Positions 1 through 64,000 of a stretch of DNA of 64,000 nt are shown piece by piece. The translations under genes and the position numbers were made by a program. Origin of the DNA: Pontimonas sp. (GTDB lineage: Bacteria; Actinomycetota; Actinomycetes; Actinomycetales; Microbacteriaceae). The first letter of the stretch is position 1. Every line of letters starts with the position of its first letter. Under the pieces are notes generated by a model. It was not told where the DNA came from and did not search any database. It saw only the letters and a program-made list of their open reading frames with translations. The stretch spans positions 1-64,000 of the forward strand of contig JAOHDU010000002.1 of assembly GCA_028096805.1 (NCBI GenBank), in the 5' to 3' direction.

Positions 1-11
1 CCCGCCTTCTC

Positions 12-575
12 GTGCAAGAGAACATTCATGACGATGTTCTCCACCGTCTGCAACGGCGGCTGCAGACGCTGCGGTTGGGCGATCCTCTGGATAAAAACAC
101 GGACATTGGTGCCGTTAACTCACAGGCCCAGCTCGAGCGCATCTCTGCACTTGTCGATGCCGGCGAAGCGGAGGGAGCCACGCGATGGAGCTCAGACTGT
201 GTGTTGCCGGACAAGGGTTTCTGGTTCCAACCCACGGTGTTCACGAATGTGCACACCAGCCATCGTGTTGCGCAAGAGGAAATCTTTGGCCCTGTTCTCT
301 CCGTGATGACGTTCCGAACCCCCGAAGAGGCTATTGCGAAAGCAAATAACACTCCGTATGGCCTGAGTGCTGGTATCTGGACGGAAAAAGCGTCGCGGAT
401 GCTGGCGATGGCAAACGCGCTGCGCGCGGGTGTCATCTGGGCGAACACGTTCAACAAGTTTGATCCGGCAAGCCCATTCGGTGGGTATCAAGAGTCCGGT
501 TACGGTCGCGAAGGTGGGCGTCACGGGTTGGCTGCTTATCTCGAGGCCAGTGACCAGAAAGCAGGAGGCCGATGA
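12..575 (+). CDS. Aldehyde dehydrogenase family protein, C-terminal part (gene begins upstream of the window)
   Basis: ORF with ALDH C-terminal motifs: EEIFGPVLSVMTF, NNTPYGLSAGIWT, FGGYQESGYGREGG. Confidence 0.9.
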   Translation: MQENIHDDVLHRLQRRLQTLRLGDPLDKNTDIGAVNSQAQLERISALVDAGEAEGATRWSSDCVLPDKGFWFQPTVFTNVHTSHRVAQEEIFGPVLSVMTFRTPEEAIAKANNTPYGLSAGIWTEKASRMLAMANALRAGVIWANTFNKFDPASPFGGYQESGYGREGGRHGLAAYLEASDQKAGGR

Positions 576-1438
576 TGTCGCGTCTAACCGTTCCTAAGAC
601 CTACAAACTCTTTATCGGAGGAAAGTTCCCCCGTTCGGAGAGTGGCCACACCTTCGAGGTCTCCACCCCCAAAGGGGAGTTCCTCGCCAATGCTGCAGCT
701 GCCAGTCGCAAAGATGCTCGCGATGCAGTGGTCGCTGCGAGGGGCGCGTTTCCTGGATGGTCCGGCGCGACGGCCTACAACCGAGGCCAGGTGCTCTACC
801 GAGTTGCCGAGGTACTCGAGGGTCGTGCGGAGCAATTCGTGGAGGAAATTCGTCAGAGCGAAGGTGTCAGCGCCCGCGCCGCGCGCACCCAGGTGGAGAA
901 CTCCATCGACACCTGGGTTTGGTACGCGGGTTTCGCCGACAAATACGCACAAGTTGCCGGTAACGGCAACCCGGTCTCTGGCCCCTACTTCAACTTATCC
1001 ACGCCAGACCCCATGGGGGTGGTTGTCGCCTTGTGCCCCCAGGGCTCTAGTGGCCAGAGCCTTCTGGGGCTCAGCGCAAGTGTTGCCCCGATTGTCGCTA
1101 GTGGAAACACCGTGGTCGTCGTGTCCCACGCCTCTCAACCCTTGTCGGCAATTAGCGCCGCGGAAGTCTTCGCCACCAGCGATGTTCCCGGTGGCGTCAT
1201 CAACGTTTTGACGGGCAACCCGGCGGGCATCATGCCGTGGATGGCTTCCCACGCTGATGTCAACGGGCTTGACTTGGCAGGTGCCGACCAGGAATCCGCG
1301 CTGGAGTGGGAAAAAGCGGCCGCGCAGACACTCAAGCGTGTCCAGGGCCCTAGCAACGGGATTCCCGCATCGAGCCTGCATCGCATCACGGCTTTCGTCG
1401 AGACCAAAACGGTCTGGCACACCCAGGCACTGGGCTAG
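572..1438 (+). CDS. Truncated/degenerate aldehyde dehydrogenase family protein (N-terminal ALDH half only)
   Basis: ALDH N-terminal pattern (FIGGKFPRSESGHTFEVSTPKGE, DPMGVVVALCPQGSSGQSLLGL, GNTVVVV); 288 aa, ends without the catalytic Cys region; 4-bp overlap with the upstream ALDH. Confidence 0.75.
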   Translation: MMSRLTVPKTYKLFIGGKFPRSESGHTFEVSTPKGEFLANAAAASRKDARDAVVAARGAFPGWSGATAYNRGQVLYRVAEVLEGRAEQFVEEIRQSEGVSARAARTQVENSIDTWVWYAGFADKYAQVAGNGNPVSGPYFNLSTPDPMGVVVALCPQGSSGQSLLGLSASVAPIVASGNTVVVVSHASQPLSAISAAEVFATSDVPGGVINVLTGNPAGIMPWMASHADVNGLDLAGADQESALEWEKAAAQTLKRVQGPSNGIPASSLHRITAFVETKTVWHTQALG

Positions 1439-1447
1439 GGATTTCGA

Positions 1448-2323
1448 TTGGTTTCCGGTATCGCGCTAGTCGATAAACCGCACGGGATCTCTTCCCACAC
1501 GGTGGTCGCGCAGGCCAGGCGAGCTCTGGGCACGAAAAAAGTCGGGCACGCCGGTACTCTCGACCCCGCGGCGACCGGTTTGTTGGTTTTAGGTGTCGGC
1601 CCGGGAACGCGGCTGCTGACGTTTGTGGTCGGAGCGGATAAGTCCTACTGGGCCACCATGCGCCTGGGGTATGGGACGACGACCGATGACGCCGAGGGGG
1701 AGGCCCTCGTGCCAACCGGGAATATCGAGGCAGTATCGGAAGAATCGGTTCGCGCGGCAGCCAAAGCGCTAGTGGGAGAGATCGACCAGGTTCCTTCGAC
1801 GTACAGTGCCATCAAGGTTGATGGGAAGCGCGCCTACGACCTTGCCCGGTCCGGGCAGGACGTTGAGCTCACCTCGCGCCGCGTCACCATTCACGCTCTC
1901 GACATTGACGAGGTCACGCGAGGTGAGGGTGTTGTGGATGTCACCATGCGCGTCGAGTGCTCGTCGGGCACGTACATCCGTGCGATCGCCCGGGATATTG
2001 GTTCCGCTCTTGGAGTAGGAGGGCATCTCACCGCGCTTCGCCGCGATGTCGTGGGGCCTTTTCTGGTCGAGGACGCCGTGTCCGCGGAAGACCTGACCGA
2101 ATCACACCTGCTCGATTTGGCCGCGGTAGCGCAGCAGATCCTGCCGAGCATCGAGCTGGGAGCGGCTGATACCGAGCATGTGCGGCACGGCCGAGCCGTC
2201 GACACCGCTTCGTGGCCCGCGGACACCCCGGTGGCCGCACTGTCGGCCTCCACCGGCGAGCTCGTAGCGGTTGTTCAGGCGAGCGCCGGCAAGAGCCGTA
2301 TCCTGATGGGCGTAGCTGGCTAA
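1448..2323 (+). CDS. truB: tRNA pseudouridine(55) synthase TruB
   Basis: GIALVDKPHGISSHTVV, KVGHAGTLDPAATGLLVLGVG, YSAIKVDGKRAYDLAR motifs; TTG start. Confidence 0.95.
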   Translation: MVSGIALVDKPHGISSHTVVAQARRALGTKKVGHAGTLDPAATGLLVLGVGPGTRLLTFVVGADKSYWATMRLGYGTTTDDAEGEALVPTGNIEAVSEESVRAAAKALVGEIDQVPSTYSAIKVDGKRAYDLARSGQDVELTSRRVTIHALDIDEVTRGEGVVDVTMRVECSSGTYIRAIARDIGSALGVGGHLTALRRDVVGPFLVEDAVSAEDLTESHLLDLAAVAQQILPSIELGAADTEHVRHGRAVDTASWPADTPVAALSASTGELVAVVQASAGKSRILMGVAG

Positions 2324-2338
2324 ACAGGAGGACGCGGC

Positions 2339-2707
2339 GTGATCGAGTGGTTCGCGTGGGTTCAGGTCGGTGTTGCCGGGGTAGCGGCGCTCAGCGCCGT
2401 GGCGTTTGCCCTCCTGCAGCGCACGCCGAATGATTACACACTCGGCCCTGTTGCGCTGGTCCTTGTGCTTTTGGTGATCCAAATGGGAATCGCTGCCTTT
2501 GCGCCGGCTGCGGGGAACTCTCCGACGGGGTCGCTCTTGGAGTGGTGGATGTATGCCATCACGGCTCTCGTGATGATTCCGGCGGCCATGGTGTGGGCAT
2601 TGGTCGAGCGCTCCATCATGTCCAACGTTGTTCTTGGTCTCCTCGCTGCGTCCGTCGCGGTGATGCTCACCCGTATGCACACCATTTGGTTTATCAATAG
2701 TGCCTAG
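2339..2707 (+). CDS. Small hypothetical integral membrane protein
   Basis: 122 aa ORF with about four hydrophobic helices, in series between truB and hemW; GTG start. Confidence 0.7.
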   Translation: MIEWFAWVQVGVAGVAALSAVAFALLQRTPNDYTLGPVALVLVLLVIQMGIAAFAPAAGNSPTGSLLEWWMYAITALVMIPAAMVWALVERSIMSNVVLGLLAASVAVMLTRMHTIWFINSA

Positions 2708-3920
2708 CCCCCTCCCCATTGCGGAGGTAGCGCCCGAGCACGGGCGTCTACCCGACACTGTCGCCGACGGTGCTGACCAGCGTGCCTTGGGCCTCTACGT
2801 GCACGTGCCTTTTTGTGAAGTTCGCTGTGGGTATTGCGACTTCAATACGTATACCGCGGACGAGGTTCGCGGGGTGTCCCGTGATTCCTACCCCAGCCAG
2901 GCAATGGCAGAAATGGAGCTTGCCTCGGGGATCATGCGAGACGCGGGGCTTCCTCCACGCCCGCTGCAGACCATTTTCTTCGGGGGTGGAACGCCGACCC
3001 TCTTGGGCCCGGAACCGCTGCTGGCCATGCTGGAGCGAGCCAGGACCACCTTTGGTGTTGCCCCCGAGGCGGAGATCACGGTCGAGGCCAACCCGGACAG
3101 TGTGAGCGCAGACGATCTCCGAGCCTTGGCTCGAGGGGGCGTGACGCGGGTGTCCTTTGGCGTGCAGTCGGCTGATCCCGATGTTTTGGCGGTCTTGGAG
3201 AGAACTCACGACCCTGCGCTGGTTCCCGAGGGTGTTGCTGCGGCTAAGGATGCCGGGTTGAAAGTGTCCGTTGATGTCATCTATGGCTCGCCCGGTGAAA
3301 CGGTGCAGCAGTGGGAGTCAACGCTGGAGTATGTCGTCGGACTCGATGTGGAACATGTTTCTGCTTATGCGCTCATCGTCGAGCCCGGAACAGCCCTGGC
3401 TCGCCGCATCGCGCGCGGGGAGCTGGAATCACCCGACGATGATGTTCACGCAGACATGTTTCTCGCCACCGACCGGCGACTGACCGAAGCGGGTTTCGCG
3501 TGGTACGAAACCAGCAACTGGTCCACCGCGCGCGACCGCGAGTCAGCCCACAACTGGTTGTACTGGAATTCGAGCGACTGGTGGGGGATCGGTCCGGGTG
3601 CACACTCCCATATGGGAGGTGTTCGATGGTGGAATGTGAAACATCCGGCGGCCTATGCCGAGCGATTGGCGCAGCGGCGGTCTCCGGCTTTTCACCGCGA
3701 AGTCCTCACACCCTCGGATATCGCGCTGGAGCGCATCCTGCTGGGGCTTCGCACCCGCGAAGGCATCTCGGTCGAGGACGTCGCCCCCGAAAAATCGGCC
3801 GTGTTGGACGATGCGCTCGAGCACGGCCTCCTCGATGCGCAGGCGTTGTCGTTGGGAAGAATCACCTTGACGCAGTCTGGACGCCTGTTGGCTGATCATC
3901 TGGCGGCACGTTTGAGCTGA
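2700..3920 (+). CDS. hemW: Radical SAM heme chaperone HemW / coproporphyrinogen III oxidase-like
   Basis: YVHVPFCEVRCGYCDFNTY radical SAM motif, FFGGGTPTLL, RVSFGVQS. Confidence 0.93.
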   Translation: MPSPLPIAEVAPEHGRLPDTVADGADQRALGLYVHVPFCEVRCGYCDFNTYTADEVRGVSRDSYPSQAMAEMELASGIMRDAGLPPRPLQTIFFGGGTPTLLGPEPLLAMLERARTTFGVAPEAEITVEANPDSVSADDLRALARGGVTRVSFGVQSADPDVLAVLERTHDPALVPEGVAAAKDAGLKVSVDVIYGSPGETVQQWESTLEYVVGLDVEHVSAYALIVEPGTALARRIARGELESPDDDVHADMFLATDRRLTEAGFAWYETSNWSTARDRESAHNWLYWNSSDWWGIGPGAHSHMGGVRWWNVKHPAAYAERLAQRRSPAFHREVLTPSDIALERILLGLRTREGISVEDVAPEKSAVLDDALEHGLLDAQALSLGRITLTQSGRLLADHLAARLS

Positions 3921-3947
3921 GCCGGCTCTCGGGCGCGGTGGCTACAA

Positions 3948-3974
3948 TTAGCAGACTGATACGGAGACTGCTAG
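3948..3974. promoter_or_regulatory. CIRCE-like operator (HrcA box)
   Basis: TTAGCAGAC-N9-GACTGCTAG, 9-bp arms matching at 7 of 9 positions with the canonical CIRCE 9-bp spacer; 15 bp upstream of the hrcA ATG; overlaps the end of a -10-like TACAAT. Confidence 0.7.
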
Positions 3975-3988
3975 CGAGGGGGTGTGTG

Positions 3989-5023
3989 ATGGTCTCACAG
4001 CGTGCTCTCGATGTGCTTCGCGTGATTGTGCAGGACTACGTGGATTCGAAAGAACCCGTTGCGTCGAAAGCCATCGCCGATCGCCACGGCTTTGGGGTGT
4101 CCGCCGCAACCATCCGCAACGATATGGCCCTGCTGGAAGAAGAGGAGCTCATTACCGCTCCGCACACCTCGGCGGGCCGCGTGCCCACCGATAAGGGCTA
4201 CCGGGTCTTTGTGGACCAGCTTGCCGGTGTTCGCCCGCTCTCGAGTGGACAGCGAAACGCCATTGAAGGTTTTCTGCGTGAATCAGCGGACTTGGACGAC
4301 ACCTTGGGGCGCACCGTTCGACTGCTGTCACAGCTCACCAACCAGGTCGCCATTTTGCAGTACCCGACGCTCAGCGTGGCCCTCATCCGACACGTGGAGC
4401 TGTTGCCGATGGGCTCCCATAAGGTCATGACGGTGCTGATTACCGACAGCGGATCAGTAGATCAAAACATCGTTGACTGCACGGATGAAGTCGACGAGGT
4501 CATCGTTGCCGAGTTGCGGGCTCAGCTGAATCAGGCTCTTGTCGGCAAGGCGCTGGCCGACGTTCCAGCGGTCCTCAAAGACATTCCGCAGCGTGTTTCT
4601 CGCGATCGGGTCGCCATGGTGACCGCCGTGGTGGAGGCGCTCTCCCAAGCTGTTGAGGGACACCGCAGCGATCGACTTGTGATGGCGGGAGCTGCCAACC
4701 TGGTGCGGGGTGAGGGGGACTTCTCCAGTAGTGTGTACCCCGTTTTGGAAGCCATCGAAGAGCAGGTCACACTCTTGAAGCTCTTTACCGAGATGCACTG
4801 GGACACCTCGGATGTTCAAGCCCGAATCGGCCGCGAGAATGAAGGCCCACTCTCGGAAGTGGCCATCTTGGCTTCTGTTTACCAGTCGGGCGGGGAAGCG
4901 AACGCGACGCTCGGAGTGGTGGGGCCGACTCGAATGGATTACTCCAACAACATGTCCGCTGTGCGTGCTGTGGCCCGATACCTCTCGAGGCTGCTCGGCG
5001 AAGACGAGAAGGAAAGAGCTTAG
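3989..5023 (+). CDS. hrcA: Heat-inducible transcription repressor HrcA
   Basis: MVSQRALDVLRVIVQDYVDSKEPVASKAIADRHGFGVSAATIRNDMALLEEEELI; internal ATG chosen downstream of the CIRCE-like box. Confidence 0.93.
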   Translation: MVSQRALDVLRVIVQDYVDSKEPVASKAIADRHGFGVSAATIRNDMALLEEEELITAPHTSAGRVPTDKGYRVFVDQLAGVRPLSSGQRNAIEGFLRESADLDDTLGRTVRLLSQLTNQVAILQYPTLSVALIRHVELLPMGSHKVMTVLITDSGSVDQNIVDCTDEVDEVIVAELRAQLNQALVGKALADVPAVLKDIPQRVSRDRVAMVTAVVEALSQAVEGHRSDRLVMAGAANLVRGEGDFSSSVYPVLEAIEEQVTLLKLFTEMHWDTSDVQARIGRENEGPLSEVAILASVYQSGGEANATLGVVGPTRMDYSNNMSAVRAVARYLSRLLGEDEKERA

Positions 5024-5026
5024 ACC

Positions 5027-6121
5027 GTGAGTGTTGATCACTATGAAGTGCTCGGCGTTAGTAGGGATGCCAACGCAGACACCATTAAGAAGTCCTACCG
5101 CAAGCTGGCCCGCGAGTTGCACCCCGATGTGAATCAGGAAGCTGGTGCGGAGGATCGGTTCAAACTCGTCACTCACGCCTACGAAGTGCTCTCTGATCCC
5201 CAGCAGCGGGCTCAGTATGACCGAGGTGGCGATCAAGGCTTTGGCGGGTTTGGCCCGTTTGGTGACATCTTTGAAAACTTCTTCGGCGGAGGAGGCCAAA
5301 GCCAAGGCCCGCGCTCGCGCCGGGAGCGAGGGCAAGACGCTTTGCTGCGGGTGGATGTTGATCTCAAGGACGTTATTTTTGGTGTCAACCAGGACATCGA
5401 GATTGACACTGCCGTTATGTGCGAAACGTGCGAGGGCTCGTGTTCCGCTCCGGGGAGCTCCCCACGGACGTGTGACATTTGCGGCGGTTCTGGTTCTCTC
5501 CAGCGCACCGTGCGATCAGTGCTGGGCAATATGGTGACCCAAAGCCCCTGCGGTAGTTGCCGCGGTTTTGGTGAAGTAATCGATAATCCCTGCCCTACGT
5601 GCGCCGGGCAGGGTCGCGTACGCGCTTCACGCACGCTTTCTGTCGACATTCCCGGCGGTATCGAAACGGGACAGCGCATCCATCTTCCCGGCCAGGGCGA
5701 AGTGGGTCACGGGGGTGGTCCCGCCGGTGACCTCTATCTGGAATTCACCGTGCGCGGAGACTCGGTGTATTCGCGCTCCGGTGATGACATCGTGGCAACC
5801 CTCGAGATGGACATGATCGACGCCATTGAGGGCACCAGCGTGACGTTGGATGCTCTGGATGGCGAGGTGACGGTCACTGTGAAGCCCGGCGCGCAAAGCG
5901 CCGATGTGATTACCGTGAAAAACCGCGGCGTCACCAAGCTTCGCGGGAACGGTCGAGGTGACCTGCGCTTTGGCGTCCACGTGCTCACGCCCTCGAAGCT
6001 TTCCTCGAAGGAATCAGACCTGGTCGCCAAGCTGAGAGAGCTGCGCAAACCGGCAGCTCCTCGTCTTGCCGGAGCCCAACAGGGAATGTTCCACAAGTTC
6101 CGTGACCGACTCTTCGGCTAG
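5027..6121 (+). CDS. dnaJ: Chaperone protein DnaJ
   Basis: J-domain with HPD (ELHPDVN), G/F region, four CxxCxGxG-like zinc motifs. Confidence 0.95.
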
Positions 6122-6856
6122 ATGGCCCACCTTTATCGCGTGAGCGACAACGCCCCGCTGGTGGTGGGCTCGACCGTGACCCTCGAGGGCGACGAAGCCC
6201 GTCACGCGTCCAGCGTTGCTCGACTCACACCGGGCGAGAGGGTCGCGCTCACCGATGGGCGCGGGCTGATGGCCCAGAGTGTCGTTCAGGAGAGCTCCGC
6301 GCAGCGGGTCACCCTCATCGTGGCCTCCGTGGAGGACGTTGCTCCGCTGACGCCAGAAGTGTGGTTGGTTCAAGCCCTGGCCAAGGGGGACCGGGACGAA
6401 CGAGCGGTCGAGGCGTGCACCGAGCTGGGGGTTGATCGCATCATTCCGTGGCAGGCTGCGCGCAGTGTGGCCCGGTGGTCCGGGGCAAAAATCGAGAAGT
6501 CAGTCGCTCGATGGCAGCGAATTGCGGGGGAGGCAAGCAAACAATCGCTGCGAGCGTGGGTGCCTGGCGTCGAGAAGATGGTGGAGCTGCCGCAGTTAGT
6601 CGAGATGGCGACCCACACCCGAATGGTGTTACTCGAGCCAACCGCCAGCACTGCGCTCCACCAGGCCGTTCCCGCTGGTGAGCAACCCGTCGTGCTTGTG
6701 GTCGGGCCAGAGGGCGGTATCTCCCCGACGGAGCGAGAAGCCCTCGAGAAAGCCGGAGCGACATCGGCCTCGCTGGGGCCCCTGGTGATGAGGACATCCA
6801 CGGCGGGGGTTGCCGCACTGTCCGTGCTCAATCACACGCTGGGGAGATTTGAGTGA
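6122..6856 (+). CDS. rsmE: 16S rRNA (uracil(1498)-N(3))-methyltransferase RsmE
   Basis: Order after dnaJ; VLVVGPEGGISPTEREALEKAGATSASLGPLVMRTSTA motif. Confidence 0.92.
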   Translation: MAHLYRVSDNAPLVVGSTVTLEGDEARHASSVARLTPGERVALTDGRGLMAQSVVQESSAQRVTLIVASVEDVAPLTPEVWLVQALAKGDRDERAVEACTELGVDRIIPWQAARSVARWSGAKIEKSVARWQRIAGEASKQSLRAWVPGVEKMVELPQLVEMATHTRMVLLEPTASTALHQAVPAGEQPVVLVVGPEGGISPTEREALEKAGATSASLGPLVMRTSTAGVAALSVLNHTLGRFE

Positions 6857-6896
6857 AACTTTTTGCCCAGAAACACCGGGCTCTAGACTGGGAGCT

Positions 6897-7250
6897 ATGA
6901 CAGAAGAGGACCGCTCGATCTTTTCGCGCATTATTGACCGCGAGATTCCCGCGCGCATCGTTGCGGAGACAGAGACACTCATCGCTTTCCACGACGTCGC
7001 ACCCCAGGCACCGGTCCATGTGCTGGTGGTCCCGAAAACAGCCGCGTTTACGACGGTCACTGAGTTGGCAGCCGCTGATCCAGGACTGCTGGCGGAGATG
7101 GTGAACATGGCGCAGGCTGTCGCCGATGACGTGGCGGACGGGGACTACCGATTGGTGTTCAATTCCGGAGCCAGCGCGGGCCAAACCGTGTTCCACGTTC
7201 ATGCTCACGTTCTTGCGGGCGCACTTGAAGAAGGAACTCTTGCCGGCTAA
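6897..7250 (+). CDS. HIT family (HinT-like) protein
   Basis: IFSRIIDREIPARIVAET and HVHAHVLAG (HxHxH) motifs; ATG at 6897 preferred. Confidence 0.92.
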   Translation: MTEEDRSIFSRIIDREIPARIVAETETLIAFHDVAPQAPVHVLVVPKTAAFTTVTELAAADPGLLAEMVNMAQAVADDVADGDYRLVFNSGASAGQTVFHVHAHVLAGALEEGTLAG

Positions 7251-8229
7251 ATCTTCCCCTGCGCTCACAACGTTGAGCCTTCAACTGGACGACGTGTCCA
7301 TGGTCGCTGTCCTCGGCGTGAACGACACTGTGCTTGCCCTGCTGGAAAAGCACTTCCCCACCGTGACGATCGCTGTGCGGGGCAACATGGTCTCCGTTAC
7401 CGGTCCCGTCGACGACGCCCAGCGGGCGAAAGACCTTCTGAGCAACCTGGCGCAGGCAGCACGAAGCAACCCGGGGCTTTCCGCCGAAGATATGGTGCGC
7501 GCTGCCCAAGCGGCCGAGGAAGCTCGCATCACTCCGACAAACTTTTTGTCCGAGCCCATTCTTTCCAGCAAAGGCAGGGCACTCCGCCCCAAGACGATGG
7601 GCCAGAAGACCTATGTGGATGCCATTGATCACAACACGGTGGTGTTCGGTATCGGCCCGGCGGGAACCGGAAAGACCTATCTGGCGATGGCCAAAGCGGT
7701 TCAAGCTTTGGAGCGCAAAGAAATCGACCGCATTATCTTGACCAGGCCCGCTGTGGAGGCGGGGGAGCGTTTGGGTTTTCTTCCTGGCACCTTGAGCGAC
7801 AAGATTGATCCGTATCTGCGCCCACTGTTTGATGCGCTCCACGAGATGATGGATCCTGATCTTGTGCCCAAGCTCCTGGAAGCAGGAACGATCGAGGTGG
7901 CGCCGCTTGCCTACATGAGGGGCCGAACACTGAATCGGGCTTTCATCATCCTTGATGAGGCCCAGAACACCTCTCCTGAACAAATGAAAATGTTCCTCAC
8001 CCGACTGGGCTTTGAATCGAAGATGGTCATCACCGGCGACATCACTCAGGTGGATATTCCCGGTGGGAACAGTGGGCTCGCAGTGGTGGGAAAGATTTTG
8101 GAAAATATCGAGGACATCCACTTCCATCATCTTGATTCTCGCGATGTGGTGCGTCACGCCCTGGTGTCAGCGATCGTCGAGGCCTACGCATCCCATGACG
8201 CGCAGCAGGAGCCCTCGCGTGGGCGTTGA
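7240..8229 (+). CDS. PhoH family ATPase
   Basis: Walker A GPAGTGKTYLAMA, RPAVEAGERLGFLPG, IILDEAQNTSPEQMKMFLTRLG; TTG start overlapping the HIT gene. Confidence 0.93.
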   Translation: MPAKSSPALTTLSLQLDDVSMVAVLGVNDTVLALLEKHFPTVTIAVRGNMVSVTGPVDDAQRAKDLLSNLAQAARSNPGLSAEDMVRAAQAAEEARITPTNFLSEPILSSKGRALRPKTMGQKTYVDAIDHNTVVFGIGPAGTGKTYLAMAKAVQALERKEIDRIILTRPAVEAGERLGFLPGTLSDKIDPYLRPLFDALHEMMDPDLVPKLLEAGTIEVAPLAYMRGRTLNRAFIILDEAQNTSPEQMKMFLTRLGFESKMVITGDITQVDIPGGNSGLAVVGKILENIEDIHFHHLDSRDVVRHALVSAIVEAYASHDAQQEPSRGR

Positions 8230-8683
8230 GCTTCGCAACGAATCGGGCGTCGAGGTCGACCACGCCTCCTTGCAGCGAGTGATTGCCTATGGGATGTCCG
8301 CTCTGCGCGTGAACAGCGATGCCGAAGTGGCGATGATTCTTGTCGATGAGGCAGCTATGGAGGAGCTGCACATCGAATGGATGGGTGAATCGGGACCCAC
8401 CGACGTATTGAGTTTCCCTATGGACGAACTGCGTCCCGGTCCCGAAGGGGGCGAGGAATCGCTGGGAATCCTTGGCGACATTGTGCTGTGTCCGACGGTG
8501 GCGGCTGCACAGGCGGAGGGAGCGGGCCATTCCGTGATGGCGGAGCTTCGCATGCTGAGTGTTCACGGTCTCCTGCATCTTTTGGGTTTCGATCACGCGG
8601 AACCAGCGGAGGAAAAAGAAATGTTTGGTCTTCAAGCAGAAATCCTTTCTGCTTTCGACGCCCATGAACAGAGCCCTGTATGA
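8219..8683 (+). CDS. ybeY: Endoribonuclease YbeY (rRNA maturation)
   Basis: SVHGLLHLLGFDHAEPAEEKEMF zinc motif; GTG start at 8219. Confidence 0.93.
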   Translation: MGVELRNESGVEVDHASLQRVIAYGMSALRVNSDAEVAMILVDEAAMEELHIEWMGESGPTDVLSFPMDELRPGPEGGEESLGILGDIVLCPTVAAAQAEGAGHSVMAELRMLSVHGLLHLLGFDHAEPAEEKEMFGLQAEILSAFDAHEQSPV

Positions 8684-9999
8684 GTGTTGTGTTCCTCATC
8701 ACGGCTATCGTCCTGGTTGTTGTAGGCGGCCTGCTCACCGCGATTAGTGCCGCACTGGGGGCGGTAGGTCGAAACGAACTCATTGATCTGGCGGCCACCA
8801 AACGCAAGCCCAAGGCGTTGCACGCTCTGGCTGCGGGAATGCCCGCCCACGAGCGCGCGGTGCGCTTTGTCCGGGTCGTTATCGAGAGCATTGCGGCGGT
8901 ATTGCTCACCTTGGCGGTGTCCTCCTGGTTGGACCAATGGTGGGAAATCTTGCTGGTCACCGGAGTGCTGTTGGTGGGAATTTCCTTCGTGGTCGTCGGG
9001 TCCTCGCCACGCTCGGTGGGGCAGCGCCACGCCACTGCCCTGGTGGGCTTTTTTGCCGGTTTTGTTCGCGCTATCCGCACGGTGGTGGGGCCACTGGCCG
9101 AACTCTTGATTGTCGTGGGAAACATCGTGACACCGGGCTCGGGTGGCGCCGCCGTCTCGCGAAGTGAAGACCAGCTGCGCAACTGGGTTGATGAGGCCGC
9201 CGACCAGGACATGCTGGAAGATGAAGACCGCGAGCTCATTCACTCCATCTTTGAGCTCGGGGACACCATTGTTCGCGAAGTCATGGTCGCCCGAACCGAC
9301 ATGGTGACCGTGGAGGGCACCAGCTCGGTGAATGAGACGATGGACATTTTTTTGGAGACAGGGGTCTCCCGAATTCCTGTTATCGGCAAAGACAGCGACG
9401 ATGTTGTCGGGATCTGCTACCTGCGGGACGTGGCTCGGGTGCAGCACGAAAAGCCTGCGAGTGCCAAAAAGACGGCGATCACGGCTCTCGCGAAGCCCGC
9501 GGTCTTCATCCCTGAGAGCAAGAAAGTCGACGAGACTTTGCGATTCTTGCAGCGGGAGCAAAACCACCTCGCCATGGTGGTCGATGAGTACGGCGGGATT
9601 GCCGGACTGGTCACCATGGAGGACCTCATCGAGGAGCTTGTGGGTGAGATTTCGGACGAATACGACCTGGATGTCAACGAAATCCTTCCGCTGGGTGCGG
9701 ATAGTTACAAGGTGGCAGCGAAGTATTCCCTCGATGACCTTGCGGATCTTTACGACATTGACATTGACGAAGACGACGTGGATACCGTGGGAGGGCTGCT
9801 GACCAAACTCGTTGGTCGCTTACCCGAAGCTGACTCGATGGGAGAAACTGCGGACCTTCGCCTCGTGGCGGAGGCACCGGGCGGCCGGAACCAGCGTGTG
9901 TCGTGGATTCGGGTGTACCCGACCGTCGCGTGGCTCGAGAAGCGAGCGCTTCGTGAAGAGATTGAGCAGGCCAGGACCGGCGAGATTCCGCTGCCATGA
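8680..9999 (+). CDS. Hemolysin-family / CorC-type transporter with CBS domains
   Basis: Hydrophobic N-terminus, VREVMVARTDMVTVEG, MVVDEYGGIAGLVTMEDLIEELVGEI. Confidence 0.92.
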   Translation: MSVVFLITAIVLVVVGGLLTAISAALGAVGRNELIDLAATKRKPKALHALAAGMPAHERAVRFVRVVIESIAAVLLTLAVSSWLDQWWEILLVTGVLLVGISFVVVGSSPRSVGQRHATALVGFFAGFVRAIRTVVGPLAELLIVVGNIVTPGSGGAAVSRSEDQLRNWVDEAADQDMLEDEDRELIHSIFELGDTIVREVMVARTDMVTVEGTSSVNETMDIFLETGVSRIPVIGKDSDDVVGICYLRDVARVQHEKPASAKKTAITALAKPAVFIPESKKVDETLRFLQREQNHLAMVVDEYGGIAGLVTMEDLIEELVGEISDEYDLDVNEILPLGADSYKVAAKYSLDDLADLYDIDIDEDDVDTVGGLLTKLVGRLPEADSMGETADLRLVAEAPGGRNQRVSWIRVYPTVAWLEKRALREEIEQARTGEIPLP

Positions 10000-10892
10000 G
10001 CGCACAACCTCACTTTCGCGCAGGCTTCGTCACGTTTGTCGGGCGGCCCAACGTCGGTAAATCAACCCTGATGAATGCCCTCGTGGGGGACAAGATTGCC
10101 ATCACGTCGTCCAAGCCCCAGACCACGAGGATGGCGATCCGGGGAATCGTTCACCGCCATGAGGGACAAATCATCATCGTGGACACTCCAGGAATTCACC
10201 GACCACGCACCCTCTTGGGCCAAAGGCTTAATGATGTGGTGACGCACACGCTCGGAGAGGTGGATGTCATTGCGATGTGCATCCCCGCCACCGATCCGGT
10301 AGGGCCGGGGGATCGATTCATCGCAGAAAGTATCCGCGAATACCATCGCGCCACGAAAATCGCGCTCGTGACCAAGACCGATATTGCTTCGCCCTCCACT
10401 ATCGCGCAACGACTGCTCGAAGTTAACGAACTGGGGGACTGGGCCACCATCATTCCGATCTCTGGGCAGACCGGGGAGCAACTCGACATTGTGGTCACAG
10501 AAATCCTCGCTCATCTTCCGGAATCGCAACCGCTCTATGAGGCGGACACCACCTCTGAGCAGAGCATGGAGACTCGTATGGGTGAGTTGATTCGAGAAGC
10601 CACGCTGGAGGGAGTCTCGGATGAATTGCCGCACTCGATTGCGGTCACGATTGATGAAATGATCGAGCGGGATGATGGACTCCTGCAGGTCTATGCCAAC
10701 CTTTGGGTTGAGCGCGACAGCCAAAAAGGCATCATTATTGGCCATAAAGGCAGCAAACTCAAAGGAATTGGATCTGAGGCGCGGGCGGGCATCGAAAAGC
10801 TATTGGGGCGACGCATCCACCTGGCCATTCACGTGAAAGTGTCCAAAGAATGGCAGCGCGATGCCAGCAAGCTCGACAAATTAGGGCTCTAG
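9996..10892 (+). CDS. era: GTPase Era
   Basis: GRPNVGKSTLMNALVG, DTPGIH, KH domain GHKGSKLKGIGSEARAGIEKLLG. Confidence 0.95.
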   Translation: MSAQPHFRAGFVTFVGRPNVGKSTLMNALVGDKIAITSSKPQTTRMAIRGIVHRHEGQIIIVDTPGIHRPRTLLGQRLNDVVTHTLGEVDVIAMCIPATDPVGPGDRFIAESIREYHRATKIALVTKTDIASPSTIAQRLLEVNELGDWATIIPISGQTGEQLDIVVTEILAHLPESQPLYEADTTSEQSMETRMGELIREATLEGVSDELPHSIAVTIDEMIERDDGLLQVYANLWVERDSQKGIIIGHKGSKLKGIGSEARAGIEKLLGRRIHLAIHVKVSKEWQRDASKLDKLGL

Positions 10893-10933
10893 GGGACTTT
10901 TCGTCCCGAAGGTGGGCGTGTTAGCCTGAAAGG

Positions 10934-10984
10934 GTGAACATCGAGCTTCTTCTCCTTCCCCGCCGCGCCGGGGTCCTTTACTAG
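10934..10984 (+). CDS. Leucine-rich leader peptide (MNIELLLLPRRAGVLY), putative leuA attenuator leader
   Basis: GTG-initiated 16-codon ORF with four consecutive Leu codons (CTT CTT CTC CTT), directly upstream of leuA and followed by inverted repeats. Confidence 0.75.
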   Translation: MNIELLLLPRRAGVLY

Positions 10985-11024
10985 GCCATCCCCCGTCGCG
11001 GCTGAGCAGCCCTCTGGCCACTAA

Positions 11025-12812
<1,788 letters not shown>

Positions 12813-12872
12813 CGAACGGGGACGATATCTCTCGCTCCGGCGCACGGTGGCTCGGCAGGGGATACTAGAGAC

Positions 12873-13619
12873 GTGCCAACGTATCGGGATGACGCCATTG
12901 TGTTGAGGGCGCACCTGCTCGGGGAAGCCGACAAAATTCTTACCCTCCTGTGCAAGAACAACGGCAAAGTTCGAGCAGTCGCGAAAGGTGTGCGCAAAAC
13001 CACCAGCCGTTTTGGTGCGCGGTTGGAAGCCTTCAACGTTGTTGATGCCCAGTTTTATGAGGGCAAAAGTCTCGATATCGTCCAACAGGCCGAAACCATT
13101 GGGGGCTATTCCAGTGCAATCGGTGGCGACTACTCCAAGTACACGGCGGCCATGGTGATGGTGGAGACGGCCGATAGTTTGAGCGACCACGACTACCAGC
13201 CGGCGCAGTACACCCTCTTGCTCGGGGGCTTGCGCGCTCTCGCAGCGGGCGAGCACCCCTCGGGTCAGATTGTCGATAGCTATCTTCTGCGAGCATTGGC
13301 GCTTGCCGGCTGGTCCCCGAGCCTCGACGAGTGCGCGGTGAGCGGGGAACCCGGTGACCATCGGGCTTTTGATGTCTCTCTTGGAGGGGTTGTCGCGGAT
13401 GCTGTCGCCCCACCCGGATCGCCGCGGTTGCAGTCAGGCTCAAAAGAGCTGCTCCAGGCGCTTCTGCAGGGCCAGTGGGACGCTGTTGAAAGCGCTGAGG
13501 GATCCGTGACGCAGCAGGTTTCCGGAATCATTGCCGCCTACACGCAGTTTCACCTCGAGAAACATGTGCGCTCCCTGGCCCACCTCGATCGAAGCGTCCA
13601 GCCTCAGGAGTTGAGCTGA
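12873..13619 (+). CDS. recO: DNA repair protein RecO
   Basis: [44 protein letters not shown]. Confidence 0.92.
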
Positions 13620-14410
13620 TGAGCGACATGTTGCCGGTGAACTGGACCGGAATCGAACCCCCCAACTTTGACCCGGAGACCTTGCCTGCTCACGTGGCGC
13701 TCGTGATGGATGGGAATGGGCGCTGGGCCAACGCCCAAGGCCTGACGCGAGTTGAAGGTCACAAGGCGGGCGAGGCAGCCCTGTTGGATGTTGTCGCCGG
13801 GGCGCTTCAAGCCGGGGTCTCTCACCTGTCGGTCTACGCGTTTTCGACAGAAAATTGGAATCGCTCTCCCGAAGAGGTTCGCTTTCTGATGGGCTTCAAC
13901 CGCGATGTGTTGCGGCGCAGGCGTGACCAGCTCAACGCGTGGGGTGTGCGAATCCGATGGTCAGGAAGAAAACCGAAGTTGTGGTCGACCGTCATTCGGG
14001 ATCTGGAAACAGCGGAGAAAATGACGGCCGGCAACGATGCCCTCACGCTCACGATGTGCGTCAACTATGGCGGCCGGGCGGAAATTGTTGACGCGATTCG
14101 CACGATTTCCCAATCGGTGGGCCGAGGACGCTTGTCCTCCTCGCGCATTACGGAAAAGACGGTGGCCAAGCACCTCTACATTCCCGACCAGCCCGATGTG
14201 GATTTGTTTGTTCGCACGTCCGGTGAACGTCGGACCAGCAACTTCCTGTTGTGGCAAAGCGCCTACGCCGAAATGGTGTTTCTGCCCACGCTCTGGCCCG
14301 ATATGACAAGGGTTCAGCTGTGGGAAGCGATCGAGGAGTACCAGCGTCGAACGCGACGCTTTGGGGGAGCAATCGACCAGCCGTCGGAGGGAAACCAGCC
14401 CCGTCGGTAG
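13619..14410 (+). CDS. uppS: Isoprenyl (undecaprenyl-type) diphosphate synthase UppS
   Basis: [55 protein letters not shown]. Confidence 0.94.
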
Positions 14411-14459
14411 GATGGGCACCAGCCCGCTGCACGTTTTTTATATCTAAGGGAGCTCCTCC

Positions 14460-15845
14460 GTGGCGCCACAAAGCAAGCTCGACAGTGTCATAGCTCTCGC
14501 TAAGCGTCGCGGTTTCGTGTACCAATCGGGCGAAATTTATGGCGGCTCGCGTTCAGCATGGGATTACGGGCCCTTGGGCGTTGAGTTGAAGGAGAACATC
14601 AAACGTCAATGGTGGCGCCACATGGTGACTACTCGTGCGGATGTGGTGGGTCTGGACTCGGCAGTTATTTTGCCCACGGCCGTGTGGAACGCCTCCGGAC
14701 ACGTGGACGTCTTTAGCGACCCGCTGGTGGAGTGTCTTTCGTGCCACAAGCGCTACCGCGCAGACCACTTGCTCGAAGAGTTTGAGGAGAAAAAGGGACG
14801 CGCCCCGGAAAACGGGCTTAGCGATATTGCCTGCCCGCATTGTGGCAACAAGGGCTCTTTCACGGAACCCAAAGAGTTCAGCGGTCTGTTGAAAACCTAC
14901 TTGGGACCGGTCGCCGATGAAGAGGGGATGCACTACCTTCGCCCGGAAACGGCTCAGGGCATTTTCGTCAATTTCAATAACGTCGTTCAAACGGCCCGTG
15001 TGAAGCCGCCGTTTGGAATTGCACAAATCGGCAAGAGCTTCCGCAATGAAATTACGCCCGGTAACTTCATCTTCCGTACGCGAGAGTTTGAACAGATGGA
15101 GATGGAGTTCTTCGTGAAACCGGGCGAGGATGAAACGTGGCACCAGTACTGGATTGACCAGCGGTTTGCCTGGTACACGGAGTTGGGTATCAACCCGGAC
15201 AACCTTCGCCTGTATGAGCACCCGGCCGAAAAGCTCTCGCACTACTCAAAACGCACCGTTGACATCGAGTACCGCTTCGGGTTCCCGTCTGGAGAGTTTG
15301 GCGAGCTCGAAGGTGTGGCTAACCGCACTGACTTTGATCTGTCGACCCACAGCAAGCACTCGGGCACTGACCTGTCTTACTTTGACCAAGCCCTGGACGA
15401 GCGTTGGACGCCCTACGTCATCGAGCCGGCAGCGGGCCTCACGCGCTCGCTGATGGCGTTCCTCGTGGATGCGTACGAGGAAGATGAAGCCCCCAACGCC
15501 AAAGGCGGCGTTGATAAGCGCACAGTGTTGCGCCTAGACCGCCGCCTGGCACCCATCAAGGTGGCCGTCCTTCCGCTCTCGCGCCATGAAGACCTTTCGC
15601 CCCTCGCGCAACGTGTCGCCGATGATCTTCGAGCGCACTGGGCCGTGGAATTTGACGATGCTGGAGCTATTGGGCGTCGTTACCGTCGCAATGATGAGGT
15701 GGGGACCCCGTTTGCGGTCACCGTCGACTTTGATTCGCTCACCGATAACGCGGTGACCATTCGCGAGAGAGACACGATGGCCCAGGAACGGGTGTCACTG
15801 GATAACTTGCAGGGATATCTGGCTCAAGCGTTGATTGGCGCGTAG
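14460..15845 (+). CDS. glyS: Glycyl-tRNA synthetase
   Basis: Class II aaRS motifs: [60 protein letters not shown]. Confidence 0.95.
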
Positions 15846-15847
15846 TC

Positions 15848-17005
15848 GTGACCGGCGTTAGCGCTGTCGAGAAGCCGCTATCCATTGGGCCCCTCTCGCT
15901 CAGTATCCCGGTGGTTCTTGCTCCCATGGCGGGAATTACCAACACGGCTTTTCGGAGACTCTGTCGCGAATATGGTGCAGGTCTGTACGTCTCAGAAATG
16001 ATTACCTCGCGCGCCCTCGTAGAGCGAACCCCCACCAGCATGCGGTTGATCAAGCACCACGAATCCGAGACTCCCCGCAGCATCCAGCTCTATGGGGTTG
16101 ACCCCGCTACCGTGTCGGAGGCCGTTGCTTTCCTCGTGGGGGAAAACCTCTGTGACCACATCGATTTGAATTTTGGTTGCCCGGTCCCCAAAGTCACCAA
16201 GAAGGGCGGCGGAGCCGCCCTACCGTGGAAGAAAAGCCTGTTTCGCCAGATCGTGGAGGGTGCGGTTGCCTCCGCGGGAGACATCCCCGTTACCGTCAAA
16301 ATGCGCAAAGGAATTGACGATAATCACCTGACGTTTATGGAGGCAGGCAAGGCCGCTGAAGGGGCAGGAGTCGCCTCCCTCGCGTTGCACGCGAGGACGG
16401 CTTCTCAGTACTACTCCGGTAAGGCGGATTGGGATGCCATCGGGGAGTTGAAGTCGAGCATCTCCAGCATTCCTGTCTTGGGCAACGGTGATATCTGGAA
16501 AGCGGAAGATGCGCTTGCCATGGCCGCCCAGAGTGATTGTGACGGGGTGGTCGTTGGTCGAGGCTGCTTGGGTCGACCATGGTTGTTCGGAGACCTGCAG
16601 GAAGCATTTCGCGGGAGCGAGAAACGCTACCGACCCGGTGTTGCGGAGGTTGCTCGTGCCTTCCGGCGGCATGCCGAGCTTCTGGTCGAATTTTTCGATG
16701 GCGAGGAGGACCGGGCCTGTCGGGATATCCGCAAACATGTGGCCTGGTATTTCAAGGGCTACCCAGTTGGCGGTGACCTCCGCGCTCGTTTAGCAACGGT
16801 GGAATCTCTCCAACAGCTGGATGACTTCTTGGGTGAGCTTGATTACGACGCCGAGTACCCGGGCGATGGTGTTGAGGGCCCCCGAGGGCGTCAAGGATCA
16901 CCTAAGAAAACGGCGCTGCCCGAGAACTGGCTTGACTCCCAAGAGCTATCGTCCGCCCAACGCAGCGCCCTTCACTTAGCGGAGGTGGATTCCAGTGGAG
17001 GCTAG
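15848..17005 (+). CDS. dusB: tRNA-dihydrouridine synthase (DusB family)
   Basis: VLAPMAGITNTAFRRLC, IDLNFGCPVPKVTKKGGGAAL, LHARTASQYYSG, DGVVVGRGCLGRPWLF. Confidence 0.93.
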   Translation: MTGVSAVEKPLSIGPLSLSIPVVLAPMAGITNTAFRRLCREYGAGLYVSEMITSRALVERTPTSMRLIKHHESETPRSIQLYGVDPATVSEAVAFLVGENLCDHIDLNFGCPVPKVTKKGGGAALPWKKSLFRQIVEGAVASAGDIPVTVKMRKGIDDNHLTFMEAGKAAEGAGVASLALHARTASQYYSGKADWDAIGELKSSISSIPVLGNGDIWKAEDALAMAAQSDCDGVVVGRGCLGRPWLFGDLQEAFRGSEKRYRPGVAEVARAFRRHAELLVEFFDGEEDRACRDIRKHVAWYFKGYPVGGDLRARLATVESLQQLDDFLGELDYDAEYPGDGVEGPRGRQGSPKKTALPENWLDSQELSSAQRSALHLAEVDSSGG

Positions 17006-18203
17006 CCCACTCGATCGGGAACGGTTCGTTCCGGAAAATAGTTCCTCCCATCGCAGCGATTTTGCTCGAGACCGAGGGAGGCTGTTGCATTCTTCCGCTT
17101 TACGACGCCTCGCGGCCAAAACTCAGGTTCTGTCGCCCTCGGGTGGATTGGATTTTGCGCGCAATCGGCTGACGCACTCGCTCGAAGTGGCACAGATCGG
17201 CCGGGAGCTTGCCTCTCGGCTGGGTTTGGACGCCGACGTGGTCGAAACCGCGTGTCTCGCCCACGACATCGGCCACCCGCCGTTCGGGCATAACGGTGAA
17301 CGCGCTTTGTCCGAATGGGCGAGTGACTGCGGAGGTTTTGAGGGTAACGCCCAAACATTTCGACTGTTGGTGCGGCTGGAGCCCAAAGTTCATGACAAGC
17401 ACGGTATTTCCCGGGGTTTGAACCTCACGCGCGCCAGCCTCCTGGCGACTATGAAGTATCCGTGGGGGGTGCAGAGCGCCGAGGTCGACCCGAGCGGGAG
17501 GGCGAAATTTGGTGCCTACCCCGATGATGATGAAGTTTTTCAGTGGGCGCGACAGGGCAAGGCGGAGAGACAGCTCACCCCCGAGGCTCAGGTGATGGAT
17601 TTCTCCGATGATGTTGCCTACTCGGTTCACGATTTTGAGGACGCCATTGTTAATGGCTACATCGACCCGCGCGCGTTGGGCAGTTCCACCGCACAAACCG
17701 ATGTTTTTGCGGGCATGACTCCCTGGGTGGGCGATATGCCTTCGGGTCGCGCGGAGGAAGCCTGGGATCGTCTCGCCACGGTGTGGGAGGTAGTGAAAAG
17801 TTACGAAGGCACCCGTCGGGATCTTGGTGTGCTGAAGAACGTGACCAGCACGCTGATCGGGCGCTTTGCCTCTCGCGCCGAACTTCACGCCCGAGAATCA
17901 CAGGCTCACACCGTCGCAATCCCCGAAGAGACCCTCGACGAGATTCTTCTTCTCAAAGCGATCGTCGCTGTCCACGTCATGTCCCACACGGCACGCCAAC
18001 CGCTGTACCTCCACCAGCGTGATGTTCTGAAATCGCTGGCGGATGCAATGTTTGCTGAACCGCATCACCTCGACCCGGTCTTTTCCGAGGATTACCGACT
18101 GGCCGGTGACACCGCCGGCCAGAAAAGAGTGATTGTCGACCAGGTCGCTTCGCTAACGGATCAGTCGGCCCTGGCGCTCTATGAGCGCCTCGGCTTTGCC
18201 TAG
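16995..18203 (+). CDS. dgt: Deoxyguanosinetriphosphate triphosphohydrolase family protein
   Basis: HD motif CLAHDIGHPPFGHNGE, RNRLTHSLEVAQIGR, MDFSDDVAYSVHDFEDAI. Confidence 0.93.
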   Translation: MEASPLDRERFVPENSSSHRSDFARDRGRLLHSSALRRLAAKTQVLSPSGGLDFARNRLTHSLEVAQIGRELASRLGLDADVVETACLAHDIGHPPFGHNGERALSEWASDCGGFEGNAQTFRLLVRLEPKVHDKHGISRGLNLTRASLLATMKYPWGVQSAEVDPSGRAKFGAYPDDDEVFQWARQGKAERQLTPEAQVMDFSDDVAYSVHDFEDAIVNGYIDPRALGSSTAQTDVFAGMTPWVGDMPSGRAEEAWDRLATVWEVVKSYEGTRRDLGVLKNVTSTLIGRFASRAELHARESQAHTVAIPEETLDEILLLKAIVAVHVMSHTARQPLYLHQRDVLKSLADAMFAEPHHLDPVFSEDYRLAGDTAGQKRVIVDQVASLTDQSALALYERLGFA

Positions 18204-18261
18204 TAGGCCGCCCGTGGGGATACTCCGGGATGCCCGTGCCTGGCGTAACTAGACTGAGGGC

Positions 18262-20124
18262 GTGGCGGGAAAAATCAAGCGCAGCGACATTGATGAAGTG
18301 CGAACGCGCATCAATATCGCTGATGTGGTGGGTGACTACGTAACCCTCAAATCCGCCGGTTCCGGTTCCATGAAGGGTTTATGTCCCTTTCACGATGAAC
18401 GCAGCCCCAGCTTTCACGTTCGCCCTCAAGCGGGTTTTTACCATTGCTTTGGTTGCGGCGAAGGGGGAGATGTTTACTCCTTCCTACAAAAAATGGACCA
18501 CCTAAGTTTTCAGGAGTCCGTTGAGCGTCTGGCCGGGAAGTTGGGCTACACCCTTCACTATGAGGAAGGTGGCACGGCGCCAGACACCAGCAATCGCACA
18601 CGGTTGTTGGCGGCAAACAGTGCAGCGGAAACGTTTTTCCGCGAGCAACTGCTGAGCGCCGAAGCCGAAATCGGGCGGGTTTTCCTGGGGGAGCGGGGTT
18701 TTGATGCTCTTGCCGCAGAGAAATTCGGTGTCGGGTACGCACCGAACTCTTTCGATGCGCTGTCCAAGCACCTCACTGCCCAGGGGTTCACTATCCCCGA
18801 ACTGGTGGAAGCGGGAGTGCTTTCGCAGGGTGACCGCGGATCTTATGACCGCTTCCGAGGGCGCCTCGTGTGGCCGATTCGAGACGTGTCGGGGCAGACC
18901 ATTGGTTTTGGTGCCCGCAAGCTGCGAGAAGACGACCAGGGCCCCAAATACTTGAACACCCCAGAGACCCCGGTTTATCACAAGTCTCGTGTCCTCTACG
19001 GACTTGACCTCGCTAAACGCGACATCTCGCGTAACCGCCAAGTGGTGATTGTGGAGGGGTATACCGATGTGATGGCCTGCCACCTCGCGGGCATCACCAC
19101 GGCCATTGCGACCTGTGGGACTGCCTTTGGCTCAGACCACATCACGGTGGTGCGCCGAGTGTTGGGAGACACCGATGATCCCTCTCAGGGCTCCCGAGGT
19201 GAAGTGATTTTCACGTTCGATCCTGATGAAGCAGGCCAAAAAGCAGCCTCCCGAGCTTTTGCGGAGGAATCCCGGTTCGCCGCTCAAACCTTTGTGGCTG
19301 TACCACCCGAGGGGCTCGACCCCTGCGATGTCCGCATTCAGCGCGGCGATCAAGCTTTGCGCGAGGTCATTAACTCCCGTTCACCGATGTATGAATTCAT
19401 GATCAAACAGGTAATGAACTCCTGCGACCTCAACACCGTGGAGGGCAGAAGTAACGCTCTTCGGATGGCAACCCCGATTGTGGCAAAGATTCGTGATCGC
19501 GTGATTCGCGATGGCTATTCGCGTGAACTTGCCGGTTGGCTGGGGATGAACCCCGACGATGTCGCGCGCGAAATTCGCCAAACCCCTGCAAAACCTGCCG
19601 CCGCCTCCCCGGCCAGCTCTGCTCTTCCACCGGGGTCCGCCGAGGAGGCTCCGTACCAACTTTCTTCGTTGTCCAAGGACCCGGTGACGGCATTGGAGCG
19701 TGATGGTCTGATGGTGCTGCTTCAACACCCGGATATGGTCGCCGTCGAGAGAGCAAACGCTGTTCTTGCCACCCAGTTCTCACACGGAGCACTCGCTTTG
19801 GTCCGCGATGCCATGGTCTCGGCCATGGACTATTACCCGACACCACAGTGGGTGGCGCAGGTCACCAATGAGACCCCCCCTGCCCTGTCCACGCTGGTCG
19901 GTCAATTAGCAGTGGCGCCTCTGCCGGAGCAGTCGGGACAGACGGAGCGCTATTGCGAGGGCATCACCTCGTCACTGTTGGATCGCGAATTGCTTCGACG
20001 TAAGGCCGAAGTCTTGGGGGCCCTTCAACGCAGTGACCCGACGGGTGACCCGGATAACTATCGCGCGCTCCAAGAATCGCTGGTGTCGCTGGAAAAGGAT
20101 CGACGCGACCTGAGGGGCGAGTAG
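18262..20124 (+). CDS. dnaG: DNA primase DnaG
   Basis: CHC2 zinc finger (CPFHDERSPSFHVRPQAGFYHCFGCGEGGD), Toprim VIVEGYTDVMACH. Confidence 0.95.
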   Translation: MAGKIKRSDIDEVRTRINIADVVGDYVTLKSAGSGSMKGLCPFHDERSPSFHVRPQAGFYHCFGCGEGGDVYSFLQKMDHLSFQESVERLAGKLGYTLHYEEGGTAPDTSNRTRLLAANSAAETFFREQLLSAEAEIGRVFLGERGFDALAAEKFGVGYAPNSFDALSKHLTAQGFTIPELVEAGVLSQGDRGSYDRFRGRLVWPIRDVSGQTIGFGARKLREDDQGPKYLNTPETPVYHKSRVLYGLDLAKRDISRNRQVVIVEGYTDVMACHLAGITTAIATCGTAFGSDHITVVRRVLGDTDDPSQGSRGEVIFTFDPDEAGQKAASRAFAEESRFAAQTFVAVPPEGLDPCDVRIQRGDQALREVINSRSPMYEFMIKQVMNSCDLNTVEGRSNALRMATPIVAKIRDRVIRDGYSRELAGWLGMNPDDVAREIRQTPAKPAAASPASSALPPGSAEEAPYQLSSLSKDPVTALERDGLMVLLQHPDMVAVERANAVLATQFSHGALALVRDAMVSAMDYYPTPQWVAQVTNETPPALSTLVGQLAVAPLPEQSGQTERYCEGITSSLLDRELLRRKAEVLGALQRSDPTGDPDNYRALQESLVSLEKDRRDLRGE

Positions 20125-21113
20125 TGGGACAGCATCGGGAACGGGTTCCTGAGGTTCGGTCCCACCGCGCACTTGCGGGGGGACCGATTTCTTTGGCACC
20201 GGAGGCGACGGATTTTTTCCTGGATGCCGCTGCGGGCGAGGGCGTCACCATTGTTCCCCTGGGTTCTGAGACGCGAGGTTTGGTGTGGCTGAGCGAAAAA
20301 CGCGCTGACGAGCTCCAGGAAATTCTTGACACACACCCTGACATTTCCTGGTTGCAGCTTCCGTGGGCTGGAGTCGATGCGTTTGCGCCGGTCCTGCACC
20401 GCATTGGTGCGCTTCTGGAGGAGCAGAGACCTGTGGTGACATCGGCGAAAGGCGCCTACTCGGAACCTGTGGCCGAGCACGCTCTAGCGCTTGTTCTCGC
20501 CAGCCTGCGAGAGCTTCCCCGAAAAGCGCGGGAAGCGCGTTGGCAATCGGAGCGCTCGGGCTTATCGCTCTTTGGTGCGCGGGTTGTTGTTTTTGGGGCG
20601 GGTGGTGTGGCCCAGAGTCTTATCGAACTTCTGTCGCCCTATCGGACCCACATCACCGTGATTCGACGCAGCACTACCCCGGTCCGCGGCGCGGACCTCA
20701 CCGTCACACCGGAGGCGGCGGTGGATGTGCTCTCGAGCGCAGACGTTGTCGTGGTTGCCGCCGCGGCCACCGATGAAACGCGACACATCATTTCAGCGCG
20801 CGAGCTTGCCCTGATGCCCGACCATGCCGTTTTGGTGAACGTTGCGCGCGGCAGCCTGGTTGATGCCGAAGCGCTGGTGGACGCCGTCGATGCAGGAACG
20901 CTCTGGGGCGCTGGTCTGGATGTGATGGACCCAGAGCCGTTCCCCGACGATCACCGAATTTGGGACCGTCACCGGATTGTCATCACCTCCCATTCTGCCG
21001 ATACCCCCGAGATGACCAGACCGCTCTTGGCCGCCCGAATCGCGTCGAACACTCAGGCTTTTGTGGCGGGCGCACCGATGGTCGGGGTGGTTGATGTAGA
21101 GGCTGGGTACTAG
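20124..21113 (+). CDS. D-isomer specific 2-hydroxyacid dehydrogenase family protein
   Basis: VVVFGAGGVAQSLIELL, LVNVARGSLVDAEALVDAVDAGTLWGAGLDVMDPEPFP. Confidence 0.88.
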   Translation: MGQHRERVPEVRSHRALAGGPISLAPEATDFFLDAAAGEGVTIVPLGSETRGLVWLSEKRADELQEILDTHPDISWLQLPWAGVDAFAPVLHRIGALLEEQRPVVTSAKGAYSEPVAEHALALVLASLRELPRKAREARWQSERSGLSLFGARVVVFGAGGVAQSLIELLSPYRTHITVIRRSTTPVRGADLTVTPEAAVDVLSSADVVVVAAAATDETRHIISARELALMPDHAVLVNVARGSLVDAEALVDAVDAGTLWGAGLDVMDPEPFPDDHRIWDRHRIVITSHSADTPEMTRPLLAARIASNTQAFVAGAPMVGVVDVEAGY

Positions 21114-21172
21114 TGCCCGCGGGGCTGGAGGGGCCTGTCAGGCTCTGGTAGCATCGTGGCTTAGCTCCACAT

Positions 21173-21245
21173 TCCTCGATAGCTCAATTGGCAGAGCGAC
21201 CGGCTGTTAACCGGTAGGTTCTTGGTTCGAGTCCAAGTCGAGGAG
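21173..21245 (+). tRNA. tRNA-Asn(GTT)
   Basis: TCCTCGA/TCGAGGA acceptor stem, anticodon GTT, T-loop TTCGAGT, encoded CCA follows. Confidence 0.93.
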
Positions 21246-21296
21246 CCACAGTTCCGTGTCGACTAGCGTCGCTCGCTGCTGAACATCCGAATCGTT

Positions 21297-22205
21297 TTGG
21301 GGGGCGCGGTGGTCCAGTTCATCCTCCAAAATTCGCTCTGGCTTGTGCCCCTCTTTTTCCTGCTCTTTGTCGCGAGTGTGATTGCGCTGTTGGTGGTTCT
21401 TCGCATGCGTCCCGCTGCGTCGAGTCCCGCTCTTGCGCCACCCGGTGAAGCGATGGACGTTGGGCCACCCGATGATGTGGGGCACGAGGTGCCAAATCCA
21501 GAGGCCGAGCGGTTACGCATGGTGACCGAAGCCCATGCTGAAGCGTTAGAGAGTCTGGAAAGCCTGATTTCTCAGGCAGAAGGGGCCAGTTACGGGGCCA
21601 CGACCGATCCTTTGGTCGCCTATCGGGCTGCCGAATCAATCGCGGACTCTGCGAGGGTCACCCTCAACAGCGTCAAAAAGGTGGTCTCCTCATCGGGCGA
21701 GGTGAAATCTGTCGGTAGCGAGCCGACCATTTCTGGTCTGACAACGCTGTTTCACGCTCTGGAAGAGTCCAGCATCCCGGTGTCGTATCAAGAGATCGGA
21801 ACGGCCTTCTCACTCCCTGCCGAAGCAGAACTGGAGGTATATCGAATACTTCAAGAGTGTTTGAACAATTGCCGGATGCACGGTGGGCCAGGGACAGCGG
21901 TCAGCGTAGAACTCTCGTGGACCGCGCAAGGTTTGCGTCTTCGTGTCGATGATGATGGCGCACGGGCCGCCCGAAGGTTCTCGTCGGGAGAATTGCCTGC
22001 TCCCGCGCAGGAGTATGTGCCTCTCAGTGACATCCTTTCCGGGCGCGGCATGACGAACATGAAAAATCGTGCAGAGGCTCTTGGGGGCGTATTTTCAGCC
22101 CATCGAATTCCTGGTGTGGGCTTCAGCGTCTCGGTGGCATTTCCCACTTTGAAATTTCAGGACGGTTTCGGCCCAGGCTCTTCAGAGAGGCCGCAGCCGC
22201 AATGA
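21297..22205 (+). CDS. Membrane-anchored histidine-kinase-like ATPase (HATPase_c only)
   Basis: N-terminal TM helix; N-box YRILQECLNNCRMHGG, G-box GRGMTNMKNRAEALGG; no recognizable H-box. Confidence 0.75.
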   Translation: MGGAVVQFILQNSLWLVPLFFLLFVASVIALLVVLRMRPAASSPALAPPGEAMDVGPPDDVGHEVPNPEAERLRMVTEAHAEALESLESLISQAEGASYGATTDPLVAYRAAESIADSARVTLNSVKKVVSSSGEVKSVGSEPTISGLTTLFHALEESSIPVSYQEIGTAFSLPAEAELEVYRILQECLNNCRMHGGPGTAVSVELSWTAQGLRLRVDDDGARAARRFSSGELPAPAQEYVPLSDILSGRGMTNMKNRAEALGGVFSAHRIPGVGFSVSVAFPTLKFQDGFGPGSSERPQPQ

Positions 22206-22927
22206 CGGGGGGCTTCATGGCGCCCGACCTTCGTCGGGCGCGGGCTCAGGGGCTCCAAGTGGCACTCGCAGTGTCCCTCTATGGCGTCTCGTTTGGGGCG
22301 CTCGCCGTGGCGCTGGGCTTCTCCCTGGGGCAAACCATGGTGTTGAGCTTGGTCATGTTCTCCGGTGCATCACAGTTTGCTTTTGTCGGCGTGGTTGCCA
22401 CCGGCGGGCTCGCCGCAGTTCCCGCGGCCATTGCGACGGCGGGCCTCCTGGGTGCCAGGAATTCGCTGTATTCGCTGACCATGTCCCCGATCATCGGGCG
22501 AGGTTTCTTTCGTCGGGCGCTGGCTGCACACCTCACCGTGGATGAGTCAACCGCGGTATCGACCGCTCAAGAAACACGGCGTGCGAAGCAACACGGCTTC
22601 TGGGCCACCGCGTTCTGGCTATACCTCGGCTGGAATGTCTCGACCCTGGTGGGGGCACTCGCCGGAGATGCTCTCGGTGATGTCAAAACCTGGGGGCTTG
22701 ACGCGGTGGCCGCCGCAGCATTCCTCGCGCTTCTGTGGCCCCGGCTGGTCTCTCGCGAACCGGTCGCGGTGGCGGTGGGCGCTGCCGCCGTGACCGCAGT
22801 GCTGATTCCCTTTGTCCCCGCGGGGGTGCCGGTGTTGTGTGCTGCGGGGGTAGGAATTGCTGCGGCGCTGGTGCGTGTGTTGCGATCCAGACGGACTGTT
22901 GCCACGCCGCTGGAGGGTGAGCTATGA
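22202..22927 (+). CDS. azlC: AzlC family branched-chain amino acid export protein
   Basis: SLYGVSFGALAVALGFSLGQTMVLSLVMFSGASQFAFVG, GARNSLYSLTMSP. Confidence 0.92.
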   Translation: MTGGFMAPDLRRARAQGLQVALAVSLYGVSFGALAVALGFSLGQTMVLSLVMFSGASQFAFVGVVATGGLAAVPAAIATAGLLGARNSLYSLTMSPIIGRGFFRRALAAHLTVDESTAVSTAQETRRAKQHGFWATAFWLYLGWNVSTLVGALAGDALGDVKTWGLDAVAAAAFLALLWPRLVSREPVAVAVGAAAVTAVLIPFVPAGVPVLCAAGVGIAAALVRVLRSRRTVATPLEGEL

Positions 22928-23238
22928 GCATCTGGCTGGGGGTGATTCTGGCGGCACTTGTCGTGTGGGCTCTGAAAAACCTGGGGTACCTCATCCCACA
23001 GCGTCTTGTGCAAGGGGCGCTAATCACCCGGATGGCGGCCCTCACTACGGTGGCACTGTTGGCGTCGCTGGTGGTTGCTCAAGCAATCCAGAATGATTCG
23101 GCACTGGTGATTGACGCCCGGGTCCCGGCAGTCGCGGTGGCGGGAGTTCTGCTCGCCATCAAGGCGCCGTTTTGGGTGGTGTTGGTCTCAGCTGGCGTTG
23201 TTGCCGCGGGGCTGCGTTTCTTCGGCATCCTCCCCTGA
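22924..23238 (+). CDS. azlD: AzlD family protein (branched-chain amino acid export, small subunit)
   Basis: 104 aa small membrane protein overlapping the end of azlC by 4 bp. Confidence 0.88.
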   Translation: MSIWLGVILAALVVWALKNLGYLIPQRLVQGALITRMAALTTVALLASLVVAQAIQNDSALVIDARVPAVAVAGVLLAIKAPFWVVLVSAGVVAAGLRFFGILP

Positions 23239-23802
23239 ACCCTCGTAGTGATCCACCCCTGGCAGCCAGGAGAGCCCGGGGGTTCCCCAGTCGTGAGCGG
23301 CAATCTCCGATTTAGCCTGCCGTCTTCGGCGAAGGCTCAAGCGGTCGGAATACAGGATTCCTTGCAGGTGGTCCCACTCGTGTTGAAAGATTCGTGCCAG
23401 CCACCCTTCCGCGGTGATCTCGAGCGAATCACCGGACGGAGCGTATCCGCGCAACGTCACCGACGATGCTCGTCTGGTGGCAAACCGCAGGTCGGGAATC
23501 GACAGACACCCCTCTGCGTCGGCTTCATCGTCGAGGCGCCCTCTCGACAAGGCTGACTTGTGGAGCGAAGGATTGATGACCGTGCCCTCGTGAAGAACTC
23601 CGTCCTGGTCCTCCCACTCCCAGACGAAGACCTGGAGCCCCACGCCAATTTGGGGGGCGGCAAGACCAACCCCCGGAGCTGCACGCATGGTGTCCACCAT
23701 GTCGCCGATAAGGGGATTAAGCGCGGGGCCAAAATCACTCACCGGCTGCGCGCGGTTGTGCAGTACAGGATCCCCGGTGATGCGGATCGGGCGAACCGTC
23801 AC
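23188..23802 (-). CDS. def: Peptide deformylase
   Basis: GVGLAAPQIGVG, EGCLSIPDL, QHEWDHLQG; GTG start at 23802 preferred over the longer ORF. Confidence 0.93.
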   Translation of the reverse strand: MTVRPIRITGDPVLHNRAQPVSDFGPALNPLIGDMVDTMRAAPGVGLAAPQIGVGLQVFVWEWEDQDGVLHEGTVINPSLHKSALSRGRLDDEADAEGCLSIPDLRFATRRASSVTLRGYAPSGDSLEITAEGWLARIFQHEWDHLQGILYSDRLSLRRRRQAKSEIAAHDWGTPGLSWLPGVDHYEGSGEDAEETQPRGNNAS

Positions 23803-24854
23803 AGTGTGTCGTGGGCGCGCTCGCCGGGCGGATCCAGGCTCACCCGAGTGACAGGCAGTGCATCCGGATGGTTGCGTTGAATCCATGTCACCATGTGTTC
23901 GCGCACCTCGCACCGCAGATCCCACTGTTTATTGGAGTCTTCTGCGGAGATGAGGAACCTCACCTGCACGTAGCCACCGGTTGCCTCGGTGACTAACACG
24001 TTCGAAACGCGGCCGTCGAAAAGTGGATTGTCCTTCAGGAATGCCTCGAACTCCGCCCGCAGCGCATCGAGTGGCACTCGCCAATCCAGGTCCAGGAAGA
24101 CCGTGCCGAGCAGTTTGGGGGACTTCCTCGTCCACATCTCGAAAGCGTTACCCGTGAAGTAGGTGGAGGGAACAATGAGTCGTCGCTCGTCCCAAATGTA
24201 AACCACCACGTAGGAGAGAGTGATTTCTCCGATAGTGCCCCACTCGCCCTTCACAACAACCACATCTCCGACCCGGATGGCGTTACTAAAAGCGAGTTGG
24301 ACGCCGGCAAAGAGGTTGCCCAGGACAGACTGGGCTGCCAGGCCGCCGATGACGCTCAGCACACCGGCCGATGCCAGCAGACCCGCACCCAACGCCTGCA
24401 CCTGGGGAAAGCTGAAGAGTGCTGCGCCAACAGCAAGAATCCCGATGATGGCGTTGGCGAGTCGGCGAAGAATTCGCAGCTGGGTGATGATGCGCCTAGT
24501 TTCCGCATCACTCTGATCGCTCGACTCAAACTTGTCGACAAACTGGCTGAAAGCAAAGTTCACGGTGGCCTGCACCAGGAAACCGAGCGACAGGATGACA
24601 AGGATGACAAACATTTGCCGGGTGATATCCCACCACTGTTCCGGGGAGACTTCGACTACCTGAAAACTGATGTTCAACGCCAGTGTCACCACGAAGAAAC
24701 GCAAGCGCGGGCGAATGGCGCGATAGCCTTCAGCGAGCCAGGACAGACGTTTTCCGGCAATCCTGACAAAGAGCCAGACACCAAAAAGCACAGCAAGTGC
24801 AACACCCAGCGTTGTGGCAGCGGAAATCGCCAGCGATGTCCAGACGTCCATCAT
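23799..24854 (-). CDS. Mechanosensitive ion channel family protein (MscS-type)
   Basis: LLASAGVLSVIGGLAAQSVLGNLFAGVQLAFSNAIRVGDVVVVKGEWGTIGEITLSYVVV. Confidence 0.92.
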   Translation of the reverse strand: MMDVWTSLAISAATTLGVALAVLFGVWLFVRIAGKRLSWLAEGYRAIRPRLRFFVVTLALNISFQVVEVSPEQWWDITRQMFVILVILSLGFLVQATVNFAFSQFVDKFESSDQSDAETRRIITQLRILRRLANAIIGILAVGAALFSFPQVQALGAGLLASAGVLSVIGGLAAQSVLGNLFAGVQLAFSNAIRVGDVVVVKGEWGTIGEITLSYVVVYIWDERRLIVPSTYFTGNAFEMWTRKSPKLLGTVFLDLDWRVPLDALRAEFEAFLKDNPLFDGRVSNVLVTEATGGYVQVRFLISAEDSNKQWDLRCEVREHMVTWIQRNHPDALPVTRVSLDPPGERAHDTL

Positions 24855-25067
24855 GTGGCACTCACCTTCCGGGGGATCACTCAAAGTCTAAGGCGGATAC
24901 CTACGTGCTGCTAGCGCCCCCGTGGCCTCGGTTCGAAACCACCGTGGTCACAAAACGAATCGTCCGCTGCCACCGCAGGGCTTGGAGTAATCAGAAAAGC
25001 TGGCTAAAGTACAGGCATCAGCACGGTCGCTGAGAAAGCTCCAGCGGCCCCAGGCGAAAGAGCGACG

Positions 25068-26798
25068 ATGACTTCTCGACCATGGTTGGCCCATTACCCC
25101 ACTGATGTGGCGCCGGAACTAGCGCCTACCTCTCTCGCCCACATCCCGGACCTTGTCCGCTCTGCGAGCGCGACGTATTCCGGCACCATTGCCTTCACCC
25201 AGTGCATGCCCAATGGCATGAACGGTTCGCTCACCTACGACCGGGTTGATTCTCTCTCAGACAATTTTGCCGCCTACCTTCGAGAGACCCTAGGCCTGCA
25301 GCAGGGCGATCGGGTGGCGGTCCAGATGCCCAACAGCTTGAGCTACGCGGTGGTGGCCTTTGGGGTTTTTAAGGCCGGTTGTGTGCTGGTCAACACCAAC
25401 CCGCTCTACACCGCCCCGGAGATGGTTCATCAATTCTCGGATTCTGGAGCCAAAGTACTGGTCGTCAGCGATATGTTCGCCGACCGACTGCCTGAAGTCT
25501 TAGACAAGACCGATATCACCACCGTTGTCACGGTGAAGATTTCCGAATTCTTCCCACCCCTGATCTCGCGGGTAATCAGGATGGTGCAGAAATGGTGGAA
25601 TAAGTCCCTGCCCACCATCGAGGTTGCCCACACGGGCTTTCAGGAGGCTCTTGCGGCCGGCCGCGCATCGCAAAAGGCTGAGAGGCTTGAGGCCTACCTC
25701 GAGGGCATCGCGGCTGATTCCATGGCAGCCCTGCAGTACACCGGGGGAACAACGGGCGTGTCCAAGGGAGCGGTGTTAACCCACGGCAACCTGGTGTCCA
25801 ACACCCTGCAGATGATTTCCATGAATGGGGTCTACATTCGCCCGGGTAAAGAAATTGTGGCCACGGCGCTGCCGATGTACCACATCTTCGCTTTCACCGT
25901 GAATCTGCTGGGTTTTTACCACTCGGGAGCTCGGAACATCCTCGTTCCTACCCCGCGCCCACCGAGCAACCTGAAGCGTGTTTTCGAGAATTACAAGATC
26001 ACGTGGACCACAGGCGTCAATACCCTTTTCAACGCGCTGCTCAATGAGCGGTGGTTTACCGACAGCCCGCCCAAGCACTTGGTGGCCTCCGCAGCAGGGG
26101 GGATGGCGTTGCACGAGTCCGTGGCAGCCCGCTGGCGGGAGGTGACGGGTACTCCCATCGTTGAGGGTTACGGTTTGACCGAGTCGTCACCGGTGTTGAC
26201 CTTCAACCCGCTGGGAGGCCTCGGTAAAGACGGCAGTATCGGGATTCCGGTGCCCTCCACCGACGTGAAATGTGTGGATGAGAACGGTAAAGAGGTGGCC
26301 GACGGCGAAGCCGGGGAGCTGGTCGCCAAAGGACCTCAGATTATGCAGGGCTATTGGCAGCGCCCGGACGAGACTGCCGCGAGTTTGAAGGATGGTTGGT
26401 TGCACACGGGCGATATTGCCCAGCGCGACTCTGACGGGTACTTCACCATCGTCGACCGCAAGAAAGACATGATCCTCGTCAGTGGCTTCAACGTCTACCC
26501 CAATGAAGTGGAAGAACAGATAGCCGCGTTTCCTGGCGTCATCGAGGTGGGAGTTGTGGGATTGCCCCACCCCACGTCCGGAGAAAGCGTCAACGCGTTT
26601 GTGGTGGTCGATTCGAGCGCGCCGAGTGCCGAGGACATCATCGCTCACGCGAGGGAAAGCCTCGCTGCGTACAAGATTCCCTCCAATGTGACGTTTGTCG
26701 AGGAGCTACCGAAGAGCCCCATCGGGAAAATTCTCCGGCGTGAGTTGAGAGACCAACAACCTGCGGCGTCAGGTTCCAACCCAGGGGGTAGCGCATGA
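25068..26798 (+). CDS. fadD: Long-chain-fatty-acid--CoA ligase / AMP-binding protein
   Basis: LQYTGGTTGVSKGAVLTHGNL, GYGLTESSPV, GWLHTGDIAQRDSDGYFTIVDRKKDMILVSGFNVYPNEVE. Confidence 0.92.
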   Translation: MTSRPWLAHYPTDVAPELAPTSLAHIPDLVRSASATYSGTIAFTQCMPNGMNGSLTYDRVDSLSDNFAAYLRETLGLQQGDRVAVQMPNSLSYAVVAFGVFKAGCVLVNTNPLYTAPEMVHQFSDSGAKVLVVSDMFADRLPEVLDKTDITTVVTVKISEFFPPLISRVIRMVQKWWNKSLPTIEVAHTGFQEALAAGRASQKAERLEAYLEGIAADSMAALQYTGGTTGVSKGAVLTHGNLVSNTLQMISMNGVYIRPGKEIVATALPMYHIFAFTVNLLGFYHSGARNILVPTPRPPSNLKRVFENYKITWTTGVNTLFNALLNERWFTDSPPKHLVASAAGGMALHESVAARWREVTGTPIVEGYGLTESSPVLTFNPLGGLGKDGSIGIPVPSTDVKCVDENGKEVADGEAGELVAKGPQIMQGYWQRPDETAASLKDGWLHTGDIAQRDSDGYFTIVDRKKDMILVSGFNVYPNEVEEQIAAFPGVIEVGVVGLPHPTSGESVNAFVVVDSSAPSAEDIIAHARESLAAYKIPSNVTFVEELPKSPIGKILRRELRDQQPAASGSNPGGSA

Positions 26799-27760
26799 TT
26801 GAGTCCGTGATTCTTGCCGCGGAGGCGGTCAACGAGCCCACCGTGGTGACCCCTTTTGAGGAAGCGCTACTCGGCGGACTGGTGTTTGTCATCATGTTTG
26901 GACTGGGCGCGGGGCTCACCCCGAGAGATTTCCGTCTCGCCATCAAACGTCCCTGGGGCTTGATCATTGGCTGGGTCACCCAGTTCGGATTTATGCCTCT
27001 GATTTCTTACCTTCTGGTGGTGCTGCTCCTCTTCCAGTTCTTCCCGGTGGACGATGTCGCCCTTATTGCTCTGGGCGCCCTGCTCATGGGGAGTGTCCCG
27101 GCGGGAACGACGTCCAATATCTTCACTTACTTCTCCAAGGGAAACCTCGCTCTGAGCGTCATCATGACCGCGAACTCCACACTGTGGGCGATCATTATGA
27201 CGCCGTTGGTGATCTGGATTTACGGTCGCGCACTATTCCCACCCGGCTCTGACGTTGAAATCCCCACCCGAAACATCATCCTGACGCTGACTATCCTGCT
27301 GATCCCTGTTGTGTTGGGAATGATCATCCGTCGCTTTAGCGCCAACACCGGGGCGATCCTCGAGCTCATGGGCGGTTTCTTTGGGCTGTTCTTCATCGTG
27401 TTCCTGATGGCCACCTGGGTCCCTCGCAACTGGGAGCTGTTGACCAGCACCAACTGGCAGACCTACCTGGTTGCCGTGGGCTTGGGGCTGTTTGGCATCA
27501 CCATCGCGTACTTGTTTGCCAAGGCCATCAGGTTGCACCCGATGAATGCTCGAACGGTGGCGTTGGAAACGGGGATCCAGAATGGCCCGCTCGCGATTGC
27601 CATCATCATGGTGACGTTCCGGGGCAACCCGGGGATTGATCAAATCCTGCTGATCCCCGCGCTGTACTCGCTGTTCATCGTGATTGTGTCCACGTTTGTG
27701 ACCTTCTTCTTCCGCCGTGCCAATGTGGCGGAGGAGCAGAAGATTCCGAACCTGCTCTAA
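26795..27760 (+). CDS. Bile acid:sodium symporter (BASS) family transporter
   Basis: Multi-TM protein with GSVPAGTTSNIFTYFSKGNLALSV and ALETGIQNGPLAIAI motifs. Confidence 0.88.
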   Translation: MIESVILAAEAVNEPTVVTPFEEALLGGLVFVIMFGLGAGLTPRDFRLAIKRPWGLIIGWVTQFGFMPLISYLLVVLLLFQFFPVDDVALIALGALLMGSVPAGTTSNIFTYFSKGNLALSVIMTANSTLWAIIMTPLVIWIYGRALFPPGSDVEIPTRNIILTLTILLIPVVLGMIIRRFSANTGAILELMGGFFGLFFIVFLMATWVPRNWELLTSTNWQTYLVAVGLGLFGITIAYLFAKAIRLHPMNARTVALETGIQNGPLAIAIIMVTFRGNPGIDQILLIPALYSLFIVIVSTFVTFFFRRANVAEEQKIPNLL

Positions 27761-27867
27761 GAACAGCGGACGATTATTCGTCGCCGCAAAAGACAAATCC
27801 GTCGTCGAGGAGGCTCACTTTTCACACACAGGGAGATTCACCCGAGCTGCCGCCTCGAATGTGACGG

Positions 27868-28935
27868 CTAAGCCGTGCTCCCGAACGACGCGGTCGTCTT
27901 CGACAGCGAGCTGTCCGTGCCGTAGAGAAAGTGCTTACTCATGTCCGGGGAATAGCGCGAAAGGTATGCGGGTTTGTCCAACCGCTCACTCAATGCACGG
28001 TGGTGAATGACCCCTGCTCCGCAGCACAAACCAATGACCTTGGTGCCTAGCGAGTGCGCGTACTCACCGAACTCCGCGGTCTCGTAACGATTCGAGTTTT
28101 GTGCTTCGAGCGCATCGGGGAAGGTCCGGTCTCCGGGCAGTTGTGCGGTGTTTCCTGCGTCCGGCAGGTTGAAGATGGTGTTGTGCTCCTCGGTCGTCCG
28201 ATACGCAGAGGGCATTGCGCACACGGGGTGATCCCCGACGGCGTCGACAATGTCCTTCAAGATAGGCCGTATGGTGTTGGGCCCCTGGAAGCAGTTGGTT
28301 CCCACGACGGTGGCGCCATCAGCAGCGAGCTGCTTCGCCGCCTGCGCGGGGGAAACACCGTCGCGGAGCTCACCGGTGGCGAAAACTGCCACATTCACGA
28401 TGCTCGGAAGCCCGGCCGCGTTGATTTCCTCGAGTGCGATTTTGGCTTCTTCATAGAAGTACATGGTCTCGGCGAGAATCAGATCAGCACCCTCTTCTTT
28501 GGCCCAGCCGATCATCTCCCGATACATGGCGCGCACCGCGTCTTTGGATGATTCATCCTCCGGGTCAAAAATGTTTGAATTCGAAATATTGCCCGCGACG
28601 AAAACGTCGCGACCGAGTTCTTCGCGTGCTTCGGCCGCTGCTTGCTGGGCAATGCGCATTGCTTCTCGGTTGAGTGGTTCGAGGAGGTGTTCTTCCCCAA
28701 CAATGCGCATCTTTTCCCGGTGCCCGTTATAGGTGAAGGCCAGCGCGATGTCACTGCCTGCCCGAAGAAAATCTTTGGTCACTTGCAGAAGAACTTCGGG
28801 GTGCTCGAGAGCTACCTTCGGCACAAACTCACCGGCGGTGAGGTAGCCCCGACGCTCGACCTCAAAAAGGTAGCCGCCAGAGAGCACTAGTGGTTCTGGC
28901 TGGGCCAGTCTTTCAACGAACGTTTGTGTATTCAT
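27868..28935 (-). CDS. Homocysteine S-methyltransferase (BHMT-like)
   Basis: Hcy-binding motifs: GTNCFQGP, VIGLCCGAGVIHHRAL (tandem Cys zinc ligands), RVLxxG-like N-terminus; RBS before ATG at 28935. Confidence 0.88.
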   Translation of the reverse strand: MNTQTFVERLAQPEPLVLSGGYLFEVERRGYLTAGEFVPKVALEHPEVLLQVTKDFLRAGSDIALAFTYNGHREKMRIVGEEHLLEPLNREAMRIAQQAAAEAREELGRDVFVAGNISNSNIFDPEDESSKDAVRAMYREMIGWAKEEGADLILAETMYFYEEAKIALEEINAAGLPSIVNVAVFATGELRDGVSPAQAAKQLAADGATVVGTNCFQGPNTIRPILKDIVDAVGDHPVCAMPSAYRTTEEHNTIFNLPDAGNTAQLPGDRTFPDALEAQNSNRYETAEFGEYAHSLGTKVIGLCCGAGVIHHRALSERLDKPAYLSRYSPDMSKHFLYGTDSSLSKTTASFGSTA

Positions 28936-29045
28936 AGCAATCTCCTCCAGCAGCCGGCAATGAATCAAATCTATCGGAGGGTGGCCCCCGGGTCGCCAAA
29001 TCGATTTGGTAGCCGGGGTTCAGACCGGACGTTCTGGCGAGATAG

Positions 29046-31271
<2,226 letters not shown>

Positions 31272-31371
31272 GGCTTACCGGGTCTCGGGATGTGAGTGCA
31301 GGGGTTCAGGCCCCGGCTCCTCCGGCTCCTGACTGGTACCCTTGCCACGGCGAAAACCAGCGTTTTCGCGC

Positions 31372-31445
31372 GGGGCGGTAGCTCAGCTGGTTAGAGCAGC
31401 GGACTCATAATCCGTCGGTCACGGGTTCAAGTCCCGTCCGCCCTA
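31372..31445 (+). tRNA. tRNA with CAT anticodon (Met or lysidine-modified Ile2)
   Basis: Cloverleaf: GGGGCGG/CCGCCCT acceptor (G1-U72), loop CTCATAA, T-arm ACGGGTTCAAGTCCCGT; no encoded CCA. Confidence 0.88.
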
Positions 31446-31446
31446 C
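31403..31446 (+). repeat. 44-bp direct repeat copy 1 (3' half of tRNA-CAT; putative attL)
   Basis: ACTCATAATCCGTCGGTCACGGGTTCAAGTCCCGTCCGCCCTAC identical to 32818-32861. Confidence 0.95.
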
Positions 31447-31577
31447 CGGGTCCAGTTGCGATCACCGTCTGCGGTTCAACGCTTATGCGTTAGGTTTCCC
31501 TTTCAGCCCTCGGCTCTCACTTTTCTAGCGGCCCTTCTGCGAATGTTGACTTTTGACAACACATCTGAAATGCTCTG

Positions 31578-32639
31578 GTGCCCATGAGGAATCTGTTTGG
31601 TTTGGCCGTTGTGGCAGTGGTTGTTTTCGTTACGGGTTGTAGCGCTCAAGAAGCGACAGATGTCGGCCCTCCTGCAGAGGTAAAAACTCAGGCAGAGTCC
31701 TCTTTGGAGGACGAAAACCAGGCGGCGTCCGAGGCGGAACCGTGCGACCCTTCTGTTGCTCACCCCAAGGGTGCCTTTGAATTTGCCCCCCAGCTTGATG
31801 ACAGCCTCCCCACGAAGTGGCGAGAGGAGTTTGCTGTGATCCTGGCCAACCTTCAAGAAGTTGCCCCCATTTCGCCGTGCCTTCATGACTTGACGGACAA
31901 TGAGACCGGGGAAAATTCGGCGAAGTCACCTATGAGCATTTATGCCTGGAGTAATACCGTGAGTAACCCGTGGCCTGAGGAGAGGCCCGGGATGGAAGGT
32001 ACCAGCATCTCTGGGAACGGAAGTGACACGTGGATGGTCCTGGAGATGCGTCCAGTCGATTTGGCTGACGGAAACATCTTCCAGTATTCCGTTATTGCCC
32101 ACGAGTACTGGCATGTTTACCAACGAGGAGCCTGGATGGCAGGTTCGCCTCCTCAGGGCAGTGGCTGGCCGGTCTGGATGTGGGAGGGCGGTGCGGGTGT
32201 GGTGGAGAACCTGTTCACCGCTGAGCACTATGGTTCCAGCGGCTTCGACAACAACTTGTCGCCCGTTATCGCGACCGCCCTCAGTAACCCTGCAGATTTT
32301 GAACTCTATGACAGGGATGGCGGCGCTGCTCAAGGCGAGTCAGACATGAACACCACCACATTTATGGTGCTCGCTTTGGCGAAAGAACTCCAGACCACTC
32401 AGGGCCTTACCGAAGAACAAGCCTTCGCCCTCGCGCTGAATCCGCCCGCCAAGCCAGACTCCGAGACCCCCTTCTTGGACGTTTTCGGGGTTAGCCTCGA
32501 CGCTTTCTACACGTCTTTGGCTCAGTACCCGGCCGTCGAAAGCGGTGAGGACTGGTTTGAGGGAACAGTTGTGGAGGCCTCGGTGGTGATGCCAAGCAAG
32601 GACTTGACGCTCACCGCAATTCTTCAGCCAACCGGTTGA
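31578..32639 (+). CDS. Predicted lipoprotein with HExxH (gluzincin-like) metalloprotease motif
   Basis: Lipobox VFVTGC; VIAHEYWHVYQRGAW (HExxH) followed by WMWEGGAGVVENLF. Confidence 0.7.
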   Translation: MPMRNLFGLAVVAVVVFVTGCSAQEATDVGPPAEVKTQAESSLEDENQAASEAEPCDPSVAHPKGAFEFAPQLDDSLPTKWREEFAVILANLQEVAPISPCLHDLTDNETGENSAKSPMSIYAWSNTVSNPWPEERPGMEGTSISGNGSDTWMVLEMRPVDLADGNIFQYSVIAHEYWHVYQRGAWMAGSPPQGSGWPVWMWEGGAGVVENLFTAEHYGSSGFDNNLSPVIATALSNPADFELYDRDGGAAQGESDMNTTTFMVLALAKELQTTQGLTEEQAFALALNPPAKPDSETPFLDVFGVSLDAFYTSLAQYPAVESGEDWFEGTVVEASVVMPSKDLTLTAILQPTG

Positions 32640-32817
32640 ACTCTGAAGTGAGGGAACACCACGGTCCTGGCGTGTGCCCGGGGTCGGAGCGTGTGCACAT
32701 TTAGTGCACATCACCATCTCTCACGCTCCACCACCAGCCACGCCAAACCTCGCCTGTTTACTGGCATCCGCAACGGCAGCTACTGCCCTCTAACACCAGC
32801 TAATACCTAGGCACCGA

Positions 32818-32861
32818 ACTCATAATCCGTCGGTCACGGGTTCAAGTCCCGTCCGCCCTAC
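32818..32861 (+). repeat. 44-bp direct repeat copy 2 (orphan tRNA 3' half; putative attR)
   Basis: Exact 44-bp match to the 3' half of tRNA-CAT at 31372-31445, without a 5' half. Confidence 0.95.
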
Positions 32862-32938
32862 AGAGTTGAAAATTGGCAGTCCGCCGCCGGTGTTGTTGTC
32901 CGTTAGATGACGTTCGCGTTGAGGCGGTGTGATGGACT

Positions 32939-34030
32939 TCAGCGGCCTGCTACCTGAGCAGTCGGGCAGTCAAAGGGGTCCCTCGCGCCAATTCCGACCC
33001 TATTGAGGTAGCGCACAACGATTCCATAGGACTTCATCAGGGTGGTTTCGACATAGACGATTGAATGTTCCCGGCAGTACTGTTTGACCATTCGTGCCGC
33101 TTTGGCGAGTGCAGGTCGAGGCATGTTGGGGAACAAGTGGTGCTCCACCTGGTAATTCAGCCCGCCCATTGCGACATCCATGCCGGGCCCGCCGGTGATG
33201 TTGCGTGATGTCATGACCTGGCGCCGAAGGAAATCAACTTTTTCACCGGCGGGGATAATCGGCATGCCCTTGTGATTTGGGGCGAAGGACCCGCCCATGT
33301 ACACGCCAAAGATGGCCAGTTGCGTGACCAAAAAGACGGTGCCCACTCCCCAGGGCATGAACCAGAAAACAAGCCCAGAAAGAGTGATGTGGCGAGCGAA
33401 CAGCATCGCAATTTCCGAGCCGCGTCTGTCTACTTTTCCTCTCGAAAAAGCACTCTTGAAGCCTTGAATGTGGAGGTTTAGACCCTCCAGGGTAAGCAAG
33501 GGGAAAAACAACCAGCCCTGTCGTTTCACGATGGCGCGTTGCAATCCTGTGGTGGTGGGGGCCTTCTCTTCGTGAAAAACAACGACAGCGCTATCGATGT
33601 CAGGATCTTTGCCGACCGTGTTGGGATTGGCGTGATGACGTGAATGTTTGTTCATCCACCAGGAATAACTGATTCCGACCACAAGGTTGGCGATGATGCG
33701 ACCCCACGTGTCGTTGGCTGTGCCACTGGCAAATACTGCTTTATGAGCCAATTCGTGGGCAAGAAAAGCAAACTGCGTCAGGACAATCGCCAGTAATGGA
33801 GCAAGTGCAACCACCCACCACGAGGTCCCCACCAGCGCCATGGCAGCCACTGTGATGGCTAGCAGTACTGCCAAGATCGAGCTCAGCACCGCGTAATACC
33901 CGGGGCGTCGCTTGAGTAAGCCAGCGTCTCTAACGCGCTGAATCAAGCCTGAATAGTCTGAGGTGTAGGGGTGGGCACCCGGGTCGACCCGGGAGGTGAC
34001 GACGTTTCCTGTTTCAATAACTATCGACAT
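32939..34030 (-). CDS. Membrane fatty acid desaturase (acyl-CoA desaturase-like)
   Basis: Three His boxes: HELAHK, HSRHHANPN, YQVEHHLFPNMPR. Confidence 0.92.
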   Translation of the reverse strand: MSIVIETGNVVTSRVDPGAHPYTSDYSGLIQRVRDAGLLKRRPGYYAVLSSILAVLLAITVAAMALVGTSWWVVALAPLLAIVLTQFAFLAHELAHKAVFASGTANDTWGRIIANLVVGISYSWWMNKHSRHHANPNTVGKDPDIDSAVVVFHEEKAPTTTGLQRAIVKRQGWLFFPLLTLEGLNLHIQGFKSAFSRGKVDRRGSEIAMLFARHITLSGLVFWFMPWGVGTVFLVTQLAIFGVYMGGSFAPNHKGMPIIPAGEKVDFLRRQVMTSRNITGGPGMDVAMGGLNYQVEHHLFPNMPRPALAKAARMVKQYCREHSIVYVETTLMKSYGIVVRYLNRVGIGARDPFDCPTAQVAGR

Positions 34031-34300
34031 GGGTGCTCGTCTCAGGTAAGCGGACTTCCCAGCCTGGAGAGACGTTCACACCGCCTAGATATCCACAGGC
34101 TATCTGGTGAGTCTCTGATTCTTGCGTGCACGTCGCGTGTTGCGCTGTGGGCGCAAGCTTGCAGGCGGCTACCTGCGGCGCCATGGGCAATAGCGGGGCA
34201 CCCTCATCGGCGACATCCCTTCTGTGTGGCGGCAACTGTGAACCAGGTTTTCTGCGCGTCATCGTCTGTTGTTTCGCCCCCGCGCTAACCTAACCGCATC

Positions 34301-35509
34301 ATGCAAACCGCGCCTCTGGATATCTCACCTGATGCTCTCACCATCATCGAGCGCGATTTTGCGGGGCTGTATTCGGGTGAACTCGGGCTGAGCTCTCTTG
34401 CCGGAGGACAGAGCGCAGCTGACGCTGCGCTCGCAACACTTGATGTCACCGGGTACGCCTCCCGCCGGTCGCAGGTTTTTCCCGACGCGTCACGCGGGGC
34501 GACCGTGCTTTCTCCGTACATTCGCCACAACATTCTGACTCTGGACTCCGTCTGGAAACGCGTGGGGGACGCTCCGCCAGGCGATCGTCAGAAGTTTCGG
34601 GATGAATTGCTGTGGCAGGAGTATGCGCGACACCTCTATGCCCGGGTGGGAGTCCGCCTTTTTGAAAACCTGAGATTCGAGGCCCCATGGGACGGCCCCG
34701 GTGACGGTTGGGCCGGCGACATGCTCTGTGTGGAGGAGGTGACCTCCGAGCTTGAGCGCGATGGTTGGTTGGTGAATCAGACCCGCATGTGGCTGGCATC
34801 TCACTGGAGTGTTCGCAACGGTGCGGGCTGGATCCACGGCCAAGAGCGGATGCATCGTGAACTCATCGATGGATCCCGAGCAGCAAACCTGCTCGGTTGG
34901 CAGTGGACGGTAGGGGCGGGGACAGGGAAACCTTACGGTTTTGCCCGGTGGCAGGTCGAGAAAAGAGCGCCCGGTTTGTGTCAGCGGTGTCCGCTGGCCA
35001 CAAACTGCCCGATTCAAGAGTTTCCGGACACAGAGCCCCCACCCCCGGTACCAAACGAGCCTCTTCTGAATGGCGATCCTGATGTGGGGCGAACGACAGG
35101 GCCTGTGACTCCGGTTCGCTCACGCACCCCCGACCGCGTATTGCTCACAATTGACTCTCTCGGGGACGAGGATCCCGCGTTGGCGGCACACCCCGCTTTG
35201 CCAGCGGTGTTTGTGTTCAATGCTCCCGCGCTCGAAAAGCTTCAGCTCAGCGCGCGGCGGCTCGGTTTCTACCTTCAGACGCTGCAAGATTTGGCACACC
35301 GTCGCGACGTAGTAGTTCTTTTCGGGGATCCCTACGAGTACGCCTCACACCACGATGTTGCGGTTACGTATGCGCCGGTGCCGTCTTTTCAGAAATTCAC
35401 CCGGCTTGCAGAAATTTATCCCTACCCGTGGTTGCGGCCACCGCACAGTGGCTCCGTTCGGAGTTTTTCATCGTGGCGCAAAAAGTTGAGCCCACGCGGA
35501 TCGGGTTAG
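34301..35509 (+). CDS. Photolyase/cryptochrome-like FAD-binding protein with apparent permuted domain order
   Basis: Residues about 1-245: photolyase FAD-domain motifs (GGQSAADAAL, LSPYIRHNILTL, LLWQEYARHL, WLVNQTRMWLASHWSVRNG, DGSRAANLLGWQWTVGAGTG); C-terminus resembles the photolyase alpha/beta domain (AVFVFNAPALEKLQLSARRLGFYLQTLQDL...VVVLFGDPYEY). Confidence 0.8.
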   Translation: MQTAPLDISPDALTIIERDFAGLYSGELGLSSLAGGQSAADAALATLDVTGYASRRSQVFPDASRGATVLSPYIRHNILTLDSVWKRVGDAPPGDRQKFRDELLWQEYARHLYARVGVRLFENLRFEAPWDGPGDGWAGDMLCVEEVTSELERDGWLVNQTRMWLASHWSVRNGAGWIHGQERMHRELIDGSRAANLLGWQWTVGAGTGKPYGFARWQVEKRAPGLCQRCPLATNCPIQEFPDTEPPPPVPNEPLLNGDPDVGRTTGPVTPVRSRTPDRVLLTIDSLGDEDPALAAHPALPAVFVFNAPALEKLQLSARRLGFYLQTLQDLAHRRDVVVLFGDPYEYASHHDVAVTYAPVPSFQKFTRLAEIYPYPWLRPPHSGSVRSFSSWRKKLSPRGSG

Positions 35510-35722
35510 CAGCCCGCTAGGAGTGGCTGGGTGTCGACTTTTGGCCCTACACACGTGATTGCGCTGCGGCGGGTCTGCTCGGGACCGGACCGCGGAGGCG
35601 CAGTCATGGAGTGACCGGGAGGCCATCTTGACTCTGTGCGCGTAGGCTTGAGCGGTGCCCATCGGTGCCCAGCGGTGCACAGTAAGCCTCCCTCATCACC
35701 GAGAGATAAGGATTCCTGCCTC

Positions 35723-36916
35723 GTGTCGACTCCACTCGCCCAGCCCAAAATTTTTGTCTGGTTTCTTGCCGCTGCCGGTTTGTTCTTTGCGCGGGCTCTC
35801 TTGTTTTCTACTTGGCTCTCGCGTGCTCCGGAGGTCCAGCAGTCACTGTCTTTGAACACGGCTCAAATGGGTCTTTTGGTCATGCTGTTTCCCCTCGGCG
35901 GCCTGGCGGGAATTCTCTTTGCCAATGCATTGATGGACCGTTTTGGGTCGAGAAAAGTCGGGGTCGGGATTTTCACCTTGGGCGCGGTGTCCATCGGAAC
36001 ACTCGGTTTTTCACTGGACCAGGGAGTATTGGCCATTTCAGCCATTGCTATCTTCGGGATGGGGTTGCCCATGGCGATCGCTGACTTCTTGGGAAATTTT
36101 GAGGGAACAGCCGTTGACCGGGTATCAAAAAAGAGTCTCTTCCCCGCCATTCACGCCGCCTTTGGAATCGGCATGCTGCTCGCTGCGGGAGGCGCGTCGC
36201 TCGCTATTGACGCTGGCTGGAGCCTCAGCGCGAACTACCTTCTGGTCGCCGCGATTGTTGGCCTTATCGCTGTTGCTTCCTCTCTGAAGTTGCCCAATCG
36301 TGAGAAGCCAGCTGCTCGCCCAAAGGGCGAAGAGCGAAAACTGTCTTTGGCGGTCTGGAAAGAGAAGCGCACCTTGCTCATCGGAGTAATCGGCTTTTCG
36401 TTCATCATGGCCGAAATCTCCGCTGGCACATGGGTGCCCATTGCGCTCACCAGTTCTGGTTTCTCGGGGTCTGCAGCAGCAATTGCCTTCGGAGTCTTTT
36501 GGATTGTGATTACCATCGGTCGAGTGGGTGGGGGCTTCTTGGTCGAAGCCATTGGCCGCTATCCGACGATTCTGCTCTCCACCCTGGTGACCGCATCGGG
36601 AATTTTGGTCTTCATGCTCGTCGATTTCATCGCCTTGCCGTTCGTGGGCCTTGTGTTGTGGGGTCTGGGGATGTCGCTCGGGTTCCCACTTGCGGTGACG
36701 GCGATGAGCGATGACCCCGAAAAGGCGCCCTTCCGGATCAACATGATCATTACGGTCGTGTACATCTCCAGCATCACTGTCGGGCCGGCCCTGGGAAGTG
36801 TCGGTGAGTTGGCCGGTATTTATGTGGCTTTTGGGATTCCGCTTGCCCTTATGGTGATTTCGGCGATTTTGTCGCCAGTGACCAAGCCGCTGCCAAAAGA
36901 GGAGTTCTCCTCCTAG
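35723..36916 (+). CDS. MFS transporter
   Basis: 12-TM-like protein, LFANALMDRFGSRKVGVGIF motif; GTG start at 35723. Confidence 0.88.
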   Translation: MSTPLAQPKIFVWFLAAAGLFFARALLFSTWLSRAPEVQQSLSLNTAQMGLLVMLFPLGGLAGILFANALMDRFGSRKVGVGIFTLGAVSIGTLGFSLDQGVLAISAIAIFGMGLPMAIADFLGNFEGTAVDRVSKKSLFPAIHAAFGIGMLLAAGGASLAIDAGWSLSANYLLVAAIVGLIAVASSLKLPNREKPAARPKGEERKLSLAVWKEKRTLLIGVIGFSFIMAEISAGTWVPIALTSSGFSGSAAAIAFGVFWIVITIGRVGGGFLVEAIGRYPTILLSTLVTASGILVFMLVDFIALPFVGLVLWGLGMSLGFPLAVTAMSDDPEKAPFRINMIITVVYISSITVGPALGSVGELAGIYVAFGIPLALMVISAILSPVTKPLPKEEFSS

Positions 36917-37338
36917 CCCATTGCGTTTGTGGGGTTATCCCGCAGGCCCTTCAGGTAAGCGATTGAGGAGCTGGACCACAGTGCCCAGATCACGAGCAGC
37001 GGTTGGAAAAACAGGCGCACAAGTCGCGCGTTGTCGGTGCCCAGGCCAAAAGCGTCAATGCCTTCCACATACTGATTAATGTTTCCAGGGAAGATCGCAA
37101 TAAAGAACGCGGCTGTTGTCAGACCAGCTACTGCAGCCACACGGCCTCGGGTGAACAGCGCAAGACCCAGCGCGATTTCTACTACCCCAGACGCGAGGAC
37201 GACAAAGTCGGCATCGAGGGGCAACCAAGTCGGCACCTGGGCTTGAAACTCCTGCCGCGCAAACGTCAAGTGCGAGAATCCGGCATACACCAGCGCTAAA
37301 CCAAGAGTGATTCGTGCTGCACCTTTGAGAAATCTCAT
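36913..37338 (-). CDS. DoxX family membrane protein
   Basis: RITLGLALVYAGFSHLTFARQEFQAQVP, four hydrophobic helices, GVVEIALGLALF. Confidence 0.8.
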   Translation of the reverse strand: MRFLKGAARITLGLALVYAGFSHLTFARQEFQAQVPTWLPLDADFVVLASGVVEIALGLALFTRGRVAAVAGLTTAAFFIAIFPGNINQYVEGIDAFGLGTDNARLVRLFFQPLLVIWALWSSSSIAYLKGLRDNPTNAMG

Positions 37339-37429
37339 GACCCCACTCTAGGCAGGGTTACGCGATGGCTGTCGCCGCGGGCGTTCAGCTGACCCGCGGT
37401 GCCATGAGGCACGGCTGCGGTATCGCTTG

Positions 37430-39322
37430 CTACCGGGCGGTCACGCGCTCGCCCAAGCCCAACTGCTCGTTTAGCGCTCGGTTTTGTCGGTTTTTCATCG
37501 CCAGGATCGATGCGATGAGGGCAATTCCCGAGAGCGCCACCAGGGAGAGTGCACCGGCAGCAATCCGGGCTCCATCCCCATCAGCCACTGCGGCAAGCAG
37601 CGCATCGGTAAACCACGCCAGCGGTGTGAGGCCCTCGAGGACCCGATAGGGGGCGGGGAAGACTTCGGTGGGCACGAGTGAACCGACGCTGGCGATCTGA
37701 ATCACAGCTGCAGCGATAGAGACAGCGGGAACCCACGTGGGTCGCCACACCCACAGCAGGAAGTGGAGGGAGAGATAGGCAAAAACTCCCGCTCCCACAA
37801 CTACCGAGGTGGCTCCCACGGTGCCCCACTCGGCGCCACCCAAAGTATGCATGAGAGCCAGTGCGATGAGGCCCTGAAGGAGACCCAGCCCCAGCAGTGG
37901 TGTGAGTGAACGCCACACGAGCGTCCGGGGACCACGGTTTCCCGTTAGCGACAATGCTGTGAGCGGGGGAGCCATGACCATAGTGACGAGCATGACGAGC
38001 CACAGACCCAACGGAATGATCACGCTGGCAAGGGTGGGCTGCACCCCCACAGCGTCACTTCGGTCCTGGGCGTCAAACACCACAGGAGAGACCAGAGCCT
38101 CTAGTGCGCTCTCGCTGGGGACGGAAATGTCGTTATTCGAAAGCTCCTCGGCGCCTTCCGAGAGGCCATCAGCAAATTCTGCGGTTCCTTCCGCAATCTC
38201 GGTGGCGGCCGAATCCAATTCGCCCACCCCATCTGCGAGCCCAGATATTCCCTCCGCGAAATCAGCGGTTGCGTCCCGGAATTCGTTAGAGGCATCAGCC
38301 AGTTCCTGCCCCGACGTATCGAGCGCATCCGCACCCTTGTCCACGCCGATAATTCCGGTCGTGAGCCCAGAGAGAGCTTCGCTGGTCTGTGTCGAGAGGG
38401 TGGCCCCACCCGCGGCGGTCAACGCAAGATTTTGCTCCACTGCTTGAAGAGTAGATTTGCCCACCGAGGCATCTAGACCTGAGATGTACGCATTGAGCGA
38501 GCTCAAAGTGGCTGACAGCGTGGAGACGCCGGCGGTGTAATCGCTGATACCGCTGGAGAGGGCGCCCAGCCCACTGGTTCCCGCGGAAAGAGCATCCAGG
38601 CCGTCGCTGAGAGCGGTCACTCCATCGGCATAATCCCCGAGTCCGTCGTCGAACGTTGCGTACCCACTGGCGAGATCGCTCGCTCCATCATCGAGATCGG
38701 GCATTTCCGCAGCGAGCTCGGACATACCTTCAGCGAATTCTTCCGTTCCTTCGGCAAGTTTCGTGGCGGCGTCAGCAGCCTCCTCAAACGCATCCCCGAG
38801 GTCTACGATGACGGTGAAGAGCCCCTCGGTGGCGGCTTCAGCGAATTCGACGCTCAAAGCCCGCGCGATGGAGTCGCCCACTTGGTCGCCCAAAACGCCG
38901 GCGAGATAGCTCCGCGAGGGGTCAGTCCGCACGGTGAACTGAGCCTGTTCGGGGCTGCTTTCCCCGAGCGTTGATACCGCAGCGGAGAACTCAGCGGGAA
39001 TCTCAAAAATGGCGTAGACCTCGCCGGCCGCGAGCAGAGTGTTTGCCGCCTCCGTGCTGGTGATGACCCACTCCACCTCCGTGTCATCGCCCGAGACAAG
39101 TTCGGTGATCAGCGGTTTCGAAGCGAGGATAATCTCCTCTTCGCCGTCATCGTTGGCGGTTTCCACGAGCTCGTCATTGTTGACCAGTGCTACGGGAATC
39201 CGTTCGAGAGCGGTGTCTGCACTTGAGGTCAGGCCCAACAAGCTGCCGACAACGACAACGGGCATAGCTAGTGCCACAATCGCCCACCAGAGCCGAGAAC
39301 GCTGCGGAGTACGTGCTTTCAT
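37430..39322 (-). CDS. YhgE/Pip domain-containing ABC-2-like membrane protein
   Basis: N-terminal TM plus long heptad-type repeats (LASGYATFDDGLGDYADGVTALSDGLDALSAGTSGL) and multi-TM C-terminus. Confidence 0.88.
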   Translation of the reverse strand: MKARTPQRSRLWWAIVALAMPVVVVGSLLGLTSSADTALERIPVALVNNDELVETANDDGEEEIILASKPLITELVSGDDTEVEWVITSTEAANTLLAAGEVYAIFEIPAEFSAAVSTLGESSPEQAQFTVRTDPSRSYLAGVLGDQVGDSIARALSVEFAEAATEGLFTVIVDLGDAFEEAADAATKLAEGTEEFAEGMSELAAEMPDLDDGASDLASGYATFDDGLGDYADGVTALSDGLDALSAGTSGLGALSSGISDYTAGVSTLSATLSSLNAYISGLDASVGKSTLQAVEQNLALTAAGGATLSTQTSEALSGLTTGIIGVDKGADALDTSGQELADASNEFRDATADFAEGISGLADGVGELDSAATEIAEGTAEFADGLSEGAEELSNNDISVPSESALEALVSPVVFDAQDRSDAVGVQPTLASVIIPLGLWLVMLVTMVMAPPLTALSLTGNRGPRTLVWRSLTPLLGLGLLQGLIALALMHTLGGAEWGTVGATSVVVGAGVFAYLSLHFLLWVWRPTWVPAVSIAAAVIQIASVGSLVPTEVFPAPYRVLEGLTPLAWFTDALLAAVADGDGARIAAGALSLVALSGIALIASILAMKNRQNRALNEQLGLGERVTAR

Positions 39323-42171
39323 CGAAGCGCCTCCTGACGTGTCGTGGCCCGATCGGAAGGTGCGGGCTTATCAGAAAGCGTGCAGAGGATGACCACCTGG
39401 CTTGGCAGAGCAAAGTGGTTGATGGCCTGCCACCACAGCGCAGCGGTGTCCCCTGGCTCCACCGGAGAACCAGCGCCAATAATGGCGACGGGGGAGCCAG
39501 GCAGCACCGCGAGAGCTGCCTGGAGGATCACGTGCTGGAAAGCTGTCAGCGATGAAATCGGCGTTGCTGCTGTTGTCCGAGACGACGGTGACTTCGCCAT
39601 TTCGCTCATCAAAGTGTTTGCGCCCTCGAGAATTTTTGCGAGCACATCGTCACGGCTGGTCGTTACCGGGAACCGGTCGGCGTGGTGCAGGGTCACCCAC
39701 TCGCCTATGGTGAGCGAGCCAAGGGGGAGGGCAGTGTCGGTAAGGGTTACGACTCTCCGGACCCTGGAGGCTTGGCTCGGTAACGGCATTCCCGCCACCT
39801 GGAGCGACCCGGCGACGGGAGCGCGCACTCCCGAAAGCGTGGCGGCATAGAACCCGCTGTGTAGCGCAGTTCCCCGATGTTCGTGTCGGGCTCCAGCTTC
39901 GAGTGTCCAGCTGCTCGCTGGTGTGTGCTCTGTTCCCATATCGATCACCAGGTTCTCGGCTGACACAATCGCTCCCTGCTGTTCTTGTGCCCAGTCGAGA
40001 GTCATCAAGTGTTCGCGAAGTTTTTCCCCCTCGACGTCCGCGTGAGGCAGTACACGTTCCAGGAAGCGCGGCAGGGCCCACGCTTTTTCGCCGAAGATCG
40101 TCATGAGTGCGGGAACAAGGAGCATCCGCACAACGAAAGCATCGAGCGCAATACCGACGGTGAGTCCCAGGGCAATCGGTTTGATGAGCGGGATCCCCTC
40201 GGGCACGAAAGAGAAGAACACAAAAAACATGATGAGTGCGGCGGCCCCCACGACTCTGGCACCTTGCGCGTAGCCCTCCTCGATGGACTCACGCCATTGA
40301 CCGGTGTGCACATAGTGCTCGCGCATGCCGGAGACCAAGAAGACCTGGTAGTCCATTGCCAGCCCAAACAGCACGGCCATCAAAATGATCGGCATAAAAC
40401 TCAGGATGGGCCCCGGGGTGTCAACCCCGAGAAGCGAGGCAAACCAGCCCCATTGGAAGACCGCGACAACGATGCCAAATGCGGCCGTCACCGATAACAG
40501 AAAGCCCACTGCGGCTTTCAGCGGGACCAAGATTGATCGGAACACCAGGAGCAAGAGAACGAACGAGAGTCCCACGACAACGAGTCCAAACGGGATCAGG
40601 GCACCTTGAATGCGTTGGGAGACGTCAACACCGATAGCCGTGACACCCGTGACGGAAAGCGCAGTGCCGGTTTGGGCTTCAATGGCGGGGAACTCGCTCC
40701 TCATTCGATCAACCAGGGCTTTGGTTTCTCGAGAATCGGGCGCTGACTCGGGGATCACCTGGAATATGCCGGTCTCCACCGTCGGAGAGGGGAACCCTTC
40801 GGAGACGCTCTCAATTCCGGAGATTTTCTGAAACTCCTCGCGAAGCGTTTCTAGGTCCTCAATTGGTTCATCGCTGGCCGCGAGATCCACGGCAACAATC
40901 AGGGGTCCATTGAAGCCCGGACCGAAGCCTTCGGTGATCAAGTCATATGCTTTGCGCTGCGTCGAATCGACGGGCTCAGCGCCACCGCTGGGTAGGTTCA
41001 GGTCGAGTTCGAGCGCGGGGGCGGCGAGCGTCACGAGGCCGGCGATAGAGAGCCCCGCCACAATGAGCGGTCGCTTCATGATCATCCGGACAAATCTGCG
41101 TCCACCCGAGGGTTTCGGGTTCGTCGGGTCAGCGAGACGAGCAGCTTTGGACCCTGCGGCAGGTCGGAGTCTGTCTCCCATGAGCCCCATGAGTGCCGGC
41201 AGGAGGGTGATGGCGGCGGCGATGGCAATCACTACAGCGAGGGCGGCTGCCGCGCCCATAATGCTGAGAAACGGAATCCCCACCACGAAAAGCCCGAGCA
41301 GAGCAATCACCACGGTGATACCGGCAAAAACGACTGCGTTACCCGCGGTTCCCACAGCCGTTGCCGCCGATTCGCGAACCTCTACCCCCCGCGCTAACTG
41401 CGTTCGGTGCCGCTGCAGGATGAAGAGTGAGTAGTCGATGCCCACTGCTAGGCCGAGCATCACAGCCAACAGAGGCGCTGAACTCGATACGGTCAGCACC
41501 CGCGTGGAGAAAAGGATGATGCCGATTGCGATGGCGACCCCGAACAGAGCGCTCGTGATGGGTTGCCATGCCGGCCGAACGGAGCGGAACGTGACAATCA
41601 ACACCAGGCCGGCAAAAATGACGCCAAACACTTCGGCGATGGTGAGGTGCACCTCTTGATCTTGAAAAAGCGACCCGCCAAATTCGATGGTGATCCCGGA
41701 GTCTTGGCCCGCACCGCGATAGGCGATAAGCGCATCCAACATGTCGTCGGTAACTTGCCGCTCACCCACCTCAAACTGGATTTGCAGAAGGGCGTATCGG
41801 CGGTCATCGCTGATCACATCGCCAGCGAACTCATCGAACGGGGACGCGACCTCTTCAATGAAGCTCTCGGCTTCAATAGTGTCGGCCAGGTCCTCAATAA
41901 ACCGGGTGTTGCTGGCGGAATCGACCTGCGAGTCTTCGGGCACCACAACAACGGCCTGTGCGCTCGCGCCGCCAAACGAGGGGAAGACGGCTTGCAGCCG
42001 GTCGAAGGCCTCTTGAGACTCACTTCCGGGGATTCTGAATTCTTCGTCCGTTTGCCCGCTCAGCGCCAATCCGCCGCCGCCGAGCACCAACAGAGCGACA
42101 ATCCACACACCAAGGACTTGCCACCCGCGCGAGAAGCTCGCTTTGCCGAGGCGATAAAGCAGTGTTGCCAT
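39319..42171 (-). CDS. MMPL/RND family transporter with a C-terminal degenerate ABC-ATPase-like extension
   Basis: MMPL motifs (GLAVGIDYSLFILQRHRTQLARG, LFGLAMDYQVFLVSGMREHYVHTG) then a soluble region of about 200 aa with an NBD-like but degenerate pattern. Confidence 0.85.
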   Translation of the reverse strand: MATLLYRLGKASFSRGWQVLGVWIVALLVLGGGGLALSGQTDEEFRIPGSESQEAFDRLQAVFPSFGGASAQAVVVVPEDSQVDSASNTRFIEDLADTIEAESFIEEVASPFDEFAGDVISDDRRYALLQIQFEVGERQVTDDMLDALIAYRGAGQDSGITIEFGGSLFQDQEVHLTIAEVFGVIFAGLVLIVTFRSVRPAWQPITSALFGVAIAIGIILFSTRVLTVSSSAPLLAVMLGLAVGIDYSLFILQRHRTQLARGVEVRESAATAVGTAGNAVVFAGITVVIALLGLFVVGIPFLSIMGAAAALAVVIAIAAAITLLPALMGLMGDRLRPAAGSKAARLADPTNPKPSGGRRFVRMIMKRPLIVAGLSIAGLVTLAAPALELDLNLPSGGAEPVDSTQRKAYDLITEGFGPGFNGPLIVAVDLAASDEPIEDLETLREEFQKISGIESVSEGFPSPTVETGIFQVIPESAPDSRETKALVDRMRSEFPAIEAQTGTALSVTGVTAIGVDVSQRIQGALIPFGLVVVGLSFVLLLLVFRSILVPLKAAVGFLLSVTAAFGIVVAVFQWGWFASLLGVDTPGPILSFMPIILMAVLFGLAMDYQVFLVSGMREHYVHTGQWRESIEEGYAQGARVVGAAALIMFFVFFSFVPEGIPLIKPIALGLTVGIALDAFVVRMLLVPALMTIFGEKAWALPRFLERVLPHADVEGEKLREHLMTLDWAQEQQGAIVSAENLVIDMGTEHTPASSWTLEAGARHEHRGTALHSGFYAATLSGVRAPVAGSLQVAGMPLPSQASRVRRVVTLTDTALPLGSLTIGEWVTLHHADRFPVTTSRDDVLAKILEGANTLMSEMAKSPSSRTTAATPISSLTAFQHVILQAALAVLPGSPVAIIGAGSPVEPGDTAALWWQAINHFALPSQVVILCTLSDKPAPSDRATTRQEALR

Positions 42172-42743
42172 TAGCTCACCACCGCCGGAGCCGAGGCATC
42201 CAGGTGGAGTGTGCTCTGCAAGAAATCTCTCAGGAGAGACCGGAGTTTGTCCGGATCCATGGGTTCGATTCCGAGAATTCCCCCGGAAACCAGAGCGTAC
42301 GTCGCTCCGGAGACCGCAATGCCGAATCGCGTGAGCTCAGTTTCATCTGCCGTGTGGTCCGCTAGTACCGAGGCGAGTCGGTGCATGAGAGCTTGCGCTT
42401 GCTGCAGAGATTGTGCCGAGTCGGCGAGGTAGGGGTGTGACACCACGATTTGGACGGACATCCGGTGCGTAAGGAGGAAATCGACGAACGCATCGACGAA
42501 GACTTGGCGGTCTGCGCTCTGGGAGAGAAGTGTTTGCTGTGCCCCGGCGACGATGGCTTCGAGGGCATCGAGTGCGGGGGCCAGGGCGGCGTCGAGCAGA
42601 AGCTCTTTTGTGCTGAAGTGGTAAAGAACGTTGGCCTTTGACGTCCCGCTGTGATCGGCAATGTCTTGGACACTGGTGGCAGGAATTCCCTGATGCGCGA
42701 ACCTATCGCGCGCGATGTTGAGAATGTCTTCTTTGTGAGTCAC
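42171..42743 (-). CDS. TetR family transcriptional regulator
   Basis: HTH: ILNIARDRFAHQGIPATSVQDIADHSGTSKANVLYHFSTKELLLDAAL. Confidence 0.92.
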   Translation of the reverse strand: MTHKEDILNIARDRFAHQGIPATSVQDIADHSGTSKANVLYHFSTKELLLDAALAPALDALEAIVAGAQQTLLSQSADRQVFVDAFVDFLLTHRMSVQIVVSHPYLADSAQSLQQAQALMHRLASVLADHTADETELTRFGIAVSGATYALVSGGILGIEPMDPDKLRSLLRDFLQSTLHLDASAPAVVS

Positions 42744-42775
42744 AAAAGAACCCTAGAGCCCGCCACTGTGATTTC

Positions 42776-42791
42776 CTGACCAGATGGTCAG
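42776..42791. promoter_or_regulatory. Palindrome CTGACCAGATGGTCAG, putative TetR operator
   Basis: 7-bp perfect arms with 2-bp spacer, 33 bp upstream of the tetR start, in the divergent interval shared with heliorhodopsin. Confidence 0.6.
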
Positions 42792-42957
42792 TTTCTGGGC
42801 ATACTGCCAGACAACGTCCAGCTCATGCCAATGATCGGTGCTGGTGTGCCCCAGTCGGGCCCCGCATCGGAACGATCCCCGACAGGGTTGAATGAACCCC
42901 ACCGTTGCCGCGCTTCCAGCTAGAGTGAAAATCACCTTAAGTGCGTCGGGAGACATC

Positions 42958-43761
42958 ATGGCTAAAACTCAAAGAACCATCGACGAGAAAATTACTCGCC
43001 TGAGGACCTACAACGTCGTTGCTGGTTCCCTCCACCTTCTTCAAGCGGTCGGGCTCGGCTATGTGCTGACGCTTCTGGATAACCAGGTCACCTTCCCGGT
43101 GACCGCCGACTATCTAGGTGGCCCTCCTGGAGTCCCGGTTCCCGCGGAGCGAGTGGAACTCTTTGACATCAACGTGGGAATTGGTGTGGTGGCGTTCCTG
43201 GCGATGTCTGCGTTCTTCCACTACCTGATTTCCTCTCCCATGTTCTTCACCCGGTATGGAAACGGTTTGAAGAAAAACCGCAACTATTTCCGGTGGACCG
43301 AGTACTCGCTGAGCTCGTCGGTCATGATCTGGCTGGTAGCTCAGATCACCGGAATCACCGATATCGCAGCGCTCTTTGGAATCTTCGCGGTGAATGCGTC
43401 GATGATCATGTTTGGTGCGCTCCAGGAGAAGTATGAAAGCCCCGGCAGCGGAGGCTTCCTCCCGTTTGTCTTCGGTTCGATGACCGGGATTGTTCCCTGG
43501 ATTGTCATCCTCATCTACTTCTTCGCACCGGGGTCCGCAGGGACGGTTGAAGCGCCAGCATTTGTGACCGGCATTATCATCTCGCTGTTCCTGTTCTTCA
43601 ACACGTTTGCGGTGAACCAGGCTCTTCAGTACCACCGCGTGGGTGGCTGGGCTGACTACATCAGGGGAGAGCGGATGTACATCACGCTGAGCTTGATTGC
43701 CAAGACAGCGCTGGCTTACCAAGTGTTTTCGGGAGCCATCATTCCAGCCCTGACGAGCTAG
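42958..43761 (+). CDS. Heliorhodopsin
   Basis: 7-TM protein with NRNYFRWTEYSLSSSVMI (TM3 counterion Glu region) and YITLSLIAKTALAYQVFSG (TM7 retinal Lys), N-terminal LRTYNVVAGSLHLLQAV. Confidence 0.92.
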   Translation: MAKTQRTIDEKITRLRTYNVVAGSLHLLQAVGLGYVLTLLDNQVTFPVTADYLGGPPGVPVPAERVELFDINVGIGVVAFLAMSAFFHYLISSPMFFTRYGNGLKKNRNYFRWTEYSLSSSVMIWLVAQITGITDIAALFGIFAVNASMIMFGALQEKYESPGSGGFLPFVFGSMTGIVPWIVILIYFFAPGSAGTVEAPAFVTGIIISLFLFFNTFAVNQALQYHRVGGWADYIRGERMYITLSLIAKTALAYQVFSGAIIPALTS

Positions 43762-43767
43762 AGAAAC

Positions 43768-44577
43768 ATGGAAACACCTGGCGAAAAGCTCGCCATATTT
43801 CGTGAGCGCCGAAACCTAGCCGCGGTCCAGCCGCAAGGCCCTCTTGCGCTGGTCAACACCCAGTGGATTGACATAGAGCAGACGGTCTGGGGTGTTCCGG
43901 GGCTCTGGGCGCCGCGTGAGGGCCTGTCCGGTCTGCAACTAACCGCCGCTGCCGAGGACGGCATTACCGTGGACGGCGAGCCCGTAGAAGGAACCGTGGA
44001 TGTCCGGGCTAAGGGAACCGAGGATCCGTCTGACGTGGTCTTTAGTGACACCGAAGTAGGACATGTCATCGCACAGGGCGATTCATACGCACTTCGGGTG
44101 TGGGATAGCAATTCCGAGGGCATTCAAGCCTTCGGGCACATCGACGCCTTTGACTACGCGCCGGAGTGGGTCATTACTGGCTCTTGGCGAGAAATACCCG
44201 GAGGCAAGAGTGTGGGCTTTGAGCATCTCAAAGACGAGGGCGTCTCCAGGGACGAGGTGATCCCCGGGGAAATCACCATCAACCACGATGGTCAGGAGTA
44301 CACCCTGGCCGCATTCAAAGCGGGGAGAGCGTTGCAGCTCGTCTTTGCCGATGCCACGAACGATGTGACCACCTACAGTGTGGGACGTTTCCTGTTTGTT
44401 GCCCCCAACCCCGATGGCACAATCACGCTCGATTTCAACCTCGCCGTCCTTCCACCGTGTGCTTTTTCCTACGCGTTCAATTGCCCTCTGCCTCCAGCGC
44501 AGAATCGCTTCCCGTTCGCCATTGAGGCTGGAGAAAAGAACGTCATGAAGGCTGATGGTTCGCTGCTTCACGGCTGA
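43768..44577 (+). CDS. DUF1684 domain-containing protein
   Basis: LDFNLAVLPPCAFSYAFNCPLPPAQNRFPFAIEAGEK motif. Confidence 0.88.
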   Translation: METPGEKLAIFRERRNLAAVQPQGPLALVNTQWIDIEQTVWGVPGLWAPREGLSGLQLTAAAEDGITVDGEPVEGTVDVRAKGTEDPSDVVFSDTEVGHVIAQGDSYALRVWDSNSEGIQAFGHIDAFDYAPEWVITGSWREIPGGKSVGFEHLKDEGVSRDEVIPGEITINHDGQEYTLAAFKAGRALQLVFADATNDVTTYSVGRFLFVAPNPDGTITLDFNLAVLPPCAFSYAFNCPLPPAQNRFPFAIEAGEKNVMKADGSLLHG

Positions 44578-44684
44578 CCGTCACTTGAATTCTTAGGCCA
44601 ACTAGCGCATACTGACGGCACGGCGCTCAGCGTCGGATTATCTGATTCCAGGTCGATGGGGAAGTCGAACCACAGGAATCGGAG

Positions 44685-45194
44685 ATGAGTATGGCTTTAG
44701 CCACCGCGCGCGGCGTGCTTTTTGTGCACTCTGCTCCGTCTTCCCTGTGCCGGCACATTGACCGAACCGTCGGGGCTACTGTGGGTCACCACGTCGTGCT
44801 GGACTGGCAGGAACAACCCGTTCTGCAGGGCACGTTTCGCGCCGAGTTTTCCTGGGCGGGGCCCCCAGGGGCAGGGCGTGTGCTGGCAGCGGCTTTGCGC
44901 GGCTGGGAGCACGTGCGTTTTGAAGTCACTGAGGAAGCGTCCCCCGGATCCGATGGGGCACGCTTCATGCACACGCCTGATTTAGGGGTGTTTTCTGCCG
45001 CCATGGATACGGCGGGAAACACCATGGTCACCGAAGATCGTCTCAAAGCCGCTCTAGAGGAGGGCAAAGGTGACGCCCATCGCCTCGGGAAAGAGCTGAG
45101 ACTGGCGTGGGGTGCTGCATGGGATGACGAACTAGAACCCTTCCGCTACGCCGGAGAGGACACCGGCGTGGTCTGGTTTCACCAGGTGGGTTAG
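44685..45194 (+). CDS. DUF3145 family protein
   Basis: ATARGVLFVHSAPSSLCRHIDRTVG, RFMHTPDLGVF, EDRL..AL recalled family pattern. Confidence 0.85.
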   Translation: MSMALATARGVLFVHSAPSSLCRHIDRTVGATVGHHVVLDWQEQPVLQGTFRAEFSWAGPPGAGRVLAAALRGWEHVRFEVTEEASPGSDGARFMHTPDLGVFSAAMDTAGNTMVTEDRLKAALEEGKGDAHRLGKELRLAWGAAWDDELEPFRYAGEDTGVVWFHQVG

Positions 45195-46426
45195 TCGACG
45201 CTCCGGAATGCCACAACGGCGTTGTGCCCGCCAAAACCGAAAGAGTTGCTGATCGCCAGTTGCGGATCCGTGCCAAGCTTGCGCGGGCTCGTTACCACGT
45301 CGAGCGGAATCGCTTCATCCTGGTTATCCAGGTTGATTGTGGGGGGTGCTGTGCGCTCATGCACTGCCAGAACAGCGAACAGAGCTTCCAGAGCGCCTGT
45401 TCCTCCGAGAAGGTGCCCGGTAGAAGCCTTGGTGGCAGAGACCGGAATGTCTTTCACCCGATCGCCGAAGACTGAGTGGAGTGCAGCATATTCGGCGACG
45501 TCGCCTACCGGGGTAGAGGTAGCGTGCGCGTTGATGTGAGTAACGTCATCCGGCTGTGCGCCTGCCTGCTTGAGCGCGGCCTGCACGGCACGGGACGCTC
45601 CCACACCTTCCGGGTCGGGAGCTGTGATGTGGTACGAATCGCTGGTGATGCCGCCCCCGGCCAGTTCCGCATAAATCTTCGCCCCGCGCGCAAGGGCGTG
45701 CTCTTTGGTTTCAAGAATGAGGGTTGCCGCGCCTTCGCCTAAGACAAAACCGTCACGATGGGTGTCGTAGGGGCGGGAGGCCTTAGCGGGGTCATCATTT
45801 CGTTTGGACAGTGCCTGCATGGCCGCAAAAGCGGCAATAGGCAGCGGGTGAATGACAGCCTCCGTGCCACCGGCCACGACGATGTCCGCAAGCCCCAGTT
45901 GCAGGTGCTCATACGCGTTAGCGATGGACTCGGTTCCCGAGGCGCACGCCGATACGACGGTCCGGGCGCCCCCTTTGGCGCCAAGCCCCATGCTGACAGC
46001 GGCAGCCGCAGCATTGGGCATCAGCATGGGAATAGTCATCGGCAATACGCGGCGCGGGCCTTTTTCCCGCAGTGTGTCCCACCCATCGAGCAGGGTCCAC
46101 AACCCTCCGATGCCCGTGGCGTAATCCACGAGAATTCTCTCTGGGGCAACATCGGGTGCTCCAGCATCCGCCCAGGCTTCCCGAGCTGACACCAGTGCAA
46201 ACTGCGCGGAGGGGTCAAGGCGTTTGACCTCTTGGCGCTCCAGCACCTCCGCTGCGGAGACTTTGGCCTGGCCGGCAAAAGTCACGGGGAGCTCGTTGGC
46301 GGCCACCCACTCGTGCTCAAGGGTGGAAATCCCCGATTCGCCCGCGAGCAGTGCCTTCCAGGTATCGGCAACGTTTCCTCCCAGAGGGTTGGTCGTGCCG
46401 ATACCGGTGACAACAATCGTGCTCAT
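45191..46426 (-). CDS. fabF: Beta-ketoacyl-ACP synthase II
   Basis: VVSACASGTESIANAYEHLQLG, INAHATSTPVGDVAEYAAL, SFGFGGHNAVVAF. Confidence 0.93.
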   Translation of the reverse strand: MSTIVVTGIGTTNPLGGNVADTWKALLAGESGISTLEHEWVAANELPVTFAGQAKVSAAEVLERQEVKRLDPSAQFALVSAREAWADAGAPDVAPERILVDYATGIGGLWTLLDGWDTLREKGPRRVLPMTIPMLMPNAAAAAVSMGLGAKGGARTVVSACASGTESIANAYEHLQLGLADIVVAGGTEAVIHPLPIAAFAAMQALSKRNDDPAKASRPYDTHRDGFVLGEGAATLILETKEHALARGAKIYAELAGGGITSDSYHITAPDPEGVGASRAVQAALKQAGAQPDDVTHINAHATSTPVGDVAEYAALHSVFGDRVKDIPVSATKASTGHLLGGTGALEALFAVLAVHERTAPPTINLDNQDEAIPLDVVTSPRKLGTDPQLAISNSFGFGGHNAVVAFRSVD

Positions 46427-46441
46427 GGGCGGGAGTTCTTC

Positions 46442-46690
46442 CTACGCCTGTGCTTTGGTGATGAATTCCACAGCTTCGCCCACTGTGGTGAGGTTCTTCA
46501 CTTCGTCATCGGGAATCTTGACGTCAAACTTTTCTTCCGCGTTCACGACGATGGTCATCATCGAGATGGAGTCGATGTCGAGGTCATCGGTGAAAGACTT
46601 TTCCAGGGTTACCTGGTCGGCTTCGATGCCGGTTTCGTCGGTGACGAGTTCTGCCAGTCCGGCCAAAACTTCTTCGGTGGTGTGAGCCAT
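46442..46690 (-). CDS. acpP: Acyl carrier protein
   Basis: 82 aa with DDLDIDSISMMTIVVNAEEKF phosphopantetheine site. Confidence 0.94.
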   Translation of the reverse strand: MAHTTEEVLAGLAELVTDETGIEADQVTLEKSFTDDLDIDSISMMTIVVNAEEKFDVKIPDDEVKNLTTVGEAVEFITKAQA

Positions 46691-46752
46691 ATTTCTCTCT
46701 TTTCTGTGTTTCTATCGGTGACCGGCTCCAATCTTAGAGCCAGCTGGGGGAC

Positions 46753-47754
46753 TTAGGGCAGTGTCACTACCTGCGCGCCGAAGACCAAACCTGCGCCAAA
46801 TCCGATCTGGAGAGCGAGGCCTCCGGAGGCTTCGGGGTGTTCTTTGAGCAGGCGATGCATGGCCAAGGGGATGGAAGCGGCAGACGTGTTGCCGGTGGTT
46901 TCAATGTCGCGGGCGATCAGCACGGAGTCGGGCAACCCCAACTGTTTGGCAAATTCGTCAATGATGCGCATATTTGCCTGGTGCGGAACAAACGCTGTCA
47001 GCTCCTCCGGGGAGACACCGGACTCTTCGAGGGCATTCTTGGCGACTTTCGCCATTTCCCAGACTGCCCAGCGGAAAACCGCTTGCCCGTCTTGGCGCAG
47101 GGTGGGGAAGCCGCCCTCGCGATCGGCGAAAGCTTCTTTGAGGGTCTTGTTCATCCCCACGGCGTCCCACTTGGAACCATCGGAACCCCACAGGGTGGGG
47201 CCGATGCCGATGGTGTCGCTAGGTCCCACAACGGCCGCTCCTGCGCCATCTCCGAGGAGGAAGGAAATGCTTCGGTCGGTGGGCTCAACGATGTCGCTGA
47301 GCTTTTCTGCTCCCACGACCAAAACATAGGTGGCCGCGCCTGAGCGGATCAGCGCGTCGGCCTGGGCGATGCCGTACGTGTAGCCGGCGCACGCCGCGGA
47401 AATGTCGTAGGCGGCGGCGGGAGTGGCGCCGATGGTGTCCGCGAGAAGAGCAGCTAACGACGGGGTTTGCACGCTGTTGCTGATGGTCGCCACGATCACA
47501 GCCCCAATGTCGCTTGGCTCAATGCCGGCACCAGCAATTGCTTCTTCGGCCGCGCGAGAAGCCAGGTCGAGGACACCCTCACCCGCACTCGAGCGTTTGC
47601 GTTCGATAACTCCCGTGCGTTGGCGAATCCACTCATCCGATGAGTCGATGGGTCCGGCAATATCGTCGTTGCTCACCGAGGTATCTCCGCGGGCAGCACC
47701 GAGTGCATAAATCTTGGTGAAGGCAGCGCCCTGGGACTGAACGAGGGGGCTCAT
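46753..47754 (-). CDS. fabH: Beta-ketoacyl-ACP synthase III
   Basis: AAYDISAACAGYTYGIAQADALI, FVPHQANMRIIDEFAKQLG, GNTSAASIPLAM. Confidence 0.94.
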   Translation of the reverse strand: MSPLVQSQGAAFTKIYALGAARGDTSVSNDDIAGPIDSSDEWIRQRTGVIERKRSSAGEGVLDLASRAAEEAIAGAGIEPSDIGAVIVATISNSVQTPSLAALLADTIGATPAAAYDISAACAGYTYGIAQADALIRSGAATYVLVVGAEKLSDIVEPTDRSISFLLGDGAGAAVVGPSDTIGIGPTLWGSDGSKWDAVGMNKTLKEAFADREGGFPTLRQDGQAVFRWAVWEMAKVAKNALEESGVSPEELTAFVPHQANMRIIDEFAKQLGLPDSVLIARDIETTGNTSAASIPLAMHRLLKEHPEASGGLALQIGFGAGLVFGAQVVTLP

Positions 47755-48668
47755 GCTGAAACCGCCATTTCGAGAGCTTTTTCCAGGTCATCCGGTGTGT
47801 TCAATGCCACGCTGGGCACCCCTTTCAGGCCACGTTTGGCTAAACCGACGAGTGCTCCCGCCGGGGCTAGCTCCATCATGCCCCGGATGCCATCTGAGGC
47901 AAAGGACTCCATGCAGGAATCCCACCGAACGGGTCGGGTCACCTGGTCCACCAGCGATTGCAGAGCATCCTGGCCGGCACTCAAGAGCGACCCATCCCTA
48001 TTCGTATAGAGCGGAAACTCGGGGTCAGTGGGCGACAGGTTTGAGGCAGCGTCGGAGAGTAGGCCCTGTGCGCTGTCCATAAAGCTGGTGTGAAAGGCCC
48101 CCGCTACGGCGAGGGGAATCACTCGGGTTCCAGGAATCGGCGATTCGGCCAGGTCGGCCAGTAGCTGCTGGGTTCCCGCCACGACCAGTTGCCCACGACC
48201 GTTGTAGTTGGCGGGATGAAGCCCTCGGGAGCTCACGTTGGCTTCGAGCGTTTCTGGGTCACCCCCTAAAAGCGCTGCCATGCCGGTGTCCACGAGGTGC
48301 GACGCTTCTGCCATTGCCCGTCCCCGCAGCGCCACTAACTCCAGCGCCTCCTGGTCGCTGAGAACACCCGAGAGTGCTGCCGCTGTGAACTCTCCGACCG
48401 AATGGCCAGCGAAAGCAAGGGGTGTGCCACCGGGTAAGCGGGCGAGAAGGGCCCGCCCGGTCAAGATTCCGGCGGCAACAATCAGCGGCTGTGCTACTGC
48501 CGTGTCTTTGATGGTGCTTTCGTCGCTGGTCGTGCCATGGGCCACCAAATCGATCCCCAGCGAGTCTGACCAGCTACGCAGCGTGTCTGCGTTGGCGCTG
48601 TCAGCGAGCCAGGGCTGAAGGAAGCCGGGTTTTTGTGAGCCTTGACCGGGAGCAGCGATAACAAACAT
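47751..48668 (-). CDS. fabD: Malonyl-CoA:ACP transacylase
   Basis: PGQGSQKPGFL, FAGHSVGEFTAAALSGVLS, VAGAFHTSFMDSAQ. Confidence 0.93.
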   Translation of the reverse strand: MFVIAAPGQGSQKPGFLQPWLADSANADTLRSWSDSLGIDLVAHGTTSDESTIKDTAVAQPLIVAAGILTGRALLARLPGGTPLAFAGHSVGEFTAAALSGVLSDQEALELVALRGRAMAEASHLVDTGMAALLGGDPETLEANVSSRGLHPANYNGRGQLVVAGTQQLLADLAESPIPGTRVIPLAVAGAFHTSFMDSAQGLLSDAASNLSPTDPEFPLYTNRDGSLLSAGQDALQSLVDQVTRPVRWDSCMESFASDGIRGMMELAPAGALVGLAKRGLKGVPSVALNTPDDLEKALEMAVSA

Positions 48669-48756
48669 AGGTTTCAGTGTCCCCTGAATGTTCTCGCGAG
48701 GTCGTAGTAGGAACCGGTGTGTTTGTCAGGCACCTTTTTGTGGCAAACCAACAGAA

Positions 48757-49935
48757 CTACGAGCCAAGGCCGGAGGAATTCGGCTCGCTCATGCTGCCGA
48801 GGATGATGGCCAAGTGCAGAGTCAGCGCATCTCGAGGGTTACTCGGGTCCCACGCCACCACCTGGGAGACCTTTTTGAGACGGTAGCGCACGGTGTTGGG
48901 GTGAACATAAAGCTCGCGCGCTGTCGACTCCAGCGAATGACCGGTCTCGAGGTACGTCCACAGTGTGCCCAACAGATCCAACTGGTGGTCTCGCAGGGGT
49001 TCATAAATCTCGGTCACGAGTGCTCGACGCGCGAGCGGGTCTCCCGCAAGCGCCCGCTCCGGCAGCACATCGCCCGCGGAGAGGGGGCGGGGGAGCTCTC
49101 GGCGAGACTTAGCAACGGAGAACCCCGCGAGCGCGGCTTTGGCGCTTTTTGCGGCATCCACCACAGAAACCACCCCGGGCCCAACGACGAGTGCGCCCGC
49201 ACCAAAGCTCTCCTGCATATTGGTCACGATGTCGAGGAACGGCGCTGGGTTTTCGGGTGCGTGGTCCTCGTCCACGCGCCGGCCAATAACAACAACCAGC
49301 CGGTTTCCCTGCACACCGACCAACACATCCGCATCGCGGTGGCGGGCGGTTCGGCGAATAATGTCGACATCAACCATGCGAGGGCTTGTACCCACAACAA
49401 CCGCAACTTCACCGTGCCCGAGCCACCCCAGTGCGGCGATGCGGGACGGCAATTCCTGGTCATATTCCCCACTCAAGATTGAGTCCACCGCCAGCGCCTC
49501 TAAGCGCGCGTCCCACAGTCCTCGGGATTCTGCTGCTCGGGCGTAGACGTCTGCGGCAGCGAACGCGATTTCTCGCGAGTAGTGCAGGATCGATTCCCGC
49601 AGCTCGGGGGGCCCTTTCAAGAGCTCTTTTTCGACGACCTCCACGGTGACTTTGATCAGCTGCAAAGTCTGTTGCAGGCTGACGGAGCGAAGAAGCTCCC
49701 GGGGTGCCACCCCAAAAACGTCGGAGGCAATCCACGGGGTGGATTGGGGGTTCTCATGCCAGGCGATGAACGAGGTAATCCCCGTTTGGGCGACCATTCC
49801 GACCGCCGAGCGTCTGCTGGGTGGCATCGCCCGGTACCAGGGCAATTCGGCTTCTAGCGTCGCCAGGGTGGTGGTGGCCATCTCCCCCGAGATGTTGCGC
49901 AGCCATGCAAGCGTTTGCTTTTTGGTCATTGCCAT
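48757..49935 (-). CDS. PucR/CdaR family transcriptional regulator, probable fatty-acid synthesis regulator (FasR-like by position)
   Basis: C-terminal HTH LLGTLWTYLETGHSLESTARELYVHPNTVRYRLKKVSQV; directly upstream of fabD. Confidence 0.83.
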   Translation of the reverse strand: MAMTKKQTLAWLRNISGEMATTTLATLEAELPWYRAMPPSRRSAVGMVAQTGITSFIAWHENPQSTPWIASDVFGVAPRELLRSVSLQQTLQLIKVTVEVVEKELLKGPPELRESILHYSREIAFAAADVYARAAESRGLWDARLEALAVDSILSGEYDQELPSRIAALGWLGHGEVAVVVGTSPRMVDVDIIRRTARHRDADVLVGVQGNRLVVVIGRRVDEDHAPENPAPFLDIVTNMQESFGAGALVVGPGVVSVVDAAKSAKAALAGFSVAKSRRELPRPLSAGDVLPERALAGDPLARRALVTEIYEPLRDHQLDLLGTLWTYLETGHSLESTARELYVHPNTVRYRLKKVSQVVAWDPSNPRDALTLHLAIILGSMSEPNSSGLGS

Positions 49936-49962
49936 GGCTACTCCGCGAAGCTCACCGATCGC

Positions 49963-52689
49963 TTACGCTTCACCGCCGGCGGAACCGCTCGTTCCTGCGG
50001 TGACGTCATGGAGCTGGTATTTCTGGATTGCCTGAGCAAGCGCGTCGCTGGCGACGGCGCCGTCTTTAGCGAGTTGCTGCAAAACACGGGCGGTGACTGA
50101 CGGCCCATCAATCGCAAAATAGCGTCGCGCGGCAGGACGGGTGTCGCTAAATCCGAAACCATCTGCTCCGAGCGTCAGGTAGGGGCGCGGCACAAACTCA
50201 CGGATCTGATCTTGGACAGTGTGCATAAAATCACTGACCGCCACCACGGGACCCTCGCTTTCGGCAAGCCGAGAGGTCACATAGGGGATTGCGGGGGTTT
50301 GGTCCGGGTGCAAGAAATTGTGACGCTCTGCTGCCACGCCGTCACGTCGCAATTCGTTCCACGAGGTCACCGACCACACTTCTGCACTGACACCCCAGTC
50401 TTCGGCGAGCAGGGCTTGAGCTTCCAGGGCCCAGGGAACACCCACGCCGGAAGCAAGAATGGTTGCTTTCGGGCCTGTTCCCGAGCCAGCACTGATGCGG
50501 TGCATGCCCTTCAGGATGCCGTCAACATCAACATCCGAAGGTTCTTCGGGTTGAACAATCGGCTCGTTGTAAATGGTGAGGTAGTACATCACGTTGGGGT
50601 CTGGGTGCGACCCGCCATACATGCGCTCCATACCGGCAGCGACGATGTGAGCAAGTTCGTAGGAGTAGGCCGGGTCATAGGTAATGACGGCGGCGTTGGT
50701 GGAGGCGAGCAGAGGCGAGTGCCCATCGGCGTGCTGGAGCCCCTCACCGGTCAGGGTCGTGCGACCGGCGGTAGCGCCCATGATGAAGCCTCGGGCCATT
50801 TGATCGCCGGCAGCCCACATGGCGTCACCGGTGCGCTGGAAACCAAACATCGAATAGAAGACGTAAATGGGCACCATGGGTTCGCCATGGGTGGCGTAAC
50901 TGGTTCCGATTGCGGTGAATGCAGCAAACGCACCGGCTTCGTTGATTCCCGTGTGAAGAATCTGGCCCTCGGGGCTTTCCTTGTAGGCCAGAAGCAGTTC
51001 GCGGTCTACGGAGGTGTAGTTCTGCCCGTGCGGGTTGTAAATCTTGGACGTGGGGAAGTAGGCGTCCATTCCGAAGGTGCGGGCTTCATCAGGAATGATC
51101 GGCACTAATCGGTGGGCAAAGTCAGGGTTCTTCAACAGGTCTTTCAGCAACCGGGCAAACGCCATCGTGGTGGCAATTTCTTGTTTGCCTGAGCCCTTCT
51201 TGACCGACGCGTACGTGTCTGATCCCGGCAGGGAGACCGCGGTGTACCGCGAGCGCCGCTCGGGCAGGTAGCCGCCCAATTCGCGCCGGCGCTCGTGCAT
51301 GTACTCCAGCGCTTCATCGTTGTCGCCGGGGTGGAAATATGGCGGTTGGTAGACATCAGCGTCGAGTGCTGCATCGGAAATGGGAATCCGCATGTCGTCC
51401 CGGAAGGTCTTCAAGTTCTCCAGCGTGAGCTTTTTCATCTGGTGGGTGGCGTTGCGACCCTCGAAGCTTGGGCCCAAACCGTAGCCCTTCACCGTTTTCG
51501 CCAGAATGACGGTGGGCTGACCTTTGTGCTCTGTTGCGGCCTTGAAAGCGGCGTACACCTTGCGGTAGTCGTGCCCACCGCGCTTGAGGAGCCAGATGTC
51601 GTCATCGCTCATACCGGCCACCATGGCTGCGGTACGGGGGTCGCGCCCGAAGAAGTTCTCGCGAATATAGGCGCCACTTTCGGCTTTGTAAGTTTGGAAA
51701 TCACCGTCCGGGGTGGTGTTCATGAGATCCCGCAGAGCGCCCTCGTGGTCTTGGGAGAGCAGGGCATCCCATTCCCGACCCCACACGACCTTGATCACGT
51801 TCCAGCCTGCCCCGCGGAAGAAGCTCTCGAGCTCCTGAATGATCTTGCCGTTTCCTCGGACGGGTCCATCGAGTCGCTGCAGGTTGCAGTTAACGACAAA
51901 CGTCAAATTGTCGAGGTCATCGTTGGCCGCCAGTTGCAGGGCTCCGCGGCTTTCGACCTCGTCCATTTCGCCATCGCCGAGGAACGCCCACACGTGTTGC
52001 TGGGAGGTGTCTTTGATGCCGCGGTGGTGGAGGTAGCGGTTGGCCTGTGCCTGATAAATCGCGTTGATGGGACCCAAGCCCATGGACACGGTGGGGAACT
52101 GCCAGAACTCCGGCATCAAGCGCGGGTGAGGGTACGAGGAAAGACCACCCGTGGGGTGGGACTTCTCCTGACGGAACCCATCGAGCTGGTCTTCGCTTAG
52201 TCGACCCTCGAGGTAGGCCCTTGCGTACATACCGGGTGAGGCGTGTCCCTGATAGAAAATCTGATCGCCACCTCCAGGGTGGTCTGCGCCGCGGAAAAAG
52301 TGGTTATGTCCCACTTCGTAGAGCGCGGCCGAGGACGCATACGTCGAAATGTGGCCGCCCACAGCAATACCGGGTCGTTGTGCTCGGTGCACGGTAATCG
52401 CTGCGTTCCAGCGGATCCAGGCGCGGTAGCGGCGCTCGATTTCCTCATCACCCGGGAATTCCGGTTCTGATTCCGGCGCGATGGTGTTGAGGTAATCCGT
52501 GGTGGGAACCATCGGGACACCGAGGTGAAGCTCTTTGGACCGCTTCAGCAGGCTCAGCATGATTTCGCGACCACGCTGGTGACCGGCACCAGCAACGACG
52601 GCATCGAGAGACTGTTGCCACTCTGCGGTCTCTACGGGGTCAGAGTCCATCCGGTGAGACGAATAGGGGTCTTGGTCGTTGACAGGCAT
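49963..52689 (-). CDS. aceE: Pyruvate dehydrogenase E1 component (homodimeric)
   Basis: [104 protein letters not shown]. Confidence 0.96.
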
Positions 52690-52829
52690 CCTGACCTCTT
52701 CCTGTGTGTGGTAGATCCAGAAGTCGTGTTTCCCGAAGGATTGCTCCGCGAAATCCCGTTTAGTCTAGACCCAGACGCCGGCACGATTGGGGGCGGCCAG
52801 AGCGTCGCTGTGGTCTAGCATTGAAGCTT

Positions 52830-52903
52830 GGGCCTGTAGCTCAGTTGGTTAGAGCGCCACGTTTACACCGTGGATGCCGGGGGTTCGAGTCCCTCCGGGC
52901 CCA
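52830..52903 (+). tRNA. tRNA-Val(TAC)
   Basis: GGGCCTG/CGGGCCC acceptor stem, CCACG-TTTACAC-CGTGG anticodon arm, TTCGAGT T-loop. Confidence 0.93.
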
Positions 52904-52911
52904 CCCTGCTG

Positions 52912-53244
52912 CTAAAGAAAAAGCGCCACCATCAGCGCGAAATAAATCACGACAAACACCGCCGGGGTGATGTACTTCACCACCCACATCCAGTCCCGCG
53001 AGTTGTTTCCGCTGGAGGCGGCCAGAGCCTGAGCTTCCGTTGCCGATTGGAACTGCACAAGCGCTCCCAAAATGCCCGAGGCAAGAAGAATTCCGGCGGT
53101 GGCCACCCGCACCGCGAGAGCGGTATCGGCGAGACCAAACTGGAGCAGGGCCACCGTGGTGATGAGTAGGGCCGTGGGCGCTATTTGCGACACAACGATG
53201 GTTGAGCGGTGCTGGAGCCACACGTGGGTTTGTTCCGGTGTCAT
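52912..53244 (-). CDS. Small hypothetical membrane protein
   Basis: About 110 aa with three hydrophobic helices; ATG at 53244. Confidence 0.65.
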   Translation of the reverse strand: MTPEQTHVWLQHRSTIVVSQIAPTALLITTVALLQFGLADTALAVRVATAGILLASGILGALVQFQSATEAQALAASSGNNSRDWMWVVKYITPAVFVVIYFALMVALFL

Positions 53245-53331
53245 AACACTTCCTTGCCTGAGTCCTGCCCACACTGTATCGAAGGGTGCGGATGCCAGCG
53301 GGACACCCTCAATTGCCCGTACGCTGGAGAC

Positions 53332-55320
53332 ATGGTCGGCGAGGAAACAAACGGTGGGGAGGGTTCGTCCCCCAGGCGTTCCACTTTTGTGCCGCCCGCG
53401 GACGACACTTCTTCGGAGGACGATGTTGTCGCGGAGACCCTAGGTTCCACGAGTCCCGAACCGACCCCATCGCAGGTTGAGCCCAAGCAGCCGGTATCTG
53501 ACGATCCCCTCGCCTATCCACCAGCGCCGCTCAAGCAGTCTGTCCCGGTGAATATCGCGGTTGCGGAGGCAACGGACACGGAGTCGATGATGGAGCGCCT
53601 GGAGGCCCAGATTGCCCTCCAGCGAGCTGAGGAAGAATCTTTCCGAGCGTGGGCGGATGCCGTGAAAGAAAGCCACCCCGGGTTTGCCGAAGCGATCATT
53701 GCTCACGAGCGAGCCATTTTTGACGGCGCCGAGCGCACCGAGTTCCGTCTTGAGCCAGCCGAAGACACTCTGTCGGAGATGCCAGACGCCGACGACCTGA
53801 ACGACGGGGAACCGTCGACCGCCATTGAGGACAGCACTGGTAGTGATGCGTTGAGTCAACTCGCGGGCGACGACTTGTCCTCGATTCATGAACCGGAAGA
53901 CTCCCCGCAACTGCCGGATAACTCGACGGACCCGGTGGCTGATCCGCTGGCGGTGGCGCCCGCGACGAAAGCCCGAGCCCCCCGACCCTTGTCGCCGACC
54001 CGGTGGTCCTTGATCTCTACCTGGCAGATCGCGCTGATACCCCTTCTGGCGCTCACGCCGGGCCTGTGGTTTGTCGCGAGGGGTACCGACTACTCCGAGG
54101 CCTTGGCGGCTCTAGCCGTTGCGGCCCTCGTGGTCGGTCTGGTGATTGCCGGTCTGACTCGGTCGCGAACTCCTCTTCGTGACACCTTCGGCAGTGTGGG
54201 TAGCTTGATGCCCGGGGTAGCGCTTATGGGGCTCCGGTTGGCCGTCCTGGCGCTGGTCGTGGGGTGGTCCTCTTCCGTGGCTGCCGAGATTGCCGCTCTC
54301 TCGGGTTTGTGGCCAGGCTCCGCTGAGCAAGCCCAGATTCTTGCGGCCGCTCTGCTCGGCGCCAGCGCCATCGTGCACTTGTTCTTCAGTGCTCCCGTTG
54401 TCCGTGTCACGGTGTGGGGGAGTGCGGTGTTGGGCCTGCTCGGATCAGCAGCTCTCATGTGGCGCACGGTCCCGGAGATTCCCACCGTGCCCTCGTGGGA
54501 TACACCAGACGATGCAGTGGCAGTGCTGAGCGCCGCGGCGATCCTTGTGGCAGCCGGTGTAGGGCTGCTGGCCCCCCTCGCTTCCAACATGGCAGGACTC
54601 GTTGCTTTCCGAAAGGTTCGCGCTCAGGGGCTTTGGGCCGGGATTGCATCCATGGTGCCTCTGGCAGCACTACTGGGGTTTGTTATCGTTCTGGCCTCCA
54701 GCACCCCAGAGTTTGCCGCGAACGTGCTTGCTGACCCCGTTCGCACCCTCGCGATTGGCCTCGGCACGTGGTTCCCGGTGCCCGCCTTGCTGGTCTTGGT
54801 CATCCCGTTCGTGGGTCTACTGGTCGTGGGGTTGAGCGCTGTCACCTCGTCGCTGCAGGATATGTCGGTACCGGCCCCTCGCGTGGTCCTCGCGATCGCG
54901 GTGGCAGTCCTTTTTGTCGCCGCAGTGTTCGCTGGACTCGTATGGTCAGACGTGGTGAGTGACGCAATGCCGGATCTGGTCACCACGCTCGGCGTGTGCT
55001 TCGGGGCCTGGGCGGGAATAACAGCCATGAACGCCATGTTGCCCGGTCGGCCTTCGGGGGATCGCCCTCTTCGAGTGCGGGCGGGAAATCTGTTGGGGCT
55101 GGGTGTTGCCGTCGCATTAGGTTTTGGGGTGACCAGCTCTTCCGTTTCGTGGTTGTCCTGGCAGGGTTACCTCGTGGATTTCGTGACGGTGGAGGGTCTT
55201 GGCGTCCTGGCCGAGGGGTCGATGGGAGTTCTCCTTGCGCTCGCGATGGGTGCCTTGTTCGGCCTGATTTCGTTTGTCTTTTCTCTGGCTCGGAAAGGTA
55301 ACCCCCGTGTCGGAAGCTAG
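53332..55320 (+). CDS. Hypothetical multi-pass membrane protein with acidic N-terminal region
   Basis: Long ORF; acidic low-complexity N-terminus, then many hydrophobic helices from WQIALIPLLALTPGLW onward. Confidence 0.75.
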   Translation: MVGEETNGGEGSSPRRSTFVPPADDTSSEDDVVAETLGSTSPEPTPSQVEPKQPVSDDPLAYPPAPLKQSVPVNIAVAEATDTESMMERLEAQIALQRAEEESFRAWADAVKESHPGFAEAIIAHERAIFDGAERTEFRLEPAEDTLSEMPDADDLNDGEPSTAIEDSTGSDALSQLAGDDLSSIHEPEDSPQLPDNSTDPVADPLAVAPATKARAPRPLSPTRWSLISTWQIALIPLLALTPGLWFVARGTDYSEALAALAVAALVVGLVIAGLTRSRTPLRDTFGSVGSLMPGVALMGLRLAVLALVVGWSSSVAAEIAALSGLWPGSAEQAQILAAALLGASAIVHLFFSAPVVRVTVWGSAVLGLLGSAALMWRTVPEIPTVPSWDTPDDAVAVLSAAAILVAAGVGLLAPLASNMAGLVAFRKVRAQGLWAGIASMVPLAALLGFVIVLASSTPEFAANVLADPVRTLAIGLGTWFPVPALLVLVIPFVGLLVVGLSAVTSSLQDMSVPAPRVVLAIAVAVLFVAAVFAGLVWSDVVSDAMPDLVTTLGVCFGAWAGITAMNAMLPGRPSGDRPLRVRAGNLLGLGVAVALGFGVTSSSVSWLSWQGYLVDFVTVEGLGVLAEGSMGVLLALAMGALFGLISFVFSLARKGNPRVGS

Positions 55321-56152
55321 TGCTGGTGGTGTGTCGTTGTCCGGGGTGCTCGAGGTGCTCGAAGCCTTGTGGCCAGAGGCTGGCGCAGAAGACTGGGATG
55401 CGCCAGGTCTTGTGGTGGGGGATCCTGAGTCCCCGGTGACATCGATACACCTGATGGTCGATGTGACTCCCGAGAGTGTCGAAGAGGCACTCGAGCACGG
55501 TGCTGATCTCATCGTCGCTCACCACCCGTTGCTGTTGAGAGGTGTGACCACGGTTGCTGAGTCCACCTACAAGGGACACATCATTGCCACACTGATCCGG
55601 GCCGGATGTGCATTAGTCACTGCTCACACCAACGCGGATGCTGTCCCCACGGGCACTTCCGCTCGTCTGGCCGATCTGCTGGAGCTTCAGCAGCACAAGC
55701 CCATCACGGAGGGCTCACAGCCCGGCCACGGGTTGGGCCGCGTCGGCACCCTCGCGCAACCGCGAAGCCTGTACGAAGTAGCTGTCGCGCTGGGCGAAAT
55801 TCTTCCCCACACTGCTATCGGCCCCGTCGTCGCCGGAGACCCCGAGGCGATGATCACCACGGTGTCGCTGTGTGCGGGAGCGGGGGATTCACTGATTGCC
55901 CACCCCGCTGTCATTGGCAGCGACGTGTACATCACCAGTGACCTTCGTCACCACGTCGCGTCGGAAGCCAGGGAACAAGCCCAACTTTTGGGGGGCCCAG
56001 CACTGATCACCATTTCCCATTTTTCCGCGGAATGGCTGTGGCTGGCACAAGCTGCGGCAGAGCTCGAGGCTCGCGTCGACATTCCGGTCTCGGTGAGTGA
56101 TCTCAACACGGATCCCTGGACCTTCCAAGTGCAACGCGTAGGGGATGAATAG
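55307..56152 (+). CDS. Nif3-like dinuclear metal center hexameric protein
   Basis: DLIVAHHPLLLRGVTTV, VTAHTNADAV, DVYITSDLRHHVASEA; GTG start at 55307. Confidence 0.92.
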   Translation: MSEASAGGVSLSGVLEVLEALWPEAGAEDWDAPGLVVGDPESPVTSIHLMVDVTPESVEEALEHGADLIVAHHPLLLRGVTTVAESTYKGHIIATLIRAGCALVTAHTNADAVPTGTSARLADLLELQQHKPITEGSQPGHGLGRVGTLAQPRSLYEVAVALGEILPHTAIGPVVAGDPEAMITTVSLCAGAGDSLIAHPAVIGSDVYITSDLRHHVASEAREQAQLLGGPALITISHFSAEWLWLAQAAAELEARVDIPVSVSDLNTDPWTFQVQRVGDE

Positions 56153-56893
56153 ATGGCACTGACCGCACCCGCTGAAAGCCAGAAAACGCTGCTGAGTGTG
56201 GCGGAGAAAGACCTCGCCATTGCGCGTAATCATGCGACGATTCGGGGGCTAGCTCAGGCGCTCAGTATCCAGACCTTGGAGAAAGCGCTGGAAGATATCC
56301 GGGCGAGACGTCATGATGCGATGGTCGAGCGCGACGGGGTGCAATCGGAGCTTTCCCGCGCCGAGTCCGACGTGTCCCTGGTTGATGCTCGCATCGCGAA
56401 AGATTCGGAGAGGCTCTCACAGACATCTTCTGCCAAAGATGCGCAGGGCCTAGAGCATGAGCTCGAAAGCCTTGCCGCACGCAAATCAGATTTGGAAGAT
56501 ATCGAACTAGCCATCATGGAACGACTGGAGGAAGCGAGTGCGGCCTTGGCTTCCCTCGAGGAGCAACTCGCGAGCGCCGAAGGCGCGCTGAGCGAGGCGC
56601 GGGCTCAGGAAAAAGCTCAGAGCGAAGAGATCACCGCGGCAACGTCGCAGCTCACGAAAGAGCGTGAAGTGCTAGTAGCCTCTGTGCCCGCAGATCTGGT
56701 GGAGCTCTATGAGCGCCAACGCGAGCGTTACGGAATCGGTGCCTCCCATCTTCGCGCAGGAATTTCCAGTGCCAGTGGGGTCGCGCTGACGGAGTCCGAC
56801 ATTCAGAAAATTCGGGAAACTCCGGAAGACACCGTGGTGTTGTGTCCCGATAGCAACGCCATCCTGGTGCGGACGGCGGAGTCGGGCCTGTGA
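56153..56893 (+). CDS. Coiled-coil protein homologous to C4 zinc-ribbon family (Rv2229c-like), ribbon degenerate
   Basis: Coiled coil then LYERQRERYGIGASHLRAGISSASGVALTESDIQKIRETPEDTVVLCPDSNAILVR; position between Nif3 and RNase HI. Confidence 0.8.
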   Translation: MALTAPAESQKTLLSVAEKDLAIARNHATIRGLAQALSIQTLEKALEDIRARRHDAMVERDGVQSELSRAESDVSLVDARIAKDSERLSQTSSAKDAQGLEHELESLAARKSDLEDIELAIMERLEEASAALASLEEQLASAEGALSEARAQEKAQSEEITAATSQLTKEREVLVASVPADLVELYERQRERYGIGASHLRAGISSASGVALTESDIQKIRETPEDTVVLCPDSNAILVRTAESGL

Positions 56894-57318
56894 CGTACGC
56901 GAACCTCATCGTCGAAGCAGATGGCGCCTCCCGGGGAAACCCCGGTGACGCCGCCGGGGGAGCTGTTGTGCTGGACCCTGACACAGGGCAGACGATCGCC
57001 ACCGTGGGGGAGCTGTGCGGCACCGCGTCGAATAACGTGGCCGAGTACCGCGGGATGATCGCCGGAATCCGGGCAGCCTGGGATATTGCTCCCGGAGCGT
57101 CGTTGAGAGTGCTGATGGATTCCAAACTCGTGGTGGAGCAGATGTCCGGGCGGTGGAAAATCAAACACCCGGATATGCAGGCTCTCGCCCGTGAAGCGCG
57201 GGAGTTGATTGGCGGGAGCCCTGTTTCGTTTGAGTGGGTGCCTCGCGAAAAGAATGCTCGGGCGGATGCCGCGGGAAACGCAGCACTCGATCGCCGCGAA
57301 TCTTTCTGCGAGCGCTAG
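56890..57318 (+). CDS. Ribonuclease HI family protein
   Basis: VEADGASRGNPGDAAGGAVV, NNVAEYRGMIAGI, VLMDSKLVVEQMSGRWKIKHP, WVPREKNARADAAGNAA. Confidence 0.92.
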   Translation: MTYANLIVEADGASRGNPGDAAGGAVVLDPDTGQTIATVGELCGTASNNVAEYRGMIAGIRAAWDIAPGASLRVLMDSKLVVEQMSGRWKIKHPDMQALAREARELIGGSPVSFEWVPREKNARADAAGNAALDRRESFCER

Positions 57319-57348
57319 CTAGTTTCTCGCTCCTGCCCTACCCTGGAG

Positions 57349-57719
57349 GTGTTGGAGGGGTCGGCCAGGCAATCGCGTCGCTGCGTCAGCAGTGCCGAGG
57401 AACGTCCGGGCTCCCTAGAGCAGGATGGTGGGTAACACCCACCCGGAGTAATCCGCGAGATAGTGCCACAGAAAATAGACCGCCCGGTTTTCCGGGTAAG
57501 GGTGAAACGGTGGTGTAAGAGACCACCAGAGGTTTGGGTGACCAAATCTGCTCGGTAAACCTCATCCGGAGCAAGGTCAAACAGACACCCATCAGGTTGC
57601 TCGCCTGAGTGTCGGGTAGGCCGCTAGAGGGATCTGGTAACAGCTCCCCGAGAAAGATGATTGCCCCCGGGGTTCGCCCCGGGACAGAACCCGGCGTATC
57701 GGCTGACCTCCTCCAACAC
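57349..57719 (+). ncRNA. rnpB: RNase P RNA (bacterial type A-like)
   Basis: P1 pairing GTGTTGGAGG...CCTCCAACAC; conserved cores GAGGAACGTCCGGGCTCC-like, AGTGCCACAGAAAATA, GGTAAGGGTGAAACGGTGGTGTAAGAGACCACC, ACAGAACCCGGCGTATCGGCTGACCTCCTCC. Confidence 0.95.
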
Positions 57720-58354
57720 TAGGAAATGCTGCGAAGTACCGTCACTACTTTCCCCATGACGGTCGCGTGGTCGCCGACGATCGGCTCGTAGGCGCTGTTT
57801 TGGGGCAGCAGCCAGGTGTGGCCATCGCGTTGCTTGAAGACCTTGACCGTTGCTTCGTCATCGAGCATCGCAGCAACAATGTCCCCGTTGTTTGCTGTCT
57901 GTTGCTGGCGAACAACGACCCAGTCGCCATCGCAAATGGCAGCGTCGATCATGGAATCCCCGACGACTTTCAGCATGAAGAGATCACCATTGCCCACCAA
58001 CTGGCGGGGGAGAGACATGACATCTTCGACATGTTGCTCTGCCGTGATCGGAATACCCGCGGCAATCTGCCCGACCAGTGGCACGGCGACTGCGTTGGCG
58101 TCTGCCGGGGAAATGTCGACCACTGGGGCGGGGTGCTCGGGGGTCAGTCTTTTTAGAATCTCCAGGGTCCGAGCCGTGTTGGCGTGACGTTTGATGTAGC
58201 CGGCACGCTCCAGTTGGCTGAGCTGGTGGGACACACTCGACGTCGACGAGAGGCCGGTGTTCTCGCAAATCTCCCGCATGCTCGGGGGCACCCCCCGGGA
58301 ATCCAGGGACAGCTCGATAAAGGCTTGAATTTTCTGCTGCTTTTCGCTCAACAT
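57719..58354 (-). CDS. lexA: LexA repressor
   Basis: [57 protein letters not shown] (Ala-Gly cleavage site), [20 protein letters not shown]. Confidence 0.96.
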
Positions 58355-58470
58355 CTTTTCAGCGTAGCGGTTTTCGAACAGTTTTTCTATACATACGTTC
58401 GAATCACCGAACAGCGTGTCGGTGGTTCGGGGTGAAATTAGCGATGTTCAATGCTTGACAAGTCGAGCAT

Positions 58471-58486
58471 TCGAACATATATTCGA
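58471..58486. promoter_or_regulatory. LexA/SOS box TCGAACATATATTCGA
   Basis: Near match to the actinobacterial consensus TCGAACNNNNGTTCGA, in the lexA / LysM-gene divergent interval. Confidence 0.8.
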
Positions 58487-58553
58487 AACAGAGATTCGGA
58501 CCCGGCCCTCCCGGCCGAGGGTTGGGTCCGAACTCTCAACCAAGGAGGACACC

Positions 58554-58856
58554 ATGAACACCACCCCATCACTTCGCATTACACCTCGCGGTCGAGCGGT
58601 TCTTGGGCTCGCGCTCGCTCTACCGGTCATGGCGCTGTCGGTGTTCCTAGCCTCACCGGGGGCCCTCGCAGACAGCGAGGTCACGGCAAACGACTTTGAA
58701 TACATGACGGTTCTGTCTGGCGACACACTGTGGAGCATTGCCACACTGGTCAACCCTGAAGCGGACCCGAGGGACGTGGTGGAAGAGATCATTGCTCTCA
58801 ACCAACTGGAAAGTGCCGTTTTGACTCCGGGCCAGGAGATCGCACTTCCCCGATAG
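58554..58856 (+). CDS. LysM-domain membrane protein, putative SOS cell-division inhibitor (DivS/YneA-like)
   Basis: TM/signal region then LysM (YMTVLSGDTLWSIATLVNPEADPRDVVEEIIALNQLESAVLTPGQEIALP); divergent from lexA with a LexA box upstream. Confidence 0.78.
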   Translation: MNTTPSLRITPRGRAVLGLALALPVMALSVFLASPGALADSEVTANDFEYMTVLSGDTLWSIATLVNPEADPRDVVEEIIALNQLESAVLTPGQEIALPR

Positions 58857-58885
58857 TCTTCCGGGTCACCGGTTACGCTGAGGGA

Positions 58886-59977
58886 ATGGCCTCACTCTCC
58901 GACCTCCCGTTGCGCGATGATCTTCGCGGCAAAGCACCCTACGGTGCGCCGATGGATCCTGTGAAATACGCGCTCAACGTGAACGAGAACACGCATCCGG
59001 TGCCAGGTCCTGTTCGAGAGGCAATTCTCGCCGAGGTTGCCCGTGCGCTTGAATCCATCAACCGCTACCCGGATCGAGAGTTCACAGCGCTGCGAGCCGC
59101 CCTTGCGGACTATGCGTCACGAGATCGAGCGGCCGGGCCGATTGATCCGAGCATGGTGTGGGCAGCCAACGGCTCTAACGAGGTCATCCAGCAGGTTTTG
59201 CAAGCATTTGGGGGTCCGGGCCGGTCTGTCCTCGGGTTCCCCCCGAGCTACTCAATGCACCCGATTATCGCGGAATCCACGGGAACCTCGTGGAGTGTCG
59301 GCAGTCGCGAAAGCGACTTTTCGCTCACTCCTGACGGGGTACGAAACGCCATCCAGCTGACCACCCCGAATCTCGTCTTTCTGTGTGCGCCCAACAACCC
59401 GACCGGCACACCCGTGTCGCTCGAGACCATCGAGGCTGCCTATGACGCGACCGACGGGATCGTGATGGTCGATGAGGCATATGTTGAGTTCCGCCCGGAA
59501 GGCTCGCCCACCGCATCTGAATTGCTGCCGGGAAGAGAACGGTTGGTCATTTCTCGGACGATGTCCAAAGCGTTTGCGTTTGCCGGGGCTCGGGTGGGTT
59601 ACCTGTTGGGCGATCCCGCCGTCATCGATGCGCTTCGGTTAGTGCGTCTGCCCTACCACCTCTCCGGGATCACCCAGGCTGCAGCCTTAGGCGCGCTGCA
59701 GCACTCCGATGTGATGCTGTCGATGGTCAGCGATATCCGGGACCAGCGGGATCGGCTGTTGCGGGAGCTGCCCGAATTGGGCTACACCGTATGTCCATCA
59801 GAAGCGAACTTTGTGTTGTTTGGGGGAATTGATGACCCGCAGCAGCTTTTCCGCGATCTGTTGGAGCAAGACATCCTCATCCGGGATGTAGGAATCCCGG
59901 GTCACTTACGGGTGACCGCAGGCACAGAGGAGGAGACCACCGTGTTCCTCGAGACCCTCGGTAGACTTCGGGCGTGA
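58886..59977 (+). CDS. hisC: Histidinol-phosphate aminotransferase
   Basis: [62 protein letters not shown]; start of his operon. Confidence 0.94.
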
Positions 59978-60582
59978 ATTCGCAACCCCGTACCGCGTCA
60001 CTGGAGCGGTCAACGTCAGAGTCTCAGGTGCGCGTTCGCGTCGACCTGGATGGCACCGGTTCGTCGAACATCTCGACGACGGTCCCCTTTTTTGACCACA
60101 TGTTGACGGCGCTCTCGAAGCATTCGCTGATGGACCTGGACATTTCGTCCAGTGGCGACACCGACATTGACGTCCACCACACGGTGGAAGACACGGCGAT
60201 CGTTCTCGGCCAAGCGATTCGCGAAGCACTCGGCGATAAAGCGGGCATTGGTCGCTACGGCGACGCTCTTGTGCCGCTGGATGACGCGCTTGCCCGGGCC
60301 GTCGTGGACGTCTCCGGACGCCCGTACCTGGTGCACAGCGGTGAACCGGAAGGGTTCGAATATCACGCCATCGGTGGACACTTCACCGGGTCCCTCGTTC
60401 GCCACGTTTTCGAAGCACTCACGATGCACGCTCACCTGACCGTTCACATCACGGTGCTGGACGGGCGGGACCCTCACCACATTGCCGAGGCCGAATTCAA
60501 GGCGTTTGCCCGGGCTCTGCGCACAGCCATTGCGAAAGACGATCGCGTCCACGGCATTCCCTCCACCAAGGGTGCCCTGTAA
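59974..60582 (+). CDS. hisB: Imidazoleglycerol-phosphate dehydratase
   Basis: [52 protein letters not shown]. Confidence 0.96.
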
Positions 60583-60584
60583 CT

Positions 60585-61223
60585 GTGGCCCCACGGGTGG
60601 TCGTTTTTGACTACGGTTCCGGGAACGTTCACTCTGCTCTCAAAGCTGTGGAAGCAGCGGGAGCTTCAGTTACCCTGACGAACGACAGAAATGTGGCCCT
60701 CGAAGCCGAGGGTCTCCTCGTGCCGGGAGTGGGTGCGTTCGCGAGCGTCATGGCGGGATTGCGCGAAGCCCGCGGTGACAGTCTGATCGAAAAGCGTCTC
60801 GCCGGGGGCCGCCCCGTCATGGGGATCTGTGTGGGACTCCAGGTGATGTGCGAGGAAGGTCTTGAGCACGGGGTGCGCACCGAAGGCCTCGGACAGTGGC
60901 CGGGGCAGGTGCAGAAACTTGATGCACCGATCCTTCCCCACATGGGCTGGAACACCGTCGAGGTGGGACCTCGCAGCACATTGTTTGAGGGGATTGAGGA
61001 CGAGCGTTTTTATTTCGTGCACTCTTATGCGCTGACCGAGTGGACGCTTCCAGGAGGAGGGCCGGTCCAAGAACCCGTAGTCACGTGGAGCCACCACGGT
61101 CAAAAATTCGTGTCCGCTGTCGAAAACGGCGCCCTGTGTGCGACCCAGTTTCACCCGGAAAAATCGGGTCCTGCGGGCATCCAGCTGCTGCGCAACTGGG
61201 TTCGCTCGCTCGGCGATTTCTGA
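60585..61223 (+). CDS. hisH: Imidazole glycerol phosphate synthase subunit HisH
   Basis: Glutamine amidotransferase: [40 protein letters not shown]. Confidence 0.95.
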
Positions 61224-61318
61224 GGAAATATCCGGCGACAAAACCGGAGTAGTATCTAAGGCTTGTGCGTGAGCACACATCCATCCCTAACTGAGCCCGA
61301 GACGCCTTTTCTTCCACT

Positions 61319-62068
61319 ATGAATGAGTTTTCGCAGTCACCGTCGCTAACCCTTCTTCCCGCCGTTGATGTTGCCCAAGGCAAAGCGGTCCGCCTGACGC
61401 AGGGCGAGGCGGGAACGGAAACCGCCTACGGTGACCCCGTTGAGGCGGCCGAAGAGTGGATGCGCCAGGGTGCGGAGTGGATCCACCTGGTTGATCTCGA
61501 CGCCGCATTTGGTCGGGGTAATAACAAAGCCATCATCCGTCGTGTCGTGAAAGCCGTGGGTAAAAAAGTGAACGTCGAACTCTCCGGCGGAATTCGGGAT
61601 GACGACTCGCTGAAAGACGCGCTGTCTACCGGGGCTGTTCGCGTCAACCTCGGCACCGCAGCGCTGGAAAACCCGGAATGGACCGCGCACGTGATTTCGG
61701 AGTACGGCGAGGCGGTCGCTGTGGGTCTTGACGTTCGCGGAGAGACTCTTGCCGCCCGCGGATGGACCGAGGAGGGTGGAAACCTCTTTGAAACTCTCGA
61801 CCGTCTCAATAAGTGCGGGTGTGCTCGCTTTGTTGTGACCGATGTCACCAAAGACGGAACCATGAAGGGCCCCAACACCGACCTGCTGCGCGACGTTCTC
61901 GCACACACCGATCACCCCGTGGTGGCTTCGGGGGGAATCTCGTCGCTGGATGACATTGCCGCGCTGCGCGAACTTGTTCCCCTCGGTCTCGAAGGAGCAA
62001 TTCTTGGGAAAGCGCTCTATGCGGGGGCCTTCACGTTGGTCGAGGCTTTGGATGTCGCCGGCCACTGA
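61319..62068 (+). CDS. hisA: Phosphoribosyl isomerase (HisA/PriA)
   Basis: [76 protein letters not shown]. Confidence 0.95.
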
Positions 62069-62831
62069 TTCGGCCGGTCAGCCTTTTGAGGGCCGAGCGT
62101 TTCAACCCAACCCCCATGCGGGTGATTCTGGCCAGTGCGATCCTGCCCTGGCAATAGCTCTCCAGGGTTTGGGGAATGCACCGGGTGATTCCCCGCCGTC
62201 TGCAGATGCTGTGAGCGCCGTTCTGTCAGCGCTTGCCGATGCCCGCGTCCTGATTCCGCTGGTGGCGGAGGCCGGCGAGAGGGGGGTCACTGACTCGGGC
62301 GCCATTATTGACAAGAGCCAAGAGCTTGCCGTTGTTCATGTGGAGGCGCCCGATGGGAGAGCGGTCTCACCCATCTTCAGCGATGTTGAGGCACTGAGCC
62401 GGTGGAATCCTGAGGCGAGACCGATTCCTGTCGCGGCTCGGCAAGCAGCGGTTGCTGCCGCGAAAGATGGCCTTGCCCTCATGGTCCTAGACCCCGGTTC
62501 GGACGCGTCGCTTGCCCTTCGCCGAGGAGCCATTAGGGCGCTTGCCACCGGAGCGGGGTACGTCCCTGCGTGGGAGGATGCCGAAGTCCTCGAGGCTCTC
62601 CGCGGTGCTTTCGGGGTGGAGGACTCCTTCGCCCAGATCGAATCCCTGCGACCCGGTGATCCGCGCTACGCCCTGGAGGGCCCCGAAGTGATTGTTACGC
62701 TCCGGGTGGCACCGGGTATGGATTCCTCCACACTGCATTCGAGCTTGGCGTTGGCAACCCAAGCCTGGGGCGAGAACCCGCTTTTGGCAGAACGCGTGGA
62801 TGGGTTTGGCGTGAAAGTACTGTCTGCCTAA
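62052..62831 (+). CDS. SseB family protein
   Basis: [62 protein letters not shown]; overlaps end of hisA. Confidence 0.8.
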
Positions 62832-63163
62832 TTGACCGGTCCGGTGTATTTTTCGCCGGGACCCTGACCCGGAGCATCCGGGTATTGCGAGGCCTCGCGG
62901 AAAGCGAGCTGCACGGACCGAACCCCATCGCGAAGGCTCCTGGCGTGATGATCGCCAATTTCAGGAGCAGCGGCCACCACGAGCCCCGCTAGTGCGGTAA
63001 TCAGCTTGCGAGCCTCGGCGAGATCGGTCTCCTCCTCGGGGTGGTCGGAGAGGCCGCATTTGACAGCGGCAGCCGAGAGGAGGTGTACGGCGACGGTGGT
63101 GATCACTTCGACGGCGGGAACCTCGCCGATATCGCGACCGAGTTCCTCCAGGTCATCAGCCAC
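62828..63163 (-). CDS. DUF1844 family protein
   Basis: [52 protein letters not shown] start at 63163. Confidence 0.83.
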
Positions 63164-63407
63164 AATTTTCTCCTCACACTCGCCAGAGCGGCGAAACACT
63201 GCTATCGTTTCGAGCGTTGTCCGCTCGTTGGGCGGTCAGCACACGAAAGTGGAGAAACCTCCCACCTGTGTATGCCGGAAAGATAAGGCTACCGGGTCGT
63301 TGTACTCCGTGAATCTGAGATTCACAGCGTTAAGGGTGCGACACAGCTTCGGCTGTGGGGTGACCTCTGCTTTCACAGAACATGTTCGTGAAGAAAAGGA
63401 GAGTCGC

Positions 63408-64000
63408 ATCAGCGATCCGAGGATTAACGACCGCATCCGTGCCACCGAGGTTCGCCTCGTCGGGCCCGAAGGTGAACAGGTCGGTGTGGTGCGCGTGGAT
63501 GTTGCGCTGCGTCTAGCTCAAGAGGCTGACCTTGATTTGGTGGAGGTTTCCCCCAATTCGAACCCACCCGTCGTCAAAGTAATGGACTACGGCAAGTTCA
63601 AATACGAGGCAGCACAGAAAGCAAAAGAAGCTCGTAAGAATCAGGCGAACACGATCCTCAAAGAGGTTCGCTTCCGCCTGAAAATCGATACGCACGACTA
63701 CGAAACCAAGCGCAAGCGCGCCGAGACCTTCCTCAAAGCGGGCGACAAGGTGAAAGCCATGATTTTGTTCCGTGGACGAGAGCAATCTCGCCCCGAGCAG
63801 GGTGTGCGGTTGTTGCAGCGTTTCGCAGAGGACGTCTCGGAATACGGAGTTGTGGAGTTCACGCCCACCATCGATGGTCGCAACATGGTCATGGTGATTG
63901 GTCCGCTGAAATCCAAAGCGGACGCGAAAGCAGCGCAGGCGAAGGAAAAAGAAAACGCGCGCGCCCAGGCACCTGCCGCCACCCCTGAGCCAGAAACCCC
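63408..64000 (+). CDS. infC: Translation initiation factor IF-3 (3' end beyond window), ATC start codon
   Basis: [79 protein letters not shown] 6 nt before ATC. Confidence 0.93.

Follow-up and report, generated by a model that had tools for sequence, protein, structure and literature searches.

The window, that is, the whole stretch of 64,000 nucleotides from Pontimonas sp. analysed here, contains a gene which a preliminary description, made from the sequence alone, took for a photolyase-like protein with its FAD domain first and a segment resembling the alpha/beta domain behind it. The questions raised by this locus are whether the two parts belong to one protein, whether the second part is indeed a photolyase domain, and what a photolyase of such an order might do in the cell.

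The open reading frame and its two domains

The gene is an uninterrupted open reading frame (ORF) of 402 codons on the + strand, running from an ATG at 34301 to a stop at 35509. Its features are as follows.

34301..35509, + strand: whole gene, reversed-order photolyase-like protein of 402 aa plus stop (ORF reading; orthologs)
34301..35035, + strand: residues 1-245, helical FAD-binding (catalytic) domain with the Fe-S cysteine loop (Pfam FAD_binding_7; PDB photolyase matches; AlphaFold2 helices)
34604..34615, + strand: E102..W105 (in DELLWQEY), lesion-contact E/W pair, invariant in 67 relatives (alignment)
34727..34729, + strand: Cys143, first predicted [4Fe-4S] ligand (invariance; spacing)
34775..34789, + strand: NQTRM (residues 159-163), CPD-type motif, NRxRM in class I and HHIxRL in FeS-BCP (6-4) enzymes (alignment)
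34868..34906, + strand: DGSRAANLLGWQW (residues 190-202), flavin-contact motif including N196 and the inner electron-transfer Trp, W200 (alignment)
34979..35008, + strand: C227-x2-C230-x5-C236, the other three predicted [4Fe-4S] ligands (invariance; spacing; weak WhiB3 Fe-S match)
35036..35122, + strand: residues 246-274, variable linker (alignment; AlphaFold2)
35123..35485, + strand: residues 275-395, shortened alpha/beta (antenna-like) domain with five strands (AlphaFold2; Foldseek; hhalign; Deinococcus proteins as a bridge)

An intact gene with 97% identity to that of the window is present in another genome (locus L003), and third codon positions hold most of the substitutions between orthologs in both halves of the gene; against locus L005, the values for the first, second and third codon positions are 0.20/0.10/0.56 for the FAD part and 0.20/0.13/0.60 for the C-terminal part. 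In addition, a FAD domain followed by a conserved C-terminus is found in every full-length relative aligned (67 sequences). Therefore, the gene is neither a chance ORF nor two genes nor an assembly fusion, in accordance with the initial reading of one continuous frame instead of two adjacent genes; a frameshifted pair is likewise ruled out, since nearly all relatives have a single ORF.

The FAD domain, whose signature had been placed in the first ~245 residues, is readily recognized there. FAD_binding_7 of Pfam matches residues 149-209 with 30.7 bits, above the curated cut-off, PDB photolyases match residues 36-212, and the top Foldseek matches in the PDB are without exception photolyases or cryptochromes. 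The AlphaFold2 model, built on the alignment of 67 sequences, has a mean pLDDT of 92.1 and a pTM of 0.92.

The last 142 residues match no Pfam family, and the C-terminal part searched alone gave no match in Pfam or NCBIfam. Its resemblance to an alpha/beta domain is supported by five lines of evidence which agree with one another. The AlphaFold2 model contains, placed with high confidence, a Rossmann-like domain of five strands (279-283, 302-307, 337-342, 353-356 and 371-373) alternating with helices, and the domain modelled alone gives the same fold. When this lone domain is searched with Foldseek, class II photolyases come first among the PDB entries (probability 0.91-0.96, E 0.06), and the leading BFVD entries are poxviral, the photolyase of fowlpox and M127L of Myxoma (probability 0.91, E 0.03); with all E values at least 0.03, these matches are weak but specific. 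In hhalign, the C-terminal domain and the canonical antenna domains, taken from up to 18 photolyases of Actinobacteria, align in register from strand 1 onwards, VLLTIDSLGDEDPAL of the former with IVWLRNDLRLGDNPAL of the latter, and the score of 30.2 exceeds those of 300 column shuffles (mean 12.9, maximum 25.2). Moreover, a canonical photolyase profile, cut and rejoined with its domains reversed, matches the family profile with a score of 152 (E 1.7e-20) as against 142 (E 9.4e-19) in native order, and aligns in one stretch of 229 columns across both domains (residues 66-350). Finally, two Deinococcus proteins (L152 and L153) have PF00875 downstream of FAD_binding_7 with E values of 7e-4 and 1e-3, significant yet under the curated cut-off of Pfam; L152 can be aligned with the window protein in order through both halves (334 columns, 30% identity, E 1e-22). 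When the C-terminal part of L152 is compared with the profile of the family's C-terminal domain, the match has a probability of 96% (E 1.4e-9). The C-terminal domain is thus supported as a photolyase alpha/beta domain, and neither of the two outcomes named beforehand as speaking against the swap, an unrelated C-terminus or a missing Rossmann-like domain, was obtained. As to the term "swapped (circularly permuted) domain order", the swap is borne out by the profiles, the model and the Deinococcus proteins, while nothing points to a circular permutation inside a domain, so that "swapped domain order" alone is preferable.

The active site and the predicted iron-sulfur cysteines

The residues E274, W277, N341, M345, W359, N378 and W382 of the E. 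coli photolyase presumably correspond to E102, W105, N159, M163, W177, N196 and W200 of the window protein, and E274/W277 are taken here to be the lesion-contact residues to which E102/W105 are equivalent. E102, W105, N159, M163, N196 and W200 align with class I and not with the His-His motif of FeS-BCPs, and the reversed clade has DELLWQEY and NQTRM where FeS-BCPs have xGWREY and HHIxRL. The outer Trp, which we take to be W306 in E. coli numbering, is not conserved in the reversed clade, and two flavin-contact residues of class I are substituted throughout it, Arg by Q106 and the usual Asp of the flavin-contact motif by S192. As judged from the aligned residues, the active site is of the CPD type and not of the His-His (6-4) type of FeS-BCPs.

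C143, C227, C230 and C236 are the only invariant cysteines in the 67 aligned sequences, and they are spaced 84 or 83/3/6 in each of 80 loci (the best 80 of the 377 stretches in genome_contigs described below). They align with the four cysteines of actinobacterial FeS-BCPs, in which the last gap is longer. Phr4 of the cyanobacterium RS9916 has C169, C254, C257 and C263, that is, 85/3/6 (PMC9426592). Since four invariant cysteines are spaced as in cyanobacterial Phr4, the reversed actinobacterial proteins are likely to hold a [4Fe-4S] cluster. Fe-S cysteines by themselves should not be taken as a sign of (6-4) activity.

Distribution, phylogeny and genomic neighbourhood

Full-length relatives with the same order, a search for which had been proposed at the outset, occur in Microbacteriaceae, in other families of the order and across Actinomycetota. 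The genome_contigs search gave 377 confirmed stretches of relatives, the best 80 of which include Aquiluna, Rhodoluna, MAGs labelled Nanopelagicales, Cryobacterium and Frigoribacterium. A relative is carried by 26 of 399 genomes in a sample of the phylum (E < 1e-100), 22 of 297 in a sample of the class, 30 of 297 in a sample of the order and 5 of 19 in the window's genus, the own genome being counted each time; the distribution in Actinomycetota is patchy, with about 7-10% of the sampled genomes. More distant relatives are Deinococcus plasmid proteins and NewPHL-like proteins of Ruegeria and Peteryoungia. No viral relative was found in IMG/VR, and four Listeria phage records matched in the FAD domain only. 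One same-genus genome has a pair of reversed photolyase genes, each with an open frame and separated by about 25 kb (L035 and L036, G005:C1:818378 and 843973). Contigs in two MAGs labelled Chloroflexi (L055 and L061) include a gene of 69% identity whose extended translation contains one stop; these contigs may be mis-binned actinobacterial DNA. A weak match in the own genome (G000:C12:67304-67525) is antisense to an intact pheT-like gene, which from its translation would encode phenylalanyl-tRNA synthetase beta, and is therefore a chance match.

In a FAD-domain tree of 42 rows, the reversed actinobacterial proteins form one long-stemmed group (support 98/99) apart from FeS-BCPs (100/100). In the best tree, a branch supported at 75/85 separates every FAD-first protein from the others; the alternative of placing the reversed clade beside class I was not rejected (p 0.30). 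From the tree, a common origin of all FAD-first proteins by a single domain swap seems plausible.

No conserved operon or neighbourhood of the reversed photolyase was found, and its nearest genes vary among loci. Those in the window are a divergent fatty-acid desaturase gene and an MFS transporter gene; a catalase-peroxidase gene (katG-like, PF00141 in two stretches, 29058-31271) lies a few genes upstream. In four Cryobacterium loci (L107, L110, L115 and L116), a bacteriorhodopsin-like gene (PF01036) precedes the photolyase gene on its strand at a distance of 50-250 bases, and in two others (L113 and L119) a rhodopsin gene is nearby on the other strand. Furthermore, seven freshwater or marine loci (L074, L084, L086, L091, L092, L093 and L102) have a convergent gene for an NAD(P)/amino-oxidase-like flavoprotein directly downstream, which in some loci overlaps the photolyase gene by a few bases. 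On a plasmid of Chondrinema litorale (NZ_CP111049.1, L155:1464-5526), a run of three genes encodes an SDR with DUF2867, a 362-aa FAD-first photolyase-like protein and a cryptochrome/photolyase family protein; the last of these groups with FeS-BCPs.

Probable function and relation to known systems

The window protein is best explained as a reversed-order, Fe-S-bearing photolyase of the Phr4/Phr5-Phr6 kind, a reading to which we give a probability of about 0.66. The N-terminal helical domain would bind FAD and contact the UV lesion, a [4Fe-4S] cluster would be held by cysteines 143, 227, 230 and 236, and the shortened C-terminal alpha/beta domain, in which an antenna dye may or may not persist, would pack on the FAD domain and close the flavin site. 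An electron would pass from photo-excited reduced FAD to the lesion; the active-site residues suggest cyclobutane pyrimidine dimers as the substrate, which might be repaired in single-stranded DNA, as by NewPHLs. The enzyme would act beside, not instead of, the class I photolyase and the PF04244 (PhrB/CryB-type) protein, both of which are encoded in the window's genome besides the reversed gene. An accessory role is consistent with the presence of a full-length canonical photolyase FAD domain in 12 of 12 genomes checked.

A link to light comes from Rhodoluna lacicola, which has three such genes, phrB, cryB and cpf2; CPF2 (rhola_00011000) shares its light-dark expression group with phrB, follows light-dark cycles and is listed as a putative light sensor (PMC8591293). 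In genome G028, the class I, PF04244 and reversed genes lie at 0.56, 0.93 and 0.77 of the contig, approximately where the locus-tag numbers of phrB, cryB and cpf2 would fall, so CPF2 is very probably the ortholog of the window protein, G028 itself being presumably R. lacicola from these positions. PMC8591293 does not mention a reversed order for CPF2, and the "uncharacterized CPF2" of Rhodoluna gains a probable identity. The expression group of CPF2 and the rhodopsin genes upstream in the four Cryobacterium loci agree with a light-driven enzyme; they would also suit a cryptochrome which regulates light-responsive genes in freshwater Actinobacteria and repairs nothing, as would the listing of CPF2 as a sensor. 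Such a sensor would not need the lesion-contact residues, which are invariant over 67 sequences, and no signalling partner recurs in the otherwise unconserved neighbourhood, so this explanation is given only a slim chance.

Well-characterised Fe-S members of the PhrB and CryB type either have (6-4) lesions as their target or belong to the cryptochromes, and the cluster might accordingly mark (6-4) activity, which the authors of the mBio 2022 paper favour for Phr4/5 and Phr6 (PMC9426592). In Synechococcus, loss of phr4 reduces the survival of UV-C by a factor of 20-30 and does not reduce that of UV-B, which is in favour of (6-4) repair; in E. coli, phr4/5 protects from UV-C but not from UV-B, with no significant difference between white light and dark (PMC9426592). 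Such protection is not like plain photoreactivation and speaks against our preferred explanation, as do the replacement of Arg and Asp by Q106 and S192 and the E values of the lone C-terminal domain in Foldseek. Repair of (6-4) lesions is nevertheless improbable for the window protein, because the His pair of FeS-BCPs is replaced by NQxRM, the CPD-type E/W pair is invariant, the clade stands outside FeS-BCPs in the tree and a PF04244 protein is already encoded in the own genome. Rather unlikely, too, is a NewPHL/SPL in the strict sense, with a FAD domain first, a C-terminal sealing domain and specificity for CPD in single-stranded DNA. The order is the same, the RMW motif is shared, the insertion that follows the WQW motif in class I is lacking, and the best tree separates the FAD-first proteins from the others; however, that grouping is not strongly supported, and the two NewPHL-like proteins compared have neither the four cysteines nor a PF00875 match in the C-terminal part.

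The reversed-order, Fe-S-bearing photolyase remains the preferred explanation. To our knowledge, no reversed-order photolyase combining a [4Fe-4S] cluster with a CPD-type active site has been characterised. It is tentatively possible that these proteins constitute a distinct class with this combination, serving a lesion or a form of DNA left unrepaired by the cell's own class I and PhrB enzymes or having a partly light-independent role, as hinted by the phr4/5 data (PMC9426592). The architecture, on whose earlier description the preliminary reading took no position, is not new in kind, since NewPHLs (PMC13274461) and Phr4/5 and Phr6 (PMC9426592) were already known. No description of the actinobacterial branch as reversed was found in the open-access papers searched, where absence is not proof; what appears new is this branch, its spread and the active-site argument, drawn from sequence comparison, which would link an Fe-S cluster to CPD-type chemistry. 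Cryobacterium, Frigoribacterium and Rhodoluna offer tractable relatives for studying the roles of the cluster and the relocated domain.

Compared with known systems, class I CPD photolyases share the active-site and flavin motifs of the FAD domain and have a homologous alpha/beta domain, but their antenna domain is N-terminal and they are without Fe-S cysteines. FeS-BCPs (PhrB/CryB) have four Fe-S cysteines at aligned positions but differ in canonical order, the His-His site, the longer last Cys gap and the PF04244 (DPRP) N-terminal domain, which Pfam does not find in the window protein. The Deinococcus proteins annotated as "FAD-binding domain-containing protein" (WP_151845379 and WP_124875266; L152 and L153) have FAD_binding_7 and then DNA_photolyase in one chain and four cysteines at 85/3/7, with 30% identity through both halves; they differ in length (457 aa), in their deep separate branch, in the DGD motif, which is kept, and in HNHxRM instead of VNQTRM. 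L152, L153 and L157 are reversed photolyases on Deinococcus megaplasmids, two of them with both domains in swapped order by Pfam. NewPHL/short photolyase-like proteins (SPL, Phr7, SePhrC), reportedly described by Emmerich in 2020 and Xu in 2021, resemble the window protein in their CPD-type active site and RMW motif. Their topology is also inverted (PMC13274461); the window protein has this order, a C-terminal domain recognisable as photolyase alpha/beta, and the four cysteines. Closest in design are Phr4/Phr5 (split) and Phr6 (fused) of marine Synechococcus and Cyanobium, which have Fe-S cysteines and, like the window protein, the FAD domain first and the photolyase alpha/beta domain last (PMC9426592, mBio 2022). 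The cysteine spacing of Phr4 is nearly identical to that of the window family (85/3/6 versus 84/3/6), and kinship is suggested by architecture and cysteine spacing. The cyanobacterial proteins are often split by a frameshift, whereas the reversed architecture reported for picocyanobacteria is common, fused in one ORF, in Actinobacteria of freshwater, marine and cold environments.
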